From: a virus
Strand: one strand, 5' to 3'
DNA length: 58,171 bases
IMG/VR virus record: IMGVR_UViG_3300050131_000113
Coordinates: 1-58,171 of that record
A model generated the notes under the pieces. It had not been told where the DNA came from. It worked only from the letters and a program-made list of their open reading frames with translations, and searched no databases. Below, piece by piece: positions 1-58,171 of the stretch (positions within the stretch are counted from its first letter, which is position 1; each line of letters starts with the position of its first letter). A program made the position numbers and the translations under genes.

Positions 1-55
1 ATTTTTCTAACACCCGGGGGGTGCCTTTTGCGGTAACAAACCGGCGACCGGGAGG

Positions 56-328
56 CTAATCGAAGACGTTGAGCGAGCCGGAGCAGTGATCCAGCGCGAG
101 GCCTAGCGCCTGCAGCGCGTCGGCAAGCGTGGTGATAACCGGCGAAGGTGCGCTCAGCTTGGATTCTGGCGTCGGCTCGTAATATCCAAGCGCGCGGGCG
201 TGCCGAATGATGCGGTCAGTCGTGCGCTCGATGCCCTCAATCATTGTCTTGACCAGTTCGACATCGTGTTCGATGCGTGATGCGCTGCGGTCGGTGGCAG
301 CGTTTGCCTGACCAATTCCCATTCCCAT
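56..328 (-). CDS. Hypothetical phage protein, 90 aa
   Basis: I do not recognise the family. I chose the ATG at 328 because AAGGA lies about eight bases upstream; the frame is open further upstream but that part is arginine-rich and has no ribosome site. The protein begins MGMGIGQANAATDRS. Its middle is helical and charged (VKTMIEGIERTTDRIIRHARALGYYEP), followed by a small C-terminal helix. It is the last gene of the leftward early operon before the window edge; on a circular map the next gene downstream is the one starting at 58072. No membrane segment or catalytic motif is visible. Confidence 0.6.
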   Translation of the reverse strand: MGMGIGQANAATDRSASRIEHDVELVKTMIEGIERTTDRIIRHARALGYYEPTPESKLSAPSPVITTLADALQALGLALDHCSGSLNVFD

Positions 329-375
329 ATCGAATTTCCTTCTCGTTAAAATACCGGCGGCCGGCCGGTGCGGGC

Positions 376-606
376 TCATCGCGGCACGATCTTGTAGCCG
401 GCCATCCGCAACCCATCGATCACGGCCCGCACCGGCTCGCTCGTGACCGACAGCGGCGGTTCGTTCTTGTGCGTCCGCCACCATTTGTAGGGGATGAAGT
501 TGAGCGAGTGCATCACGGCCTCTTCCGGATCGAGCAGCGGTCCGGCGCGGGGCTTGCGGGATGAAAGCGGCATGCGGTCGATCGAGGTGGGGAGGTGGTC
601 GGTCAT
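376..606 (-). CDS. Hypothetical phage protein, 76 aa
   Basis: Family not recognised. The start codon overlaps the stop of the DUF5131 gene (ATGA at 603-606), so the two are probably translationally coupled. The C-terminal half (HSLNFIPYKWWRTHKNEP, then a helix ending GYKIVPR) looks like a compact folded domain. There are no Cys clusters, membrane helices or known motifs. The only support for it being real is the coupling and typical codon use. Confidence 0.6.
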   Translation of the reverse strand: MTDHLPTSIDRMPLSSRKPRAGPLLDPEEAVMHSLNFIPYKWWRTHKNEPPLSVTSEPVRAVIDGLRMAGYKIVPR

Positions 607-1508
607 CGCGCGACCTCCGGCATTTCGTTGTATTCGACGCCGTCGAGAAGGCGGCCGGCGGATTTCTTGCCCATGTTGAATGTGAAGACGGTGCGCGGTG
701 GATCGGCGACGTCCGTGTCGATCACATAGCGACCGTCCCTATCGACTACGGCATGCTTGCTTGCACCACGAATGATTCCGCCATTCGGGAATTGGTCGAT
801 CGGCTTCCAGTTTCCCCATTGCTTCATGAAAAACGAAACGCCAGCCGTGGCACACTGATCGCGCAGGGAGCGATACCAGTCGGGATGGGACGGCCGCGCA
901 TTGAGCCCGGATTCGCCGCCGGCTATCACCCAGTCGATTTCAGGCGGGGGCGCCATGAACTGCTTTCGCCAGACCTTTTTGCCGCCAGCCCGCCACAGAT
1001 GGAGTGGCCCCGATCCCTTGTAATGGGTGCCGCAGCACGTGAGATCGATCGGCCCCAGTAGCGGCTCGGCCGAGATGAACCGGACTGCCGCCGGCGTCTG
1101 CAACAGCAGTGGGATCCGTTCGTCGGCCTCCTGCTGGCGTTCGGCAGAGACGCCGAGCCAGACGTTCGGAAGAATCATGATCCGGTCTTCTTGGCTTTCT
1201 ACCTTCAAGAGATAATCGCGCATTCGTTTGCCGCGCTTAGTCAGCACTTGGAAGGTATGCTGCGGCGTCCGTTCCATGATGGTAAAAATCTCATCGATCC
1301 ACTCGTCGGGGACGAAGTCCGCAAACAAGTCCGTCATGCTGCAAACGAAGATCATCCGCGGCTTTTTCCAGCGCAGCGGCAGGGTCAGCATTTCTTCGTC
1401 GATGAAGATTTCGACGTAGTGCCATCCGACCTTGCCAGTTTTCTTGTTGCGGGCGCGGATCGGTGTCCAACTGGCGTCGGTCCACTCGATTTTGGATTTA
1501 TCCGCCAT
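603..1508 (-). CDS. DUF5131 (phage Gp37/Gp68) family protein
   Basis: The start at 1508 has GGAGG five bases upstream; the extra 22 codons of the longer frame have none. The 301-aa product opens with SKIEWTDASWTP and contains, in order, the landmarks of the DUF5131 (Gp37Gp68) family: FVCSMTDLFADFVPDEWI (about residues 85-100), FQVLTKR, NVWLGVS, RFISAEPLLGPI, WVIAGGESG and FFMKQWG near residue 240. Members are common in phages and mobile elements. The fold resembles radical-SAM-type barrels, but no CxxxCxxC cluster is visible here, so no biochemical role is assigned. It sits in the leftward early arm, coupled to the 76-aa gene downstream. Confidence 0.88.
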   Translation of the reverse strand: MADKSKIEWTDASWTPIRARNKKTGKVGWHYVEIFIDEEMLTLPLRWKKPRMIFVCSMTDLFADFVPDEWIDEIFTIMERTPQHTFQVLTKRGKRMRDYLLKVESQEDRIMILPNVWLGVSAERQQEADERIPLLLQTPAAVRFISAEPLLGPIDLTCCGTHYKGSGPLHLWRAGGKKVWRKQFMAPPPEIDWVIAGGESGLNARPSHPDWYRSLRDQCATAGVSFFMKQWGNWKPIDQFPNGGIIRGASKHAVVDRDGRYVIDTDVADPPRTVFTFNMGKKSAGRLLDGVEYNEMPEVAR

Positions 1509-1663
1509 GCTCGCCTCCGCAAAGAGTGGCGTCCGCGCCATCGGGCCGTTCACCTGGCAACAGCGCGGACGCAATCGGCGCGGGAAGCCCTCCGGCGCCG
1601 GGTTGGGTTTCGGGCAGGGAAGCAGGATGGTTCAATCGAGCGGCGGGGTCGCGGGGGGTGAGT

Positions 1664-1760
1664 GCGATCACCGTTTCAGAATCACTTGCTGCCGCGCGCT
1701 CACTGACAGGGTGATCGCACACTGTTGCAGCGGCAGCATTGGTTGATTGAAACAAATCTT
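1664..1760 (-). repeat. Dispersed repeat, family 2, copy 1, with an inverted 10-mer
   Basis: The roughly 260 bases between the DUF5131 gene and the 56-aa membrane gene hold no convincing gene. Read on the minus strand, the segment begins AGATTTGTTTCAATCAAC and later has GTGCGATCACC, matching AGATTTGATTCAATCAAC and GTGCGATCACC at 18526-18570. Within this copy the 10-mer GTGCGATCAC occurs twice in opposite orientation (around 1664-1674 and 1709-1720), so the segment can fold or bind a dimer. Function unknown. Confidence 0.55.
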
Positions 1761-1772
1761 TCTTCCTTCCGA

Positions 1773-1943
1773 TCATCCAAACCGCCTCCGCAAAATCCTC
1801 TCCACCGGAGACCTTCCCCGCAGCCACAACCCCAATTCAAGCGCCACCACGCCCACCACGCAGGCCGCCAGCGCCAGCAGCAACAGAAACAGCCACGGCA
1901 TCGACTGCTCGACCAGGAACTCGATTTCGTCCGCTTCGGTCAT
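1773..1943 (-). CDS. Small single-span membrane protein, 56 aa
   Basis: The start ATG at 1943 overlaps the TGA of the gene above it (ATGA), a strong coupling signal. The product starts MTEADEIEFLVEQSMPW, has one hydrophobic helix at about residues 17-38 (LFLLLLALAACVVGVVALELGL), and ends in a basic tail rich in Arg. Topology is probably N-out/C-in by the positive-inside rule. Family unknown; it could be a small inner-membrane moron or an accessory holin-like peptide. Confidence 0.7.
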   Translation of the reverse strand: MTEADEIEFLVEQSMPWLFLLLLALAACVVGVVALELGLWLRGRSPVERILRRRFG

Positions 1944-2332
1944 GGCGCGGTACTCCCGTTTTGCTGTTGCAACTTCTGGTCGAGCGCGCTCCTGCCGATC
2001 GGCGGCTCGCCTAGCAGCTCGGCGAACGGCCTGGCGTAACGGACCGAAGGAGCCGCGGTCTGCATGCCGTAGCGTTCCTCTATCTTTGTGGAGACCTTGC
2101 CGTTCGGCTTGCGATCACGCGGCGGGCGCTTTTTCGGCATGATCCCGAGGATGATCCGGCGCAGATAAAGCCAGCGCTGCCGGCAGGCCAAAGGCGTACG
2201 ACCCAAGAAGGATTCGCAGATTGCCTCCCAGCCAGCGGAACGGGAGGCATGCGACGGCAGGTTGATGCAAAGTTCGGTCAACCGGGCGTCGTCCTCGGCG
2301 TTCCAGAGTTTCCATTTGCCGGTGATGCCCAT
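1940..2332 (-). CDS. SANT/Myb-like helical protein, 130 aa
   Basis: The start at 2332 overlaps the previous stop (TAATG); the 48 extra upstream codons are a shadow of the neighbouring gene. The N-terminal 60 residues (KLWNAEDDARLTELC, then W..I...LGRTPLACRQRWLYL) have the spaced tryptophans and the R-T-x-x-x-C-x-x-R-W ending of a SANT/Myb-type DNA-binding helix bundle. The C-terminal half is polar. DNA binding is an inference; the role in the phage is unknown. Confidence 0.72.
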   Translation of the reverse strand: MGITGKWKLWNAEDDARLTELCINLPSHASRSAGWEAICESFLGRTPLACRQRWLYLRRIILGIMPKKRPPRDRKPNGKVSTKIEERYGMQTAAPSVRYARPFAELLGEPPIGRSALDQKLQQQNGSTAP

Positions 2333-2844
2333 TAGAACGCCCTCCGCTTGCGGTTGCGGTCGAACTTCTCGCCTTCGGCGATGATCAGGGCGCAGGCCTT
2401 GACGAGATCGCGGCGGAAGCCGCCGGGTTTCCACCATTCGCTGGACCATGGCCAAGTGTTTGGCACGGTCGGCCACGATAACGGACTGCCTGCATAATGA
2501 CCGTATGTGCCGCCAGCCTTCGCTAAATCGCCGACAGGATGCGCGTCATCGTGTGCATGGTCCCAGCCTTCGGATTCAATCTGCCGGAAGCGCTCGGCGA
2601 TGACGGCTTGCGAGAATGGCGAAAGCGGCCTGCGGATATGCAGCGCCTCGAACAGCCTTCGAAGCGTGAAGCTGCGCACAATCGAGATCACGGTCATGAT
2701 CAGCGCAAAGACGAGGTTCTGATGGAAGTCGATGTTCACGCCGAGCAGCGGCAGGAAATACATCTGCGCCAAAAGCGAAATGCCGAAGCCGACGGCGATG
2801 TTGATCAGGCTTTCCAGCCAGGACATGAGTTTGGATTGCTTCAT
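2332..2844 (-). CDS. DUF7220-like membrane domain joined to a small cytosolic domain
   Basis: 170 aa. Residues 1-70 (KQSKLMSWLESLINIAVGFGISLLAQ, then FALIMTVISIVRSFTLRRLFEAL) match my recollection of the phage DUF7220 family: two membrane helices and a conserved RSFTLRR(L/F) end. Residues 80-170 (IAERFRQIESEGWDHAHDDAH, then WPW..EWWKPGG.RRDLVKACALIIAEGEK) match a widespread small phage domain usually encoded on its own, sometimes placed near MazG-type nucleotide pyrophosphohydrolases. So this looks like a fusion tethering a soluble domain to the membrane. The function of either half is unproven. Confidence 0.72.
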   Translation of the reverse strand: MKQSKLMSWLESLINIAVGFGISLLAQMYFLPLLGVNIDFHQNLVFALIMTVISIVRSFTLRRLFEALHIRRPLSPFSQAVIAERFRQIESEGWDHAHDDAHPVGDLAKAGGTYGHYAGSPLSWPTVPNTWPWSSEWWKPGGFRRDLVKACALIIAEGEKFDRNRKRRAF

Positions 2845-2865
2845 ACCGACAGCCCTCCGCCGCCG

Positions 2866-2917
2866 CCTGACTTCTCAGGAGCCGAAGCAGTCTCAGTGCC
2901 GCGCTGAATCAAATCTT
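2866..2917 (-). repeat. Dispersed structured repeat, family 1, copy F
   Basis: On the minus strand the segment starts AGATTTGATTCAGCGCGGCA and ends TGAGAAGTCAGGCGGC. Three other copies in the window share both ends (4428-4482, 18606-18660, 21049-21108) with variable middles that still form short hairpins; here CTTC pairs with GAAG in the second arm. It fills the gap between the DUF7220 and MT-A70 genes. Confidence 0.6.
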
Positions 2918-2920
2918 CCC

Positions 2921-4060
2921 TCATGCCGCCTCACTCCCTTTTGTTACTGGATTGTCGTCGTCTGTGGTGTCGGGTTCGATGATCTCGCCGGTTTCGGAAT
3001 CGTGTGGCGGGAGTTTGAATTCGAGTTCGTTCCCCCACGTCATCCAGCCGGGCCGTTCGCGCCGCGCGTAAAGCTCGAGATAGGGGCCGGGCACCAGATG
3101 CTCGATCCGGTCGTGGATCTCATCGGGCTTGCGGGAATGATCCATCACGGGAGCGACCAGAAACTGCCGCACATCGGCGTAAAGCCGTTTGGGATGGCCG
3201 CGCGTGGCGAGCCAGCAATCTTCCGGATTAGCGCGGGTCCAGTAGCCTTGGCCCATGAACCAGCCCTCGCCCAGCCGGTTTTCCTTAGCCCAGGTGAACG
3301 CCGTAGTCTGGTGCTGGAATCCCCACGCTTCGATCAGCGCCAGCGCATCGCCGGGGCACCAATCGACCATCCACATGAACAGCACGCAATCCGGCGCGGC
3401 GAGCTGCTCGACCGGCAGCTCCATGATCTCTTCGATTCCTTCGGTCTTGTAATGGAGGTTCGCCGAACGGCCCTCGCCAGCGGCGGACCGGGTTTTGAAT
3501 TTCCACGGCGGGTCGGCCAGGATCGCGCCGGCCTTGTAGCCGGACGCGATCAGGGTTCGCAGATCGTCAACCGTGCCGCCCTGCAGCGCGCGGTCGGCAT
3601 GATCGGAGCGGCGCTTGGCGTCGGCGTGTTCCTTCAGAAGATTGACCGAGACGTGTTTGGCCGATTTTTCCTGCAATTCGCGCCAGCGCGCCACCAGACG
3701 GTCGAAGCTATTCGGCTCGATATTGGCTAGTTGCTCGCAACGACGCGACGAATGCTCGTCGATGTCCATATCGCTCAGCTTGATCTTGGAAACCGCCGCA
3801 TCCGATGCGGAGGTTTTTACCGGCCGGCCGCCCTCGTGAAGCTCGCCAGAGGCGCGCAAATCCTTCTTGATCTCGCCAATTCGCCGCTCAGCGCGGAAGC
3901 GGATTTCGGCCATGGAAATCTCGGCTTCGCGATTTTTGGCCTGCCGCCAGTATAGGCGCAGCGCATCAGCCTTGTTGCGGATGTCCTTGACCTCATCGAC
4001 CGCCTTCGCTTCAGCGATGGCGCGGCAGGCGGCGTCGTATTTGAGGATGGCGGTCGTCAT
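2921..4060 (-). CDS. MT-A70 family DNA N6-adenine methyltransferase
   Basis: 379 aa, starting at the ATG that overlaps the upstream stop (ATGA at 4057-4060). Residues 1-150 are a helical, ParB-like/phage accessory region. The catalytic domain has the DPPW motif at 183-186 (GAILADPPWKFK), then a tyrosine-rich loop (LHYKTEGIEEI), CVLFMWMVDW, GYWTRANPEDCWLATRG, and the C-terminal SRKPDEIHDRIEHLVPGPYLELYARRERPGW typical of MT-A70 enzymes. The known reaction is S-adenosylmethionine-dependent adenine methylation. In a phage this usually protects DNA from host restriction or alters regulation. It lies in the leftward early arm. Confidence 0.92.
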   Translation of the reverse strand: MTTAILKYDAACRAIAEAKAVDEVKDIRNKADALRLYWRQAKNREAEISMAEIRFRAERRIGEIKKDLRASGELHEGGRPVKTSASDAAVSKIKLSDMDIDEHSSRRCEQLANIEPNSFDRLVARWRELQEKSAKHVSVNLLKEHADAKRRSDHADRALQGGTVDDLRTLIASGYKAGAILADPPWKFKTRSAAGEGRSANLHYKTEGIEEIMELPVEQLAAPDCVLFMWMVDWCPGDALALIEAWGFQHQTTAFTWAKENRLGEGWFMGQGYWTRANPEDCWLATRGHPKRLYADVRQFLVAPVMDHSRKPDEIHDRIEHLVPGPYLELYARRERPGWMTWGNELEFKLPPHDSETGEIIEPDTTDDDNPVTKGSEAA

Positions 4061-4317
4061 CGCATCCCCCAAACCCGCTTCAACGCCCGCCCGATCTCGC
4101 GTCTCCGTTTCCAGCAGATCCAGGCAAACCATGGCCAGACGACAATCATCGCCAGCGAAGCCCGGAATCCCCAGAACAGCGACGTCGAACCGCGGCGCGC
4201 GAAGCTCTTGGCCACCACCCCGGTCGGGATCAGCACGAAACACCAGAACGCCATGCCGATCGCTGTGTAGATCAGCGCGGCCAGCATCAGCGTTTCACGT
4301 GAAACCATTGCAAACAT
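4057..4317 (-). CDS. Two-span membrane protein, 86 aa
   Basis: The start at 4317 has AGGA seven bases upstream (GTAGGAAACCCC-ATG). Two hydrophobic stretches at about residues 11-35 (LAALIYTAIGMAFWCFVLIPTGV) and 48-68 (FWGFRASLAMIVVWPWFAWICW) are followed by a strongly basic tail (KRRREIGRALKR). It is coupled to the methyltransferase gene. Family unknown. Confidence 0.65.
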   Translation of the reverse strand: MFAMVSRETLMLAALIYTAIGMAFWCFVLIPTGVVAKSFARRGSTSLFWGFRASLAMIVVWPWFAWICWKRRREIGRALKRVWGMR

Positions 4318-4427
4318 GGGGTTTCCTACATTCAAAGAAATAGCGGTCCACGAAATGATCGCGGATGAAGGAAGGGGGTTTTGGATTTTTCGGGGTACGC
4401 TGTGACGCAACTAAACTGCAGAACAGG

Positions 4428-4482
4428 TTAGGTTTGATTCAGCGCGACACTTGCGGTCGCTTCTGGTTAGGAGAAGTCAGGC
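4428..4482 (+). repeat. Dispersed structured repeat, family 1, copy A
   Basis: It begins AGGTTTGATTCAGCGCGACA and ends GGAGAAGTCAGGCGGC, and can form two hairpins: GCGAC/GTCGC and CTTCT/AGAAG. It lies in the roughly 160-base gap between two minus-strand genes and slightly enters the end of the 73-aa gene. No gene is seen in the rest of the gap. Confidence 0.6.
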
Positions 4483-4698
4483 GGCAGGGTCGCGGGCATC
4501 AGCAATTCGAACTTTGCCGAGATCGAAATCCCAAACCATCTGCCCGCGCGAAAACGCGGGCAGTTGCCGGCGGTAGCTGAGCGCGCGCAACAGTTGCGCG
4601 ATGATGAACGGATCGCCTTTGGCTGGCGCAGTATCCCCCACCGATTCCTGACTTGATGGTGCCGACGCTTGCGCAGTGCCGATGTGAATCATATTCAT
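4477..4698 (-). CDS. Hypothetical phage protein, 73 aa
   Basis: The start at 4698 is preceded by AGGAG at eight bases. The product (MNMIHIGTAQ, then GDPFIIAQLLRALSYRRQLP, then QMVWDFDLGKVRIAD) has one amphipathic helix and a short beta-rich end. No known motif. It lies directly downstream of the CII-position HTH gene. Confidence 0.58.
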   Translation of the reverse strand: MNMIHIGTAQASAPSSQESVGDTAPAKGDPFIIAQLLRALSYRRQLPAFSRGQMVWDFDLGKVRIADARDPAA

Positions 4699-4707
4699 GC
4701 CGCGCTC

Positions 4708-4959
4708 CTAATCGAGCATGGCGGCATAGACCGCGAGCGCCGCGCGTGCGTTCGGCTTTCGCTTGCCGTCGATGAGATATTGCGCGCCGCGTTCGGAGAG
4801 CCCTGAGCGCTGCGCCAGGTTGAGCGCGGGCTTCGTGGGCCAGAGCGCCATGACGACGCGCCCGAATTTGGAAGATTTATCCGCGCACAAATTCTTTGGA
4901 ACAATTGTTCGGATGTTCTCACTCGACGGCGCGAGCGCGCCGTGACGTGATTCGGCCAT
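4708..4959 (-). CDS. Small HTH DNA-binding protein in the CII position
   Basis: The ATG at 4959 has GGAGAG about eight bases upstream. The 83-aa product carries a helix-turn-helix at about residues 45-80 (NLAQRSGLSERGAQYLIDGKRKPNARAALAVYAAML), the pattern of lambda-repressor-like folds. It is the second gene leftward of the Cro/YdaS gene, the place held by cII in lambdoid phages, with a stem-loop between the two (5061-5097). A transcriptional role early in infection is inferred from fold and position only. Confidence 0.68.
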   Translation of the reverse strand: MAESRHGALAPSSENIRTIVPKNLCADKSSKFGRVVMALWPTKPALNLAQRSGLSERGAQYLIDGKRKPNARAALAVYAAMLD

Positions 4960-5060
4960 GACACACTCTCCGCAACGCAACACAACACAGTCGTTAACTT
5001 TCCCTGAATCGCTGCGCCGCACAGGCGCGGTAACTGCACAAAATAATTGCGGTGCGCTCG

Positions 5061-5097
5061 CGCAAAAGGTGTGCAATCTTGCAGACACACTTTTGCG
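5061..5097 (-). terminator. Stem-loop between cro-like and CII-position genes (tR1-like)
   Basis: Arms CGCAAAAGGTGTG and CACACTTTTGCG pair over 12 bp with a single bulged G. Read on the minus strand, the inner stem GTGTG/CACAC is followed by CCTTTTGCG. The U-run is short, so termination would be weak, as with lambda tR1 at the same relative place. It could instead be a dimeric operator. Confidence 0.4.
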
Positions 5098-5137
5098 GGG
5101 TCGAGTTCATGGGCAAGGTTGTTCGGTTTCCGGGGCG

Positions 5138-5368
5138 TCATGGGCGCGCTCCAGCTTCGCAGACTTCGGCCGGCCAGAGATCGGGGCGCAACTCACTGCG
5201 GGAAACGCCGGTCTCACGTTCGATAGGCAGCACGAATTCTGCCGGCACTCCCTTCTTGGAGCGCTCAAGCCAGTACCAGACCTGTGATTGCGTCGTGCCA
5301 ATGCGTTCCGCGAGGGGTTTTTGTCCCCCTGCTAATCCGCAGGCCCGCTTGAGTGCCTCGTTCGACAT
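5138..5368 (-). CDS. Cro/YdaS-like transcriptional regulator
   Basis: 76 aa. It opens NEALKRACGLAGGQKPLAERIGTTQ, then SQVWYWLERSKKGVPAEFVLPIERETGVSRSELRPD, which matches the Cro/YdaS (YdaS antitoxin, PF15943-like) family of small HTH repressors. It is divergent from the repressor at 5454 and sits at the head of the leftward operon. There is no Shine-Dalgarno sequence; the ATG lies about seven bases after a -10 box, implying a leaderless message. Confidence 0.85.
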   Translation of the reverse strand: MSNEALKRACGLAGGQKPLAERIGTTQSQVWYWLERSKKGVPAEFVLPIERETGVSRSELRPDLWPAEVCEAGARP

Positions 5369-5374
5369 GGAATC

Positions 5375-5402
5375 ACCATACCCACTTTTAGGTAGAATTC
5401 AA
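5375..5402 (-). promoter_or_regulatory. Leftward early promoter for the cro-like gene
   Basis: On the minus strand -35 TTGAAT (5402-5397) and -10 TATGGT (5380-5375) are separated by 16 bases. The predicted start site is seven bases downstream, at the A of the cro-like ATG (5368). The -35 lies inside the operator dyad 5389-5406, so repressor binding there should block it. Confidence 0.5.
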
Positions 5403-5406
5403 CCTA
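5389..5406. promoter_or_regulatory. Operator dyad TAGGT-N8-ACCTA
   Basis: TAGGTAGAATTCAACCTA is a perfect inverted repeat of TAGGT with an 8-base spacer. The same half-sites recur at 6115-6142 in front of the recombination operon. This is the most likely binding site of the 5454 repressor and/or the Cro-like protein. Confidence 0.6.
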
Positions 5407-5427
5407 GAACTCTGTCGGAGACCGATA

Positions 5428-5446
5428 ACCTAGAATTCGGTAGAAT
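5428..5446. promoter_or_regulatory. Second operator-like element and -10 box of the repressor gene
   Basis: ACCTAGAATTC followed by GGTAGAATTC repeats the elements of the first operator (ACCTAGAA also at 5402-5409, GGTAGAATTC also at 5391-5400). TAGAAT at 5441-5446 is a good -10, seven bases before the repressor ATG at 5454. There is no ribosome site, so the message is probably leaderless, as for lambda cI from PRM. No clear -35 is present, which would fit an activated promoter. Confidence 0.45.
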
Positions 5447-5453
5447 TCTTGGC

Positions 5454-5798
5454 ATGGCGGACACCTCTCCCAAGGGCATTGGAAAACGCATCCGCGCGAG
5501 GCGCATCAAGCTCGGCTTGAGCCAGCCTAAGCTCGCGAAAATACTAGGTATTCCGCAGCAGACCATCGGTGGATGGGAAACCGGCAAAGCCGCCCGCCCC
5601 CGTTACCTTCCGGAAGCCGCAAAAGCGCTGTGCACAACTCAAGAATGGCTTCTCAGGGAAGAGGGCCCCGAGGAGATGGTTCCAGCCGTCTCAAAGCAGC
5701 AAATCGCGATGGCGGTCGAATCACTTCACCCTAAATTGGTGCCGGCAGCGCTAGAATTCCTCAGAAACCTCGCTGAATCCGATACCGAGGCGGCCTAA
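5454..5798 (+). CDS. Short HTH (XRE) repressor, CI-like but without a peptidase domain
   Basis: 114 aa from the ATG at 5454. The same frame is open upstream but crosses the operators. Residues 9-65 form an XRE helix-turn-helix (RIRARRIKLGLSQPKLAKILG, then IPQQTIGGWETGK, ending EAAKALCTTQEWLL). The remaining 50 residues are a short helical region; there is no S24 self-cleavage domain, so classical RecA-dependent auto-cleavage is not expected and induction must work otherwise. It is divergent from cro with shared operators, which makes it the best candidate for the prophage repressor. Confidence 0.82.
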   Translation: MADTSPKGIGKRIRARRIKLGLSQPKLAKILGIPQQTIGGWETGKAARPRYLPEAAKALCTTQEWLLREEGPEEMVPAVSKQQIAMAVESLHPKLVPAALEFLRNLAESDTEAA

Positions 5799-5809
5799 TG
5801 GGGGAACCA

Positions 5810-6055
5810 ATGATCAGGATCGTCGCGGCCGCGATTGGAACGTTATGCCTTTCGGCGTGCACCAGACCACAGACCGCTTACGAACCCCCGCCTAAACCGA
5901 TTTCCGAGATGACATTCGCCGAAAGATGCGCAAAATTGCTTGAACTTTCAGGCAATTACTACCTGAGCTCGGGCCAGCAGGCCGCCGCCTTCGAGCGCGC
6001 CAGGAACGACGGTTGCATGGGCCAACCCCAACCACAGACCATCATCGTTCGATAA
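5810..6055 (+). CDS. Small lipoprotein next to the repressor
   Basis: Two starts are possible: 5798 (overlapping the repressor stop as TAATG) and 5810. I prefer 5810 because GGGGGA lies just upstream and the shorter form has a clean signal peptide ending in the lipobox LSAC (Cys17). The mature part, about 65 aa, has RCAKLLELSGNYYLSSGQQAAAFERARNDGCMG with two further cysteines. Expressed with the repressor, such lipoproteins are often superinfection-exclusion or lysogenic-conversion factors; that role is inference. Confidence 0.68.
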   Translation: MIRIVAAAIGTLCLSACTRPQTAYEPPPKPISEMTFAERCAKLLELSGNYYLSSGQQAAAFERARNDGCMGQPQPQTIIVR

Positions 6056-6060
6056 TCTGC

Positions 6061-6078
6061 GTTCACGAACTTGTGAAC
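6061..6078. promoter_or_regulatory. Inverted repeat GTTCAC-N6-GTGAAC
   Basis: A perfect 6-bp inverted repeat lies just after the lipoprotein stop. It is different in sequence from the TAGGT operators. It may be a binding site for another regulator or the stem of a weak terminator; there is no T-tract. Confidence 0.3.
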
Positions 6079-6114
6079 AGCCGCGCGAAAGATTAGATTT
6101 CGTCCTACCCATTA

Positions 6115-6147
6115 TTAGGTTGACTACTACCTAATTCTAGGTAAGGT
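6115..6147 (+). promoter_or_regulatory. Rightward early promoter covered by two operator dyads
   Basis: TTAGGT-N8-ACCTAA (6115-6134) overlaps ACCTA-N4-TAGGT (6129-6142); both are perfect inverted repeats of the half-site seen at 5389-5406. They cover -35 TTGACT (6120-6125) and -10 TAAGGT (6142-6147), spaced by 16 bases. This is the natural promoter for the recombination operon starting at 6187 and should be off in the lysogen (PL-like). Confidence 0.6.
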
Positions 6148-6186
6148 CGCTCCATAGCAACCCACCCGCCATGGAGTCCAACCCCG

Positions 6187-6540
6187 ATGACCGCCACCAT
6201 CGAAACCACCACCCCCACCACCAACCCGCTCAAGCCCGCCCGCGCCCGCCTGATCTCTGAATTCTTGTCGCTGGTGCTGCCGTCCTATCCGAACTTCCCG
6301 GCCCCTTCCGACCATGAAGGTGTCGCGCAACACATCCGCGATGTCGCGAACATGTTCGACCGGTATCTGGCCGCGATCGGCTCGGAAGTCCGCGACAACG
6401 CGGTGACCGCGATCGATCGGCACATGTTTGCAGGATCGTTCCTTGGTACTGTCGACGGCAACGAGACGGGTGTTTGCGAAGAACAGGCCAGCGCCTTGAT
6501 CGAATATGCCGCCGAGCGCCGCGCATCGCGGAGGGCGTGA
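6187..6540 (+). CDS. Hypothetical early protein, 117 aa
   Basis: First gene of the rightward early operon, about 40 bases after the predicted promoter. It has a Thr/Pro-rich N-terminus, then a helical body (AQHIRDVANMFDRYLAAIGSEVRDNA, ending EEQASALIEYAAERR). I do not recognise the family. Being first behind an operator-controlled promoter it could be an early regulator or host-takeover factor, but nothing in the sequence shows this. Confidence 0.7.
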   Translation: MTATIETTTPTTNPLKPARARLISEFLSLVLPSYPNFPAPSDHEGVAQHIRDVANMFDRYLAAIGSEVRDNAVTAIDRHMFAGSFLGTVDGNETGVCEEQASALIEYAAERRASRRA

Positions 6541-6635
6541 TGACAACATTGCAGTTTTACATGATCGCGATCCCGCTAGGTCTTCTGGCTGGTGCCCCGC
6601 TCGCCGTCGCGTCGCTCTTTGTTTGGGGGATTTGA
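6540..6635 (+). CDS. 31-aa membrane peptide
   Basis: The start overlaps the previous stop (TGATG). The peptide MTTLQFYMIAIPLGLLAGAP, then LAVASLFVWGI, is almost entirely hydrophobic, a single membrane helix. Tight packing between two genes supports it; the family is unknown. Confidence 0.5.
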   Translation: MTTLQFYMIAIPLGLLAGAPLAVASLFVWGI

Positions 6636-6636
6636 G

Positions 6637-6870
6637 ATGGCCATCCACCACATCAGCGGCATCAACATCCGCACCAATTACGACTACCCGCCGATTCCGG
6701 TTCGTCAGTTCGACTGGTCCGCGATCGACGATGACACCTATGACGGCGCCGATGATTCATCCTGCCCGATCGGGCATGGCGCGACCGAATTCGACGCGAT
6801 CGAGGATCTGCTGGAGCAGATCGACGACGAGAAGATTTCCGCCAACAGCCAATTCGGAATGGGAGCCTAA
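6637..6870 (+). CDS. Hypothetical acidic protein, 77 aa
   Basis: I start at the ATG at 6637, one base after the preceding stop, since the longer frame overlaps that peptide. Very acidic (WSAIDDDTYDGADDSSCPIG, then EFDAIEDLLEQIDDEK). Short acidic proteins just upstream of phage recombinases are common. Possible DNA mimicry is speculation. No motif recognised. Confidence 0.62.
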   Translation: MAIHHISGINIRTNYDYPPIPVRQFDWSAIDDDTYDGADDSSCPIGHGATEFDAIEDLLEQIDDEKISANSQFGMGA

Positions 6871-6873
6871 ACC

Positions 6874-7662
6874 ATGCTTGCCGTAGCAGAACAGTCAGCC
6901 GAAACCAGACCGCCGCGCCGCGCTGTAGCCAAGGTGTCGCAGTCGCTAAACCCAATGACCGTGGTTGATCGCGCGATTGATCGTGGTCTGACCGGCCAGG
7001 ATCTCAAGGAGATCATGGACCTGCAGGAGCGCTGGGAAGCCGGTCAGGCGCTCAAGGCCTTCGATATCGCGATGGCCAATGCGCAGGCCGAGATTCCGAC
7101 CATCATCAAAAACCGCCTTGTCAACTTCGACGGCAAGAACGGTAGCCGCTCGACCAACTACAAACACGAAGATTTGGCCGAGATCGTCGAAACCATCCGC
7201 CCGATCCTGCACAAGCATGGCCTTGGCCATCGCTTTCGGACCACGCAGAACATCGAAACCGGCCTGATCACGGTGACATGCGTCATTACCGGCCACGGTC
7301 ACCGCGAGGAAACCTCGCTTTCTTCGAAGCCGGACTCCAATTCGAGCGGTATGAACGATCTGCAGCGTATCGCGTCCGCCACGACCTATCTACAGCGCTA
7401 CACGCTCAAGCCCGCACTTGGTCTGGCCGTGGCTCATGATGATGATGGGCGAGGGGCCGGCGCCAAGGTGGTCGAGGCAACTGCCCTGCCCGGCACCATC
7501 AGCGCCGCCCAGGCGTCCGAAATCCGCAAGATGCTCGATGATCGCGGCATCAACGAAAAGGCGTTCCTGCAATTCGTGAAACTGCCCCGCGTCGAGGATA
7601 TCGGCGTCGAGCACTTCGACCGCGCAATCGCCAAGATCAAGAGTGTGGGGCCGAAATCATGA
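6874..7662 (+). CDS. erf: ERF family single-strand annealing recombinase
   Basis: 262 aa. The conserved core of the ERF superfamily is visible at residues 60-190: FDIAMANAQAEIPTI, NYKHEDLAEIVETIRPIL..HGLGHRF, a strand pair ITVTCVITGHGHREETSLS, and the signature SGMNDLQRIASATTYLQRYTLKPALGL. ERF proteins anneal complementary single strands in phage recombination and genome circularisation. It is followed by and overlaps (ATGA) the YqaJ exonuclease, the usual recombinase-exonuclease pair. Confidence 0.93.
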   Translation: MLAVAEQSAETRPPRRAVAKVSQSLNPMTVVDRAIDRGLTGQDLKEIMDLQERWEAGQALKAFDIAMANAQAEIPTIIKNRLVNFDGKNGSRSTNYKHEDLAEIVETIRPILHKHGLGHRFRTTQNIETGLITVTCVITGHGHREETSLSSKPDSNSSGMNDLQRIASATTYLQRYTLKPALGLAVAHDDDGRGAGAKVVEATALPGTISAAQASEIRKMLDDRGINEKAFLQFVKLPRVEDIGVEHFDRAIAKIKSVGPKS

Positions 7663-8663
7663 TCGACCAGACAAACCACAACCACCTCGCCGCCCAATTT
7701 ACCGCCCGCATCGCGGAACAAGCCGCGACCGCCGCCACGGTCAACCATGGAGCCAAAGTCATGACCGGAATCGAAATCTTCAACTGCGAGCAAAACTCGC
7801 CCGCATGGCATCTGGCCCGCAAGGGCATTGCGACCGCATCGGCTTTTGGCGACGTACTTGCCAAGGGCGAGGGCAAGACGCGGCGGACATATCTGCTCAA
7901 GCTGGCCGGCGAGATCATTACCGGCCAGCCGATGGAATGTTTCGTCAGCAGGGACATGGAACGCGGCCACGCGATGGAAGCCGAGGCCCGTGACCTCTAC
8001 ACGCTCAAGACAGACGCTCAACTGGCCCAGGTCGGTTTCGTTCGCAACGGCCGCGTCGGCTGCTCGCCGGACTCCCTAATTGGGGACGACGGCGGCCTGG
8101 AGATCAAGACTAAGTTCCCGCACCTGTTGATCGACGTCATCCTGAAGGACGAATTTCCGGCCGAGCACAAGGCCCAGGTGCAGGGCGCACTTTGGGTGAC
8201 CGGGCGGCAATGGTGGGACGTTGCGATCTACTGGCCCGGCCTGCCGCTGTTCGTCAAACGCGCGCATCGGGACGAAGCTTATATTCAGCAGATGGCGACC
8301 GAGGTCGAGCGGTTCAATGCCGACCTTGACGGTGTGGTCTCCGAACTGCGCCGCCGCGAACTCGCGGAAGCGTTGCCGAACAGTTTTGCTTCGCTGGCGG
8401 CCGTCAGCGCCCCGATCGCCGAAACGATTGTGCCGGTGGCCGCCGTTGACGCTCTCGACGAACGCGAACTGCTCGCGGATATCCAGCGCGCCTTCGACCA
8501 ATGCGTCGATTGGACTTCCTTCGGCAAAAAACAGCAGGAACTGATGGCACCGAACAAAAAACGGGTTTCGCCTGCGACTTGGAAGAAAGCAGTCAAACTG
8601 GCAATGGCGTGCGTGATGCGCCTTGCCGAGGAACCCGGCGGCGTGGCCGTGGCGGCAGAGTAG
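7659..8663 (+). CDS. YqaJ-type viral recombination exonuclease
   Basis: 334 aa, coupled to ERF. After a 35-aa leader the YqaJ domain runs from about residue 40 to 220: SPAWHLARKGIATASAFG, then FVSRDMERGHAMEAEARDLY, the metal-binding core CSPDSLIGDDGGLEIKTK (acidic residue, E-x-K) and EHKAQVQGALWVTGRQWWDVAIYWPG. It should act as a 5'-3' exonuclease giving single strands to ERF, as lambda Exo does for Beta. The C-terminal 100 residues are helical and may contact ERF. Confidence 0.92.
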   Translation: MIDQTNHNHLAAQFTARIAEQAATAATVNHGAKVMTGIEIFNCEQNSPAWHLARKGIATASAFGDVLAKGEGKTRRTYLLKLAGEIITGQPMECFVSRDMERGHAMEAEARDLYTLKTDAQLAQVGFVRNGRVGCSPDSLIGDDGGLEIKTKFPHLLIDVILKDEFPAEHKAQVQGALWVTGRQWWDVAIYWPGLPLFVKRAHRDEAYIQQMATEVERFNADLDGVVSELRRRELAEALPNSFASLAAVSAPIAETIVPVAAVDALDERELLADIQRAFDQCVDWTSFGKKQQELMAPNKKRVSPATWKKAVKLAMACVMRLAEEPGGVAVAAE

Positions 8664-8743
8664 CGCCGCTGGTAGGCGGCGGCGATAGGCTTTGGCTCCA
8701 GTCGCCGCCGCCGATTTCTTAACCCTCAACCCGAGATAATCCC

Positions 8744-8935
8744 ATGCCCGTTCTTGAAACCATCGACCGTATTTTGGTCATATCGGAAGCCCCGCCGCCG
8801 ATGCTGATCTGCACCGACGCGGATCCGTTCGAAATCGACGATCCCTGCCCGTTCAACGCCAGCGGCCCGCATCGCTTTCTCGCCATCTGCGGCGATGTCG
8901 TCTGCGTGCATTGTGCCAAGGTGATCTGGTCATGA
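8744..8935 (+). CDS. Small Cys/His protein, 63 aa
   Basis: It begins MPVLETIDRILVISEAPPPM. The second half has Cys/His spacing that could bind zinc (CPF..SGPHRFLAICGDVVCVHCAKVIW, with a CVHC pair). It is coupled to the next gene by ATGA. No family recognised. Confidence 0.6.
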   Translation: MPVLETIDRILVISEAPPPMLICTDADPFEIDDPCPFNASGPHRFLAICGDVVCVHCAKVIWS

Positions 8936-9195
8936 ACGCGCCGCAGCAGAATGGCACTAAACCGTTGCCAGAGCCTCGTTTGGTCGACGGACCGCTATTG
9001 CCTGTCCGCCGCAAGACGCTGGTGGAGCGGATGGCGAAAGACCTCATCCGATACGACGCGGTAACGCCGGAAGCGGACTCCATCCGCTCGCTGTTCGGTC
9101 GCGGCTATTCGATGGTCGATATCGTGATGCTGATCGATGACGCCCGCCAGGTGGCGATGCAGGCGATCGTGGCGCGGGAGATGTCCGCACCGTGA
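8932..9195 (+). CDS. Hypothetical protein, 87 aa
   Basis: The start at 8932 overlaps the preceding stop. Residues 28-80 (TLVERMAKDLIRYDAV, then IRSLFGRGYSMVDIVMLIDDARQVAMQAIVAREM) look like a small all-helical domain reminiscent of HTH dimer modules, without a clear match. It is coupled to the HNH-like gene. Confidence 0.63.
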   Translation: MNAPQQNGTKPLPEPRLVDGPLLPVRRKTLVERMAKDLIRYDAVTPEADSIRSLFGRGYSMVDIVMLIDDARQVAMQAIVAREMSAP

Positions 9196-9641
9196 CCCTC
9201 CCCCGCCCCCAGCGCCTATTCGCCCCTTCGAAACCCGGCTCGCTGTTGAAGCATGCCGGCGCGGCTGACTTACCGCAACAGCCGCGTAAACTAGGGGTAT
9301 GGGAGGACGTCGGATATCTCCGTCTCATCCGCCAGCTCCCATGTTTGTACTGCGGCGTCGAGCCATGCGGAGAGGCCGCGCATGTCAAATTCTCCAGCGC
9401 GCAATTCGGCCGCGCCAACAGCCTGGGCAAGCGCCCGCATGATCGTTTTGCGGTGCCGCTATGTCGCGACGATCATCAGAACGCGCGCCATGCCCAGCAC
9501 AAAGGCAACGAGGAAGCGTTCTGGATCGGCCTCGGGATCAGTCCCTATCCGGTAGCAGCACAACTCTATGCGCAACGCGGCGACCTGGTCGCGATGCGCG
9601 CCGTGATCTACGTCACCATCTCACAACGAGGCATCACATGA
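9192..9641 (+). CDS. HNH-like (DUF968/Ref-type) nuclease
   Basis: 149 aa from a GTG start overlapping the previous stop. Metal-binding residues follow the pattern of DUF968/Ref-like phage proteins: LPCLYCG, then EAAHVKFSS, then GKRPHDRFAVPLCRDDHQNARHAQHKGNEEAFWIGLGI. The CxxC pair plus the AAH...LCRDDH block form a zinc-supported HNH core. Relatives include the RecA-dependent nuclease Ref of phage P1 and lambda-type recombination proteins. Its place after ERF/YqaJ fits a role in recombination or junction processing. Confidence 0.78.
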   Translation: MTLPRPQRLFAPSKPGSLLKHAGAADLPQQPRKLGVWEDVGYLRLIRQLPCLYCGVEPCGEAAHVKFSSAQFGRANSLGKRPHDRFAVPLCRDDHQNARHAQHKGNEEAFWIGLGISPYPVAAQLYAQRGDLVAMRAVIYVTISQRGIT

Positions 9642-9856
9642 GCACCTTTCCCCCAACAACCATCGCCCTGATCGCAAGCGCCATCCTGCCCGGTGTCCCC
9701 GTCACCGCCCGCGAACTGGAACTGAGCCTGCCGTTTCACTATTGCCGCGGCACCGTGCGCGGCGTGCTGGCGCATCTGGCGAAAGAGGGCCGGCTTTGTT
9801 TCGAGGAAGTGCAGCGCGGACAATGCCTGCAGAAGGTTTATCGGGTGGTGTCGTGA
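9638..9856 (+). CDS. Small winged-helix-like protein, 72 aa
   Basis: The ATG at 9638 overlaps the HNH stop (ATGA). IALIASAILPGVPVTARELELS, then CRGTVRGVLAHLAKEGRLCFEEVQRGQ, then KVYRVVS, reads as a winged helix: three helices and a wing hairpin. Probably a small DNA-binding regulator; the target is unknown. Confidence 0.65.
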   Translation: MSTFPPTTIALIASAILPGVPVTARELELSLPFHYCRGTVRGVLAHLAKEGRLCFEEVQRGQCLQKVYRVVS

Positions 9857-9934
9857 AGGCTGACCTGATTTCGTCTGCACACCGCTGATACCTACCCGCG
9901 CCTCGGGGTTTCTCAGGGGCAAGGAGAGAAGAAA

Positions 9935-10240
9935 ATGGCTAACCACCCAAACCGCGCCAAGCCCAAAGAACGCGCCGTGATCGTCACGACAGAGCATCGC
10001 GGCGTATTCTTCGGCTATGCCGACGATACGGACGGCGACGTAATCAAACTGCGGGCCGCGCGCAATTGCATCTATTGGTCGAGCGGCGTTCGGGGTTTCA
10101 TGGGCCTCGCCGCAACCGGACCCGATAAGCAATCGAAGGTCGGCCCTGCGGCTGATATCGAGGTTCGCAAGATCACCAGCGTGATCGAATGCACGCCGGA
10201 CGCGGTTGCTGCCTGGGAGGCGCAGCCATGGAACCGGTAA
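9935..10240 (+). CDS. DUF6948 family phage protein
   Basis: 101 aa. The signature RAVIVTTEHRGVFFGYADD, then IKLRAARNCIYWSSGVRGFMGLAATGP, then SKVGPAADIEVRKITSVIECTPDAVAAWE, matches DUF6948, a small beta-rich domain frequent in phages that often precedes the Gly-repeat gene found next here. Function unknown. Confidence 0.8.
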   Translation: MANHPNRAKPKERAVIVTTEHRGVFFGYADDTDGDVIKLRAARNCIYWSSGVRGFMGLAATGPDKQSKVGPAADIEVRKITSVIECTPDAVAAWEAQPWNR

Positions 10241-10911
10241 TTCTTAGAGGCGAGCCGGCGAAGCTGGCGATCCTTTACGGCGACGGCGACGGCTACGGCT
10301 ACGGCTACGGCTACGGCTCCGGCGACGGCTACGGCGACGGCTACGGCTACGGCTACGGCTACGGCTCCGGCGACGGCGACGGCGACGGCTCCGGCTACGG
10401 CGACGGCGACGGCTCCGGCGACGGCTACGGCTACGGCTACGGCTCCGGCTCCGGCGACGGCGACGGCTCCGGCTACGGCTCCGGCTCCGGCTCCGGCGAC
10501 GGCGACGGCTCCGGCTACGGCTCCGGCTACGGCTCCGGCTACGGCTCCGGCTACGGCTCCGGCTCCTATTGGCAAGCCACTATTATTAACTTCGCGGCCA
10601 AGTGGCCTCAAGGTCAGCGGGATAGGCTTGAGGCCGCGAAGTTAGAGGGCGCAACGATCGCCTTTTGGCGATCGAGCCAGCAAGGTATGCCGTCCAACGG
10701 CGGAAAGAAGATCGAGCCCGCGGCGCCTGGGGTTATCCATATCTCGCCAGGCCCGCTGCAAACTTGTTACAGCGGCACGCTGCACGCCACGCTGATCCCG
10801 TCGAAGTGGGAAGGCGCGCGATGGTGGATCGTGGCACTTCACGGTGAGGTTGTCGGCGACGAAGAAAAGTATGGTTGCCTGAAACGCGAGATTTTGGGTG
10901 AGGCGCTATGA
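10228..10911 (+). CDS. Gly-X dipeptide-repeat protein with DUF7666-like C-terminus
   Basis: 227 aa. After 17 ordinary residues (MEPVILRGEPAKLAILY) come 48 consecutive Gly-X dipeptides, X being Tyr, Ser or Asp, then a normal domain of about 115 aa. The C-terminus (GPLQTCYSGTLHATLIPSKWEG, then WWIVALHGEVVGDEEKYGCLKREILGE) resembles the DUF7666 domain of phage proteins. The repeat is likely disordered or fibre-like. It overlaps DUF6948 and the next gene. The repeat DNA can expand or shrink in six-base steps without breaking the frame. Confidence 0.75.
   Translation: MEPVILRGEPAKLAILYGDGDGYGYGYGYGSGDGYGDGYGYGYGYGSGDGDGDGSGYGDGDGSGDGYGYGYGSGSGDGDGSGYGSGSGSGDGDGSGYGSGYGSGYGSGYGSGSYWQATIINFAAKWPQGQRDRLEAAKLEGATIAFWRSSQQGMPSNGGKKIEPAAPGVIHISPGPLQTCYSGTLHATLIPSKWEGARWWIVALHGEVVGDEEKYGCLKREILGEAL
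10279..10566 (+). repeat. 48 tandem hexanucleotides GGC(TAC/TCC/GAC)
   Basis: A 288-base tract in which every other codon is GGC and the alternate codon is TAC, TCC or GAC. Codon use is completely uniform, so this is a DNA-level tandem repeat that slips in 6-base units, not just a low-complexity protein. The complementary strand reads as an Ala-Val repeat, which I reject as a gene. Confidence 0.95.
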
Positions 10912-11849
10912 CCGCTCCCCGATCCTCTCCTGACAGCACCGCGAAGTTTGACGCCGATGGCATCGACAGCATTTTGAGCCTCATTGAGCGCCGCGAGGTT
11001 CGGATTATTGTCGAAACTCTCGACGGTGCCGCATTTGAACGCATCAAATGCCCCGACAGTACGGCGAAGGCGCTGGCCGCAGTACACCGCGATTCTGCCC
11101 AAATACCGATGGTTGAGGAAATAAAACGCGCCGATGCAGCCCCTCCGGAAGCCAGCTTTAACAACGTCGAGGATATGCTGGAATATCTCAATGCCCCTGC
11201 CCAAGCACCAACTCTGACCGCAGAAGATGTCTACGCCATTTGCGAGACGACGCTGATCGGATTCCGCGACGAGTTGACCGAGCGCGATATAAAATTAATC
11301 TGCGATCAGGTTTCGCGCAAGGTCATGCTTGCCCTATCCTCGGTCTCATCGACCAAGCGCACAGGGCTTCTAGATCCCGGCATCGACGGGCCATACAACG
11401 AACCCTGCGAGCACAAATCTGTTCACAACGGCGGGCGCGTCGAGCTTGTATATGGCACCGCACCCACGCAGGTTTGCGACTGCGGCGCTTGGCGCACGAT
11501 GCATCATAAGCCGGGGCTTTGGCAGACCTCCCCGCATCCATCGACCAAGCGCACAACCATCATTGAGCCAATCGAAAGCGCTGGCCTGCGTGGCGCGCAA
11601 AAGCAGGCAATCGCCGACCATGCCTCAATGATTCCATCGACACATGAAAAGACTCCCTGCGAGCACGCAGCAATAATCGGCCTTGACGGCAAATGGCATT
11701 GTCAGCGATGCAGCGACGCTGTCGAAATGGGCGCCGCGCAAACGGTAGTCCCCTCCACAAATCAGTGTACCTGCGCCGCCTTGGGCAAGGACAATATCCC
11801 ACACGCGCGAAATTGCCCGGTGAATCTACATGTCCGGGGTGGAAAATGA
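10908..11849 (+). CDS. Hypothetical Cys/His-rich protein, 313 aa
   Basis: Overlaps the previous gene (ATGA). Residues 1-145 are helical (SILSLIERREVRIIVETLDGA..., TAEDVYAICETTLIGFRDELTERDIKLICDQVS). From residue 165 on there are several Cys/His groups: PCEHKSVHNGG, QVCDCGAWR, PCEHAAIIGLDGKWHCQRC and NQCTCAALGKDNIPHARNCPVN. The linker STKRT occurs twice. Several small zinc knuckles are likely. I do not recognise the family. Confidence 0.68.
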   Translation: MTAPRSSPDSTAKFDADGIDSILSLIERREVRIIVETLDGAAFERIKCPDSTAKALAAVHRDSAQIPMVEEIKRADAAPPEASFNNVEDMLEYLNAPAQAPTLTAEDVYAICETTLIGFRDELTERDIKLICDQVSRKVMLALSSVSSTKRTGLLDPGIDGPYNEPCEHKSVHNGGRVELVYGTAPTQVCDCGAWRTMHHKPGLWQTSPHPSTKRTTIIEPIESAGLRGAQKQAIADHASMIPSTHEKTPCEHAAIIGLDGKWHCQRCSDAVEMGAAQTVVPSTNQCTCAALGKDNIPHARNCPVNLHVRGGK

Positions 11850-12061
11850 TGCCTCATTACACGCTTACCCTCTCCGGTCGCGAAACCATTTTTTGCGCTA
11901 CACTTCTTCTGATTATCGGCGCTGGGATTGGCTATGCCTTAAGCATGGATCGCCGCCACACTGACCTTGAGACCTTCAAGCGGAATTGCGTATTGTACGA
12001 TATTTGCGTAACGCCATATGCCGACGCCCTGTCTCTACAACAGCGCGAGGGACAGTCGTGA
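11846..12061 (+). CDS. Small membrane protein, 71 aa
   Basis: The start at 11846 overlaps the preceding stop; a second ATG follows at once. One hydrophobic helix at about residues 14-34 (TIFCATLLLIIGAGIGYALS) is followed by a polar tail with two Cys (NCVLYDICVTPYADAL). Probably an inner-membrane anchor with an external or periplasmic tail. Family unknown. Confidence 0.6.
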   Translation: MMPHYTLTLSGRETIFCATLLLIIGAGIGYALSMDRRHTDLETFKRNCVLYDICVTPYADALSLQQREGQS

Positions 12062-12258
12062 AACTAGAAGTGACAGACGAAATGGTGACCGCAGCCATGC
12101 GCGCGTTCGAGCGCATGCGCGCGTTCGAGCGCATGAGTTCGGTTCTTCGCTACCGCGAAAAGGACAAGTGGCATTCGTGCGACATCATGGGTATGCGCGA
12201 TGCGATAGCGGCAGCCCTCGCGGTTTCGCGCCCACATCCGCGAGAGGGTGCCGAATGA
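12058..12258 (+). CDS. Small hypothetical protein with duplicated MRAFER segment, 66 aa
   Basis: GTG start overlapping the previous TGA (GTGA). The peptide begins with KLEVTDEMVTAAMRAFER, a pattern seen in small phage proteins that end in an AIAAAL helix, as this one does (DIMGMRDAIAAALAVSRPHP). An exact 18-base tandem duplication at 12097-12132 repeats MRAFER. Function unknown. Confidence 0.6.
   Translation: MKLEVTDEMVTAAMRAFERMRAFERMSSVLRYREKDKWHSCDIMGMRDAIAAALAVSRPHPREGAE
12097..12132 (+). repeat. Exact 18-base tandem duplication
   Basis: ATGCGCGCGTTCGAGCGC occurs twice in a row and adds six residues to the 66-aa protein. It is a recent in-frame duplication. Confidence 0.9.
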
Positions 12259-12389
12259 CCCTCCTTGAAAAGCATCAAGAGATTATCGACGCTTGGTTCG
12301 CGCGTTGGCTTGCACAAGAACGGGCGCGAATTAAAGCGGTTTTCGCGCGCCGCACCACGGTTTCTTCGCAACAGGGAAAGACCCCATGA
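12255..12389 (+). CDS. 44-aa hypothetical protein
   Basis: ATGA overlaps at both ends place this in a translationally coupled chain. The product is one amphipathic basic helix (MTLLEKHQEIIDAWFARWLAQ, then ERARIKAVFARR). No family. Confidence 0.55.
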   Translation: MTLLEKHQEIIDAWFARWLAQERARIKAVFARRTTVSSQQGKTP

Positions 12390-12637
12390 CGCATCTCGTT
12401 TGGTCGAACCAGCATCGTGCGTGGTGGCGCGCCGCCAGCAAAGGCTACACAACGGATATTAGAGCGGCGGGGTGGTACGAGCGAGATGAGGCTATCGCTA
12501 TCTCCGGTCAGTCGCGTGACGGATGGGGCGACCCAAGCAGGCCGCCGGACGAATTAGCCATCGCCATCAAAGACCTGCCGAAAAACATTTTGGCGGAAGT
12601 GATGGCTGCGCGCATTCCCCAGGACACCGCGCCATGA
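12386..12637 (+). CDS. Hypothetical protein, 83 aa
   Basis: Coupled by ATGA on both sides. It has a beta-type N-terminus (THLVWSNQHRAWWRAASKGYTTDIRAAGWYERDEAIAI), a repeated phage motif in which Trp and Tyr dominate, then a loop and a C-terminal helix. Similar small proteins occur in alphaproteobacterial phages; no function is known to me. Confidence 0.62.
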   Translation: MTHLVWSNQHRAWWRAASKGYTTDIRAAGWYERDEAIAISGQSRDGWGDPSRPPDELAIAIKDLPKNILAEVMAARIPQDTAP

Positions 12638-12969
12638 CTGACATTGTTGAACGGCTGCGCTCCAGCGAGCCCCTACCCGCCTGCCCGTTTGATCGCCTAT
12701 CGCCGCATTATCTGACAATGCCGGACGATAAGCCCTGTCCGTTCTGCGGACAAGAGAACACCACCGAAGGGCCGGACAAGTGCCGTGGCGCAGATACCCG
12801 GATCATGGGAGAGGCGGCGAATGAGATCGAGCGGCTGCGCTCCGAGAAGTTGGAATTGGCCAATCATATTGATGGCTGCGTTAGGGTTGCTGCCGATGCA
12901 TTGAAGCGGGCCGAAGCCGCCGAAGCTCGCCTCCGCGAGGTTGTGGGAAATGCAGGGAGTGGGTCATGA
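12634..12969 (+). CDS. Zinc-ribbon and coiled-coil protein, 111 aa (Lar-like N-half)
   Basis: The start at 12634 overlaps the previous stop. Residues 1-10 read MTDIVERLRS and a CPFCG knuckle follows at about 36 (KPCPFCGQEN), as in Lar-type restriction-alleviation proteins, but the second CxxC pair is incomplete (only KCRG). The C-terminal half is a heptad helix (EAANEIERLRSEKLELANHI, then ALKRAEAAEARLREVVG). A link to Lar is weak. Confidence 0.58.
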   Translation: MTDIVERLRSSEPLPACPFDRLSPHYLTMPDDKPCPFCGQENTTEGPDKCRGADTRIMGEAANEIERLRSEKLELANHIDGCVRVAADALKRAEAAEARLREVVGNAGSGS

Positions 12970-13184
12970 GCGATAAAGGTCATGCGCCGTGGTGCGCGGC
13001 AGTCATTGCCGCAAACGCAGAGCTTCCATGGCGCGTAAAATGCGATTGTCAACCTAACGAAGACCCTTCGGGCCAGCGCCGCGAGCCCATGTTGCCCGAC
13101 CAATTAGACGACGAGCCGCCTTTTGACTTGGTGTCCCCAAGGTCTCCGGCAAATGAAGATGTGGGAGGACCGCGCCATGGGTGA
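12966..13184 (+). CDS. Hypothetical protein with Cys pair, 72 aa
   Basis: Coupled to the gene before it (ATGA). It starts MSDKGHAPWCAAVIAANAE and has KCDCQPNE, a possible metal knuckle. The acidic/proline-rich second half is probably disordered. Confidence 0.52.
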   Translation: MSDKGHAPWCAAVIAANAELPWRVKCDCQPNEDPSGQRREPMLPDQLDDEPPFDLVSPRSPANEDVGGPRHG

Positions 13185-13569
13185 ATGGCAACCAATCGGG
13201 ACCGCGCCAAAGAACGGTACGGCGATCGAAGTCAAATATCTGACCGATGATCCGCGCCGGGTTTGTTGGCTGTTTGGTAAATGGCAACTTGAAAAGTTTG
13301 TTGCCCCGTTGAAATTTGAGCCGACGCATTGGCGACCGCTGCCGGTAACCCCGGATACAGAATGTCACTGCGGTAAGTATGGCCACGCGCTCAATTCGGT
13401 TAATTGTCCCGCGCATGGTCATCAGTGGGCGGCCGATGAAATCAATCTGCTGCGCAAGGCTCTTACGGACATCCTCGATGCGAGCAATGACCCATATGAG
13501 ATCGCCCGGGCGGCGCTCAATGCGGTTGCGGGACGACAGAAGGACGCTACCGATGGCCCATGGCTGTAG
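13177..13569 (+). CDS. DUF551-like protein, 130 aa
   Basis: I choose the ATG at 13177 (GGAGG nine bases upstream) over frames starting further up. EWQPIGTAPKNGTAIEVKY, with THWRPLP some 45 residues later, is the DUF551 signature found in many phage ORFs. A CHCG pair and a helical C-terminus (EINLLRKALTDILDASNDPYEIARAALNA) follow, so DUF551 is fused here to a helical phage domain. Role unknown. Confidence 0.75.
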   Translation: MGEWQPIGTAPKNGTAIEVKYLTDDPRRVCWLFGKWQLEKFVAPLKFEPTHWRPLPVTPDTECHCGKYGHALNSVNCPAHGHQWAADEINLLRKALTDILDASNDPYEIARAALNAVAGRQKDATDGPWL

Positions 13570-13606
13570 ACGATCTGGCGGATTCGTTAATAGTAACTGT
13601 TTAGCA

Positions 13607-13840
13607 ATGTGCGATTGCCACGAAACCATGAAGCTTGAGCCAAACAGTCCCGGCGGCATCGATCCCGTTGAGGCAGAACGCCAACGCTGCATCGCCGTCT
13701 GCGAAGGTTGGATCGGCACTTTCCAAGACAAAGAAATCCAGTTCACGAGCGCCCGCGAGTATGCGGTGGATGCGATCGAGGACATCATTGACCTGATCCG
13801 CAATGGCCCGGCGTCTCCGGCAAATCAGGGACCCAAATGA
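13607..13840 (+). CDS. Hypothetical protein, 77 aa
   Basis: The start is uncertain: ATG 13607 has no visible ribosome site, and ATG 13628 (MKLEPNSPGG) is an alternative. The conserved-looking core is DPVEAERQRCIAVCEGWIGTF, then FTSAREYAVDAIEDIIDLIRNG, a helical small-phage-protein pattern. It overlaps the excisionase-like gene by ATGA. Confidence 0.55.
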   Translation: MCDCHETMKLEPNSPGGIDPVEAERQRCIAVCEGWIGTFQDKEIQFTSAREYAVDAIEDIIDLIRNGPASPANQGPK

Positions 13841-14088
13841 CGAAGCCGGCCGCCGACACGCTTGAGCGCGAAAGGAGCGACCCTATAAACCCCGTCGCTC
13901 GGATCGACATGCTAGACAAGCTTATCCCGCGCAAGAGGCTGGCGGAAATGCTTGGAAAGAGCGAAGTAACGCTGATCCGCTGGGAAAAGGATGGCAAAGG
14001 TCCGCCTGTCACCCGGATCGGTCGCGATGTTGTCTATTCCGTTTCGAGCATTGAAAAATGGCTGAAAGCGCAGGAGCACACTTGCTAG
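13837..14088 (+). CDS. Excisionase/AlpA-like HTH_17 protein
   Basis: 83 aa. The core KLIPRKRLAEMLGKSEVTLIRW, then EKDGKGPPVTRIGRDVVYSVSSIEKWLKAQ, is a MerR-like winged helix of the HTH_17/excisionase class (arginine wing, then the x-V-x-Y-S-x-x-x-I-E-x-W-L ending). Such proteins bend DNA in phage excision. It is the last gene before the candidate attachment region, which supports a Xis role, but no integrase follows. Confidence 0.78.
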   Translation: MTKPAADTLERERSDPINPVARIDMLDKLIPRKRLAEMLGKSEVTLIRWEKDGKGPPVTRIGRDVVYSVSSIEKWLKAQEHTC

Positions 14089-14100
14089 GATATCGCGCCG

Positions 14101-14362
14101 TGTGGGCAATATGTGGGCACATCGGATGATACGCGGATGAAAACAAATGTTATCGAATGTAACGGGATGCAGGCGAAAGACTTTGAAAAATATAGCTATT
14201 CCGGCAGAGACCTGAGAAACACTTTATGAGTCAACAACTTAGGAAATCCGATGAATATGATTATTGGTCATGGGCTAGAAGGTTCTAGTCCCTCCGCATT
14301 CACCAATGAAATCAATATCTTAAACAAAAATCCTGATATCGACCGGAGGTCTCGTGTGGGCA
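14101..14362 (+). other. Candidate attP region with TGTGGGCA repeats
   Basis: The 267 bases after the Xis-like gene contain no strong gene until 14356. TGTGGGCA occurs at 14101-14108, 14112-14119 and 14355-14362. Repeats of this kind next to a tRNA-like core resemble integrase arm-type sites. The intervening DNA is AT-richer than its surroundings. Assignment as attP is inference from position after xis and from the tRNA-3'-like core. Confidence 0.4.
14281..14305 (+). other. tRNA 3'-end-like sequence ending in CCA
   Basis: The segment runs from GGTTCTAGTCCCTCC through GCATTCACCA. It looks like the T-arm, acceptor strand and CCA end of a tRNA; in frame it would read LEGSSPSAFTN, a familiar false-ORF signature of tRNA ends. 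Compared with a standard T-arm it has T for a purine in the TTCRA loop and one stem mismatch, and no matching 5' half is found upstream, so it is not a functional tRNA. The most likely role is attachment core. Confidence 0.45.
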
Positions 14363-14559
14363 CTGTGTTGGCAAAACGATTGCCGCAGGCACTAGCAGAT
14401 TGCGCCTGCCACCTTACCCGGCTCCGTGCCAGTCATCCGGAGCCGCTCATGATCTCGACGCTGATCGAGCAATGTAAGGAGTTCGATAGCGACCCGGACG
14501 CGATGCGTCCGAAGATACTGCGGACGATCAAGCTTCTTGATGAGGGACACAATGGGTGA
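14356..14559 (+). CDS. Hypothetical protein, 67 aa
   Basis: I choose GTG 14356, preceded by CGGAGG; the frame is open from 14251 but that part translates the tRNA-like sequence. The product VGTVLAKRLPQALADCACHLTRLR, then LIEQCKEFDSDPDAMRPKILRTIKLLDEG, is helical. In a lysogen this gene would lie on the far side of the attachment core from xis. Confidence 0.52.
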   Translation: MGTVLAKRLPQALADCACHLTRLRASHPEPLMISTLIEQCKEFDSDPDAMRPKILRTIKLLDEGHNG

Positions 14560-14923
14560 TGTTACCGGACCGATTTCGACGCTTGCCGGCGCGCTTCACG
14601 AATTGCCAGATGGACAAATGTGTGACGAGCACCCGCGCCGCAAGGCCGTTGTTCGCATCCAGGGCGAGACGGACTCGTTCGGCTGCGAAATGCATGACAT
14701 GTGCGAGCAATGCGCCAAAGAGCATCGCGCTTATCTGAAATCGCCAGAAGCAGCAGAGCACCGCAAGGGCATCTGCGAATGGTGCAAGAACCCGGCCGAC
14801 GATCTGCGCGATCGTCGCGACTATGAAGAGGGAATGTGCGGGCGCGTCTATCGCGTTTGTGGTCCCTGCGTAAAGCGGGAGAACGAAGAACTCGAAGCCG
14901 AGTCCAATTATTGGGGTGACTAA
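14552..14923 (+). CDS. Cys-rich protein with zinc knuckles, 123 aa
   Basis: The ATG at 14552 has GAGGG just upstream and overlaps the preceding stop. Cys/His groups at MCDEHPRRKAV, FGCEMHDMCEQCAKEH, GICEWCKNPADDL and RVCGPCVKRENEE suggest two zinc sites. Family unknown. Confidence 0.65.
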   Translation: MGDVTGPISTLAGALHELPDGQMCDEHPRRKAVVRIQGETDSFGCEMHDMCEQCAKEHRAYLKSPEAAEHRKGICEWCKNPADDLRDRRDYEEGMCGRVYRVCGPCVKRENEELEAESNYWGD

Positions 14924-14992
14924 CCGTTTCCTGCTATGAAACATTAGGTATTTGATTTTGCAAGGGCGTGTCAGTCATCAGAGGCATGAAAG

Positions 14993-15021
14993 GCCGCGTA
15001 GGGCGGCATAGGGAGAATGAG
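14993..15021 (+). promoter_or_regulatory. Hairpin plus Shine-Dalgarno module, copy 1
   Basis: GCCGC-GTAGG-GCGGC forms a stem ending 14 bases before the ATG at 15022, followed by a GGGAGA ribosome site. The same module occurs before the gene at 15278. Confidence 0.5.
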
Positions 15022-15234
15022 ATGGCGAATAAAAAAGAGCCTGAGAATGTCGAATGGGTTGTTACGGGTCGCGCGGTTTTCGACGGGGCAACGTGCATCG
15101 TTCACGCCAAAACACGCCAAGAAGCCATTGCGAAAGCCACTAGCGGCGATTGTATCGGCGAAATCGAAATTAATTGTGCTTCGCTTGTGGATTTCACCCA
15201 TAGCCGGGCCGAGTCAAATGTTGACGACGGTTAA
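15022..15234 (+). CDS. Hypothetical protein, 70 aa
   Basis: Start at 15022 behind GGGAGA. The product (NVEWVVTGRAVFDGATCIVHAKTRQEAIAKATSGDCIGEIEI) is a small alpha/beta protein of the kind often seen in phages (beta-beta-alpha-beta). No function known. Confidence 0.62.
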   Translation: MANKKEPENVEWVVTGRAVFDGATCIVHAKTRQEAIAKATSGDCIGEIEINCASLVDFTHSRAESNVDDG

Positions 15235-15249
15235 TTGAAACCGCAGAGC

Positions 15250-15277
15250 GCCGCATAGGGCGGCAGAAGGAGATGAG
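15250..15277 (+). promoter_or_regulatory. Hairpin plus Shine-Dalgarno module, copy 2
   Basis: GCCGC-ATAGG-GCGGC, then AGAAGGAGATGAG before the ATG at 15278: same stem, same loop length and nearly the same spacing as copy 1. Probably a translation-initiation module carried with each gene. Confidence 0.5.
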
Positions 15278-15769
15278 ATGAGGTTTTGGTTTGATACCGA
15301 ATTTATCGAGGACGGCAAGACCATCGAATTGCTTTCAATCGGCGTCGTGTCCGAGGATGGCCGGTACTTCTATGCTGAGCCCCTTGAAACGGATCGCTCC
15401 AGAGCGAGCGCGTGGGTTCAAGAGAACGTCTTTCCGGGGCTGGGTGGCCCGCTCCTGCCGCGCGCCGAGATCGCCGCCGAGCTGATCGAGTTCATGGGCG
15501 AGAAGCCGGAAATTTGGGCCTACTATGCTGACTACGACTGGGTAGCGCTCTGTCAGCTTTATGGCACGATGATGGATCTTCCGAAGAGTTGGCCCATGTA
15601 CTGCCGAGATGTAAAGCAGCTTTGCGACGGCCTCGGGAATCCCAAGTTGCCCGAGCAGCTTTCGCAGGAACACGCCGCCTTGGCCGACGCAAAATGGACG
15701 AAGGAGGCTTGGCAATTTCTGATGAACTTGGCGAGCCATCGGGAAGCGGCTTTCGCCGGCCGCATATAA
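15278..15769 (+). CDS. 3'-5' exoribonuclease (Rv2179c-like, DEDD fold)
   Basis: 163 aa. The N-terminal RFWFDTEFIEDG supplies the first D-x-E pair, then ELLSIGVVSEDGRYFYAE, a middle YYADYDWVALCQLYG with the second acidic residues, and the C-terminal QEHAALADAKWT holding the conserved His and Asp. This is the pattern of the Rv2179c-like exoribonuclease family. Phage members are thought to act on RNA or DNA ends; substrate here unknown. Strong Shine-Dalgarno (AAGGAG). Confidence 0.85.
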   Translation: MRFWFDTEFIEDGKTIELLSIGVVSEDGRYFYAEPLETDRSRASAWVQENVFPGLGGPLLPRAEIAAELIEFMGEKPEIWAYYADYDWVALCQLYGTMMDLPKSWPMYCRDVKQLCDGLGNPKLPEQLSQEHAALADAKWTKEAWQFLMNLASHREAAFAGRI

Positions 15770-15796
15770 CCGATGAATGCAGAGGACCATTGAGCC

Positions 15797-16024
15797 ATGA
15801 GCAAGAAGAAAAGCTTCACTCGTTGGGCGATCACGGGAGAGTGCGGCCTGTATATCGGACAGCGTCTCACGAGGCGGGGCGCCATCGCGGAACATGTCTC
15901 AGCAAAGTTCGCTGGCGTGTCTCCATATGCAGGCAATGGCCTAGACGATAGTCAGCGTTCCGCTTGGGATAGATGCCTCCGGCTTGGCGATCGGGCCGTA
16001 AAAGTCCGCATCACTGTTCAGTAG
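15797..16024 (+). CDS. Hypothetical protein, 75 aa
   Basis: Preceded by the repeated leader. Basic N-terminus (SKKKSFTRWAITGECGLYIGQRLTRRGAIAEHVSAKF), then GLDDSQRSAWDRCLRLGDRAVKVRITVQ. No family recognised. Confidence 0.55.
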   Translation: MSKKKSFTRWAITGECGLYIGQRLTRRGAIAEHVSAKFAGVSPYAGNGLDDSQRSAWDRCLRLGDRAVKVRITVQ

Positions 16025-16046
16025 CCAACAATGCAGAGGACTGAGC

Positions 16047-16142
16047 ATGACTACGCAGGATAAGATCGCCATCATCGCGATTTGGGTAATTGGATTTAGT
16101 ACAATGTGGACGCTGTTCCAGCTAACGCACGCTGTTCAGTAG
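16047..16142 (+). CDS. 31-aa membrane peptide
   Basis: Behind a copy of the start-associated leader. MTTQDKIAIIAIWVIGFSTM, then WTLFQLTHAVQ, is a single hydrophobic helix with short polar ends. The leader copy is the main reason to believe it is expressed. Confidence 0.5.
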   Translation: MTTQDKIAIIAIWVIGFSTMWTLFQLTHAVQ

Positions 16143-16171
16143 TCAACAATGCAGAACCTCAGGGATAGGCC

Positions 16172-16405
16172 ATGACCGCCAAGCTATTTGAAACCGAGAT
16201 CGATTTGGCCGAGCTGACACTGCGGATCGCAGAAGCCTGCCTGGGCATGAAGCGCCCGCCGGGAACGTCGGCGAAGGATGCCTTGGCCCAGCTTCGCGCT
16301 GCGGAGCCAGAGCATATTGCTGGATTCGACAGGGCCGCAATGCGTGCCGCTCAATACTTCGTCGAGTGCATCAACAAATCCGGCCACTTTGCCGAGATGA
16401 ACTAA
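16172..16405 (+). CDS. Hypothetical protein, 77 aa
   Basis: Leader copy upstream. All-helical: TEIDLAELTLRIAEACLGMKR, then SAKDALAQLRAAEPEHIAGFDRAAMRAAQYFVE. No motif known to me. Confidence 0.57.
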   Translation: MTAKLFETEIDLAELTLRIAEACLGMKRPPGTSAKDALAQLRAAEPEHIAGFDRAAMRAAQYFVECINKSGHFAEMN

Positions 16406-16429
16406 CTGCATGCAGAGGACTATTGAGCC

Positions 16430-16651
16430 ATGAACGAGAGACGTCCGGCCAACGATGATATGGTGGATGGCTATATGGACGGTTACGACATGACCGCGCC
16501 TGAGCCTTCAGCCAACCGCTCTGCGTCCTATCGCCATGGTTTCATGGTTGGGCGCGGCGAAAAGACGGGCGACTTTGCTGGCAATTACATAGACCTAAAT
16601 CGAGCCGCCGATGCGGCGATGGACGCGGACGATATCCGCGCGTTTCAGTAG
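16430..16651 (+). CDS. Small RMF/CrpP-like protein, 73 aa
   Basis: Leader copy upstream. The core DGYMDGYDMTAPEPSANRSASYRHGFMVGRGEK, with paired G-x-x-x-G and R-x-G-F-x-x-G segments, recalls the ribosome-modulation-factor/CrpP-like small proteins often seen in alphaproteobacteria. The resemblance is weak, and no activity is claimed. Confidence 0.55.
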   Translation: MNERRPANDDMVDGYMDGYDMTAPEPSANRSASYRHGFMVGRGEKTGDFAGNYIDLNRAADAAMDADDIRAFQ

Positions 16652-16668
16652 GATGCAGAGGATGACCC

Positions 16669-17028
16669 ATGGGAATGTTTGATAGCGTCTATGTCGATTG
16701 CCCGCATTGCGGTAAGCCCGTCGAATTTCAGAGCAAGGAATGGGATTGCCAGATGGATACGTGGACGCTCGACGACGCGCCGACGCAGGTCCTTCGTGAC
16801 ATTATGAATTGGCCGAACCATTGCGAAAAGTGCGATGGTTGGTTTGCGCTGATTGACCCCTATTTTCCACCTGGACCACCACCCCGGCCGGCCCTTCATG
16901 CCGCGATGGTCAAGGCGCCAGACAACCCGGATACGCATCCTCAGGGCATGAAGTGGTGGCCGGATGACCGGGATTTTTCATACAATGACCTGATCGCCTC
17001 GGCGGTCCCGAGTGGAGACCGTACATGA
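16669..17028 (+). CDS. Zinc-ribbon protein, 119 aa
   Basis: MGMFDSVYVDCPHCGKPVEFQSKEW and, 45 residues later, NHCEKCDGWFALID form a two-CxxC zinc ribbon. The MFDxxxVxCPxCG opening is common in small phage proteins. Proline-rich linker and acidic C-terminus. Coupled (ATGA) to the membrane gene downstream. Confidence 0.68.
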   Translation: MGMFDSVYVDCPHCGKPVEFQSKEWDCQMDTWTLDDAPTQVLRDIMNWPNHCEKCDGWFALIDPYFPPGPPPRPALHAAMVKAPDNPDTHPQGMKWWPDDRDFSYNDLIASAVPSGDRT

Positions 17029-17192
17029 TACACGTCAAGGCGATTCTGGTTGGAAGTCTACTTTTGGTATCGATGCTCGGGTGTGGCGTACTTCTCGCAA
17101 AATACCCAATGATTGGATTCTCCATTGTTGGCCTCGGGTGCTCTTACTGTTTTGGCCGCGCTGCAATGGCTCTAATACCCAACCGATCCTGA
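17025..17192 (+). CDS. Two-span membrane protein, 55 aa
   Basis: The start overlaps the preceding stop (ATGA). Hydrophobic helices at about residues 5-25 (KAILVGSLLLVSMLGCGVLLA) and 29-46. The first ends LGC, but the residues before it do not make a good lipobox, so I favour an integral membrane protein. Confidence 0.52.
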   Translation: MIHVKAILVGSLLLVSMLGCGVLLAKYPMIGFSIVGLGCSYCFGRAAMALIPNRS

Positions 17193-17219
17193 CCGAACAG
17201 ACGAATGGAGATCTCACAC

Positions 17220-17372
17220 ATGGCGCTTATGTCGAAGCCGTTACCACCGAATCCCAATCTAGAAAGGCTGATTGAGGAAGCGAAAAAGCGATGGGCTGCT
17301 ATGACGCCAGAGCAGCAAGAGGCCGAGTTGCAATTGCAGCGCCAAAGCTGGGCTCGACAGGATATGGACTAA
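17220..17372 (+). CDS. 50-aa charged helical protein
   Basis: ATG at 17220 behind GGAG at nine bases. MALMSKPLPPNPNLERLIEE, then AKKRWAAMTPEQQEAELQLQRQSWA, is a single long charged helix typical of small phage proteins with an MTPEEQ motif. Function unknown. Confidence 0.52.
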   Translation: MALMSKPLPPNPNLERLIEEAKKRWAAMTPEQQEAELQLQRQSWARQDMD

Positions 17373-17406
17373 CATGGCCGATACTCCTGACCGAAGATAG
17401 GATGGA

Positions 17407-17769
17407 ATGATGAAGCGAATAGAGAGCATGCTTGACGATGTGCGCGGCACAGTCACTTACGACTTGGGCAATGGCCGCTATGCCACCTTCGACGCTCGCA
17501 CCGTTCGGGAGGTCGGCCTTGCGCGCCTGATGGACGCCCACGGCATCGAAATGCCGACTGAGCGCCTTCCGGTCATTTATCATGGCAGGCGCGTAGGTAC
17601 GATGGCTCCGGACTTTGACCCCGCGACCGCCCGCAGCATTTCATTCATGTACGATGTGCGGCCGGGAGACTTCCGACGCGAGGGCAATACTTGGGTAGTT
17701 GGTAGGGCCATGGGTGCCGGCGATGTCGATTGCGTCGCTGGCTTCATTCGCGACAGTAACCAATCCTGA
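17407..17769 (+). CDS. Hypothetical beta-rich protein, 120 aa
   Basis: Starts at 17407 or 17410 behind AGGATGG. MKRIESMLDDVRGTVTYDLGNGRYATFDARTVREVGLARLMDAHG, then VGTMAPDFDPATARSISFMYDVRPGDFRREGNTW. Looks like a folded alpha/beta domain. Not recognised. Confidence 0.58.
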   Translation: MMKRIESMLDDVRGTVTYDLGNGRYATFDARTVREVGLARLMDAHGIEMPTERLPVIYHGRRVGTMAPDFDPATARSISFMYDVRPGDFRREGNTWVVGRAMGAGDVDCVAGFIRDSNQS

Positions 17770-17787
17770 GCAGAAATCGAGGATAGC

Positions 17788-17976
17788 ATGGTCTATGTGA
17801 TGGTAGGACTCGCCTGCTCGACGCTCGGCTGTGAATGGTGGAAGCCAGCATTCAACGACGGCCAGACTTTCGATACCGAAAGGGCCTGTATGGATCGCGT
17901 AGCCGAGGTAAGACCTAAGCAGATCATGTTTTTCGATATGAAGTGCGAGCCAATCAAGCCCGGTGCCCAATCCTAA
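17788..17976 (+). CDS. Small Cys-containing protein, 62 aa
   Basis: MVYVMVGLACSTLGCEWWKP, then TFDTERACMDRVAEVRPKQIMFFDMKCEP. Four cysteines spaced as in small secreted or oxidised proteins, but there is no real signal peptide. The stop context CCAATCC-TGA-GC resembles the end of the 120-aa gene before it. Confidence 0.52.
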   Translation: MVYVMVGLACSTLGCEWWKPAFNDGQTFDTERACMDRVAEVRPKQIMFFDMKCEPIKPGAQS

Positions 17977-17993
17977 GCGAACATGGAGCAAAC

Positions 17994-18185
17994 ATGGGAC
18001 AACCTAATTCAAAACGCGCGAGACGCAGGCTCAGAGCCAAGCTTGAGAACGATCCGAACCTTATTTATGAGTTTGGGCGGATGATGGTCCGCACGGTATC
18101 GGCGGTCGAAAGAATAGATTTAGGGAACAATCTCTATATCGAAATAGAAAATGAAACTTGGTATGAGCTTGGACGCCCTCAGTGA
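17994..18185 (+). CDS. Basic protein, 63 aa, last gene of the rightward arm
   Basis: ATG 17994 behind GGAGC. A strongly basic start (GQPNSKRARRRLRAKLENDP), then a short beta region. It ends eight bases from the stop of the convergent minus-strand gene at 18193; no terminator is visible between them. Confidence 0.52.
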   Translation: MGQPNSKRARRRLRAKLENDPNLIYEFGRMMVRTVSAVERIDLGNNLYIEIENETWYELGRPQ

Positions 18186-18192
18186 TGGGCAA

Positions 18193-18357
18193 TCAGCGCC
18201 GTAGACACTTCCTCATCTCCGCGATCTGCTTATCTGTATAGCCCTTGCCCCGCGCCCATGCTTCCGCGGTCGCCTGCCCGTAGTCAGTGACGGCCTGCCG
18301 GACGACCCAGCAGGGGATCGCATAGGCCGGGCTCGCCAGCAGCAAACTGGAAGCCAC
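18193..18357 (-). CDS. Small exported protein, 54 aa
   Basis: I start at GTG 18357, which shares a base with the preceding stop (TAGTG). The start is uncertain, since residues just upstream in frame (AIRAGI) would lengthen the signal peptide. SSLLLASPAYA is followed by IPCWVVRQAVTDYGQATAEAWARGKGYTDKQIAEMRKCLR, a domain familiar from small periplasmic proteins of Rhizobiales (CWxVRxAV...AxAWARxxGYxxxxI). Function unknown. Confidence 0.6.
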   Translation of the reverse strand: MASSLLLASPAYAIPCWVVRQAVTDYGQATAEAWARGKGYTDKQIAEMRKCLRR

Positions 18358-18494
18358 TATGCCAGCCCGAATAGCCTGACCAGCGCGCGGGTGATTTGGG
18401 TTATCAGGAACAGACCGAATCCCCAACCCATCGCAGCGCCGAACGCCGCAAGAAAAAAAGCGCAACAGGTCTGCCATGTGCATGATACGGGCAT
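18357..18494 (-). CDS. 45-aa membrane protein
   Basis: ATG 18494 with GGAG nine bases upstream. CAFFLAAFGAAMGWGFGLFL, then ITQITRALVRLFGLA: one long membrane helix. It is joined to the next gene by a TAGTG overlap. Family unknown. Confidence 0.55.
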   Translation of the reverse strand: MPVSCTWQTCCAFFLAAFGAAMGWGFGLFLITQITRALVRLFGLA

Positions 18495-18525
18495 CACAGG
18501 GGGCTCCGGGTTGAAGTTTTAGATT

Positions 18526-18570
18526 TGATTCAATCAACAGCATGCGCGCTGACAGCGAGTGCGATCACCA
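18526..18570 (+). repeat. Dispersed repeat, family 2, copy 2
   Basis: AGATTTGATTCAATCAAC and GTGCGATCACC match the copy at 1664-1760 (there on the minus strand). It abuts the family 1 copy C; together they occupy the 162-base intergenic gap, in which no gene is seen. Confidence 0.5.
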
Positions 18571-18605
18571 TTTCAGGGTCGCTTGCTAAAGCAGGCTCAA
18601 GCGTT

Positions 18606-18660
18606 GCCTGACTTCTCCGCTCATAAAGCGAGATGCGCTGTCGCGCTGAAACAGACCTAC
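18606..18660 (-). repeat. Dispersed structured repeat, family 1, copy C
   Basis: On the minus strand it begins GTCTGTTTCAGCGCGACAGC and ends GAGCGGAGAAGTCAGGCAAC. Hairpins: GCGC-GACA-GCGC, then CGCT-TTATG-AGCG. It directly follows the DUF3309 stop. Confidence 0.6.
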
Positions 18661-18821
18661 AATCGACCGAGCAGCAGCAAGATCACAAGCACCACCACGA
18701 TCAGCCCCAAGCCCCCGCCGCCATAATATCCGGTGCCGTAGAACGGCCCGCCCCCGACGCCGGAGAAGCCGCCGAGCAAACAGATCACGAGAATGATCAG
18801 GATGATGGTTCCGAGTGACAT
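18657..18821 (-). CDS. DUF3309 family membrane protein, 54 aa
   Basis: ATG 18821 with AAGGAG eight bases upstream. MSLGTIILIILVICLLGGFS, then a Gly-rich loop (GVGGGPFYGTGYYGGGGLGL), then IVVVLVILLLLGRL: exactly the two-helix, glycine-loop layout of DUF3309, a family common in Bradyrhizobium and relatives. Function unknown. Its presence is one of the better host indicators. Confidence 0.85.
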   Translation of the reverse strand: MSLGTIILIILVICLLGGFSGVGGGPFYGTGYYGGGGLGLIVVVLVILLLLGRL

Positions 18822-18823
18822 AT

Positions 18824-18994
18824 TCAGTCTCCTTCTTCTTCAATCGTGATGCGATAGGTTTTGCCGTCCTTGAGCTCGCCGATTTGTTTCGGGATCTCGC
18901 CCATCAGGTGGCCCGGAAGCGGATCGAATTTCAAAAGCACCATGGATGCGCCGTTTTTGGAGACGACGGCGGCGCAGCGGGCGCTGAATTGCAT
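18824..18994 (-). CDS. Hypothetical protein, 56 aa
   Basis: Ends two bases before the DUF3309 start and its 3' end supplies that gene's ribosome site. MQFSARCAAVVSKNGASMVL, then LGEIPKQIGELKDGKTYRITIEEE: a compact beta-rich small protein. Not recognised. Confidence 0.62.
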   Translation of the reverse strand: MQFSARCAAVVSKNGASMVLLKFDPLPGHLMGEIPKQIGELKDGKTYRITIEEEGD

Positions 18995-18996
18995 CG

Positions 18997-19332
18997 TCAG
19001 TGTTTCGGCACGTTCGACAGCCGCAATTCAGCGACACCCTGGCTGATGTACTTCACGTCGCCGCTCATCGATACGATCTGGCGATCGAGGCTGTTGATCT
19101 GTTCTTCCATCGCCTTGTTGCTGGTACGAAGGTCGGCAATTGTTTCTGCAAAGCGGTGACCGTCTTCGCGAAGCGAATTTAGCTCTGAACTCAGGTAGCG
19201 CTCGCCAGTGATGAACCCGCCGATAAAAACGAATACGCTGATGATCGATGCTACTGCGCCGGCAATCGAGATGACCTGCCGCAGTTTAATGCGAATCGAC
19301 GAGACGCCTTCCTTGTCGGTTTCCATCGTCAT
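18997..19332 (-). CDS. Membrane-anchored coiled-coil protein, 111 aa
   Basis: Start overlaps the previous stop (ATGA at 19329-19332). A basic N-terminus, one membrane helix (about residues 20-42, ISIAGAVASIISVFVFIGGFI), then a heptad region (SELNSLREDGHRFAETIADLRTSNKAMEEQINSLDRQI). This is the layout of i-spanins such as Rz, but the downstream Rz1 lipoprotein is not evident, so the spanin label is tentative. Confidence 0.66.
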   Translation of the reverse strand: MTMETDKEGVSSIRIKLRQVISIAGAVASIISVFVFIGGFITGERYLSSELNSLREDGHRFAETIADLRTSNKAMEEQINSLDRQIVSMSGDVKYISQGVAELRLSNVPKH

Positions 19333-19589
19333 GGCGGCGCGGCCCTCGCACAATTGTCGATGGTCTCGCGCTGCTTTGGCGTCGATTCCCTCAGTGCCCG
19401 CTCAAGGTTCTTGGGGTCGAGTACCTTGATGGATTCGTTGATGCGGTCGCAGTTCGGCGGCTCGACAGCCGGTTCGGTTCCCTGATGTCGGCGATGAACG
19501 CGGTAATGAGGTTCCCACGGCCAATGAAATGCCGACGCCTCAGAGGGAGATGCGATCATTAAAATTAAAAGTGCCGCCATAATCCTCAT
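19329..19589 (-). CDS. Secreted small protein, 86 aa
   Basis: Signal peptide MRIMAALLILMIASPSEASA, then FHWPWEPHYRVHRRHQ and a helical tail with two Cys (NCDRINESIKVLDPKN, TIDNCARAAPP). No lipobox, so not a classical Rz1. Coupled to the coiled-coil membrane gene. Confidence 0.65.
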   Translation of the reverse strand: MRIMAALLILMIASPSEASAFHWPWEPHYRVHRRHQGTEPAVEPPNCDRINESIKVLDPKNLERALRESTPKQRETIDNCARAAPP

Positions 19590-19614
19590 TGTGCAGCGCC
19601 TCGGGGCCAATCGG

Positions 19615-19872
19615 TCATTGGTTTACCTCATGCATGGGCGGCGCCCACGGCTCCCGTTTCAAATCCGCGAGAATCCCAACCCGCCGCTCGATCCGTTCCA
19701 GCGCCTGAAACAACGGCATGTAAGCGAGCCGCAATCGCAACCGGATGATATCCGAGACGCCCTCATAATATATTGCCGCGATCGAACCGTTGGAGCGCGG
19801 CGGGATGCACCCCAGCCGCCAGTCGGTCAGGGCCTCGGCCACCTCCTGCCGAAATTGTTCTCGCGCTGTCAT
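19615..19872 (-). CDS. Hypothetical protein, 85 aa
   Basis: Start overlaps the preceding stop. Helical: MTAREQFRQEVAEALTDWRL, then IRLRLRLAYMPLFQALERIERRVGILADL. Lies in the lysis-side cluster; no motif. Confidence 0.6.
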   Translation of the reverse strand: MTAREQFRQEVAEALTDWRLGCIPPRSNGSIAAIYYEGVSDIIRLRLRLAYMPLFQALERIERRVGILADLKREPWAPPMHEVNQ

Positions 19873-20231
19873 TTCCTCGGCAGGCCATCCACCTGGACCT
19901 GCAAATGGTCCAGTTGTTTCGCCGTGTTGTTCACTTGAACCGATAGCCCGCTTTGAATTGCATTCGCGGTGGCCTGCGCATCGACCATCTTTCCGATCTG
20001 TAGCCAGACTTTGCTCTGGCCGTCTTTTACTTCAGCCAATCCATCCCGTTGCCCCGCCTTCAGATCGTTGATGACCCAACCTAGTCCGCCCAACGCGACC
20101 GTGATGAGAAAGGGCATGACGAACCGCGCGACCGAGATCATAACCGTGCTGTCGATTATCTTGCGGAACGGGGCCTCGCTGGACGGCACATTTACGGTAT
20201 CGCGTGGTTGATGTTCTGGCAGTCCATCCAT
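19869..20231 (-). CDS. Single-span membrane protein with coiled-coil tail, 120 aa
   Basis: ATG 20231 behind GGGAATGTCGGA. N-terminal polar region, a membrane helix at about 33-55 (VMISVARFVMPFLITVALGGLGWVI), then a polar heptad-like tail (ANAIQSGLSVQVNNTAKQLDHLQVQVDGLP). Topology resembles spanin or phage lysis accessory proteins. Confidence 0.65.
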   Translation of the reverse strand: MDGLPEHQPRDTVNVPSSEAPFRKIIDSTVMISVARFVMPFLITVALGGLGWVINDLKAGQRDGLAEVKDGQSKVWLQIGKMVDAQATANAIQSGLSVQVNNTAKQLDHLQVQVDGLPRK

Positions 20232-20249
20232 TCCGACATTCCCATTTCC

Positions 20250-20292
20250 AAAAGAGAGACAAAGGCCCGGCGCGCGTGATGGCGGCCGGGCC
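20250..20292 (-). terminator. Rho-independent terminator after the outer-membrane protein gene
   Basis: On the minus strand GGCCCGGC and GCCGGGCC pair perfectly over 8 bp with a 13-base loop and are followed by TTTGTCTCTCTTTT. It is 12 bases past the stop of the 20305-21015 gene, so that gene may form its own unit. Confidence 0.75.
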
Positions 20293-20304
20293 TGATATCT
20301 GCGA

Positions 20305-21015
20305 TCAGTATTTGAACGCCACACCCACCCGCGCCTGGTTGCCGAGCCGCGCGCAGGTAGTGCCGCCGCCAGGGCAGAACGATTGCGAATTCATCTGCCA
20401 GCCGGCCCAGGTATCGACCATGACGTTGTTGGAGAGGCGCGTCAGAAGGCCCAGGCCGACGAGGGGCGCCACTACCCACTGATGGCCGGAGAACACACCG
20501 ATCTGGGCGCCGATGTCCTGTTCGACCAGGCCAGCGAAGGCGTAGCCATTGCCCGGGCTCGAGGTGATGCCGGCGGGGAGCAGCGGGATCGATGGCAGCG
20601 CCGGGTTGGTGGATGCCGGCAAAATGCTGCCGAGCAGACTGTTGATGGGCGAGCCCGCGCCGGCGCGTTCGATGAATAGACCGGGACCGGACAGGGCAAA
20701 CCCGTTGGTCGAGCCATTGAGGTTGGAGAAACCGCCTTGGCCTTCAACAAACCAGAACGCATTGACCGCGAATGGGCAGGTATAGCCGACGATGGCATCG
20801 ATATCGCCCTGCACGATCTGGGTTCCAACGGCCGCGCCATTGACGGCGCCCGCGTTGCCGCCGGTGCCGATACCATAATAGATGCCGCAGCGGGTCGGGT
20901 AACCGGCGGTCAACTGGCTGGTGATGGCCTTGGTGGCGAAGTCGGCGGCCTGAGCGGTCGCCGAGATCGCAACAGTGCCCGCGATCAGGGCAAGCAACAT
21001 CGTTCGCATTTTCAT
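20305..21015 (-). CDS. Outer-membrane beta-barrel-like protein, 236 aa
   Basis: Start at 21015 with AGGAGA nine bases upstream. Signal peptide MKMRTMLLALIAGTVAISAT-AQA, then alternating Gly/aromatic strands (GIYYGIGTGGNAGAVNG, NAFWFVEGQGGFSNLNG, GYAFAGLVEQDIGAQIGVF, NNVMVDTWAGWQM) ending RVGVAFKY, an aromatic C-terminus as used by BAM-inserted barrels. Flanked by a dispersed repeat upstream and a terminator downstream. Likely a lysogenic-conversion or receptor-masking protein; that role is inferred. Confidence 0.7.
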   Translation of the reverse strand: MKMRTMLLALIAGTVAISATAQAADFATKAITSQLTAGYPTRCGIYYGIGTGGNAGAVNGAAVGTQIVQGDIDAIVGYTCPFAVNAFWFVEGQGGFSNLNGSTNGFALSGPGLFIERAGAGSPINSLLGSILPASTNPALPSIPLLPAGITSSPGNGYAFAGLVEQDIGAQIGVFSGHQWVVAPLVGLGLLTRLSNNVMVDTWAGWQMNSQSFCPGGGTTCARLGNQARVGVAFKY

Positions 21016-21048
21016 GGTGTGGTTCTCCTAGTTGAGGATGGGAAGGAA

Positions 21049-21108
21049 GGTTTGATTCAGCGCGAGAGCGCTGCCCGCTTCAGCAGCGGAGAAGTCAGTC
21101 AGCAGTTG
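21049..21108 (+). repeat. Dispersed structured repeat, family 1, copy B
   Basis: AGGTTTGATTCAGCGCGA, hairpins GCGC-GAGA-GCGC and CCGCT-TCAGC-AGCGG, then GGAGAAGTCAGTCAGC. It lies in the leader of the outer-membrane protein gene, so its transcript would carry the complementary hairpins. Confidence 0.62.
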
Positions 21109-21115
21109 AGGATGT

Positions 21116-21472
21116 CTAAGCGGCGTGAGTGCCTTCGACGCCGCGCGCCATGCGGGCGCGGGTCCGGTGCAGAAGCCAGTGTTGTGCCTCTTCGATCTTG
21201 GTCAGGGCAAGCGCGTTCTCGCGGCAGCCAAATTTGCCTGCCTGAAACGACCGAAGCCGATCGATGACGATCGCCAGCAGTGCTTCCTGCGTCACGCCGT
21301 TGACGCCGTTCTCGGCAATCGGGCCGTTCTGAAAGCTGATGCGGCAGGTCAGCCCCTTCTGCGTTTCGATCATATATTCGTGGTTCGCCCCGCCAGCGCC
21401 GGGATCATCCAGAACGGTGATTTCCAGCAGATCGTTCGCCGGATTTACCTTATGCTCGTTGATAGTACGCAT
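21116..21472 (-). CDS. Acb2/Tad1-domain protein (candidate anti-CBASS/anti-Thoeris sponge)
   Basis: 118 aa; ATG 21472 with AAGGAG upstream. N-terminal beta region (EITVLDDPGAGGANHEYMI, RISFQNGPIAENGVNG), then the C-terminal helical hairpin VTQEALLAIVIDRLRSFQAG, ENALALTKIEEAQHWLLHRTRARMARGVEGTH. The R-x-x-x-R-x-A-R-G-V-E-G-T-H ending is the hallmark of the Acb2/Tad1 hairpin domain. Characterised relatives bind cyclic nucleotides and cyclic ADP-ribose signals to block CBASS and Thoeris defence. Whether this N-terminally extended form does so is untested. Confidence 0.78.
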   Translation of the reverse strand: MRTINEHKVNPANDLLEITVLDDPGAGGANHEYMIETQKGLTCRISFQNGPIAENGVNGVTQEALLAIVIDRLRSFQAGKFGCRENALALTKIEEAQHWLLHRTRARMARGVEGTHAA

Positions 21473-21607
21473 TTTTGCAGGCTCCTTTTGAGCAAGCATT
21501 ATGCCGGAAACCGTCCGGCGCGGACGCTTTTACAAATGGTGAAGCATCAAGACTGCGGGGTGACCGATAGGCGCCAACGCTTGCGCGGTGGCGCGTTGAA
21601 CCAGCCC

Positions 21608-22000
21608 TTAAACTGCCCTGGGCATATCCGCGACGTTGGCCTGGATCGCCGCCGGCAGCGTGGCGATGGTCTTCGCGACTTCGGCCGGCTGCAGGGTCAG
21701 ACTTTGCGCTGCGATCTGACTGACCGTCACTTGCGGTAATCCGGCCTGATTGAGTTTTGCCGCCTGTGCCAGCGATTTGGCTTTCAAGACTTCGAGCTGC
21801 GATACCACGATAGCGCGGCCATAACTGTTCCAGAAGGACCATGCGCCGCCCAACGTCGCCATGCCGATCGCGACGAAGGTTTCGGTCTGGCTGCCGTTGA
21901 TAATGCCGTGTGCGGCGGCAGCCGAGCCGAGCGCCATCAGTCCGTTTTTCGCAACACTCGCCGCCAGCGTCAGCATCATGGTCTTGGTCTTGTCGTCCAT
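21608..22000 (-). CDS. Putative holin (Pam3 gp28-like), 130 aa
   Basis: N-terminal 60 residues form two hydrophobic stretches (MLTLAASVAKNGLMALGSAAAAHG, then TFVAIGMATLGGAWSFWNSYG) as in Pam3-gp28-type holins. The second half is a polar, Ala/Gln-rich cytosolic region. Encoded downstream of the GH108 endolysin in the lysis cluster. Confidence 0.7.
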   Translation of the reverse strand: MDDKTKTMMLTLAASVAKNGLMALGSAAAAHGIINGSQTETFVAIGMATLGGAWSFWNSYGRAIVVSQLEVLKAKSLAQAAKLNQAGLPQVTVSQIAAQSLTLQPAEVAKTIATLPAAIQANVADMPRAV

Positions 22001-22045
22001 TTGGATTGTCCCCTGTCAGTGATTGCGGTCGCCCGCGAGTTGAAA

Positions 22046-22303
22046 TCAGCTTTTCGAATTGACGAACGCGGCCATCTTCCGCACCACCGGCAGTATGATC
22101 GAAACATCCGCCGCTCGGGATTTCAGGATCGGCAGCATCTGGTCGATATGTGCCTCGAGCGGTTGCTCCTTGGCCGCGATGGCCTGCAACTTTTCTTCGG
22201 CATCGAGCAACCGCAGCGCGGCCGGCGCCGCCGCATCAATCGCGGTCAGGTCGGATTCCGAAACCCCGTTGAAGCCGAGTATCATGCGAAGCCAGCGGTT
22301 CAT
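22046..22303 (-). CDS. Hypothetical protein, 85 aa
   Basis: MNRWLRMILGFNGVSESDLT, then a helical body (ALRLLDAEEKLQAIAAKEQPLEAHIDQMLPILKSRAADVSIILPVVRKMAAF). Pattern of small lysis-region proteins preceding holins in Rhizobiales phages; no membrane span is certain. Confidence 0.62.
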   Translation of the reverse strand: MNRWLRMILGFNGVSESDLTAIDAAAPAALRLLDAEEKLQAIAAKEQPLEAHIDQMLPILKSRAADVSIILPVVRKMAAFVNSKS

Positions 22304-22312
22304 GGTGTGCTC

Positions 22313-22663
22313 CTACTTCGTCGGTTCGACGCGAACGGCCGGAGGCCGCAGCCGCGTATCGGGCTCAACCCAAGGCGCATCCTGGAAACGCTTCGCCTTG
22401 GCGCGATCAGCGTCGGTCAGGCGTTCGTTGGCGGCTTTGGTGTCCCATCTCGGCGCGAGTGCTACTTGCGCCATCGCTGAATACGCGCCCGCAAACAGCA
22501 CAAGCAGCGCAACGGCGATCAGAAGCCATGTGGAATCCTTGTGCAGATGCAGCCTACTTCCGATGAATTTCCCGAAGAAAATAATCGCAAGCGCCGGGAT
22601 GCCGGCAGCCAGGATCAAAAGCAGGAGAACGACAAGAAGATCCGATAGTCCAGGCACTCTCAT
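22313..22663 (-). CDS. Two-span membrane protein, 116 aa
   Basis: Helices at about 8-32 (DLLVVLLLLILAAGIPALAIIFFG) and 43-65 (STWLLIAVALLVLFAGAYSAMA), then a proline-rich tail. Overlaps the neighbouring 43-aa gene. Possibly a second holin or antiholin; no direct evidence. Confidence 0.66.
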   Translation of the reverse strand: MRVPGLSDLLVVLLLLILAAGIPALAIIFFGKFIGSRLHLHKDSTWLLIAVALLVLFAGAYSAMAQVALAPRWDTKAANERLTDADRAKAKRFQDAPWVEPDTRLRPPAVRVEPTK

Positions 22664-22791
22664 ATCGAAAACCTCCTATGCAGGCAGAAAATAACCAGAC
22701 TAATCACCAGCAAAGGCACAGCCAGGATCTCGGCCCAGATCACGATTTCGAACTCGACGATATTGAAGCCTGACGGCAGCCATGGGCCCAT
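22660..22791 (-). CDS. 43-aa membrane peptide
   Basis: ATG 22791 with GGAG eight bases upstream. MGPWLPSGFNIVEFEIVIWA, then EILAVPLLVISLVIFCLHRR: one membrane helix and basic tail. Coupled to the two-span protein gene. Confidence 0.55.
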   Translation of the reverse strand: MGPWLPSGFNIVEFEIVIWAEILAVPLLVISLVIFCLHRRFSI

Positions 22792-22795
22792 GCGT

Positions 22796-22993
22796 TCACT
22801 CCGCGAAAATCTTGTCGACGGCCGCACTCGCCAGAGAATGGGCTTCATCGCGTTTCGACAGGCCTTGCGTGAATTCCTTCACCGCATCGACCGGGGACTG
22901 CTCTTCGATGTTGGAGACCGGCCGCTCATAGAGCCCCTTCAGCCCATCGCCGAAGGCGTCGTCGAGGGCATTTTGGGCGTCGGCGCGTTTCAT
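22796..22993 (-). CDS. Hypothetical protein, 65 aa
   Basis: ATG 22993 overlaps the endolysin stop (ATGA). MKRADAQNALDDAFGDGLKG, then LSKRDEAHSLASAAVDKIFAE: helical, soluble. Function unknown. Confidence 0.6.
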   Translation of the reverse strand: MKRADAQNALDDAFGDGLKGLYERPVSNIEEQSPVDAVKEFTQGLSKRDEAHSLASAAVDKIFAE

Positions 22994-23556
22994 GAGCCCG
23001 ACATCGCAATCGACAGCGACTCGCACCGTTCCGCGCGGCCGATCCAGTCCTTGCCGAAATACTGGAATTTCGACAGATGCCGATACCAGTTTTCCTCGTC
23101 GGAACCGAAGGACTTGATGGCGGCGACGACGTCGGTAGGCGCGATCGATGCTACCGCCGTATCGGTCTGGCCGCCCCATACCCCGTCGATGCCGATGCCG
23201 AGCGCCTGCTGCAGGAGCCGGGTTGCTTCAAGGGGACCGCCGTTGACGGCGATATTGAAGAACGACAGATCGAGTCCAGCCGGAAGGTTTGCACAATGCG
23301 GCAACCAGTATTCCGTCCAGTAGATTTCGTTCTGCTCGTCGGTCGAGATGTTCTTGACCCACTGCAGCGGGAGCGCCTTGGCCCTCCGGTAGCGGTCGTA
23401 TTCCCGCTGGATGATGCCGTGCATAGTCATGCCGCCGGAATCATGAGGGTCGTTGGAATAGCCGCCCTCTTCCTTCAGAATGAAAGGCATGCAGGCGAGG
23501 AAACGCTTGGAAAGAGGCAAAGCGGCAGCGCCCGCGGGCGCGGTTAGGTCGGTCAT
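22990..23556 (-). CDS. Endolysin, glycoside hydrolase family 108 muramidase
   Basis: 188 aa. The GH108 signature is FILKEEGGYSNDPHDSGGMT (Glu30 the likely catalytic residue) followed by MHGI and YWLPHCANLPAGLDLSFFNIAVNGG; the second half (RLLQQALGIGIDGVWGGQTDTAVAS) is the matching peptidoglycan-binding module (PG_binding_3). No signal peptide, so it needs a holin, and candidates lie just downstream. Confidence 0.9.
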   Translation of the reverse strand: MTDLTAPAGAAALPLSKRFLACMPFILKEEGGYSNDPHDSGGMTMHGIIQREYDRYRRAKALPLQWVKNISTDEQNEIYWTEYWLPHCANLPAGLDLSFFNIAVNGGPLEATRLLQQALGIGIDGVWGGQTDTAVASIAPTDVVAAIKSFGSDEENWYRHLSKFQYFGKDWIGRAERCESLSIAMSGS

Positions 23557-23642
23557 GGGATTGCCTGTTTTTCAGATGTCAAGGGTCGTTATTTGAGCGC
23601 GCCGGCTTGATCTGCCGATTCACCTAGAGGTAGCGTTGCGCC

Positions 23643-23798
23643 ATGCAACCGATCCAGCCAGCAATGATCATCGCCGCGTGCCTTCTGGTCGCCTTCGGGA
23701 TTTTGCTGGCCGCCATGAACTTCTGGCATTGTGAACGCCGCACCGAGATGACTCAGGCAGAGCGCGACGAGGAAGATCAAACGGCAGAGCGGTGGTGA
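23643..23798 (+). CDS. Plus-strand moron: 51-aa membrane protein
   Basis: MQPIQPAMIIAACLLVAFGI, then LLAAMNFWHCERRTEMTQAERDEEDQTAERW: one membrane helix and a charged tail. It is the only gene in this stretch on the opposite strand and exactly fills the gap between the endolysin and the glycoside hydrolase gene, converging with the latter stop-to-stop. Weak AGAGG upstream. Orientation suggests independent expression in the lysogen. Confidence 0.6.
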   Translation: MQPIQPAMIIAACLLVAFGILLAAMNFWHCERRTEMTQAERDEEDQTAERW

Positions 23799-26700
23799 CT
23801 ACGGCAGCGCGTTAACCGCGACAATTCCATTCCAGCGCGCGTTGGTGTCTCCGACATATTGACTTGCGCCGTAAGTGCCGTTGCCTTTGCCCTCGGTGAA
23901 GATTCCCATGTCTTGGAACTGCGCTAGCTTGGCCAGCTTTCCACTTTGAACAAGCTGGGTGTAGCACGACATATAAGCGGTCGCCTGTCCCGAACTGAAG
24001 TTCTCATAGTACCAAGCCGAAAGTAGATTCGGGTCTTTTCCAAAAAAATACGTTCCAATGTCAAAGATGATGATATCTTCCGATCCGCCCTCATAGCAAA
24101 TCAATTGGCTGCCAGCGAGCGGCTTACCTACGGCAGTATAGTTGGTGTTGTAGTAATCGCAGAACTGAGCAAAAGCGTTGACGGTGAAGGCTTGTGGCTG
24201 TCCGTTGACCGCTCCAACCCCGGTCCACTTGCCGCTGATAAGGTCTTGACCGATCTGGTCGCCATAGTAGGTCCAGGGGTGAGGGTAGGTTACTGGACTT
24301 GAACTGTGCAGGCTCTTGCTCTGCGCCATGAGGTACTGGACCGCTTCAAGCGGGCTCACGCATGCGGTATTCGAGCCGGTGCCGCCCGTGAAGGCACTGG
24401 GAGAGCCGCCCGGTGTTGTAGCTAGTCCGTAATTCGGTCCGATTCCGACAATCCAGTAAACTGTCCCGGTGCCCTGATTGGTCAGCGGTCCAGTAAACAT
24501 CAGGGTTGGCGTCGAGACGTTTCCGGGAGAACCAGAAAGCTGATAAGTACCCTGCGCGCCGAGCCCCGTCGTACCGCCACTTCCATACGCATTAATGGTG
24601 AGGCCGGATATCTGATCCGGATTTGACGAAACGAGCGTCATGCCCGCCTCGATATTGGTAGTGCCCTGACTGATGATTTGTGACTTGTAAAGTACAGTCA
24701 GCACATTGCCGCTGATTGTGGCAAAGAACGACGCCGGATTGCCAGAACTTGGGGCGGTCGATAGCGTTCCGGCCGCGAGCAATGCCGGCAGCGTTCCGAC
24801 GGGACTATCGACGTTTAACTTGATCGGCAGACCGATCAGCGGATCACCGCTCACGCCGACAAGATCATTCGCAATGGTATTGTTATTACGATCTTTCAAC
24901 CCACTTGGGAATGCGACAGTACTTGAGCCAAACGTGATTGGAGCGGTGTATCCAGCATTCATAAAATAGGAATGGCCAAGATAGCTTGCCATCGGCAGGT
25001 AGTCGAACAGAGCAGTAAGCGCGGGCGAGGACGGATTATCCGTTATGAACTGAGCCGCGCCTAAGCAAGCTCCCGCCAATCGATCACCTCCGGTCTGGTT
25101 GTTGCCGAAGTGCATCTTGTACTTGGAGCGGTTGGCAGAGCCATAGACCTGATAGACCGCATAGGCAGCGGCGGCCATCAAATATCCAGCAACGAAGTCA
25201 CCATTGTTGACGAACTTGGCAACGGTTTGTGTGATTGAAGCGATGTGAACGATGTTGAAATACTGACTGATCCCGGTGACCGGATTCCAGATTTCGTTGC
25301 TGAACTCATAGAGAGTGAGTTGACCGGACGGCATATTGGAGAGGAAGTAATTCGCAATGCTGGCGACATTTGTCGTCATGTCACTGAGCGTATAGCTACG
25401 GAAGGAAACGCCAGTGGATACGCCAACGCCAGAGACGTTCCCCGCATCATTTACGCAAGCACCGATGAATCCGGTCGTATCTATACCGGAGATGGTGCAT
25501 GTATTGCCGGAAATGCTCGCGACCGTGAAGCCGTTGAAGGTGTTGAGCGAGATAAAGATGTTCGCCGTTCCTGTCATCGATCCAGTGGTGCCAGCGACCG
25601 ATCCTCCTGGAGTGGTTGAAAGTTGGAACGTGTTTGTCGTTGCATTGATGACGTAGTAACGTGTCAGTTTCGTCAACCAGCTTGGATATGTCGAGGTATC
25701 CGCACTTCCCTGCTGATAGGGCGCAGCGGTCGAAACACCGGGAACAACCTCGGTTCCGTTGACTAATCCGTGACCGTTGAGCGTCCATGTCCCGCTGCTG
25801 TATGTCGGATTGACGATGCGAGCGAAAGCACCCACTATTCCGTAGTTCGTCACGACATTGATCGTACCGCTGGCGGAGCCGGTGAGCGTTATCTGAGAGC
25901 CACCTGGAGTAGGGGCAATGTTCCAAGTGCCGGTACTCGGATTTGAATTTATGACGTAGTAGCGCGTGCCTTTGGTGAGGCCAGTGGGGTAGCTATTAGA
26001 ATCCAGTCCCGACAGAAGGAGCACGCCAAAAGTAACATTGGCATTGTTTGGCGGCGTCCCCGCTCCGGTCGGGCTTGTGAATGTGCCGTTGCCGCTCGTA
26101 GAAAACGAAGAAGCATTAAGGTGTTGTCCCCCCGAGAAAACGCCCATGGTCGTCGTGAAATAGATTTGGTCGCTGACGCTGTAAGGGCATGGTCCTAGGA
26201 AATTGACGGTCGGCGTCGCCGCATTGGTGATCGACTGGATTTGCGCAACGCGACCCATCGTGCCGAACGGTAAGTTTTTCCAGATGTGTTTGCCGGTTTG
26301 CTTGGCGAGAGCAATTTCGACCGCAAGTGGTACGCCCGTATATCCGTTGATAGTACCGGCCCAACTCGAAGCCGCTAATGGCGTAACTCTGGTGCTGTCA
26401 TATGTTCCGTTGTTATTGTTGGTCTGGTCAATGTCCATCGTGCGGATTGCCCACGATGCTTGCTTGACCCAGTTAACATAGTCTGGGTCCCAGTAATTCC
26501 CGGCCGCGATCATTCCAATGTTGGCCGTTTTGGCCATGACGAAGCCGTAGGGCGGATTATTTCCAGTGCCAGAGAAAGAGATAACCAGCGAGCCGGTGGG
26601 ATCGACGTTTCCAGTTGGCAGCGTGAACGTCTGACCGCTGGATGTGGTCGTGAGAAGCGTACTGCCGCCGACCGCCTGCCATTGGAGAGTGACAGTCCAG

Positions 26701-27191
26701 CCAGCGCCACCGCCGCTGAAATTGAGCGTGATATTGGTATTCTGATATGAGGGCGGGCAGCCGCCTAGATCGTTTGTGAAGGAGATCGTTCCGGCGCCGC
26801 TCGGCTGCGTGGCCAATGGCTCGCCATTCGCGTCGAGGAATACTCCGATAGCAGACGGGGCAAAAACACCATTGCTCATCAACCCGGATTGGGCGCCTTG
26901 CGGCACTTCAGGGCGAAACGTAACGCCGGCAGCATAGCTATTGACTGTATTAGATGCGGTGACAATCCAGCCGCTACCGTTCTTCATCATGTTGACGAAG
27001 GGATAGTTATTGATGGCGAAGGGAGATGGGCTCTGGAGGTCTAGAACGAATTGGCCACCCGAACTCGGCACCACCGCAGCCGATCCGCGCAACAGCCTCG
27101 CCTCGGCAACATCCATGAAATGCGGAGCGAGGGAAACTGCCGCTGCCGTACACCCGGCATGAATGAAATCGCGACGGTTTATGTTCTTCAT
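23799..27191 (-). CDS. Tat-signal glycoside hydrolase-like depolymerase, 1130 aa
   Basis: The start at 27191 overlaps the previous stop (ATGA). N-terminus NINRRDFIHAGCTAAAVSLA, with cleavage near VAEA, is a twin-arginine signal. Residues 225-310 and 600-1130 look like a split clan-A (beta/alpha)8 glycosidase: SNEIW with Glu633 as acid/base and CYEGG with Glu1034 as nucleophile. Insertions at about 330-590 and 785-945 carry repeated TRYYVIN...TPGGS modules (410, 510, 912). Probably cleaves a surface polysaccharide; whether it is a virion tailspike or a secreted enzyme is open. Confidence 0.72.
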   Translation of the reverse strand: MKNINRRDFIHAGCTAAAVSLAPHFMDVAEARLLRGSAAVVPSSGGQFVLDLQSPSPFAINNYPFVNMMKNGSGWIVTASNTVNSYAAGVTFRPEVPQGAQSGLMSNGVFAPSAIGVFLDANGEPLATQPSGAGTISFTNDLGGCPPSYQNTNITLNFSGGGAGWTVTLQWQAVGGSTLLTTTSSGQTFTLPTGNVDPTGSLVISFSGTGNNPPYGFVMAKTANIGMIAAGNYWDPDYVNWVKQASWAIRTMDIDQTNNNNGTYDSTRVTPLAASSWAGTINGYTGVPLAVEIALAKQTGKHIWKNLPFGTMGRVAQIQSITNAATPTVNFLGPCPYSVSDQIYFTTTMGVFSGGQHLNASSFSTSGNGTFTSPTGAGTPPNNANVTFGVLLLSGLDSNSYPTGLTKGTRYYVINSNPSTGTWNIAPTPGGSQITLTGSASGTINVVTNYGIVGAFARIVNPTYSSGTWTLNGHGLVNGTEVVPGVSTAAPYQQGSADTSTYPSWLTKLTRYYVINATTNTFQLSTTPGGSVAGTTGSMTGTANIFISLNTFNGFTVASISGNTCTISGIDTTGFIGACVNDAGNVSGVGVSTGVSFRSYTLSDMTTNVASIANYFLSNMPSGQLTLYEFSNEIWNPVTGISQYFNIVHIASITQTVAKFVNNGDFVAGYLMAAAAYAVYQVYGSANRSKYKMHFGNNQTGGDRLAGACLGAAQFITDNPSSPALTALFDYLPMASYLGHSYFMNAGYTAPITFGSSTVAFPSGLKDRNNNTIANDLVGVSGDPLIGLPIKLNVDSPVGTLPALLAAGTLSTAPSSGNPASFFATISGNVLTVLYKSQIISQGTTNIEAGMTLVSSNPDQISGLTINAYGSGGTTGLGAQGTYQLSGSPGNVSTPTLMFTGPLTNQGTGTVYWIVGIGPNYGLATTPGGSPSAFTGGTGSNTACVSPLEAVQYLMAQSKSLHSSSPVTYPHPWTYYGDQIGQDLISGKWTGVGAVNGQPQAFTVNAFAQFCDYYNTNYTAVGKPLAGSQLICYEGGSEDIIIFDIGTYFFGKDPNLLSAWYYENFSSGQATAYMSCYTQLVQSGKLAKLAQFQDMGIFTEGKGNGTYGASQYVGDTNARWNGIVAVNALP

Positions 27192-28429
27192 GGCCAGGCG
27201 ATCACAGGGAAAAGGCCGCCAGCGGCGACCAGTAAGTTCGCCGCCTGGTTCGGGTGGATGCCGTCTGGCGTATAGGGCGGCGATGGAGAAACCAGCCATT
27301 TGCCGCTGTTGAGGCTGCTTTCCAGAGCGCTGGTGATATCGACATATCCCTTGATGCCGGAGATTCCGGCCCGCACCGCCGCGTTGAATACCTGTCGCTG
27401 CGCTTCACTGGAAAGGACCGTCTGATTTCCCAACGTCGCCCATGAGTCCGTCGATGTCGTCAGCGGCGTGCAAGTTGTCTGATAAATCTTCTGGAACGAC
27501 GCTATGTTGGCCCAAATCGCCTGCAGCGCCGCAATCGTCGTTGCCGAGGTTTCACTATCCCGCATGTCGTTCACAACATATTGCGTGAAGACATGGGATC
27601 CCTTGGTCCAAAGCAACTTGCGCGCGGTGCTGTTGGACAGGCCATCGCTGGCGGCCTCACCGCCTTCGCATAGATTGATGAATGGTACATTCCCTAACGA
27701 GCGCGCAATCACGCCGACCTTGCCGCCATATCCAGTCGCCGAATTCGAAGTGTCCTCGACATCCTCCCCATCCGGCCAGCCGACACCGAGGCTGTCTCCG
27801 ATGATGATAACCGATGGGTTGCGCGTAATACCTAAAATAGCGATCGGCGCATGCGAATAGCTCCCCGAATTCGTGATCGTGCCACCCATCGTCTGGTTGG
27901 AAATAGAAGTTGTCGACAAGGCCATCGCCTCGCCGAGAAAAGCGTTCTGATAATTATTGTAGAATGTCCCGTTTGGATTGTTCCAGAAGATGCGAACCCA
28001 GAACGTCGCGCCCGAGGGAACACTGACCGGAAGATAATCCGAAAAAAGCAGACTGGCGTCGGAGATGGTGCCCGTCGTGGTGCCGGAAAACTTGACTTGG
28101 GTGAACGTCCCGCTGGGATATTCGATTGATGCTATGACTGTCGCACTGGCGCCCAGTCCAGCATCCGCCGAGCCGCCGTTAAGATTGGCGAAGTTTGAAA
28201 ACGCCAGCTTTATCGAAGTGAGATTTTCGGTCGCCACATGGGCCGACCGCGCCATCAGATATTTATTTGATGTGTCCTTGGTCCTGACCGGGCGGGCGCG
28301 GGACGCAACTGAGCCCTCATAATTTTGCAGGACGCTGCCATGCAAGAGACGCCCCTGCGCCTGCGCAGCCAATGCAACAGCCGATCCGGTCGCACAGCCA
28401 GCATAAACGAAATCGCGGCGGGATATCAT
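27188..28429 (-). CDS. Tat-signal SGNH/GDSL hydrolase, 413 aa
   Basis: N-terminus ISRRDFVYAGCATGSAVALA, cleavage near AQAQG, is a twin-arginine signal. A beta-rich region of about 170 residues precedes the hydrolase domain: VIIIGDSLGVG (Ser213 nucleophile), a block-III-like VVNDMRD (Asn287) and DGIHPN (Asp389, His392). The family removes acetyl or other acyl groups, often from polysaccharides. Overlaps both neighbours (TGATG and ATGA). Together with the flanking genes it suggests attack on an acylated host glycan. Confidence 0.8.
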   Translation of the reverse strand: MISRRDFVYAGCATGSAVALAAQAQGRLLHGSVLQNYEGSVASRARPVRTKDTSNKYLMARSAHVATENLTSIKLAFSNFANLNGGSADAGLGASATVIASIEYPSGTFTQVKFSGTTTGTISDASLLFSDYLPVSVPSGATFWVRIFWNNPNGTFYNNYQNAFLGEAMALSTTSISNQTMGGTITNSGSYSHAPIAILGITRNPSVIIIGDSLGVGWPDGEDVEDTSNSATGYGGKVGVIARSLGNVPFINLCEGGEAASDGLSNSTARKLLWTKGSHVFTQYVVNDMRDSETSATTIAALQAIWANIASFQKIYQTTCTPLTTSTDSWATLGNQTVLSSEAQRQVFNAAVRAGISGIKGYVDITSALESSLNSGKWLVSPSPPYTPDGIHPNQAANLLVAAGGLFPVIAWP

Positions 28430-29337
28430 CAGAATCCTAAAACCGAATGATCGTTAGCGCTGATCGCGGCGAACGACGCGCTCTTGTCGGTGGCATAGAG
28501 GCCGAAGCTCATGATGCGAGAGAGGGAATGAAATCCGGTATTGTTGAAAGCCGCCGCTGTGAGATTATTCGTTCCGGGATTGGTGGTGACGGTGGAATTA
28601 ACCGTTCCGTCAACCGCGCCCTTTGAACTGGCACCAGCAAACAATCCCTGGATCGAATGATAATTGCCTTCCGTTGCGCCAGATGCGAAATCCCAAACGC
28701 CGCCTTGCGCGTACATTGCAACAACGCCAGAGCCATCGAAAAATAAACCCGTTGCTGAACTGTCACCGACGATCATGCCAAGAGATGCGACAGTGACGCG
28801 ACGCGCAACCGTAATCAGTGTAAAGGCTTGTACCAGAGCGAGCGATGCCGAATAATTCAGGTATTGACCGGCCGTGAAATCAATTGCAGGGAGCGAACCA
28901 AGATCGGAAAGCACGAGCGAAGGAAGTGATGTGCTTGTGACAATGTGATCCGTCCCGATTTGGTCCCATATCTTCGAGACATACGGCGTACCGTGCGCGG
29001 TAATCCAGGCCGACATTGCAGAGGTATCGAGAAAGCCGCTAGTCAAGATATTGAGGGTCAAGCCGTTGCCGGCCGACCCGTCCTGAATGTTTACGCTGGG
29101 GGTTGATCCCGTCGCATAAGCCGCGTTATAGGCATACACACCATAGAAATGAGCGGCCCCAGAAGCGATATCACCGGGGCCAACATAGCCGCCGCCGCTC
29201 GCTACCGGCAGCCCCGGTCCCGGCAAGATAGGACCTTGAGCACGAACGATAGCCGGTGACGCAATAAGCACCGCCGCCGCACTCTTTATGAAGGTACGGC
29301 GTGAAGGCAGGATAAGTTCCCGCGATGGCAAAATCAC
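28429..29337 (-). CDS. Tat-signal arabinofuranosidase-B-like protein, 302 aa
   Basis: GTG 29337 overlaps the preceding stop (GTGA) with GGAG ten bases upstream. LPSRRTFIKSAAAVLIASPA-IVRAQG is a twin-arginine signal. The body (GAAHFYGVYAYNAAYATGST, VNIQDGSAGNGLTLNILTSG, AWITAHG.PYVSKIWDQIG, LPAIDFTAGQYLNY) resembles the jelly-roll of AbfB-type alpha-L-arabinofuranosidases seen in phage tail proteins. Catalytic residues cannot be fixed by eye, so it may be binding only. Confidence 0.66.
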   Translation of the reverse strand: MILPSRELILPSRRTFIKSAAAVLIASPAIVRAQGPILPGPGLPVASGGGYVGPGDIASGAAHFYGVYAYNAAYATGSTPSVNIQDGSAGNGLTLNILTSGFLDTSAMSAWITAHGTPYVSKIWDQIGTDHIVTSTSLPSLVLSDLGSLPAIDFTAGQYLNYSASLALVQAFTLITVARRVTVASLGMIVGDSSATGLFFDGSGVVAMYAQGGVWDFASGATEGNYHSIQGLFAGASSKGAVDGTVNSTVTTNPGTNNLTAAAFNNTGFHSLSRIMSFGLYATDKSASFAAISANDHSVLGF

Positions 29338-31091
29338 CGCTTCACGCTCCAGTTGGTCGTCAGGGCAGACGGTGTGATCGAGGTGCCCGTTAGGTTGCAC
29401 TGCTTAATATTAATGTTGCCGGAAGTCGGATACGGAACGATCGTAAGCATGGCCGTAGGCAGATATCCCGTCGTTCCCGTGGGGTCTCCATTGAACCCAA
29501 TGGTTATGACATCTGTCGTTGCGACGCCCGGCGCCGAAACTATCGTGGCCGAGCCGCACGCACCCGACGAAATCGCCGACGTACCGAGTGTTGCGGTGCC
29601 GCTGGCGATGGTGAGCGTCTGACCGCAGGTACTCGCAAGCTGATGGAGATTTGTCCCGTCGAAATAAAGGTCTGAACTTTGGTACTGTTTACATGCAAGC
29701 GTAGCTGCGCCGTCGATATTACCCGACGAAGGCGTGTACGTAGCAGTGCCCGCTCCTAAATTCTTGACGGTGAAATAGTCGGTCGAGACAAAGCCCGTTA
29801 TGGTGATCGCTGCCGCAACCGGCGAAGCGTTGCTCTCCGTGACCAGCGAGCCCTTGTCGGTCGATGTGATGGTGTCCGTGGTGGCCGTGTTGTTGCGCGC
29901 TGTGACGGCCGCGCTGACAACCACCGCGCCTGTCGTCGGGCTGACTGTGACGCCGATGCCGCCCGTGACGGATGAAACCGCGCCAACGGCACTGATCACG
30001 CCACTCGACGCCGTGATCGATGTCCCATCGACCTGCACAATGCCCTTCTGCGAGGAAGTGGCGAGCTGGATCGCCGGGGCCCCATCGGAGCGCAGGAAAG
30101 TCGTCGCCGAGCCATTGACGGCTGTGGGTCCGGCGGTCGCCGTGGGATTGGCGCCGGACGATCCCGAGCCGCCGCAGACCGCTCCAGTCCCGGAAATTAC
30201 ACCGGATGAATTGACGTTCAAGCATTGCGTCGATCCCGTGATCCACGCCAGCGTCATCGCCGTCGTGGCGTTAAGGCTGTCGATCGTCGGCGCACTTCCA
30301 AACACCGCGTTTCCGGTTCCGGTCTTGGTCGTGAGTGCCGCCAGCAGGTTGGAGCTGGAGGGCGTCCCCAGGAATGTGCCGACGCCCGTACCGAGGCCAG
30401 AGAGACCGGAGAGCGGCAACCCCGTTCCGTTGGTCAGGGTGATCGAGGAAGGTGTGCCGCCCGCACCGTTGAACACGACCGGAGCACCGGCCGAGCCGAT
30501 GTTGTCGGCGAGTGCGGCCGCAACGCCCGTACCGAGGCCAGAGACACTTCCAATCGCCGGCGCACATGTCGAGGCCGAGGCTGCGGTGATCAGACCCTTG
30601 GCGTTGACCGTCAGCGTGATGCAACTGGTGGAACTACCAAACGAGCCGACATTGCTGTTGACGGTCGCAAGCGTGATGGTACCGCCAGAGGAAACGGTCG
30701 CATCCCCCGAGAACAGCGAATTGATGTAGGTCGCGACCTGCGTAAACGTCGCCTTGACGCCGCCGGAGCCTGCGGTCTGCACCACATAGATCAGGTTGGC
30801 GCCGGCAATCGCGCCTGAGGCGGACAGGTTCGATAGCGCGGTGTTGGCGGCGTAGGCGGCCGTGGCGAACGACAGCGCGCCGATCAGCGATAGCGTCGTC
30901 AGGCGTTTATTTCGCAGGATCTGCGCGAGTAGCGCCACCACCAGGCACAGCGATGCTGCGATGAATGCGCATTCCAAAATGCTCAGCACATTGATGCCGT
31001 GCCATGAATGGTTGAGTTCGCATATTTTGGCCGGGCAGCCGCCGCCGAATTCAACCAGATAGTGCATAAAATGCGGGAAATTATCGAACAT
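29334..31091 (-). CDS. Tail-fibre-like protein with N-terminal membrane/signal segments, 585 aa
   Basis: Residues 35-60 are a membrane helix (ILECAFIAASLCLVVALLAQIL) and 63-82 a second, signal-like one (RLTTLSLIGALSFATAAYA-ANT). After that the protein is Gly/Ser/Thr-rich with fibre-type repeats (SGLGTGVAAALADNIGSAG..., LSGLGTGVGTFLGTPSSSN; FLRSDGAPA, SSQKGIVQVDG). Typical of phage fibres or shaft proteins, but the hydrophobic start is not usual for a virion protein. Confidence 0.65.
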   Translation of the reverse strand: MFDNFPHFMHYLVEFGGGCPAKICELNHSWHGINVLSILECAFIAASLCLVVALLAQILRNKRLTTLSLIGALSFATAAYAANTALSNLSASGAIAGANLIYVVQTAGSGGVKATFTQVATYINSLFSGDATVSSGGTITLATVNSNVGSFGSSTSCITLTVNAKGLITAASASTCAPAIGSVSGLGTGVAAALADNIGSAGAPVVFNGAGGTPSSITLTNGTGLPLSGLSGLGTGVGTFLGTPSSSNLLAALTTKTGTGNAVFGSAPTIDSLNATTAMTLAWITGSTQCLNVNSSGVISGTGAVCGGSGSSGANPTATAGPTAVNGSATTFLRSDGAPAIQLATSSQKGIVQVDGTSITASSGVISAVGAVSSVTGGIGVTVSPTTGAVVVSAAVTARNNTATTDTITSTDKGSLVTESNASPVAAAITITGFVSTDYFTVKNLGAGTATYTPSSGNIDGAATLACKQYQSSDLYFDGTNLHQLASTCGQTLTIASGTATLGTSAISSGACGSATIVSAPGVATTDVITIGFNGDPTGTTGYLPTAMLTIVPYPTSGNINIKQCNLTGTSITPSALTTNWSVKR

Positions 31092-31321
31092 CAGCAGCCC
31101 CCCTCAAGACAGAAATGGCTTGAACCGTCTTCAAGCAGCAGGAACGAGGTGCCGTCCTCGAGCAGAAGAGCGCCGGCGATCGGCGGGGGTGCTGTTGCGC
31201 TTGAAATAGGCCCAGTGAGAGTCTTATTCATCCATCCACCCTCGGGGCCGGTCAGGTTTGAAGCCCCCGCCAAGCTGGCGAACAGCATCAGCGCGGTCGC
31301 GATAAAGAGAACCTTGTTCAT
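31091..31321 (-). CDS. Secreted small protein with LLLEDG repeats, 76 aa
   Basis: Signal peptide MNKVLFIATALMLFASLAGA. The mature part has LLLEDGTSFLLLEDGSSHFC, a short beta repeat found in phage tail-associated proteins. Stop and next start overlap (TGATG). Confidence 0.62.
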   Translation of the reverse strand: MNKVLFIATALMLFASLAGASNLTGPEGGWMNKTLTGPISSATAPPPIAGALLLEDGTSFLLLEDGSSHFCLEGGC

Positions 31322-31713
31322 GGCTGCGCGTATCCCTGAACAATCCGCAGCGTCGTCGTGTTGGATGCGGTGATTGCGGCCAGATACGCGGCGGTCTCAT
31401 TGCTGATGTTAAGGGTGACGAACGAATTGCCGGGCAGGCTATAAGTGCCAGCTATAGGTGCCGCGGTGGATGTCGTCTGCGCTGTGGCGGCAGCACTTGA
31501 TGTCGCACCGAAGGCATAAAACGCCTCCTGCGATGTGATATTGTAGACGATAACGACCGGGCCGCAGGTCGAAAGCTGCACATTCGCGCTGCTGCTTGTG
31601 ACCGCCAGCGTACCTCCGGCGCATGCCGAGATGCCGGCCTGTTGCGCCATCGCGCCCGCGGGAAACAACAGGGCAAACGCAAAGCCGATCGCCGCAACAA
31701 GTTTTGCGCGCAT
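31318..31713 (-). CDS. Secreted beta-rich protein, 131 aa
   Basis: GGAGAAC before ATG 31713. Signal peptide MRAKLVAAIGFAFALLFPAG-AMA; mature chain with two Cys and Thr/Ala-rich strands (ANVQLSTCGPVVIVYNITSQ, SFVTLNISNETAAYLAAIT). No family recognised; likely an exported or virion-associated partner of the neighbouring fibres. Confidence 0.64.
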   Translation of the reverse strand: MRAKLVAAIGFAFALLFPAGAMAQQAGISACAGGTLAVTSSSANVQLSTCGPVVIVYNITSQEAFYAFGATSSAAATAQTTSTAAPIAGTYSLPGNSFVTLNISNETAAYLAAITASNTTTLRIVQGYAQP

Positions 31714-31769
31714 GGGGATGTTCTCCAGTCAGGATATTTCAGGGAAAGTTGATAAAAACCGACGCACCG

Positions 31770-32282
31770 TCAGTGCATCGCGACCGTGACGCCGTAGGCG
31801 CAAAATGTGCAGCTACCCGGGCCCAGCGTGATCTGGATGTAATGCCCCGCCGCTACCCCTGGTATGGATACTGTCCCATCGACCGCGGTATTGCTGGTGT
31901 TGCTGGTGGTGACACTCCCGATGGTCGAGACAGGCGAACTACAATTATTCGCGACCGTGCCGCAGTCCTTGACAATGAATTGCAGGCTTCCCGGTGCGGT
32001 TGGAACCGCGGTAACGGCCTCGATACTATCGACCGTGACGGCGACGTGGGTCTTGCAAACCGCAATGGTGCCGGAATTCCCGGAGGTTGCGAACAATGAA
32101 CCGTTGCAGAAGCTTTCCGGGACGTTAGCGGCAGGGATGGCAGCGATGCTGTCGACAACCAGCGCCTCCGAAGCACAATTTGCCGTCGATGTCCCGACCG
32201 GTGCAGTGCGGCATTGCTGGCCTTGGGCCATCGCCGGAGACGCCAGCAGCACCAGACACAGGGCGAGCAGCCATCTCATCAT
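31770..32282 (-). CDS. Secreted Cys-rich protein, 170 aa
   Basis: Signal peptide MMRWLLALCLVLLASP-AMA. The mature chain has eight cysteines (QQCRTAP, ANCASEA, SFCNGS, AVCKTH, KDCGTVANNCSSP, GSCTFCAYG), suggesting disulphides formed in the periplasm. Coupled to the collar-fibre gene upstream (ATGA). Confidence 0.65.
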   Translation of the reverse strand: MMRWLLALCLVLLASPAMAQGQQCRTAPVGTSTANCASEALVVDSIAAIPAANVPESFCNGSLFATSGNSGTIAVCKTHVAVTVDSIEAVTAVPTAPGSLQFIVKDCGTVANNCSSPVSTIGSVTTSNTSNTAVDGTVSIPGVAAGHYIQITLGPGSCTFCAYGVTVAMH

Positions 32283-33493
32283 AGTTTGACGATCGCATTG
32301 AGGAACTGAGACGGCTGCATGTTGTTGTGCGCGCCGCCGCCGGTATTGGTCGATGTCACCACCGCATTACCAGCCGTGATATTGCCAGTCGAAGTCCGGG
32401 CGCCCACGCTCCCGGAGGTTCCTACCAGTTGCCCGTTGCCGCCACCGCCCGCGCCGGATGAAGCGACCCCCGCCGGGTTGTTGACGATGCCGCTATCGCT
32501 CGAGGTGACGGTGAGCGAGATATTACCGCCGTTCGCCGATACGATGCCCGCGGGCGTCTCGGACAGCGCCAACAGATGCGTTTCCTCGCCGACCGTCAGC
32601 CCCATCGTCCGCGCCGTAAGCCCAGAGCCGCTTCCAGCGACCGCCAGCGCACGCCCCAGCATCTTCGGTAGTGTCATCCGGCAGTTCGCGGCCCATGCGG
32701 CTGCAGCAGAGCCCTGCGCTGCCCGCGTCGTCCCAGCACCCGTAGAAGTCAGTAGCGGACAGGTCGTATCGGTGAACGGCGAAGCAAACAGGATATTGAA
32801 CAGCGCCAGGTTGACGGCGGAATTGCTGTTGGAGGATCCGGAAGTCGCGTCCCCGAAGGTACCGTCGTCGAACATCAGCCAGCCGGTCGGCGGCGTCGAG
32901 GCAACCGTCAACCATACGACGCCAGTCGAGGCGGTCCCGTTGTTGATCGATGAATTGGAGGGGTTGAGCAGTTCCCAGCGGGTGTTGGCCGAATTATAGC
33001 GCAACACGATTTCAGCCAAATTGCCCGGGATGTCGCCGACCGCGAGCGCCGATCCGCCGAGCTTGGTGATGGTCCGCGCCGTCAGCCCATTCGGGGCAAA
33101 GGTCGGCGTCGTGGTGGCATTCGAAGCGCTGGCCCGGCCGAAGCACAATTGGCCGTCATTGAGGGTCACGAGCGCCGGGGTATAGGTTGCGGTCAGTGCG
33201 TCTGCGGTGCCCCCGAAGACGGTCCAATTGACCAATCCATCCTGAATCTGCCCAAAAGCGCTATAATCGGTCCGATTTACCGCGTTTTGCACCACTGTAT
33301 GACGAAATCCGGCCATCGGCAGGTTCGCGGACGGTTGACCCTGACCGTCCCGGGTGAGACAATTGCCCAAACCGTTCGCTGCGATGTCGTTGGTATCGGT
33401 ATCCATCCGGGAGGACGAAATATCGAGCCCGGCCGCCTTGTCGGCGACCCAGCTGAAGATTCTGTTAAAACTACCGGAACCGTTCCAACCCAT
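32279..33493 (-). CDS. Tail fibre with collar-type C-terminus, 404 aa
   Basis: The N-terminus MGWNGSGSFNRIFSWVADKA, then DISSSRMDTDTNDIAANGL, is the virion-attachment module of many podovirus fibres. The C-terminus (LPKMLGRALAVAGSGSGLTARTMGLTVGEETHLLALSETPAG..., ending GGGAHNNMQPSQFLNAIVKL) is a phage tail-collar domain. Host recognition is its probable role. It is the last gene of the structural block before the exported-protein cluster. Confidence 0.85.
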   Translation of the reverse strand: MGWNGSGSFNRIFSWVADKAAGLDISSSRMDTDTNDIAANGLGNCLTRDGQGQPSANLPMAGFRHTVVQNAVNRTDYSAFGQIQDGLVNWTVFGGTADALTATYTPALVTLNDGQLCFGRASASNATTTPTFAPNGLTARTITKLGGSALAVGDIPGNLAEIVLRYNSANTRWELLNPSNSSINNGTASTGVVWLTVASTPPTGWLMFDDGTFGDATSGSSNSNSAVNLALFNILFASPFTDTTCPLLTSTGAGTTRAAQGSAAAAWAANCRMTLPKMLGRALAVAGSGSGLTARTMGLTVGEETHLLALSETPAGIVSANGGNISLTVTSSDSGIVNNPAGVASSGAGGGGNGQLVGTSGSVGARTSTGNITAGNAVVTSTNTGGGAHNNMQPSQFLNAIVKL

Positions 33494-33547
33494 CGATTAT
33501 TTCCAGTGCAAAGCGTTGCGCGCCCGGCGCAAACCGGGTCGGATCAG

Positions 33548-33796
33548 ATGATGATGAAGCTGTTTCAGATGCTGGTTTTTACCGCCGTGATGTTTTCCAA
33601 CATTCACTGGCAGTGGACGCCGAACGGTTACCTGGCGTCGCTGATATCGATCGGTGTGACGTTCATCGCGACAGTTTCGCTACTCTGGATCATCGATGTG
33701 TCACGGCGCGCTGCGAGATATATCAAGCCGCGGCGCGGTCGAGGCCATCAGCGCGTTTATCAGCGCACTTTTCCCCCCGCCTTGCCGCGGCGGTAG
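33548..33796 (+). CDS. Plus-strand moron: 82-aa membrane protein (possible)
   Basis: Three ATGs at 33548, 33551 and 33554. MMMKLFQMLVFTAVMFSNIH, then WQWTPNGYLASLISIGVTFIATVSLLWII, is a convincing two-helix membrane protein with counterparts in Rhizobiales phages. The last 30 residues are Arg-rich and overlap the 3' end of the convergent ejection-protein gene, so the C-terminus may be an accident of read-through. It fills a 207-base gap with no minus-strand gene. Confidence 0.5.
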   Translation: MMMKLFQMLVFTAVMFSNIHWQWTPNGYLASLISIGVTFIATVSLLWIIDVSRRAARYIKPRRGRGHQRVYQRTFPPALPRR

Positions 33797-35347
33797 TGGC
33801 ACGTAATTCGGATTCGGCAATGTCACTCCCGGGGTAACCCGGCTCGCGATCGTCGGGCTTTGGGTATTGGCGAGATTGGCCTGATGCAGCGGCGATCGAG
33901 CGCGCAGCATTTCATCCAGATTGTTGAAGCTGCGCCTCGTGATTGCATCGCCACCCATCTTGGAGGCCAGTGCTGCCAGCGATAGCGGGATCGAAGCGCC
34001 TCCGGTCAGTACAGCGTCCTGGGCATGGACGATACCCTTCAGGCCAGTGTCCGGGCCAAGCTTTCCCACCTGACGAAGCGTATTGCCAAGCCAGTTGCCA
34101 CGAATTCCACTTTCCAGCGCCGCCTTCTCGGCGTCGTTAAACCCTCCGGCACGCCTGAAATTATCCATGGCCAGCGGTCGCAATGCCTGCCGCGTGGCAT
34201 TATTGATATTGCCCCCTCCATAGGTGGAATCGGCCTTCAGATCAGCATTGCCAAGCCGGGTCTGGACTTCCTCCGCACGTTTTGCAGCACCCCAATTGCC
34301 CCCGGCTTCCTTCAAGAGATCGCCGGCCTTTTGCGCGTTGCCTTGAACCAGATCCGGTTGCCGCAGGTTTTCCAGGAACGAATTGACGTGCCCGATCGCA
34401 CGATTGGCGGCGACCGCATCGCTTGTCATGTTGCCGGTCGGGCTGCGATCGTCCGCGATGCGCCCCAGCACTTTCCGCACCGACTGGATGTCGTCGATCG
34501 AGGCCGGCTGACCGATCGAGCGCGCCATGCCCTGGTTCGGATTCGATAGTTCGCTGATCGCCGCAAACGTCTTCGGCTCATTGGCGGCGCGAAAGCCGCT
34601 ATTGGTGCCGTTTTCCAGATCGTTCTGAATCCAGTGGTGCAGGAACGAAACCGCATCGGGATGGATCTGCACGTCCTTGACGTCGGGATGATTGTATTGA
34701 GCCCGCGCAGCGTCTTTCAGTTCTTCCACGGTCGGAGCCGCGATCGACTTGGCCTTGTTCAAGACATCCGCAAGCCCGCCGCTTGCGACCGCGCCAGCAA
34801 CGCGCGCATAGGGTTCGGCCGCAGTCCCGGCTGTCAGTTGCCCCGCGGTCTCGCTGCCGATCGCGGGTGCGGCAACGCGCGTCAAGACCTTCGATAGCAG
34901 TCCCTCGCCGCCGCCCAACGCGGCAGGCGCGAATTCGCCGACGGTTTGGGCATACTGCCCCGGCACCGTCTCCGGCTTGTGGAAATCGCCAGTGACGCCC
35001 TCGATGCCCTTTTGGATGCCGCTGCTGGTCGGAAGGATCGGCCCCGTCGGTTCCGGTCCTTTGTCAAAGCCGAGCTTGTTGGCGATATAATCCGACGCGA
35101 CCTGGCTGCCTTTGGTAAGAAGATTGGCGGCGTCGCCGGGAAGTCCGGCAAGCCCGATCGCACCCTTGGCAAGCCCGATCCCGCCGCTCTTGGCGACGTC
35201 GGCCATGACAGACGGATGCGAGGCGTAAGCTGCCTTCAATTCGTCATCGGACATCTTGCTCAGATCAGGCGTCGCCGCAGATGGCACAGCGGGAGCGGCG
35301 TACATCGCCTTCAGATGATCGTCCGATAGCGCGGAAAGATCGGTCAT
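33701..35347 (-). CDS. Internal virion/DNA-ejection protein, 548 aa
   Basis: It starts with two short repeats (LSALSDDHLKAMYA and LSKMSDDELKAAYA), a feature of podovirus ejection proteins, followed by a hydrophobic Gly/Ala helix (KSGGIGLAKGAIGLAGLPGDAANLL) and long amphipathic helices. Downstream of the muramidase-containing 720-aa gene with ATGA overlap. Expected to be packaged in the head and ejected with DNA. Confidence 0.72.
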   Translation of the reverse strand: MTDLSALSDDHLKAMYAAPAVPSAATPDLSKMSDDELKAAYASHPSVMADVAKSGGIGLAKGAIGLAGLPGDAANLLTKGSQVASDYIANKLGFDKGPEPTGPILPTSSGIQKGIEGVTGDFHKPETVPGQYAQTVGEFAPAALGGGEGLLSKVLTRVAAPAIGSETAGQLTAGTAAEPYARVAGAVASGGLADVLNKAKSIAAPTVEELKDAARAQYNHPDVKDVQIHPDAVSFLHHWIQNDLENGTNSGFRAANEPKTFAAISELSNPNQGMARSIGQPASIDDIQSVRKVLGRIADDRSPTGNMTSDAVAANRAIGHVNSFLENLRQPDLVQGNAQKAGDLLKEAGGNWGAAKRAEEVQTRLGNADLKADSTYGGGNINNATRQALRPLAMDNFRRAGGFNDAEKAALESGIRGNWLGNTLRQVGKLGPDTGLKGIVHAQDAVLTGGASIPLSLAALASKMGGDAITRRSFNNLDEMLRARSPLHQANLANTQSPTIASRVTPGVTLPNPNYVPLPPRQGGGKSALINALMASTAPRLDISRSAP

Positions 35348-37506
35348 TGCAGCAGCCCGCGCTTCTTCATTTCAGCCTCAAGCGCGGCGCGATCGGGAGC
35401 GCCAGCGGGTGCTGCGGGTGAAGCCGCGGACCCGGAAGTCGCTGCGGCCTGCTGTGCGCCCCACGTATGCTTCTGGATCTTGTCCATGATATCGCGTTCT
35501 TTTGGTCCAAAAACACTTAACGGGTCGGTGGTTCCCGCAGGGTTTTCAAACACGCGATCTTTTTCTTGAACAACATTTGATATTCTTCCGTTCATCAAAG
35601 AACGGAACTCATCAAGGCCACCTCTAACTTCGGTTGGTGAGTGTTTGTTGAGGTCAAGACGGTCGAGCCAATACTCCCTGCTGGCTTGATCACCATGGCC
35701 AGTGCCAGCCAATAGCGTCGCGGTTTCGTCCGCGATACCCTTGCGCGCCGTCTCATAATGGCCGAGTGCGTCCTGATATTCTTTGTCGCCGTACTGGTTT
35801 CGTATGAAACCCTTGGCACTGTTGAGAATCGGCAATGTATTGCTGGCCCCAAGCGGTCCTTTTTCAAGTGTGGAGATCGCGGAATCAGCGTCGCCAAGAT
35901 GTTTTGCAACCGTTCCCGCAGACCTGACTTGTCCACCAAATGAACTAGGCGTAGTCGCTGCCATACTCTTTTCAAAATTGCTACGCGCCAGCCATTTTGC
36001 GGCGGTGAAGTTCCCGTCAACTTGAGTGACATCTTCCTTTAATTGCTGCTGTAGCGGATTGAGGCGGGAGCCGACTGGATACGGAATACGACCATCAAGC
36101 ACACCCTGAGCCTGCGAAGCGCGGGCCGGATCAGACTGTTTAAGGGCCTCCATCCGCTGCGGCCCCTGCAGACCATCCAGCGGATCGATCTTGGCGCTCG
36201 ACTTCGGCTGGGCCGCATAATCTTCCCGCGTCGGCGGGTAGCCGTAGACCGGCTGGTTATATTTGTCTTTACCGACGATACCCCATGCCGGCTTATCGTC
36301 AGGCGTCAACTGCTGCAGGATCAGTTTCGATGCCAGCGCCTTCGACGTGTCGTCGGAATACGGATTCTGCAACACCGCCATCAGCCTGTGAACGTCGGGA
36401 GTGCCCGGCGACGCCGCTGCGGCCTGCGCCGTCGGCAACGTCCCCTGTGCCGGCTGCGCACCGGTCGGTATTGCGTCATCTTCCGCCGCTGCTTTCGGCG
36501 CGGCTGTGGCAGGGCCTGCGACCTGGTAGGGTTTGCCAGGCGCAGCCCCTGACATCCCCGGCGCCGCCTGCCCATTCTCGTGCGCGGCCATGGCCGCAAT
36601 CAATTGTGGCCGCATGTTAGCCGGTATCGGCGCGTTCGGATCCAGCCCGAGTTTTCCCGCCACATCCGCGGCATAAGCCGAGACATTGTTACCATCGGCA
36701 GCTGGTGCCCAGCGCCCGACGATGCCGGCAACCGTGTTCAAACCGTGGTTCTTTTCGTAACTGTCGAGCAGCGTGTTGGCCGCTGCAACCCCGTGATCCG
36801 GCGTCTGGAATTTGGCGAAACGGCCGTCCGAGCCGGCATAGCCAGCTTGCGATTTGGCAAATGGACCATCCTCGATGTTGAGCGCGTTATTGTTGCGGAT
36901 ACCGCGCGGAGCCGTGGCCGCAGCAATCGCCGCGAGGGGATCGGCAGAAGCGACTTGCGTTGCCGGCGCCGCCGGAGGCGTGATCTGCGCGGTGCCTGAC
37001 TGGATCGCGGGATCGCCCCCAGGAAACCGGTTGGCGACCTGGTCGTTCGGCGAACCCGGAACGGGAGCGTGTGCTACCGGCGACATTTCGGCCGGGAAAC
37101 GATTGGCGACTTGCGCGTTCGGCGAGCCAGGAACGGCTGCAGGTGCATCGGCTTGAGGCGTAGCATTCGGCGGCGCAGCAGGTGCCGGCGAGCTTGGCAT
37201 CATCACCGGCGGCGCGCTTGGAATTGCCGCCGGTCGCTGCTGCGCCTCGATCGCCGCCATCAATTGATCGGTTGCCGACTTCTTCCCGCCCGCAATTGTC
37301 CTGGCGAGATCGGAGGTCGACGAATTTGTCAGGTAACTGCCGGACAACGCTTGCGCCAGCCGGCCGATCGCGCCCCATTTCGATGTCGGCGAGGAATCCG
37401 ATCCCTGCGTAAACAGTTCGTTGCCGGTTTGCATATAACCGAGTGGCCGGTAGGTGTTGGGGTCCATACCCTGCAGCACGGCTTGCGAGAGAGGGGTAAT
37501 TGCCAT
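35344..37506 (-). CDS. Virion-associated muramidase/ejection protein, 720 aa
   Basis: A disordered Pro/Ala-rich N-terminal third contains two copies of VPGSPN(A/D)QVANRFP. At about 200-310 lies a phage lysozyme-like domain: PRGIRNNNALNIEDGPFA, GRFAKFQTPDHGVAAANTLLDSYEKNHGLNTVAGIVGRWAP, the form seen in PRD1 P5-type and podovirus internal proteins. The rest is helical. It probably opens peptidoglycan locally during DNA entry. Confidence 0.78.
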   Translation of the reverse strand: MAITPLSQAVLQGMDPNTYRPLGYMQTGNELFTQGSDSSPTSKWGAIGRLAQALSGSYLTNSSTSDLARTIAGGKKSATDQLMAAIEAQQRPAAIPSAPPVMMPSSPAPAAPPNATPQADAPAAVPGSPNAQVANRFPAEMSPVAHAPVPGSPNDQVANRFPGGDPAIQSGTAQITPPAAPATQVASADPLAAIAAATAPRGIRNNNALNIEDGPFAKSQAGYAGSDGRFAKFQTPDHGVAAANTLLDSYEKNHGLNTVAGIVGRWAPAADGNNVSAYAADVAGKLGLDPNAPIPANMRPQLIAAMAAHENGQAAPGMSGAAPGKPYQVAGPATAAPKAAAEDDAIPTGAQPAQGTLPTAQAAAASPGTPDVHRLMAVLQNPYSDDTSKALASKLILQQLTPDDKPAWGIVGKDKYNQPVYGYPPTREDYAAQPKSSAKIDPLDGLQGPQRMEALKQSDPARASQAQGVLDGRIPYPVGSRLNPLQQQLKEDVTQVDGNFTAAKWLARSNFEKSMAATTPSSFGGQVRSAGTVAKHLGDADSAISTLEKGPLGASNTLPILNSAKGFIRNQYGDKEYQDALGHYETARKGIADETATLLAGTGHGDQASREYWLDRLDLNKHSPTEVRGGLDEFRSLMNGRISNVVQEKDRVFENPAGTTDPLSVFGPKERDIMDKIQKHTWGAQQAAATSGSAASPAAPAGAPDRAALEAEMKKRGLLQ

Positions 37507-37510
37507 GGCG

Positions 37511-37825
37511 TCAGGCGATCATGAATGGCAGGAGGGACGCGAGCGCCGACGTGCCGCCGGTTGCTCCCGCACCCGCAGCAGCGGTGCCGGCAGCAGCAGC
37601 ACCTGGCGCCAGCAGCTTGCCGCCGGCGCCGATGATGGCACTTCCCAAGCCCGCCAATCCGCCAAACTGCGCGTTCTGCTGCGCCACCTGCGCCTTGTAC
37701 GCATCCATGTTTTGCGCATCGTTGTTGGCATAAATGCCGGCGACGTTGGTTGGCTGTACCGTGGTCTGCGGCGGCGCCGGAGGCGGCCGGTTGGCGGTTG
37801 CGAGGATCTGCGCAAGCGGGCTCAT
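37511..37825 (-). CDS. Small Ala/Gly-rich virion protein, 104 aa
   Basis: MSPLAQILATANRPPPAPPQ, then a central NDAQNMDAYKAQVAQQNAQFGGLAGLGSAIIG and a hydrophobic Ala/Gly C-terminus. Such proteins lie next to ejection proteins in related podovirus clusters; probably also an internal or membrane-inserting virion protein. Confidence 0.66.
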   Translation of the reverse strand: MSPLAQILATANRPPPAPPQTTVQPTNVAGIYANNDAQNMDAYKAQVAQQNAQFGGLAGLGSAIIGAGGKLLAPGAAAAGTAAAGAGATGGTSALASLLPFMIA

Positions 37826-38553
37826 GCGACGGCTCCCGGGGCTTGTCCGCCGTAGATCTGAGAGAGCAGCGCCAGCGGATTGGATTGCTGCGTCTGCTGC
37901 TGGTTGAGGTTCTGGTTCTGGCCCTGTACCGCCAGCCCGAACATGTTGTTGGCGATGCCGGCGCCTTGCGACGTGCCGGAATCCTGCGCCGACTGGAACG
38001 CCTGCGTCTTGGAATTGTTGAAATTCGTCATCGCCGAATTATAGGCGTCCGAGCCCACGGGAATTCCCGCCCGGCTCAATTGATCGGTCAGGTTCTGCTG
38101 GGTCTGGTTCCACTGCGGGGTCAGGAACGATTCCTGCTGCTGCGTCACTGCATTCGCCACACTCGGATCAAGCGCCTGCGGGCCGCCGGCGATGATGGAA
38201 TTATTCGCGGTCTGGTTGACGTTGAGCGGCGTGGTCGCCGTGCCACCGGCCTGTGTGGCCAGCGTCTGCGCCGTCGGCACCAGCGTATTGGCGGCCTGCT
38301 TGGTGCCGGCCAGCACCGACTGTGACAACGGATCGAGCGTGCTGGTTTGGGTATAGGTCGGAACCGACGTGCCCGTGGTCGGGTCCGTGTAGGTCCCGGA
38401 CTGGTTATAGGTGGTCGAGCCGTTCGGACCCACCTGATTGACGTTGTTTTCCGCCTGCTGCGCGGCCGACGTGCCGAGGTTGGACGTCGTTGTCGCATTG
38501 GCGACCGTCGTCGGGTTAGCCGGCGTCGGAACGGTTGGGCTTGATTTGCTCAA
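37822..38553 (-). CDS. Gln/Asn/Thr-rich virion protein, 243 aa
   Basis: I use the TTG start at 38553 (AGAGGAATTTCCCC upstream); the longer frame has no ribosome site and overlaps the acetyltransferase gene deeply. Low-complexity N-terminus, then QQQESFLTPQWNQTQQNLTDQLSRAGIPVGSDAYNSAMTNF and QNLNQQQTQQSNPLALLSQIYGG, a conserved-looking module found upstream of ejection proteins in alphaproteobacterial phages. Exact role unknown. Confidence 0.65.
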   Translation of the reverse strand: MSKSSPTVPTPANPTTVANATTTSNLGTSAAQQAENNVNQVGPNGSTTYNQSGTYTDPTTGTSVPTYTQTSTLDPLSQSVLAGTKQAANTLVPTAQTLATQAGGTATTPLNVNQTANNSIIAGGPQALDPSVANAVTQQQESFLTPQWNQTQQNLTDQLSRAGIPVGSDAYNSAMTNFNNSKTQAFQSAQDSGTSQGAGIANNMFGLAVQGQNQNLNQQQTQQSNPLALLSQIYGGQAPGAVA

Positions 38554-39067
38554 GGGGAAATTCCTCTGCGACCCACCAGGCTTTCGCGTCGTGCGCGAGC
38601 AGCCCATAGGTCTCGGCAGCACCCGACGTGAACACGTCCGGATGAATGCCTTCCAGTTTAAATCCGAGGCGGCAGAGGAATGCCCTGGCGGGCTGGTTCG
38701 TAGCCTCGATGATGGCGGTAACGCGCTTGCATCCTAACTGTCTGAACGGATATTTCAGGATTGCCGAGATCGCGCTTTTGCTGGCCCAGCGCGGCGAGGA
38801 CGTGACGAAGGTTATCTCGATATTCGGCGGCCGGAAGTTGTTGAAGACCGCAACTGCGACGATTTTTCCTTGACGCGCGACGCCGATCGAAGTGTTCGGT
38901 TTGGCGATTTCCATCCCGAGGCGATCGCCGGCCCATGCGGCGAGAGCATCATCGGCGCGAAAGAGAAGCACGAAGCGGCGCAATCTGCCCAAGTGATCGC
39001 AAACCAGAATCAGATAGCTCCGTGTTCGATTGAACCATCTCCTAAAACCCCACGCCCATTTCCCCAC
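38516..39067 (-). CDS. GNAT-family acetyltransferase in the tail module
   Basis: 183 aa from GTG 39067 (a later start is possible). GNAT features: GVARQGKIVAVAVFNNFRPP, ITFVTSSPRWASKSAISAILKYPFRQLGCKRVTAIIEATNQPARAFLCRLGFKLEGI, the last being the acetyl-CoA-binding and motif B region. Located between the tail hub and ejection genes, a position where phages often carry a GNAT that may modify virion or host proteins; substrate unknown. Confidence 0.8.
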   Translation of the reverse strand: MGKWAWGFRRWFNRTRSYLILVCDHLGRLRRFVLLFRADDALAAWAGDRLGMEIAKPNTSIGVARQGKIVAVAVFNNFRPPNIEITFVTSSPRWASKSAISAILKYPFRQLGCKRVTAIIEATNQPARAFLCRLGFKLEGIHPDVFTSGAAETYGLLAHDAKAWWVAEEFPLEQIKPNRSDAG

Positions 39068-40607
39068 GCAAATCCGTCCGTAACCAGGTCGCAGGCTCCG
39101 TCGCCGAGATATTCAGCGCCACGCTCAACGCCACGCCCGATCCTCCCGACGCACTCCACAACGTACCAACCACCTGTTCGGCCGACCATGGCGAGGTGTC
39201 CCATGGCGAGGTATCCCACGGGCTGCCCGGGTTCGATGTCACCAGCGCCACCGGCACGTTGACGTCGCCATAATCAAACCCGATCGAAAATGTGTAGCCG
39301 AGCGAACCGATGGTCTGCAGCACCGGGCGGATCGCGGTAGCCCGCTTGCGCAAGGGGCTTTGCAGCGTATTCCAGGCCTGCTGTCCGATCGCGGTGACGG
39401 GGCCCAAGAGATCCATGCTGCCGGTATCGGCGAGATAGATTTTTCCTCCCGAACCCCCGAAATAAAGCGAATCCTTGAACAACCCCCAGCAGGAAGCGTT
39501 CATATTGACAAAACGGCACCAAGGCGAGGCCATCCGGCCGGTTTGCGTATCCTGATATTGCACCCCGGTATTATGGACGTGCTGGCTAAAGGTGCCGTCA
39601 GGATTCGGGATGTTAAAAATCAGACGCCGCCCCTTCGGATAGTACAGCGCCTGCCAGCCGAACGCTCCCTTGTTGGCGGTAACTGCTGCCTGCACCGCGC
39701 TGGAGACTTTCGAGCGAGACGGAAGACCGCCCGATGAGATCGCCGTTAGTTGATCCTTCAGCGGCACATGATCGTCATAGGTGGTCAAGAACGCTTCCGC
39801 TCCGTAATTGCAGACCGCGCGGGGGCCGACAGGCGGCGACAGCGCATAAGTTCCGACCAAGGCCCAGTTCAACAGGTTCGCCGGATCGTTGCCGAAATAA
39901 ATCAGACAATCGCCCGATGACATGATGAAGACGATAAAATCCTGCACCCCGTTGCCGCCGTCGAGACTATAGGTCGTGACCGCGACCAGGTTGCCGCCGC
40001 GCGGCGCCCAGGCCGACAGATCGAAGAACGACAGCGCGCCGGAAATCGAATTCAGCTGCGCAAACCAGAAGCCGGGCGAATTGGCCTGCCAGAAGAACAG
40101 CCGCTGCTGATAGAGCGCGCCCGCAATGATGGTCGCAAGCGACGGCGTCGAGCCCCCCGTAAACGCTGCGTTGCCTAATGTGGTGCCGTCGAACACCTGC
40201 ATGACATCGGTGCCGTTGGCGAAGAACAACCGCGACAGGAAGCTGACCGTGTTCCAGGCGTCCGAACCAAACCCCGTTGCCAGGGGAGAGCCGACCACAC
40301 CCGAGGCCGACACGTCATAGATCGCGCCTGAAGCTGCTGCCAGAAACTTTCGCGTGGCGCCGACATTGAATTCCGCCAGCGTCTTGACCGTTCCGGCACC
40401 CAGCCCGCTCGCATATAGTGTGTAGCCGTTGCGGGTGGAAACGCCGCCGGCGTCGGGATAGAGATTGTCGAGCTGAATTGCGTCGGCCGGATCCATTGCA
40501 TCGAGCGCGTCCCGCGTATTCCAGCCCTTGATTGGAGAGACGAACGAAAACGGTTCCTGCACGGCTTGCGAGGCAACCTGCAAGCGCTGCTGTTGCGTCA
40601 TGCGCAT
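39042..40607 (-). CDS. Tail hub/tube protein, 521 aa
   Basis: FSFVSPIKGWNTRDALDAMDPADAIQLDNLYPDAGGVSTRNGYTLYA opens the protein, the form of many podovirus tail tube or nozzle proteins (T7 gp12 / P22 gp10 position), and the body is rich in beta-propeller-like strands (GDCLIYFGNDPANLLNWALVG, GSMDLLGPVTAIGQQAWNT). WDTSP is repeated in tandem near residue 470. Assignment to a nozzle/hub rests on position and N-terminal pattern. Confidence 0.72.
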   Translation of the reverse strand: MRMTQQQRLQVASQAVQEPFSFVSPIKGWNTRDALDAMDPADAIQLDNLYPDAGGVSTRNGYTLYASGLGAGTVKTLAEFNVGATRKFLAAASGAIYDVSASGVVGSPLATGFGSDAWNTVSFLSRLFFANGTDVMQVFDGTTLGNAAFTGGSTPSLATIIAGALYQQRLFFWQANSPGFWFAQLNSISGALSFFDLSAWAPRGGNLVAVTTYSLDGGNGVQDFIVFIMSSGDCLIYFGNDPANLLNWALVGTYALSPPVGPRAVCNYGAEAFLTTYDDHVPLKDQLTAISSGGLPSRSKVSSAVQAAVTANKGAFGWQALYYPKGRRLIFNIPNPDGTFSQHVHNTGVQYQDTQTGRMASPWCRFVNMNASCWGLFKDSLYFGGSGGKIYLADTGSMDLLGPVTAIGQQAWNTLQSPLRKRATAIRPVLQTIGSLGYTFSIGFDYGDVNVPVALVTSNPGSPWDTSPWDTSPWSAEQVVGTLWSASGGSGVALSVALNISATEPATWLRTDLRGEMGVGF

Positions 40608-41548
40608 CAGGACGCCGGTCCGCCGAACCCGGTTTCGGGCACGTTGCTGTAGGGATCGAGCAGATGATAGCCGGAGCGCGGCACCAGGGAGAGGATTGCC
40701 GCCCCGCCATCGGCCGCGATCGCCTTGGAGACTTCGCGCTCGTATTCGTCGAGTTCCTCGTTATAGGAAAATCCGAGGCGCCGCAGTACCCGCCAGCGGG
40801 TGCCCAGCATCAACAGATATTCGTCGAGAATCCCGGTATCGGTATCGGCGAGCCAGGAGTTCTGCGGCACATCGCCGGCCGACTGACACCAGCCGTTCGA
40901 GACATATTCGAACACCAGCGGCGAGCCGTTATCGGTCGGCACCGGATCAATCGAAAACCGCGTGGCGCCGGCAACCTTGCGAAACCGGAACCGGCGCTGG
41001 ATCGAGGCCTGCCCAATGATGCTCGATTTATAGAGCTGCCATTGCTGCGGCGACAAGGGACCGCGCATCTGCCAGTAGCGCGAGCGGTCCCACATCGTGG
41101 AATCGATCACCCGCTCGAAATCAGCCGGCAGATCATAATCCGACTTGCCGAAATTATAGATGCCGGATCCTGTAAAGGTCGCGGGCTGGTTGATGGTGAC
41201 GCTCGAGATCGTGACGGCGGTAATGATCGAATTATTCGGGCAACCATTGCCGAAGCCGTACCATGTCCCGGCGACAATCCCTGCAGTGGAAGCCAGCCCC
41301 GAGATCACCCCGAACCCGCCGACGTTGGCGATGGTGCCAGCCTGCGGCGCGACCGCCGACGTCGTGAAATCGAACTCCTTGATCATCGCAATCCAGCCGC
41401 CCTGCGGCTTGCGCGCCAGGGCTTCGCCGGCGTTCTGCGCACTGGCCAAAAGCCGGATCGCGGTTTCGTCCGAATTGCCGACGATCGACGTCGGCGCCGC
41501 CAGCGGAATGTCGTTGGCAATCTGGGTGCAGATCGAGAGCAGGGTCAT
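40607..41548 (-). CDS. Head-tail adaptor (gatekeeper-like), 313 aa
   Basis: ATG 41548 overlaps the preceding stop. MTLLSICTQIANDIPLAAPTSIVG, RLLASAQNAGEALARKP, YDLPADFERVIDSTMWDRSRYWQMRGPLSPQQWQLYK and DEYLLMLGTRWRVLRRLGFSYNEELDEYEREVSKA match the adaptor/tail-tubular-A type proteins that follow the portal ring in podoviruses. Function inferred from these patterns and gene order. Confidence 0.75.
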   Translation of the reverse strand: MTLLSICTQIANDIPLAAPTSIVGNSDETAIRLLASAQNAGEALARKPQGGWIAMIKEFDFTTSAVAPQAGTIANVGGFGVISGLASTAGIVAGTWYGFGNGCPNNSIITAVTISSVTINQPATFTGSGIYNFGKSDYDLPADFERVIDSTMWDRSRYWQMRGPLSPQQWQLYKSSIIGQASIQRRFRFRKVAGATRFSIDPVPTDNGSPLVFEYVSNGWCQSAGDVPQNSWLADTDTGILDEYLLMLGTRWRVLRRLGFSYNEELDEYEREVSKAIAADGGAAILSLVPRSGYHLLDPYSNVPETGFGGPAS

Positions 41549-41805
41549 TCGGCCGCGTCCGCCTTGCACATGTCAAATTGAAGCAACGTCAGTGCGCCGA
41601 GCAAGCCGCGGGTGGTGCGCCCGCGTGTGTCGTAAATGGAAAGATCGCCGGGATGCAGCGTCGCATACGCGATTCCGACCACTTCGCCGGCCCTCGCCAT
41701 TTCCAGCAATTCCGCAAGACGATCGACAACGGCAGCGTTCGGCTCGCCGCCAGAAGGCGACGGCGCAAGGCCAGCCCGCAGCGGAATGACCTTTGCGCTC
41801 GTCAC
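41545..41805 (-). CDS. Hypothetical protein, 86 aa
   Basis: VDRLAELLEMARAGEVVGIAYATLHPGDLSIYDTRGRTTRGLLGALTLLQFDMCK: this small alpha/beta domain recurs in phage structural clusters. Start overlaps its neighbour. No function known. Confidence 0.65.
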   Translation of the reverse strand: MTSAKVIPLRAGLAPSPSGGEPNAAVVDRLAELLEMARAGEVVGIAYATLHPGDLSIYDTRGRTTRGLLGALTLLQFDMCKADAAE

Positions 41806-42092
41806 TTCGGCTTACGTCCCAGTGCGGCCATGCCGAGCTTGCCGACGCCAGGGCCGTCTTTAGCCGCCAGCCGCCGTTCAAGTTCCTTGCCGGGTCCGGT
41901 CTGTTTGATGGCCGGATATTTCTGTTCGACCTTGGCGCGGACTTCGGCCTTCACCGCTGGCGATCCATTTTGCGAGACGCGCGACAACGCGTTGCGCGCG
42001 TGATTTGCATTCTCGATCGGATAGGATTTGTTCGGTCCCGCGAAATTCTTCGGCGCGATCTTGTCGCGGCCGGCGGTTGTAAGTTTGACCAT
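41802..42092 (-). CDS. Basic protein with KFAGP/HARNAL motif, 96 aa
   Basis: TTAGRDKIAPKNFAGPNKSYPIENANHARNALSRVSQNGSPAVKAEVRAKVEQKYP is a motif widely repeated in phage capsid clusters (also fused to other proteins, sometimes under DUF6582). The rest is Lys/Arg-rich. Perhaps a DNA- or head-associated protein. Confidence 0.72.
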   Translation of the reverse strand: MVKLTTAGRDKIAPKNFAGPNKSYPIENANHARNALSRVSQNGSPAVKAEVRAKVEQKYPAIKQTGPGKELERRLAAKDGPGVGKLGMAALGRKPK

Positions 42093-42379
42093 CAGTTTGC
42101 CCTCGCCCCTTGCGCATTGAGAATGACTGGCGTCTTGCCGCGTTCTTTCATCAGTCGCGCCACGTCATGTTCGAGATCGCGGACATGGGACTGCAACTCG
42201 CCGATGATATCGATTGCGAGTTTCATCTGACCTTCGAACTGCTGTTGTGAGGCCAGCATATTCGAAAGCGTCGCCATCACGGCATCGCGTTCGGCGCGGG
42301 CTATCGCCTCGACGTCGTCCATTTCGGAGCCGGACCGCGGCTGAAACGGAATGACGCCGCCGGTTGGTTTGTCGGTCAT
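42092..42379 (-). CDS. Coiled-coil protein, 95 aa
   Basis: The C-terminal two thirds are a continuous heptad helix (AIARAERDAVMATLSNMLASQQQFEGQMKLAIDIIGELQSHVRDLEHDVARLMK). Stop and start overlap with the basic protein gene. Structural role unknown. Confidence 0.63.
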   Translation of the reverse strand: MTDKPTGGVIPFQPRSGSEMDDVEAIARAERDAVMATLSNMLASQQQFEGQMKLAIDIIGELQSHVRDLEHDVARLMKERGKTPVILNAQGARAN

Positions 42380-42441
42380 AGATCGATCTCTCCGGAAAAG
42401 AGCCGGCGCGGCCCGTCAAAGGCCGCGCGGCTAGAAGCCGA

Positions 42442-42915
42442 TCAAACGGCGGCGTGCTGCGCCGCGCTTTCTTTCGCCCAGGATTCGCCGTCAGCATGAG
42501 CCTCGGCAGCGACCGCGGCAGAAACCTCTTCCGGCGTGCTCTTCGAGGCGAGACCAGCGGAAGGATAGTCGCGCGCCTTGCGACCGCTGGCCACCCACTC
42601 CTGAATCGTCGGGCCATCGTCCTCGACCAGGGGCCGGGGCTGATCCTTGTGCTGCTGCGCCTTCTTTTCCTTCAGCTTCTGATCGGCCTCGCCGTGCGTC
42701 TGCGCCAGCATATCGACTTCGGCTTTCTTGACGTCGAGCTGGCGCTTGAGGAATTCGACGTGCTGCTCTTCGGTTGCCGGAACGTCGGCATAGCTCGTCA
42801 CGCCGCCCCCTGCGCCGCCGGCCGGCATCCGGACATGAGTGCGTCCGGTCTGGGGGTTAAGATAGAACTCGCGATGCTCGGTCAGGGAAACCTGGGGACT
42901 AAGAAGGTCGGCCAT
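42442..42915 (-). CDS. Hypothetical virion-cluster protein, 157 aa
   Basis: It starts MADLLSPQVSLTEHREFYLN, then a charged helix (TEEQHVEFLKRQLDVKKAEVDMLAQTHGEADQKLKEKKAQQHKD) and an Ala/Glu-rich end. Not recognised. Confidence 0.62.
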   Translation of the reverse strand: MADLLSPQVSLTEHREFYLNPQTGRTHVRMPAGGAGGGVTSYADVPATEEQHVEFLKRQLDVKKAEVDMLAQTHGEADQKLKEKKAQQHKDQPRPLVEDDGPTIQEWVASGRKARDYPSAGLASKSTPEEVSAAVAAEAHADGESWAKESAAQHAAV

Positions 42916-42958
42916 TTCAATTCTCCTTGTTGGCGATGATCACCGTTGAACTCAACAC

Positions 42959-43708
42959 TCAGGCGGTTTTTTCGTTCAATTCGGCATTAACCGGAGATGC
43001 CGCGCGCCGACGTCGCGAACCGCCGATATTGTCGAGCGAAGAGGTCGCGACTTCGACATGCTGACCCACTTTCGCCAGCTCGACCGGATCGGACATGCCG
43101 GGGATGTGCGTCAACAACGGCGATGGCGCGTTCTTCATGGTCTGCAGCTCGGCAAAGGTCTTTTGCGTGAGTTCGCCCATTTCCGCGACCTGGCGGCGCA
43201 GCATCGCCACTTCGTCAGTGAGTTTTTCGTTTTCGGCCGACATCCGGCTCGTGACCGCCATGCGCTCGGCATCGTCGAGGAACACGCCCGCAAGTTCCTT
43301 CAGGCGCCGGCCACCCATGCCGATGCGCTGGATCGCCTGATCATCCATGTCGCGGATGTGTTCGACCGTCCTGAAGCCCAGCCATTTCAATTCCATCACT
43401 TGGCTGCGCTTGAGAATCGGCCATTCCTCCAGCGGAGTTCCCTCGGGAGAGATTTCGATGCCGGCCTTGAAGGCCTCATACTCGCGAGGCCACTTCTGGC
43501 GATGTTCGTCGGTGACCCGCGCCACAGGCCGAGTATGCGGATTGCCCGGCATGATGATCTCGACCCGCTCTTCATCCCGAGCGATCAGCCGGCCGGCATT
43601 TGCCGAGGCCACATGATCCTCGACCTGCTCGAGATAGAACCGCGGATGGTTTGATCCATCCTGCTGGCCGAGATTGGTGCGGGTAAAGGTGCCGTTCGCA
43701 ACTGACAT
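42959..43708 (-). CDS. Hypothetical virion-cluster protein, 249 aa
   Basis: N-terminus SVANGTFTRTNLGQQDG, then DEHRQKWPREYEAFKAG, then SQVMELKWLGFRTVEHIRDMDDQAIQRIGMGGRRLKELAGVFLDDAE, a helix-hairpin-like region, and a coiled coil (ENEKLTDEVAMLRRQVAEMGELTQ). This combination is common near the major capsid gene in alphaproteobacterial phages. Function unknown. Confidence 0.66.
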   Translation of the reverse strand: MSVANGTFTRTNLGQQDGSNHPRFYLEQVEDHVASANAGRLIARDEERVEIIMPGNPHTRPVARVTDEHRQKWPREYEAFKAGIEISPEGTPLEEWPILKRSQVMELKWLGFRTVEHIRDMDDQAIQRIGMGGRRLKELAGVFLDDAERMAVTSRMSAENEKLTDEVAMLRRQVAEMGELTQKTFAELQTMKNAPSPLLTHIPGMSDPVELAKVGQHVEVATSSLDNIGGSRRRRAASPVNAELNEKTA

Positions 43709-43744
43709 TGGATTTCCTTCGAAAACGAGTTGATGGAGACCGGC

Positions 43745-44101
43745 TTACGCGCTTAGGATGGCGCCCCAGGTCAAGCCATTCGAAATGAATATGGCTGATT
43801 TGCCGTTCGTGACGGAGAAGCCGGCGTTGAGTGTTCCACCATTGATATTCCCGCCGACCTGCGGATAGACCGTCAGAGGGCTACCGCCGCCATTGACGAT
43901 GATGTAGATGCCACGCTCGCCCAGGATGGCGCCGGTCGAGCCAGCGACCGTGCCGAAAATGGCAAAGTTCGACGCCAGTGCCAAGGCGCCGCCTTGTGTC
44001 GATCCCGTCGCGGTCAGAGTGGTTGCGGCAGGATCCTGACCGACGAGACCGGCTGCACCCGCGGCCATGCCGCGCGCCATGAATTCACTTTTAAGCGGCA
44101 T
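43745..44101 (-). CDS. Putative capsid decoration protein, 118 aa
   Basis: ATG 44101 with CGGAGA upstream. Gly/Ala/Thr-rich beta protein (TTLTATGSTQGGALALASNFAIFG, GERGIYIIVNGGGSPLTVYPQVGGNINGG, SAIFISNGLTWGAILSA), matching small decoration-like proteins encoded close to capsid genes. It overlaps the 3' end of the fusion enzyme gene by 11 bases. Confidence 0.62.
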   Translation of the reverse strand: MPLKSEFMARGMAAGAAGLVGQDPAATTLTATGSTQGGALALASNFAIFGTVAGSTGAILGERGIYIIVNGGGSPLTVYPQVGGNINGGTLNAGFSVTNGKSAIFISNGLTWGAILSA

Positions 44102-46067
44102 CTTGTTTCTCCGTTGGCAATTGGACAAACCAGCAGAAGTTCTCGCCGGTCTCCAGGTTGAGGGCGTGACGCGACACGAATTCATCGACGGCGCGCGTCA
44201 CGCCGAATTGGGGAAAAGCATGATTCTGGTAGTCGTGGCCGCACAGCCAGCCGCCGGGTTTGATCTTGCGCCGCCAGTCATAGATATCGGCACGACAACC
44301 GTCATAGGAATGATCGGCGTCGATGAAAACGAAATCGAGTGAGTGATTGGCAAAACGGAAAACTGCTGCATCGGAGCGCTCGCGCATGATCGTCGCCCGC
44401 TTCCCCGCGAACGTCACGCGCTTTTGCGCCCTGCAATAAAAATCATCCTGTGCGATCTGCGGCAGCCCCGCATGGAAGTCGCCGGAGCCATCGCGGTATG
44501 CGGCCCCGTGGCCTTCCCAGCTGTCGATCATCAGAAGCGAGAGATCTTCGCACCCCATCAACAGCGCTCGGGACAGTTCCCCCGCGAACACCCCGATCTC
44601 GGCGCCGACAAGTTCCTGACCATGCGCAAACCGCTTGAGTATTTCATGCGCGCGCACTTCCGCCGGCGACATGGTCTGGCGAAGATCCGCCGCGATATCT
44701 GGTAGCAACCCATGGCCGTGCACCGTGATCACTACGCCGTCGGCTTCATAGCCCGGCGCCAATTCCGCGAATTCGTTGGCCTGCCCCACCATCCACGGCG
44801 CGCATTTATAATGCTTGTCGCCATAGAGCACGTCCGTTATCGGATCGGAATCGTTGAGCGTCTGCGGGTAGGCGTGGTGCTGGTCGTCGTCGTAGGAGGA
44901 ATCAAACCCGTAGAGATGGATCTTGCGATAGCCGCGCGATATTGCAAGCGCCAGCGCGTTCATGCCTACCGTCGAGCCGCCGCCGATCAAATAGGTGACG
45001 CGGGCCTTTTCGTCCTTGAGTAATTCCGCCATGCCCGGCGAATTGGCGTGCCAGAGCGTGGTCCGGGCAGTTCCCGCCGCTTCGAATACCTCGGGAGCAC
45101 ATTGCGAGGCGATCAGATATTCCTTCGCGGGCCGCACGAATGCCAAATTCTCCGGACGGGCGTCCAGCAGCAACTGCGCCTCGATCTCGAGATCGGCGAG
45201 CACCACACCCGCATTGTTCAAGACCCAGACATCCTGCCCGATGCTCTTGCGCCAGAAAATCTCCGGCAGCATCCGCCGCACCGATGGCCCGCCCCCGATA
45301 ATCGCTACATGCCGGTCGTGTTCATCGTTCTGCGCATCGAACCAGGCAAGATTCCGCGCGCAAGCCGATCGCACGTTGGAAAACAACGCCTCTTGCGCGG
45401 TATTGATAACCTTCTTCAGTTCCGCGTGCGAAAGGCCGCCGACCTTCCAGACCTTCGGCACCCAGCCTTCGGTCACTTCATGCGGCCGCGGGTGCCCGTG
45501 AAACGCCACCACGGCGGCCTCATTCGGAATTCCGCGCGTCTTCTTGTACGACACAAACATGCCGGGATATCGAACCTGCAACCGCTCCCGCCCCACAACC
45601 AAGGAACGCTCGATCCATGCCTGGTCGCCGCCGGGATCATCCGTCGGGCAGCCGGCCGCCTTGAAACTTTCCCAGATGTGGGAATGAAGGCCCGCCTCCC
45701 ATGCCATGACAGAGGATTGCAAACCCAGCGGGCGGTAAAAATCCGCCAGAATTCCAAAATCCCCGTCGTAAGCCGCCAACGCATCGATCGCGCCCGTGAT
45801 GACGGTATCGAGATCGAAGAACAAAACCCGGTCGCCCTGCGGAAACAACCCATCGCGAAACAGCGCCAGTTTGCTCCACCATCCCGGCAGGTCCGCCGGC
45901 AGAGGTTCGGTCGAAATATCTTCCGGCAATTCTTCCGGCCGGTCGGTAAAGCACACAAAGCGGCCTTCGAAACCTGCCTCAAGGTTTCGGGCAACCATGT
46001 CCTTTAAGTTGAGGACGTAGGCCGGCGAGAACATCTCGCCGGCCCGGATGCAGCAAACATGCAGCAT
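44091..46067 (-). CDS. Glycosyltransferase - DUF115-like - SAM methyltransferase fusion, 658 aa
   Basis: AAGGAAG precedes ATG 46067. Three domains: (1) about 1-215, a GT-A-like glycosyltransferase with VLFFDLDTVITG (DxD at 85-87); (2) about 253-400, a DUF115/MptE-like Rossmann domain with HVAIIGGGPSVRRMLPEI, GQDVWVLNNAGVVL and YLIGGGSTVGMNALALAISRGYRKIHLYGFD; (3) about 480-650, a class I methyltransferase with GAEIGVFAGELSRALL (SAM motif) and DFVFIDADHSYDGCRADI. It sits between the capsid and decoration genes and is co-transcribed with them, so virion or surface-glycan modification is likely. Confidence 0.82.
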   Translation of the reverse strand: MLHVCCIRAGEMFSPAYVLNLKDMVARNLEAGFEGRFVCFTDRPEELPEDISTEPLPADLPGWWSKLALFRDGLFPQGDRVLFFDLDTVITGAIDALAAYDGDFGILADFYRPLGLQSSVMAWEAGLHSHIWESFKAAGCPTDDPGGDQAWIERSLVVGRERLQVRYPGMFVSYKKTRGIPNEAAVVAFHGHPRPHEVTEGWVPKVWKVGGLSHAELKKVINTAQEALFSNVRSACARNLAWFDAQNDEHDRHVAIIGGGPSVRRMLPEIFWRKSIGQDVWVLNNAGVVLADLEIEAQLLLDARPENLAFVRPAKEYLIASQCAPEVFEAAGTARTTLWHANSPGMAELLKDEKARVTYLIGGGSTVGMNALALAISRGYRKIHLYGFDSSYDDDQHHAYPQTLNDSDPITDVLYGDKHYKCAPWMVGQANEFAELAPGYEADGVVITVHGHGLLPDIAADLRQTMSPAEVRAHEILKRFAHGQELVGAEIGVFAGELSRALLMGCEDLSLLMIDSWEGHGAAYRDGSGDFHAGLPQIAQDDFYCRAQKRVTFAGKRATIMRERSDAAVFRFANHSLDFVFIDADHSYDGCRADIYDWRRKIKPGGWLCGHDYQNHAFPQFGVTRAVDEFVSRHALNLETGENFCWFVQLPTEKQDAA

Positions 46068-46082
46068 GTCGCAACGCTTCCT

Positions 46083-46580
46083 TTATGTGATCTGGCCTTG
46101 CAGAGACGGACGGTTGATCAGGACCGTGATCGTCGAGGTCGTCGTCGTCACGGTTGCAAGATTCGCAGCGCGCGCGCCGAGAACTTCGAGACCGGACGCC
46201 GAGGTCGCCATCACGCGGCCCGCGGTAGCGGACTGATAGACCTTGCCACCGGCAAGGAACTTGGTGTTGGTCTTCTTGAGGACCGCCAACCCGTCGATCT
46301 GGTACCAGCCGTATTGGGCGGCAACATTCGCCGACATCGCGACCGCCATCGGACCGACATTGTTCGCCGTATTGGGCGACAGTGCCGTCTGATAGGTGGT
46401 CGCGTTGTAGTTGACCATCAGACCAACAATGGTGCCGACGACGCCTAGCAGATAGATGAACTCGCCGGCGCCGAGGGTCGAATCATACGCACGGACGATA
46501 GATCCGAGCGGATGGTTTTGAGTGGTGGAGTTGAAGCCGATCGGCTGGATGCCGAGCTGGTTTTCAGTGGGAACGTACAT
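46083..46580 (-). CDS. Capsid-associated (decoration/minor head) protein, 165 aa
   Basis: Directly after the major capsid gene. MYVPTENQLGIQPIGFNSTT, GSIVRAYDSTLGAGEFIYLLGVVGTIVGLMVNYN and KTNTKFLAGGKVYQSATAGRVMAT: beta-rich, no signal. Position and composition suit a head decoration protein. Confidence 0.7.
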   Translation of the reverse strand: MYVPTENQLGIQPIGFNSTTQNHPLGSIVRAYDSTLGAGEFIYLLGVVGTIVGLMVNYNATTYQTALSPNTANNVGPMAVAMSANVAAQYGWYQIDGLAVLKKTNTKFLAGGKVYQSATAGRVMATSASGLEVLGARAANLATVTTTTSTITVLINRPSLQGQIT

Positions 46581-46598
46581 GCTCTGTTTCCTTTCCCA

Positions 46599-47630
46599 TC
46601 AAGCCGTGATGACGCCCTGGAGGAACCGATTGCTCATCGTCATATTGGCGGCGAGCGCGATCAGTTTCACCATGGCATCCTGGTTGACCGAGAACCGATC
46701 CGGATCGAGCGGGACCATGTTGCGGTCCTGATGCGGGCGGTAGTGGATGAAGTCGGTATTGAGCATGTACATGTGCGACGCCGGAGCGCCGCTACCGCTC
46801 AACCACGATCCGCCGGCACCGAGCACCGAGACATTGCCCGCGGTCGTTCCCTGGAAACCGCCGTCATAGACGACATCGGCATCCATGAACTTCAGCGAGG
46901 AAAAGCCCGCCATCCCGGATTTTTCATCCGTGATGCGCTGGATCGCCTGCAACGACTCCCAGTAGTACCGATAGTAGACGTTGTCGGAGATGATGAGGTC
47001 CGGACGATCCGGGCCCCGCGCCTGGGCCAGCCACGCGCGGTTCATCATAGTCTGCATCGTTGCCGCACCCGGCGTCAATCCGTTCGACGCGAAGCTCTGC
47101 AGGTTGTTCTGCCAGAACCCCCAGACGGAAGAATCGATTCCGCCTACCACGCCGGAGTTGTTGACGTCGGCGACGAGCAATTGCAGACCACCGATCTGTT
47201 TGCCGCCGTCGGCCGTGCCGTTCGAGTAGCAGTCGTTCGAGATGTTGTTCTGCATGGTGCGTTCGGCGTTGCCGATCCGCGATTCCAGCAGATTGATCAT
47301 CTTTTCTTTGCCGGCGTTCTGCAGTATTTCCAAACCGGAAATGGAGACAGCGACGGCGGCTTGCGCTATCGGAAACTGAGCTGCCGTAAAAACATCCGAA
47401 GGGCTTACATTGAGAATATCGTAGCCGGAATAACGCTTGAACGTGCCGTTTTCCGAATACTCCATCTCCTGCACGATGGCTTGGCCACCATCGAAGGTCT
47501 TGATCTTGCCCTTCTGCGAAAGACGCCGCAGCAAGGCGTTGTTCTTAGTGACATTGTCGGCCAATTTCTTGGACCGATTGAAGAGAGTAGTCGTCGTTAT
47601 CTCTCCCCAATTCGTGTTGGGAATCGCCAT
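46599..47630 (-). CDS. Major capsid protein
   Basis: 343 aa, HK97-type expected. MAIPNTNWGEITTTTLFNRSKKLADNVTKNNALLRRLSQKGKIKTFDGGQAIVQEMEYSENGTFKRYSGYDILN, then FTAAQFPIAQAAVAVSISGLEILQNAGKEKMINLLESRIGNAERTM (the long-helix region) and NTDFIHYRPHQDRNMVPLDPDRFSVNQDAMVKLIALAANMTMSNRFLQGVI, as in phage capsid proteins of podoviruses. It follows the scaffold gene. Confidence 0.88.
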   Translation of the reverse strand: MAIPNTNWGEITTTTLFNRSKKLADNVTKNNALLRRLSQKGKIKTFDGGQAIVQEMEYSENGTFKRYSGYDILNVSPSDVFTAAQFPIAQAAVAVSISGLEILQNAGKEKMINLLESRIGNAERTMQNNISNDCYSNGTADGGKQIGGLQLLVADVNNSGVVGGIDSSVWGFWQNNLQSFASNGLTPGAATMQTMMNRAWLAQARGPDRPDLIISDNVYYRYYWESLQAIQRITDEKSGMAGFSSLKFMDADVVYDGGFQGTTAGNVSVLGAGGSWLSGSGAPASHMYMLNTDFIHYRPHQDRNMVPLDPDRFSVNQDAMVKLIALAANMTMSNRFLQGVITA

Positions 47631-47666
47631 GGTATCTCCCTATGGCGTGCGAGTTCGGTTGAGAGG

Positions 47667-48905
47667 TCAGGCTGCTTCATCGGCGGCCGCCTCCAGCTGT
47701 TCGCGCAGCGAAAGCCCGTCGTTCGATTTGCCGCTGGGTGCCTGACCGGAGCCTGGGGCACCCTGGACGCTCGAACCTGCTCTCCTTGCAGCAGCGGCTT
47801 TCGCCCTGGCCGCTTCGGTGCGCGTTGTTTCCTCTTGCTGCGCCTTGGCAGTGAGTACTTTCTCGCGCGTTGAAGGGTTGGCGTAGACCGCGGTTTCATA
47901 AAGCGCTTCCAGCGACGGAACAGCCTGCTTGCTTGCCAGCGCGGCATTGGCGAGGGACGTCATCAGTTCCTCGACGTCTGCCATGTGCGGGTGCAACAGA
48001 TTGCCCTTGTCGTCCTTGGCACTCCTGAATTCGTTGACAGTATTTTCTGCAGCCTGCTCCTGCTGCAGTTCGAGCGCGCGGCGGGAAGCCGTTTCGCGCT
48101 GCTCGATGGTCTGGAATTTCTGGCCGAATTGGCCGACCTGCTGGCGCAGCGCGTCGAGTTCGGCTTGTACCTGCGGCGGGATCGCGACCGGCTGGCCGTT
48201 CTCGATCGCGGTTGGCTGTTGACCCGGCTGCTGCTGACCGGCAGCTGCAGCGGCCTGCTGGCGCGTGATGCCGAGCGCGGAGGCGAGCTTTTCAACCGGG
48301 ATGTTGTAACCGGTCAACAGCCCCTTGATGACCTCGATGGCGCTGTCGGGGCCGCTCGCGAGCTTGGTTTCGACGTTGGCCCAGGATTCGATCAGGGTGC
48401 GCGGCGTGAAGCCTTTCTGGCGCAGCACGTCCTTGTGCGGGGCGAACATTTCGTCGACCGGGCCGTATTCCTTCTGCAGATGGGCGACGGCCTGTGTCTT
48501 GCGGGTGTAGTCGCCCTCCAGCAACTTGACGCGATCGAGGATGAATGCCTGCGACGCCGGCGGTTGCGCCTTGAACTTGTCCTTGTCGGCTTGCGACCAT
48601 TGCGCGGGGGGGTCTTTGCTGTCGGCGGCAGGAGCGGCTGCGGCGGGAGGCGACTTGTCGGCGGAAGCCGCGGCATTCGGATCGGCTGCGGCTTCATCCT
48701 TCTTGACGAACTTGCCGTCTGGACCGCGGACGCGGCCCTCGGCCGACGCCGGATTGTCGCCGTCGGCGCCGGCCTCCGGCTTTGCCGGCGCGGTCGCCGG
48801 ATCGACGGCAGGCGTGTCGGCTTCCGCGACAGCGGCGTTTAGTGCCGAGCGGATGTCGTCGGCTGGCTGCTCGTTTTCAGTGCCGGGTTCGATGTCGACG
48901 TTCAT
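47667..48905 (-). CDS. Capsid scaffolding protein, 412 aa
   Basis: ATG 48905 with GAGGGAA upstream; the 72 extra upstream codons are a shadow of the next gene. Acidic N-terminus, a GRVRGPDGKFVKKDE motif, long Gln/Ala-rich helices (AELDALRQQVGQFGQKFQTIEQRETASRRALELQQEQAAENT) and a basic C-terminal helix (SLREQLEAAADEAA). Position just before the major capsid gene and composition are those of a scaffold. Confidence 0.82.
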   Translation of the reverse strand: MNVDIEPGTENEQPADDIRSALNAAVAEADTPAVDPATAPAKPEAGADGDNPASAEGRVRGPDGKFVKKDEAAADPNAAASADKSPPAAAAPAADSKDPPAQWSQADKDKFKAQPPASQAFILDRVKLLEGDYTRKTQAVAHLQKEYGPVDEMFAPHKDVLRQKGFTPRTLIESWANVETKLASGPDSAIEVIKGLLTGYNIPVEKLASALGITRQQAAAAAGQQQPGQQPTAIENGQPVAIPPQVQAELDALRQQVGQFGQKFQTIEQRETASRRALELQQEQAAENTVNEFRSAKDDKGNLLHPHMADVEELMTSLANAALASKQAVPSLEALYETAVYANPSTREKVLTAKAQQEETTRTEAARAKAAAARRAGSSVQGAPGSGQAPSGKSNDGLSLREQLEAAADEAA

Positions 48906-48913
48906 GAATTCCC

Positions 48914-49627
48914 TCAATTGTTGCGGCCTTGATCGGCGAGCATTCCAAAGGCTGCCGGCGCCGCGACCAGTCCGCCGTTCCGTTTGATGAAATCCCAATC
49001 CGCTTGCTTCATCAGCGGACTGCCGGGGATCGCGCCAGGCGCAGCCTCTTCGTAACCGCCGATCGCGCGCGCCTTGTCGCCTTCCCAGCCCGACTTGGTT
49101 CGTGCAACCAGATCGGCCCATGAACCTTTGTCGGCTTGCGGGCGCTTGAAGTCCCAGCCTTCGGCGGATTTTCCGACCGTCATGCCTTGCGCGCGGCGCT
49201 GGTTAGCCAATTCCTTGAACAGGTCGACGTTATCGACCATCCGCATGCGCGCCGGTCCGGAGCCCAGTGCGGCACCTGCGCCTTCTCCGGTGCCAGCCGC
49301 CCCGCCACTCATCACGGTCAGCGCTGTCTCGATCGGGACGCGCGGGTCGTAATTCCCGGTATCCAGTGAATTCTGCGAATTCTGGATTGCCCGCTTTGGC
49401 AGCGACGCAAGGCTTTCGATCATCCCGCGTACCGCCGGGTTGGCGAAGGTCTCCGGCTGCATCGCAGCCCGATCGCCTTCCGGATTATTGTACGAGGTCG
49501 GTATCCGCTGCGGCTGGCTTGCCAGTTGAAGTCTTGCCTGCGCCAGCACTTGCGCGAGACCTTGCTCGTTTGGGGACGCGAACGGATTGTCGCCAGCCGA
49601 AAGCAAGCTGGCCGGATCGTATGGCAT
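48914..49627 (-). CDS. Hypothetical virion-cluster protein, 237 aa
   Basis: N-terminus MPYDPASLLSAGDNPFASPN; central Gly/Ala region (TVMSGGAAGTGEGAGAALG); C-terminal charged helices ending DWDFIKRNGGLVAAPAAFGMLADQG. Similar proteins stand between portal and scaffold in related phages. Function unknown. Confidence 0.64.
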   Translation of the reverse strand: MPYDPASLLSAGDNPFASPNEQGLAQVLAQARLQLASQPQRIPTSYNNPEGDRAAMQPETFANPAVRGMIESLASLPKRAIQNSQNSLDTGNYDPRVPIETALTVMSGGAAGTGEGAGAALGSGPARMRMVDNVDLFKELANQRRAQGMTVGKSAEGWDFKRPQADKGSWADLVARTKSGWEGDKARAIGGYEEAAPGAIPGSPLMKQADWDFIKRNGGLVAAPAAFGMLADQGRNN

Positions 49628-49628
49628 C

Positions 49629-49715
49629 TCAAGACTTCTTCGGTTTCGGCGGAGTGCCCTTCAGCGTCTTGTTGATCGCCTTGAGCAGCTTCGATATCCT
49701 TTTCCGCAGGCCCAC
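49629..49715 (-). CDS. 28-aa basic peptide
   Basis: GTG at 49715 right after the preceding stop, and its own stop is one base from the next start. VGLRKRISKLLKAINKTLKG, then TPPKPKKS: one strongly basic amphipathic helix. The exact fit between two genes supports it. Confidence 0.45.
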   Translation of the reverse strand: MGLRKRISKLLKAINKTLKGTPPKPKKS

Positions 49716-49716
49716 G

Positions 49717-50019
49717 TCAGCAATCTTTCATCGCGCGGCGAATATCGCCAACGCGCTCGGCCTGCGAACCTTCCTCGCGCCGTTGCGCTGGCATCTCGTT
49801 GCCGAGCTCGCGGTAGCCGTTGTTCTGCAGGAACTCGCGATGTTGCCTTCGCCCGCCGATCACGGGCCGCTTGCCTGTGGCCTTGTCGGCGGCGCTGGCG
49901 CGGTAGGGCTCAAGATCGGAGATCACCATCGGCGCGGCATCGCGCGCGATCAGCGGGGCGGCCTTGTGCTTGGGCACCAGCTTGCCGTTGCGATAGACCC
50001 AGGTGCCGGTTTTAGCCAT
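49717..50019 (-). CDS. Basic phage protein, 100 aa
   Basis: KTGTWVYRNGKLVPKHKAAPLI, then a middle with GKRPVIGGRRQHREFLQNNGYRELGNE, conserved in many phages as a small protein next to the portal gene. Possibly a head-assembly factor. No enzymatic motif. Confidence 0.7.
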   Translation of the reverse strand: MAKTGTWVYRNGKLVPKHKAAPLIARDAAPMVISDLEPYRASAADKATGKRPVIGGRRQHREFLQNNGYRELGNEMPAQRREEGSQAERVGDIRRAMKDC

Positions 50020-50227
50020 TGGAGTCCGGCTCCCCCACCATCGCGTTGTTGAGCATCGTTGCGAGATAGGTTCGTTTGGCGATCTTGTTGACGCCGTGCT
50101 TGTCGAAATGAGCCTTCGGAATCTCGACCGTCCATCTCTTGCCGCCGCGCTCGATCGTGTAGAAGCAAGCTTGCGTGACCGGATCGAAGCGGGTGGCGAC
50201 GATTTCGGTGTCGAGATGGATGGTCAT
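50012..50227 (-). CDS. Hypothetical protein, 71 aa
   Basis: ATG 50227 overlaps the preceding stop. MTIHLDTEIVATRFDPVTQA, then CFYTIERGGKRWTVEIPKAHFDKHGVNKIAKRTYLATMLNNAM: small alpha/beta protein common beside portal genes. Unknown role. Confidence 0.66.
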   Translation of the reverse strand: MTIHLDTEIVATRFDPVTQACFYTIERGGKRWTVEIPKAHFDKHGVNKIAKRTYLATMLNNAMVGEPDSNG

Positions 50228-50466
50228 GCGGCCCTCTTTATCAGGAGGGAGATATTCCACTCATCACACGGGTCTTGGCTTGGCTTCTCAGACATTGCGG
50301 AGACCCGTAAATAGGCGTTATGCGCCGTGAGTGCCGTTGCGATAATCCGCTTCAAATCATCGGATGATATCGGATCACTATTTTTTCCGACACAAGCGGA
50401 GTGGGAGCGAAGTGTGTTGAGCCATGCGTGCTCAATTGCCTCCAGAGACGGATAATCCTTACTCAC
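50224..50466 (-). CDS. Hypothetical protein, 80 aa
   Basis: Coupled to the portal gene (50463 overlap) and to the next. MSKDYPSLEAIEHAWLNTLR, then SDDLKRIIATALTAHNAYLRVSAM. Helical; not recognised. Confidence 0.6.
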   Translation of the reverse strand: MSKDYPSLEAIEHAWLNTLRSHSACVGKNSDPISSDDLKRIIATALTAHNAYLRVSAMSEKPSQDPCDEWNISLLIKRAA

Positions 50467-52907
50467 TGCAATTCCCTCGCGCCACGCGATGCGACGTTCT
50501 GTTCCCGCGTCATGGCAATATCGCGTTCGTTCGCGACGCGCTGGCCCTCAAGCGCAATTTCCGCTTCACGGTGCGGAGCTTCCTGTGCTGCCTGATCCGC
50601 TACCTGCTGCGTCTTCTGATTTTGTATCATCAGCAGCGTGGCGTTCTTCTCCCGCGCGATGGTGACCGCATCGGAAGATTTCTGGGTTTGAGCCGCTGCG
50701 TCCACCGCTGCCGTCTGCGTTTCAGTGGCAGCCCTGGTCTCGGTCTCGTGCACCTTGGCCGCGATCTCGGCGGGATCCGCACCCTGCTTGCCGGCTGGCG
50801 CTTTGCCATCCTGGCCGGTCGCCTTCGGGTTAGGCGGCATCTGCGCAATAGCGGCGAACGCCTTTTCGATGGTTTCCTCCAGCGGACGCGCCACGCGATA
50901 GCCGCGCACCACAAACAAGGTCATTTCCTTGGCCATGTCGGCCATCGCCGGATTGCCTTGCGCGATCGGGATCACGGTTTCCATGAAGGGCACGAACTGC
51001 TGCATGAATTCGGTGCGGGCTTTCTTTTCGGCTTGCTCATCGGGAGCGATGGTAGAGTCGGCCTCGATGTCGATCCGGAAGCCGTGCACGCCATCCTGTT
51101 TGATCAGGGCGACCGCGGCGTCGAATTGCTGCTGCTTTTGCTGGTTGGCCTGCGTCAGTGCCTGCACTTGTTGGGCGACCTGCTGCCACTGCGCCATTTG
51201 CTGCTCATAGGCCTGCATCTGCGGCGACGGTGGCGCGGGTTGCGGCGCTGCCGCCGGCATCCCTGGCTGACCACCATTCTGTGGCATGCCCTGCGGCTGG
51301 AGTGCTTGCGGAGGCGCTAATTGAAGCGGCTGCGGCGGCATCTGCGGCTGCGGCGGCAATTGAGGAACCGGCGCGAGCTGCGGATAGCCCGTCACTTCCG
51401 AAATCGTCTTGGCCGAAAAATGTTCCGCGATCACCCCGCCGATCAGCCGGAACATGTCGCGGGCGAACCGGGCAATCGATTTCTGCTGCGGCGTAATGCG
51501 CCGGGTCGAAAAGTTGGCTTTCAACTCCTGCGCACCCAGTGTTTCGTCCGGAGACGTCATGCCGCGCATGATGTCGCCGATGCCGGTGATTTCGTACAGG
51601 ATGTTCTTGACGCGGTCGCGCGCGTTGTAGAGTTGAATCAGGGTTTCGGCGACCTGCTGGATCGGCAGCCACTGGACCATGTCCTTCAGGCTGCCGCTGT
51701 TGGCGAAGGCCGCGAAATCTTGCACAGGGATCAGCTGGTTGTCGCCGGAATCGAACAGCTGCTGCAAAACCTGCTTGTTTTCGCCGGGATAGATGCCCTT
51801 GACCGCAAGCGCCTGGGTCAAGACGTCGATCCGCGCCGTCAGCTTGTCGAGTTCGCGCGCCTGGTCCTGATATTCGATGAAATCGGGAACTGGGATCCGC
51901 TTGTCGTTGGTGGTGGTCGCAAGACACGGATTGGGCGACGGGAAAAATCCCGGCAGCTTTAGGGGATCATCCTGCTTGTCGAGAATGAGATCGGGCGTTC
52001 CCGGCGCAAGCCAAATCGCCTGGCTTTTGGTCTTGTCCCAATATTCGTGAACGACCGCCTTCTTGAACATGTCCGGCGGCGGGTTTTCCTTTTCCTCCGA
52101 GCCAGAACCCTTCGGCGTGAAGTCGAGATTGACGGCGTTGCCCTTCTTCTTGCCGAACCGATTTACCAGATCGTCGCGTGTCAGGTATGAGCGATAGCGG
52201 ATCCATGGCACTTCCTGCCATTTGCGCGCCGGACCCTCGCGGTAGTCTTCCCAGAACACATAAGCCGGCTTTGCCTCTTCGTAAGTCACTTCGCGCAGCG
52301 GCTCGGCTTCGTCCTTTGCACCCTTCTTTTCGCCGGCCTCGTCGTCGCTTTCGTCACCGGGATTGTCGACGATAGAGGGCGAGGAATTGGCGTTGGCGAA
52401 TTCGGCATTGCCGCCCGCATCGGGCTTCGGCGCGGCGGCGTCTTTGATCTCGTCGCCGAAATGCGGAACGTACAGCACCCGCGCGGTGCCGCGGCCCGGT
52501 AGCAAGCGGTCTTCGGTGACCGCTCCCATCATGTCGTCGAAATCGAATTGATCCGCCGAAAACGTGATGCAGCGCTCCAGTAGCGTCGAGGCCAGCCGTG
52601 CGGTCGGATCGTCGTCGCGGAAACGGCGCTCGACATCGGCCTTGGGCGTGCGCGCATACAGCGTCGGGATCAGGGTCTGGACGTTCGACCACAGGATGTT
52701 GAAGCGGTTGGTTTGTTTGTCGGCCTCAGGACGCTCGTCGCGGTAGCGCTGCACGATCTTGCGGGCTTGCTTGATCCATTTGCGCTCTTCGCGTTCGGCG
52801 ATCTTCTCCTGGCCCATCCAGTAGGCATAGGTCGCATCGGGCTCGGAGCCGAGATCCTTGCGAGTCTCGATGGTGCCGGTCTGGTTATTGGAGACGGGAT
52901 CAACCAT
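50463..52907 (-). CDS. Portal protein, 814 aa
   Basis: YAYWMGQEKIAEREERKWIKQARKIVQRYRDERPEADKQTNRFNILWSNVQTLIPTLYARTPKADVERRF is the N-terminal signature of large podovirus portals; EYWDKTKSQAIWLAPGTPDLIL, FPSPNPCLATTTNDKRIPVPDFIEYQDQARELDKLTARI and TSPDETLGAQELKANFSTRRITPQQKSIARFARDMFRLIGGVIAEHF give the wing/stem core. The C-terminal 200 residues are Pro/Gln-rich and helical (barrel). It forms the 12-mer DNA gate. Confidence 0.92.
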   Translation of the reverse strand: MVDPVSNNQTGTIETRKDLGSEPDATYAYWMGQEKIAEREERKWIKQARKIVQRYRDERPEADKQTNRFNILWSNVQTLIPTLYARTPKADVERRFRDDDPTARLASTLLERCITFSADQFDFDDMMGAVTEDRLLPGRGTARVLYVPHFGDEIKDAAAPKPDAGGNAEFANANSSPSIVDNPGDESDDEAGEKKGAKDEAEPLREVTYEEAKPAYVFWEDYREGPARKWQEVPWIRYRSYLTRDDLVNRFGKKKGNAVNLDFTPKGSGSEEKENPPPDMFKKAVVHEYWDKTKSQAIWLAPGTPDLILDKQDDPLKLPGFFPSPNPCLATTTNDKRIPVPDFIEYQDQARELDKLTARIDVLTQALAVKGIYPGENKQVLQQLFDSGDNQLIPVQDFAAFANSGSLKDMVQWLPIQQVAETLIQLYNARDRVKNILYEITGIGDIMRGMTSPDETLGAQELKANFSTRRITPQQKSIARFARDMFRLIGGVIAEHFSAKTISEVTGYPQLAPVPQLPPQPQMPPQPLQLAPPQALQPQGMPQNGGQPGMPAAAPQPAPPSPQMQAYEQQMAQWQQVAQQVQALTQANQQKQQQFDAAVALIKQDGVHGFRIDIEADSTIAPDEQAEKKARTEFMQQFVPFMETVIPIAQGNPAMADMAKEMTLFVVRGYRVARPLEETIEKAFAAIAQMPPNPKATGQDGKAPAGKQGADPAEIAAKVHETETRAATETQTAAVDAAAQTQKSSDAVTIAREKNATLLMIQNQKTQQVADQAAQEAPHREAEIALEGQRVANERDIAMTREQNVASRGARELQ

Positions 52908-53505
52908 GGAACGGCGTCATTTCCCAGGCGTCGATCGTCTCCGGCGTCAGGTCCTCGATATCGCTGTGAAGCTGCGCGGCGTGGCGCATGATCTCGTTGC
53001 GGCAATCTTCGCGGGAGGCTTGTTCGTCAAGGAAGTGTTGATCGGCCGCAGGGCGGCTGGATTTCGTGACCGACGCGACTTCGGAATCGCGTCGCACCTG
53101 ATCGGCCTTCCTAATGTCTATCTCGCGAAACTGGAACGCGCGCACCTTACCGGGAGGAACGACCCCGTTGATGGCTACGCCTTCGGCTTCCGAAACCCTT
53201 TGGAACAGCCGGGATTTTTTGGTCTCGAACGGCGGCCCGACGATTTCATAGTCGGCCGTGAATTCCGTCGTATCGTCTTCGCGTGGCGTGCGGCGGATTG
53301 CGGCATCTACTTCGGCCGGCGCCTGCGGCACGGCCAGCGTCACCCAACGCTCTGCAGCCGGCATATCGGCATCCGCCGCATGCGCGCGCACGACCGCGTC
53401 ATGCTCATCGTATTCCCGCAAGGTCTCGATCCGCTGCTGGACCGCCGCGGCGAAACCCTCCGGCGTAAGATTGCCCAGCGCTTCGATTGAAATCTGATAG
53501 GTCAT
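52900..53505 (-). CDS. Hypothetical protein between TerL and portal, 201 aa
   Basis: MTYQISIEALGNLTPEGFAAAVQQRIETLREYDEHDAVVRAHAADADMPAAERWVTLAVPQ and a polar second half (PRPAADQHFLDEQASREDCRNEIMRHAAQLH). Overlaps both neighbours. Not recognised. Confidence 0.65.
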   Translation of the reverse strand: MTYQISIEALGNLTPEGFAAAVQQRIETLREYDEHDAVVRAHAADADMPAAERWVTLAVPQAPAEVDAAIRRTPREDDTTEFTADYEIVGPPFETKKSRLFQRVSEAEGVAINGVVPPGKVRAFQFREIDIRKADQVRRDSEVASVTKSSRPAADQHFLDEQASREDCRNEIMRHAAQLHSDIEDLTPETIDAWEMTPFHG

Positions 53506-53750
53506 TCGGACTTCACCACTGCAATGCCTCGCAACAGGAAATTGTCTTGTTCGATGTCGGTTGCTTTTGCGACGGTGCGGCCCTGGCGCTCTTGCACGTC
53601 GCGCATTTCGATGAGCGCGCGATCGAACGTGTCGGCATCGACTTGAAGCGGGTTTCGGACTTGCCAGAGCGGACGGGCGTCGATTTGGCGGGTGAGATCG
53701 GCGAGCGTCGGGGCCTCGAGCTGCGGGGTTGTGCCGATGTCGGCCATCAA
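53502..53750 (-). CDS. Hypothetical protein, 82 aa
   Basis: LADLTRQIDARPLWQVRNPLQVDADTFDRALIEMRDVQERQGRTVAKATDIEQDNFLLRGIAV. Small helical protein coupled to TerL (ATGA). A head-completion role is possible but unproven. Confidence 0.62.
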   Translation of the reverse strand: MMADIGTTPQLEAPTLADLTRQIDARPLWQVRNPLQVDADTFDRALIEMRDVQERQGRTVAKATDIEQDNFLLRGIAVVKSE

Positions 53751-55279
53751 ATCCGCTCCCGGTTTAGTTTCGGCGAGGCCAGCTTGAACGCTTCGTTCAT
53801 GGTCATTTCGGTCATGCCGCGGAGCGGCTCGACCGTATCGGCGGCGATGCCTTTGATCATGCGGTCCAGCAGCTGGCCGATGAGCCCGAGCGCGTCGACC
53901 TGGTCGTCATGCTTGCCGGCGGGAAAACTCAATAACTCGCTGCGCAGCTCTGGATACCAAGGCGCGTTGAACGGCGCATACAAACCTTCGAGCGCCATTC
54001 GGCCCCGGATCGATTGCGCCCGGATCGATTTATCACCTCGTGTCGGAAACGCTTCACGATAGCAATAGGCCTGGCGCTCGCGCTGCCTCCGATCGAGATA
54101 GGGACCGATGCCGGCGCGGATCTGGCCCTGCTCTTCGGCCCACGCAAGAGGTTTCCATTGTTTGACGAGATCGCAGAACGCTTCAACCCAGACATCCGAC
54201 GCCGCCTGGCCGCGCCAGAGGTCGAGAAGATACATCCGGCCGATCGGATCGAGCCCGACTACGATATGGACGGTATAATCGCCCCCATTGGCCGTGACGG
54301 CATAGTCGGAGGCACCATAGATACGCAGGGTTTCGCGCGGAGGCACCGTTTCGTATGGCATGAGCCATTGGATCTTGAAGTAATCGCCCTGCTCAGGTGC
54401 CGGCCGCTGCTGATAAAGCGCCGACCAGGTGCGCGCGGGCGTATTTGTCGAAAGATCGCGCAACTGTTGGCCATAACCATAGGCATCGTCGTTCCACAGC
54501 GGCTCGCCGAGTTCGCGGCCTAGCGGATCATTGGCCTCGGCAAGCGCCGGCAACGAAAGAACCTTCCATTTCTTGTGCTGTAAAGCGCGCCCCGCCAGAT
54601 CATCCTCATGCCAGCGCGTCTGGATTAGAATCTCCGCAGCACCAGGGACAAGCCGCGTGCGGAAATCGTTGATATACCAGTCCCAGATGCGGTCGCGGAT
54701 CAATTCGCTGTCGGCATCCTGCCGTGAGCGGATCGGATCATCAATTAGCCCAAGCCGGGCCCGGAAGCCGGCAATGCCCGTTCCGACGCCGGCGGCAGAA
54801 TATTCTACCCCGTTCGTGAGTGACCATCGTTCCGCCGCCTGGCTATCTCCGGCGAGCGAGATACGAAGGACGTCGGAATGTTCGACGATCAGGTTACGGA
54901 CCTGGCGGCCCCATCTTCGCGCGAGATCGGTCGTATGCGAAGCGGCCAGAATGTTCCAGTTGCAGCTTGCAAGCAGCCAAGGTGGAAACAGGACGCTGGC
55001 ATATTTCGATTTGGCAGAGCCGGGCGGCATGAAGATCGCAAGATTGGTCGTCTCGCCGTGTGCTACTTTTTCGAGTTCGGCAATCAACAGCCGATGGTGG
55101 GCGGCGGGCCTGTAACCGCAGAGGGCGCACCAGCTTGTGAGGCTGCCCTTCAGCGACCGGTATTCCCGCTCGGATTCGGTTAGCTGACGGCGATACTCCC
55201 GCTCCGCCTTGATTTCCTCAAGCGGCGGCAGCGTCTCCGGCAGCGCGTACAATGATTTCGAGAGAGGCGAGATGTTCAT
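53747..55279 (-). CDS. terL: Terminase large subunit
   Basis: 510 aa. ATPase: Walker A FMPPGSAKS (84-91), ASHTTDLARRWGR, Walker B LGLIDDP (175-182) and ILIQTRWHEDDLAGR; nuclease: GASDYAVTANGGDYTVHIVVG (first acidic residue), LAWAEEQGQIRAGIG and HDDQVDALGLIGQ (last acidic cluster). It packages the genome through the portal. The start overlaps the TerS 3' end by 62 bases, and no ribosome site is visible, so a start within TerS translation is likely. Confidence 0.95.
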   Translation of the reverse strand: MNISPLSKSLYALPETLPPLEEIKAEREYRRQLTESEREYRSLKGSLTSWCALCGYRPAAHHRLLIAELEKVAHGETTNLAIFMPPGSAKSKYASVLFPPWLLASCNWNILAASHTTDLARRWGRQVRNLIVEHSDVLRISLAGDSQAAERWSLTNGVEYSAAGVGTGIAGFRARLGLIDDPIRSRQDADSELIRDRIWDWYINDFRTRLVPGAAEILIQTRWHEDDLAGRALQHKKWKVLSLPALAEANDPLGRELGEPLWNDDAYGYGQQLRDLSTNTPARTWSALYQQRPAPEQGDYFKIQWLMPYETVPPRETLRIYGASDYAVTANGGDYTVHIVVGLDPIGRMYLLDLWRGQAASDVWVEAFCDLVKQWKPLAWAEEQGQIRAGIGPYLDRRQRERQAYCYREAFPTRGDKSIRAQSIRGRMALEGLYAPFNAPWYPELRSELLSFPAGKHDDQVDALGLIGQLLDRMIKGIAADTVEPLRGMTEMTMNEAFKLASPKLNRERI

Positions 55280-55805
55280 CGGACAACTTTGAAAGATCCA
55301 ATAAGGGAGCCCCGCCTTTACCCGTCACTTCGGCTTTACTCGGCGCCTTGAATCCGTGCATGTCGCGGAGCTGCGCCAAGGCCTGCAGCGCGTTGTCTCG
55401 GTCGAAGTCGGTCAGGCGCCCGGTGTCCTTGTCGAACTTGAAGCCGGAAATGATCGCGCTGTAGGGCGAGACCGCGACCTTGTTCCAATCAATATCGGGA
55501 TCGCCTGTCGCGGCGATGGTCGAAAAATCGAAGATATTCCCGAAAGCCGCCAGCGCCAGCCTCTCTTCGATCCGGGCGCGCTTGGCCGCGATCATCGCGT
55601 CGTCCTGGCCCAGCGAGCGGAAATAGGCGATCTGCGCCTGTACCGATTTGTCGGCCTCCCATTTGGTGGCAAGCCCGTTTTCGACCTTGCCGCCAGCCCT
55701 TCGGCAGGCTTCCGCCGGCGGAATCCCCAGGGAACGCTCGAACGCGAACGTTTTCTTCTGCGCACTGATCTTGCGCGGGGGCTGCACGGCGAGCGAGGCG
55801 GACAT
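55218..55805 (-). CDS. terS: Terminase small subunit
   Basis: ATG 55805; the longer frame crosses terminators and is rejected. 195 aa: ISAQKKTFAFERSLGIPPAEACRRAGGKVENGLATKWEADKSVQAQIAYFR is the HTH of the Terminase_2/phBC6A51-like small subunits, then RIEERLALAAFGNIFDFSTI and ALQALAQLRDMHGFKAPSKAEVTGKGG. It recognises the packaging start site. First gene of the late operon, right after the stem-loop leader. Confidence 0.88.
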   Translation of the reverse strand: MSASLAVQPPRKISAQKKTFAFERSLGIPPAEACRRAGGKVENGLATKWEADKSVQAQIAYFRSLGQDDAMIAAKRARIEERLALAAFGNIFDFSTIAATGDPDIDWNKVAVSPYSAIISGFKFDKDTGRLTDFDRDNALQALAQLRDMHGFKAPSKAEVTGKGGAPLLDLSKLSDEHLASLEIIVRAAGDAAAA

Positions 55806-55847
55806 CAAGGATTCCAAAAGATTCCGGGCTGACTCAGTTTTGCCTGA

Positions 55848-55887
55848 AAAAGGGGCCGCCCTCGGTAGCAAAACCGCAAGGCGGCCC
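55848..55887 (-). terminator. Terminator-like stem-loop in the late leader (proximal)
   Basis: On the minus strand GGGCCGCC pairs with GGCGGCCC, with an inner CGGT/ACCG pair, and is followed by CTTTTTCAGG. It lies only about 45 bases before the TerS start, so anything transcribed from upstream must pass it. Confidence 0.65.
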
Positions 55888-55906
55888 AAGTCTAGGGGGG
55901 CAGCGA

Positions 55907-55924
55907 TGGCGCGAGCATGCGCCA
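55907..55924 (-). other. Perfect hairpin TGGCGC-N6-GCGCCA between the leader terminators
   Basis: Six-bp perfect stem with a 6-base loop, no T-tract. Placed between two terminator-like stems, it may be a recognition element for an antitermination factor, or a protein-binding dyad. Confidence 0.4.
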
Positions 55925-55943
55925 GCACTAACCTATGGATAGC

Positions 55944-55974
55944 AAAAAGCCCCGCGCGTTGCCGCCGGGGCTTT
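55944..55974 (-). terminator. Strong rho-independent terminator after the NusG-like gene
   Basis: Minus strand AAAGCCCCG and CGGGGCTTT form a 9-bp stem with an 11-base loop, followed by TTTTTGC. It stands about 70 bases past the stop of the 56042-56728 gene and separates the early/replication arm from the late operon. Confidence 0.82.
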
Positions 55975-56041
55975 GGTCGGCTGAGGGAATTACCTTCCAT
56001 GCTACGCCAAAAGCGTGACCCCCGAAGGGTGTCTCGCCTGG

Positions 56042-56728
56042 TCAGGATTCGGATGGTGGAATGTCCTCTTTTGCCGCCACAACGCGGCTGATTCTTCCGA
56101 ACGCCTCAACGAATAGAATTGTCTGCTGAGTCGTGTCAAGTATCGTATGGGTGACGGAAGTGGATATGCCCCGCTCTTCGGCGGCTTTGGTCGGTTTGAT
56201 GACGGCGAGCCGCAGTTGTTTGGCGGTCACGCTGGCATCGCAGCGGTCGAATTTGCCGTCATATTCGGCCAGCCGCAGCATCTCGATCTCATAGTCATGA
56301 ATGACGGCGAAGCTTTCGCCGACCAGGCAAACCCCGCACATGCCGTTGAGGTCGAACAGCCGAACCAATGAATAGGACCCGAACAGCCTTCGCAGGAAGA
56401 TGTAATCGGCGTAGGGCGTGCGAACGTCCTCACGTAGGACGACTTGCTTTTGGTTGCGCTTTTTCGGTCCAACATAGCGATCCGGCATCCGCGACAGGTG
56501 GCGGCCCTGCGGGAACCAGACCTCGAAGCCCTCCCGCATCAGGGCGATTTTTGCTGGAGCATGCGATTTGGGCTTTACCCGGGCGATCCACCAAGGGTCG
56601 AAACAGTGCAGTTCTGAAGGGTCGGGTGACGAGCCGCTGGCGCGTTGATGGCGCCGGACGTCGATATTGGCCAGTGCCGCCATGACATCGGGCGAGAATG
56701 CGTCCTTCAAATCCTTCAATGCCTGCAT
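56042..56728 (-). CDS. NusG-family paralogue (candidate late antiterminator)
   Basis: ATG 56728 has GAGG about nine bases upstream; the longer frame overlaps the initiator gene. 228 aa. Residues 45-152 follow the NusG N-terminal (NGN) fold: DPWWIARVKPKSHAPAKIALMREGFEVWFPQG, RTPYADYIFLRRLFGSYSLVRLFDLNGMCGVCLVGESFAVIHDYEIEMLRLA, matching W-x-x-x...Y-x-F/L-V, LVR and the end helix. NGN domains bind RNA polymerase and aid elongation. The C-terminal 75 residues are not an obvious KOW. Directly followed by two terminators and the late operon, which suggests a specialised RfaH/LoaP-like antiterminator. Confidence 0.78.
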   Translation of the reverse strand: MQALKDLKDAFSPDVMAALANIDVRRHQRASGSSPDPSELHCFDPWWIARVKPKSHAPAKIALMREGFEVWFPQGRHLSRMPDRYVGPKKRNQKQVVLREDVRTPYADYIFLRRLFGSYSLVRLFDLNGMCGVCLVGESFAVIHDYEIEMLRLAEYDGKFDRCDASVTAKQLRLAVIKPTKAAEERGISTSVTHTILDTTQQTILFVEAFGRISRVVAAKEDIPPSES

Positions 56729-56747
56729 CGTCTGCCCTCTTTCCCGT

Positions 56748-57878
56748 TCACTTGAAATCCGCCAGTTCCGCTTCGGAAAGTTCGGCTGGAGGGGGACCGG
56801 TTGGGTAGATTTTGCCTTCGACGGAGGGCGGCCATGGCCACGGGGCGCGGTCACCTTCGGCTAGATGCTTTCGGACCTGGACGGTGACGGTTTCGCGGAG
56901 GAAACCTTCCCATGCCGCGGCTTGCTGCCGGTTGAGGGTTTCCCATTCGGACGGTTGCGGCGATTGAGCCAGCGCGAGCAGCCGAGGCGTCATCGGCGGG
57001 CGATAGCGCACGGTTCCATCGGTACCGCGGAGGATTACCCGGAAGGCCTCGCCAGCGCCGGCGACGTCGTAGGCGATGGCGATGGCGATGGCTTCCGGAC
57101 TGCCCTTGGCGTAGGCCACCGAAACCGCCGGTTCCTTGGCCTGGTCGAGCAGCGTCCAGCGCTTTTCCTCGAGGTAGCGCCACCCGGCGGGAACGTTTTT
57201 GCGCCCAAGTCGTTTGAGATTTTCCAGAAACGGCCCGATTCCGGCGATGGCGGCTGTTTCCTCGTCCTCGGAAAGCGCGCCAGCGGCATAGGCCGTTCGC
57301 TGGCGATCGTCGGCGGCGGCTGTTGGCCACCTGGCTTCGAAGGTTACGAGGAATCTTGCTTGCCGATCTCGCGCGCGCGCATCTCTCTCACGTTCAAGGT
57401 GGGGACGTTCTAAGGGGACGTTCTTGGTGCCATCGTATGGAATGGCACCCGTGCCAACCCCAGGGGTTGGCACGGGGGTGCCAACCTGTTGGCACCCCCC
57501 CTCATCAGATGTGGTTTCTGCATAGCTTTCGCCGTCGTCGGTTTCAGCTCCTTCGGCGACCGCTTCGAAGGCAAAATCGTCACGGTCAAGCAATACCCGA
57601 TACGCATGGGAGCGCGAGGGTCGCTTGCCGGCTTCCTCGACCTCGACGTCGCGGCGCTTCTTTTCCACCCATCCGGCGACGTAAAGCCGTTCCAGCGAGT
57701 TTTGCAGGGATGCGCGGGAACAGTCGATTTCCTGGGCCATCTTGACCTGGCTGCGGAAACACCATCCGGCTTTGTCGGTATGGCGGCCGAGCAGGCAGAG
57801 CACCTGAAGGTCGCGCGGCTCGAGCGAGCGGTCGGTGACGGCGCCGGCGGGGATGATGGAAAAGCGGGGATGGCTCAA
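56748..57878 (-). CDS. Phage replication initiator (lambda O-like) with winged-helix N-terminus
   Basis: 376 aa. Residues 10-78 (AGAVTDRSLEPRDLQVLCLLGRHTDKAGWCFRSQVKMAQEIDCSRASLQNSLERLYVAGWVEKKRR) are a winged-helix DNA-binding domain like those of phage O-type initiators. The middle is a low-complexity linker whose coding DNA holds iteron-like dyads (57426-57495), as in lambda ori inside gene O. The C-terminal half is helical (LRETVTVQVRKHLAEGDRAPWPWPPSVEGKIYP). No helicase or helicase-loader gene was recognised nearby, so a host DnaB is probably recruited. Confidence 0.75.
   Translation of the reverse strand: MSHPRFSIIPAGAVTDRSLEPRDLQVLCLLGRHTDKAGWCFRSQVKMAQEIDCSRASLQNSLERLYVAGWVEKKRRDVEVEEAGKRPSRSHAYRVLLDRDDFAFEAVAEGAETDDGESYAETTSDEGGCQQVGTPVPTPGVGTGAIPYDGTKNVPLERPHLERERDARARDRQARFLVTFEARWPTAAADDRQRTAYAAGALSEDEETAAIAGIGPFLENLKRLGRKNVPAGWRYLEEKRWTLLDQAKEPAVSVAYAKGSPEAIAIAIAYDVAGAGEAFRVILRGTDGTVRYRPPMTPRLLALAQSPQPSEWETLNRQQAAAWEGFLRETVTVQVRKHLAEGDRAPWPWPPSVEGKIYPTGPPPAELSEAELADFK
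57426..57495. other. Candidate replication origin: three tandem dyads inside the initiator gene
   Basis: GTGCCAACCCC-A-GGGGTTGGCAC (57451-57473) and GTGCCAAC-CT-GTTGGCAC (57478-57495) are perfect inverted repeats; GGTGCC...GGCACC (57426-57449) is a weaker third. Their centres (57437.5, 57462, 57486.5) are 24.5 bases apart. The arrangement matches the lambda plan of symmetric iterons within the initiator's own gene. Confidence 0.68.
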
Positions 57879-58072
57879 TTAGGTCTCCGGCCGTGCTGGC
57901 ACTTTTCGTTGATCTGGCAGCGTCTGATCGCGCAGATGACGGTGTCCGGGTTCCGGCAGGGTTTTTCGGAATGAGGGCCAAACCGGCGGCGAAGGATTTC
58001 CATCTCTGTGTCCTTGGCGGGGTCGTAATAGGTGGCGAGGTGCGGGCTCATATGGTGTTGCTTTTGGTTCAC
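57875..58072 (-). CDS. Small Cys-containing protein, 65 aa
   Basis: Coupled to the initiator gene (stop/start overlap). GTG 58072 or ATG 58051; neither has a clear ribosome site. HLATYYDPAKDTEMEILRRRFGPHSEKPCRNPDTVICAIRRCQINEKCQHGRRP has four Cys and a His, a possible zinc site. Function unknown. Confidence 0.58.
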   Translation of the reverse strand: MNQKQHHMSPHLATYYDPAKDTEMEILRRRFGPHSEKPCRNPDTVICAIRRCQINEKCQHGRRPN

Positions 58073-58118
58073 TCGGACAGAAGGGATGCTGCGGTCACTG
58101 GTCGATCACCCGGGCGGT

Positions 58119-58131
58119 GGGGGGGGGGGGG
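58119..58131. repeat. Run of 13 G near the window end
   Basis: A homopolymer of 13 G lies in the 99 bases after the last gene. Together with bases 1-55, which contain a CACCC/GGGTG hairpin, this is the only non-coding stretch around the window junction. It may be biological or an assembly/linearisation artefact. Confidence 0.6.
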
Positions 58132-58171
58132 TGGGAGTAGCGGGCGGCGCGGGGAGTGAAATAATTTGTGG

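Follow-up and report, generated by a model that had tools for sequence, protein, structure and literature searches.

A predicted NusG paralogue, P0001, is encoded between the early and late genes of virus record IMGVR_UViG_3300050131_000113 (58,171 bp; hereafter the window, meaning the whole stretch of DNA that was analysed) and is separated from the virion-gene operon by a short leader with two terminators, T1 and T2. Given this gene order, the pair of terminators, the lack of any sigma-70 match and the precedent set by RfaH and LoaP, we favour, with moderate confidence, a reading in which the paralogue would allow RNA polymerase to continue past T1 and T2 and enter the late operon. The combination of NusG gene and leader is found in many viruses of alphaproteobacteria and looks like an undescribed late-gene switch. 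Already known are antiterminators of the NusG-paralogue type, late antiterminators of phages, and the alpha-r8 sRNA. No report of late antitermination by a phage NusG, of a NusG-leader module, of the element termed E1 below or of alpha-r8 leaders in phages was found in the open-licence literature searched, and the main text of the paper on Sinorhizobium phage phi2LM21 makes no mention of NusG or antitermination, though the gene is annotated as NusG. To our knowledge, little is known of how late genes are turned on in phages of alphaproteobacteria.

Table 1. Features of the window from the end of the early region into the late operon.
Feature	Position	Strand	Basis
Replication-initiation-like gene, last early gene ahead of NusG	56748..57878	-	PHROG 270 (E=1.5e-11); homologues and gene order
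Predicted phage NusG paralogue P0001	56042..56728	-	Held-out phage NusG profile (E=1.3e-15); Pfam and PHROG weak; a modest model has fold matches to NusG/RfaH
UUCG-capped hairpin GACACCC-UUCG-GGGGUC, 11 nt into the leader, just past the NusG stop	56017..56033	-	Read from sequence
Terminator T1 (AAAGCCCCG...CGGGGCTTTTT)	55944..55974	-	Read from sequence; strict test; recurrence of T1 in the leader class
Degenerate alpha-r8/MmgR-type leader (CATAGGTTAG, hairpin, core remnant, T2)	55847..55937	-	Covariance model built without the window
Hairpin P1, first stem-loop of the sRNA-like leader (perfect hairpin of the first-pass annotation, 55907-55924)	55903..55928	-	Covariation in relatives
Terminator T2 (GGGCCGCC...GGCGGCCCCTTTTT), terminator of the sRNA-like leader	55848..55887	-	Read from sequence; strict test; covariance model
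Small terminase (TerS), first late-operon gene	55218..55805	-	Relatives at 50-69% identity, placed ahead of TerL
Large terminase (TerL)	53747..55279	-	PHROG 38 (E=8e-94)
Portal, late operon	50463..52907	-	PHROG 12082 (E=2.6e-173)

The P0001 gene sits between the replication gene and TerS/TerL, confirming the proposal of the first-pass annotation that a NusG paralogue occupies a position like that of lambda Q. Homologues of the replication gene are found in Bradyrhizobium phage ppBdUSDA122-1 (53% identity) and in phage phi2LM21, and a NusG-like gene comes next in both. The TerS assignment rests on position and on like-placed relatives, the nearest of which (locus L155) also has NusG ahead of TerS. 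From 55.8 kb down to about 18.2 kb the window carries an array of minus-strand genes that includes head, tail-fibre and endolysin genes; the earlier figure of roughly 37 kb for a one-directional late operon is thus about right, a few small contested plus-strand ORFs aside. A consensus scan gave no sigma-70-like promoter match in 52.0-58.2 kb, a result to be read with the ability of such scans to miss alphaproteobacterial or phage promoters; the scanned region includes the interval between 55848 and 55805, where a strong promoter had been named as an argument against the switch. Within the head-gene region, a minus-strand ORF (44091-46067) encodes a protein of 658 aa whose N-terminus resembles a glycosyltransferase and whose C-terminus resembles a methyltransferase. 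Two different minus-strand genes of the window, at 33701-35347 and 46599-47630, have matches among PHROGs named "major head protein" (21712 and 9953).

The P0001 gene starts with ATG and encodes 228 amino acids. Public profiles recognise the protein weakly: the Pfam NusG score of 15.2 bits is below the cut-off of 22.2, PHROG 6386 ("transcription antiterminator") matches at E=0.075, and Pfam KOW gives no match. A phage-NusG profile rebuilt without P0001, however, found it among 7,204 ORFs with E=1.3e-15 over residues 44-216, and an iterative search of the same number of ORFs seeded with the NusG of L155 gathered 62 family members, P0001 included. The NGN domain that characterises the NusG/RfaH/Spt5 family is thus recognised by the held-out profile, Pfam alone being sub-threshold, and the NGN-like domain reported earlier for this gene is borne out. 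In the C-terminal domain (CTD) the canonical KOW motif is degraded, though the profile alignment reaches residue 216; this domain is weakly conserved. AlphaFold was uninformative with the single sequence (mean pLDDT 36). With P0001 and eight phage NusGs in the alignment it returned a modest model (mean pLDDT 54), whose best PDB matches are NusG or RfaH; since the alignment already contained NusGs, these matches, which answer the earlier suggestion of a structure prediction, are supportive but not independent. Taken together, the comparisons identify P0001 as a predicted divergent phage NusG paralogue.

As a direct query P0001 retrieved no relative in the phages, viral contigs or genome contigs searched, and weak matches only in 398 genomes of one order. 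Relatives were instead reached through the neighbouring genes (TerL, TerS and the replication protein). A search of the 398 genomes with PHROG 6386 was swamped by housekeeping NusG. Each of two Bradyrhizobium genomes that carry related phage NusGs contains three genes with a NusG domain.

Leader elements are the site of action of both RfaH and LoaP, and LoaP reads through intrinsic terminators (PMC12691694). The phage paralogue resembles RfaH in its family and would, like it, owe specificity for a single operon to a leader element; it differs in being phage-encoded and in its putative target, an operon of virion genes. The ops element of RfaH (GGCGGTAG) was not found in the window leader by reading, and the GGnGGCTTGTG of E1 is only loosely reminiscent of it. 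With LoaP of Bacillus velezensis the proposed system would share a NusG paralogue, a leader hairpin and read-through of intrinsic terminators (PMC12691694). LoaP, however, needs a dfn-type UNCG hairpin, whereas the window has a single UUCG hairpin, and phylum and target differ. The position between early and late operons and the terminators ahead of the late genes are as for lambda Q. In contrast to lambda, the protein belongs to the NusG family (Pfam and PHROG yielded NusG-type matches only, and no homology to Q), and a late promoter bearing a binding site of the Q type could not be recognised. In the gene transfer agent of Caulobacter, the antiterminator GafZ serves a phage-type structural cluster in an alphaproteobacterium (PMC11150451), but it is not a NusG paralogue and acts with host NusG, NusA and NusE. 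Protein ATE84644.1 of phage phi2LM21 and PHROG 6386 represent the same family in the same gene order and are annotated by name only.

The 236-nt leader (minus strand, 56041-55806) contains, in order, the UUCG-capped hairpin, T1, P1 and T2, and is followed by TerS, TerL and the portal gene. The three structures listed by the first-pass annotation (a terminator at 55974-55944, a hairpin at 55924-55907 and a stem at 55887-55848) are all readable directly on the minus strand. The whole leader folds with z=-3.6, one of 200 shuffles being equally stable. T1 and T2 both pass a strict terminator test, although shuffles of this GC-rich sequence contain at least one such terminator in 32% of cases; these statistics being modest, it is the comparative evidence that carries the case. 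The UUCG hairpin, a single example, is a candidate recruitment hairpin.

The 3' half of the leader resembles the corresponding sequences of L155, L193 and L194. A core common to these three loci, TGCCCTCCTTGGGCGTTTCCTCCCTAGACTTGG, occurs in at least 120 viral contigs, and Rfam assigns the core loci to RF00519 (alpha-r8/MmgR, also "suhB") with E-values down to 5e-14; scores at or above gathering were obtained in L155, L209, L214, L250 and others. MmgR is a 77-nt Hfq-dependent sRNA of Sinorhizobium meliloti (PMC7143759), and its family has a characteristic 10-mer and has spread partly by lateral transfer (PMC12559287). In the phages, the layout of this leader class is NusG, T1, YATAGGKTRTGCGG, P1, the sRNA core and T2, then TerS/TerL, often with an HNH gene; a -10-like YATAGGKT motif follows T1. 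Rfam gave no match in the window at the gathering threshold. A covariance model built from 15 leaders, the window excluded, nevertheless scored 33.6 bits at 55937-55847 (E=1.7e-6), against 15.5 bits for the next match, and its alignment shows the window copy to be missing about 17 nt, including the conserved 10-mer core TTTCCTCCCT, around which the rest aligns. RF00519 itself gives 21.2 bits against a cut-off of 41, for which reason the window copy is not filed under that family. By sequence the window leader is best described as an alpha-r8-class leader from which the 10-mer core has been deleted, with P1 and T2 as its remains. The terminators and the hairpin of the first-pass annotation stand; what that annotation missed is that its "perfect hairpin" and second terminator are left over from an alpha-r8/MmgR-type sRNA leader.

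Unlike the known family, the NusG-linked copies lie between NusG and TerS. Among 64 alpha-r8 loci with more than 1 kb of upstream sequence, 29 have a NusG gene within 1 kb upstream on the same strand and 35 have the element without it. T2 need not, therefore, have evolved as a target of antitermination, and P1, whose stem covaries in relatives (93.8% standard pairs against 83.8% after shuffling, 0/5000 as high), belongs at least partly to the sRNA because similar hairpins occur in several NusG-less copies. In 32 of 37 leaders the sRNA-like element has T1 no more than 95 nt upstream, against 11.4 expected. Copies of the alpha-r8/MmgR type in L213, L228, L265, L197, L208 and L241 are found without NusG beside other phage genes, capsid- or scaffold-like by appearance, and some have a clear -35/-10. 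In Bradyrhizobium phage ppBeUSDA76-1 (L315:1994-2671), the NusG slot ahead of a 95-bit leader match holds a protein annotated as "ABC transporter substrate-binding protein" (WAX24340.1), which by eye resembles a phage NusG. A reading of the GGGCGTTTCCTCCC element as a cos site was rejected, since it matches RF00519 and accompanies different terminases.

A second leader class goes with the NusG clade of L018. There, a strongly conserved element, E1, consists of CAAATCrGT, CGGCCGGT, a loop and ACCCGCCG, followed by GGGnGGCTTGTGTC; it is a new element, of Bradyrhizobium-type phages. A scan of viral contigs with the E1 core yielded 27 matches, 26 of them with the full element, and NusG lies just upstream in nearly all of these 26 that have enough upstream sequence. 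E1 is also present in two Bradyrhizobium chromosomes. Its stem is paired in 97% of cells, one position appearing as G-C, A-U, C-G and G-U; with most positions invariant, the support from covariation is real but small. Several E1 leaders have no strong intrinsic terminator, and E1 leaders share no element with that of the window. Matches to the E1 pattern in Rhodobacteraceae were dismissed as coincidence because all fall in one conserved coding-like sequence with no NusG nearby. A short viral contig, L115, carries both an alpha-r8 leader (4838-4931, plus strand) and an E1 element (6076-6095, minus strand).

Comparison of leaders in related phages, as proposed in the first-pass annotation, shows that NusG, leader and terminase recur together in many phages, with the two leader classes just described. 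Among 80 loci chosen by TerL similarity only, L018 is the sole record with such a NusG, which precedes TerS and is separated from it by a terminator; searching from this NusG gave further phages with the order NusG, leader, terminase. Those of the 62 family members that are in loci with a located leader nearly all end within 1 kb upstream of it, L238 being the exception. Behind NusG-linked leaders, most of the large ORFs encode the large subunit of a terminase, at least four types being represented (TerL_ATPase/nuclease, Terminase_6, GpA and Terminase_3), which indicates that NusG and leader travel as a pair, independently of the terminase. Of 34 leaders, 19 contain a strict terminator oriented in the late direction, whereas dinucleotide shuffles give an expectation of 2.2; a lenient definition was abandoned as too permissive (17/29 against 9.75 expected). 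Because the compared sequences are related, all such counts are of records and overstate the number of separate events. In 52 of the 80 TerL-relative loci, no convincing alpha-r8-class leader was detected, the best score being 21.7 bits, compared with 33.6 for the window. The phage NusG is tied to one operon with a leader element by gene order and by the conservation of the leaders, and the gene order suggests that the paralogue is dedicated to the late operon.

From the family, the gene order, the terminators and the recurrence with unrelated terminases, all observed, we infer the following course for read-through, protein binding and targeting. Before the paralogue, the product of the last early gene, is made, polymerase leaving the early operon would halt at T1, and polymerase in the short leader past T1 would halt at T2. 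Once accumulated, the protein would bind elongating polymerase through its NGN domain, targeted to the leader by a cis element; candidates are the P1/YATAGGKT region or the UUCG hairpin in the window and E1 in relatives. The complex would then resist termination at T1 and T2 and go on to transcribe terS and the rest of the late operon. As to the late antitermination switch of the first-pass annotation, the protein family, the Q-like position, the presence of two terminators, the lack of a sigma-70 match and the recurrence all speak for it; T2 need not, however, have evolved as an antitermination target, since the sRNA family is also found in viral contigs with no NusG upstream.

As the main alternative, the leader might be an sRNA gene: T1 would end the early operon, T2 would be the sRNA's own terminator (degenerate here), the late genes would be transcribed from an unrecognised promoter near or after T2, and the NusG paralogue would act elsewhere. 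The RF00519 scores above gathering at the homologous place in relatives and the wide distribution of the core agree with this, as do the NusG-less copies, 5/31 of which have promoter-like TTGAC-N16-18 sequences. Yet NusG precedes a large share of the copies (29/64), and in NusG-linked copies TTGAC is rarer (1/31 against 8/31 of the others) and a YATAGGKT-type motif commoner (19/31 against 2/31). The gap between T2 and TerS, moreover, is only about 42 nt and has no sigma-70 match, and in the window the core is deleted while T1, P1 and T2 stay, which fits a kept terminator/hairpin function and leans towards the read-through reading. We regard an sRNA gene of this kind as a rather unlikely explanation. 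It seems conceivable, and about equally tentative, that one leader has two outputs: ended at T2, it would be an alpha-r8/MmgR-type sRNA possibly acting on host messages, and with the phage NusG the same RNA would be extended into the late operon, the window keeping the switch without the sRNA core. In that case the change of output from sRNA to virion genes would be made by NusG.

Still less probable is that the paralogue is a general processivity or anti-Rho factor with no specific leader element, its place before terS being a matter of timing only. General NusG biology, the weakly conserved CTD and the lack of an element common to E1 leaders and the window leader would suit such a factor; against it, conserved structured elements are kept in the leaders of both NusG clades, and E1 adjoins NusG across different terminases. 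Packaging (cos/pac) elements, with incidental hairpins, would account for conserved sequences immediately upstream of TerS/HNH/TerL, and a separate GGAATC-repeat motif does track TerS relatives. This we consider very improbable, since terminases of at least four types accompany the E1 and alpha-r8 leaders, the core represents an sRNA family of Rfam and is found also behind other phage genes away from NusG, and the hairpins covary.

Under the preferred reading, that of read-through of T1 and T2, a module of NusG and leader that can move between unrelated terminases would bring the NusG family into the set of known phage late antiterminators and would provide a compact system for studying how NusG paralogues find one operon. 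That late leaders of phages contain alpha-r8/MmgR, a widespread sRNA family of their hosts, bears on that family's spread.

In related phages without NusG, the pre-TerS slot is occupied by DUF6362 (L045:6354-7130), by PHROG 9306 (L156:3849-4805) or by PHROG 21451, with weak DUF6456 similarity (L024:6410-6976; PHROG 21451 also at L020:177-749). The pattern would agree with a general slot for late regulators in which one occupant can replace another, and some of these proteins may be unrecognised late regulators. Immediately 5' of TerS in the window (55809-55845, minus strand) lies a motif, AACTGAGTCA...CGGAATCWTTTGGAATCC, a candidate TerS-binding or packaging site, that is present whole or in part in L155, L159, L194, L204, L268 and L296.
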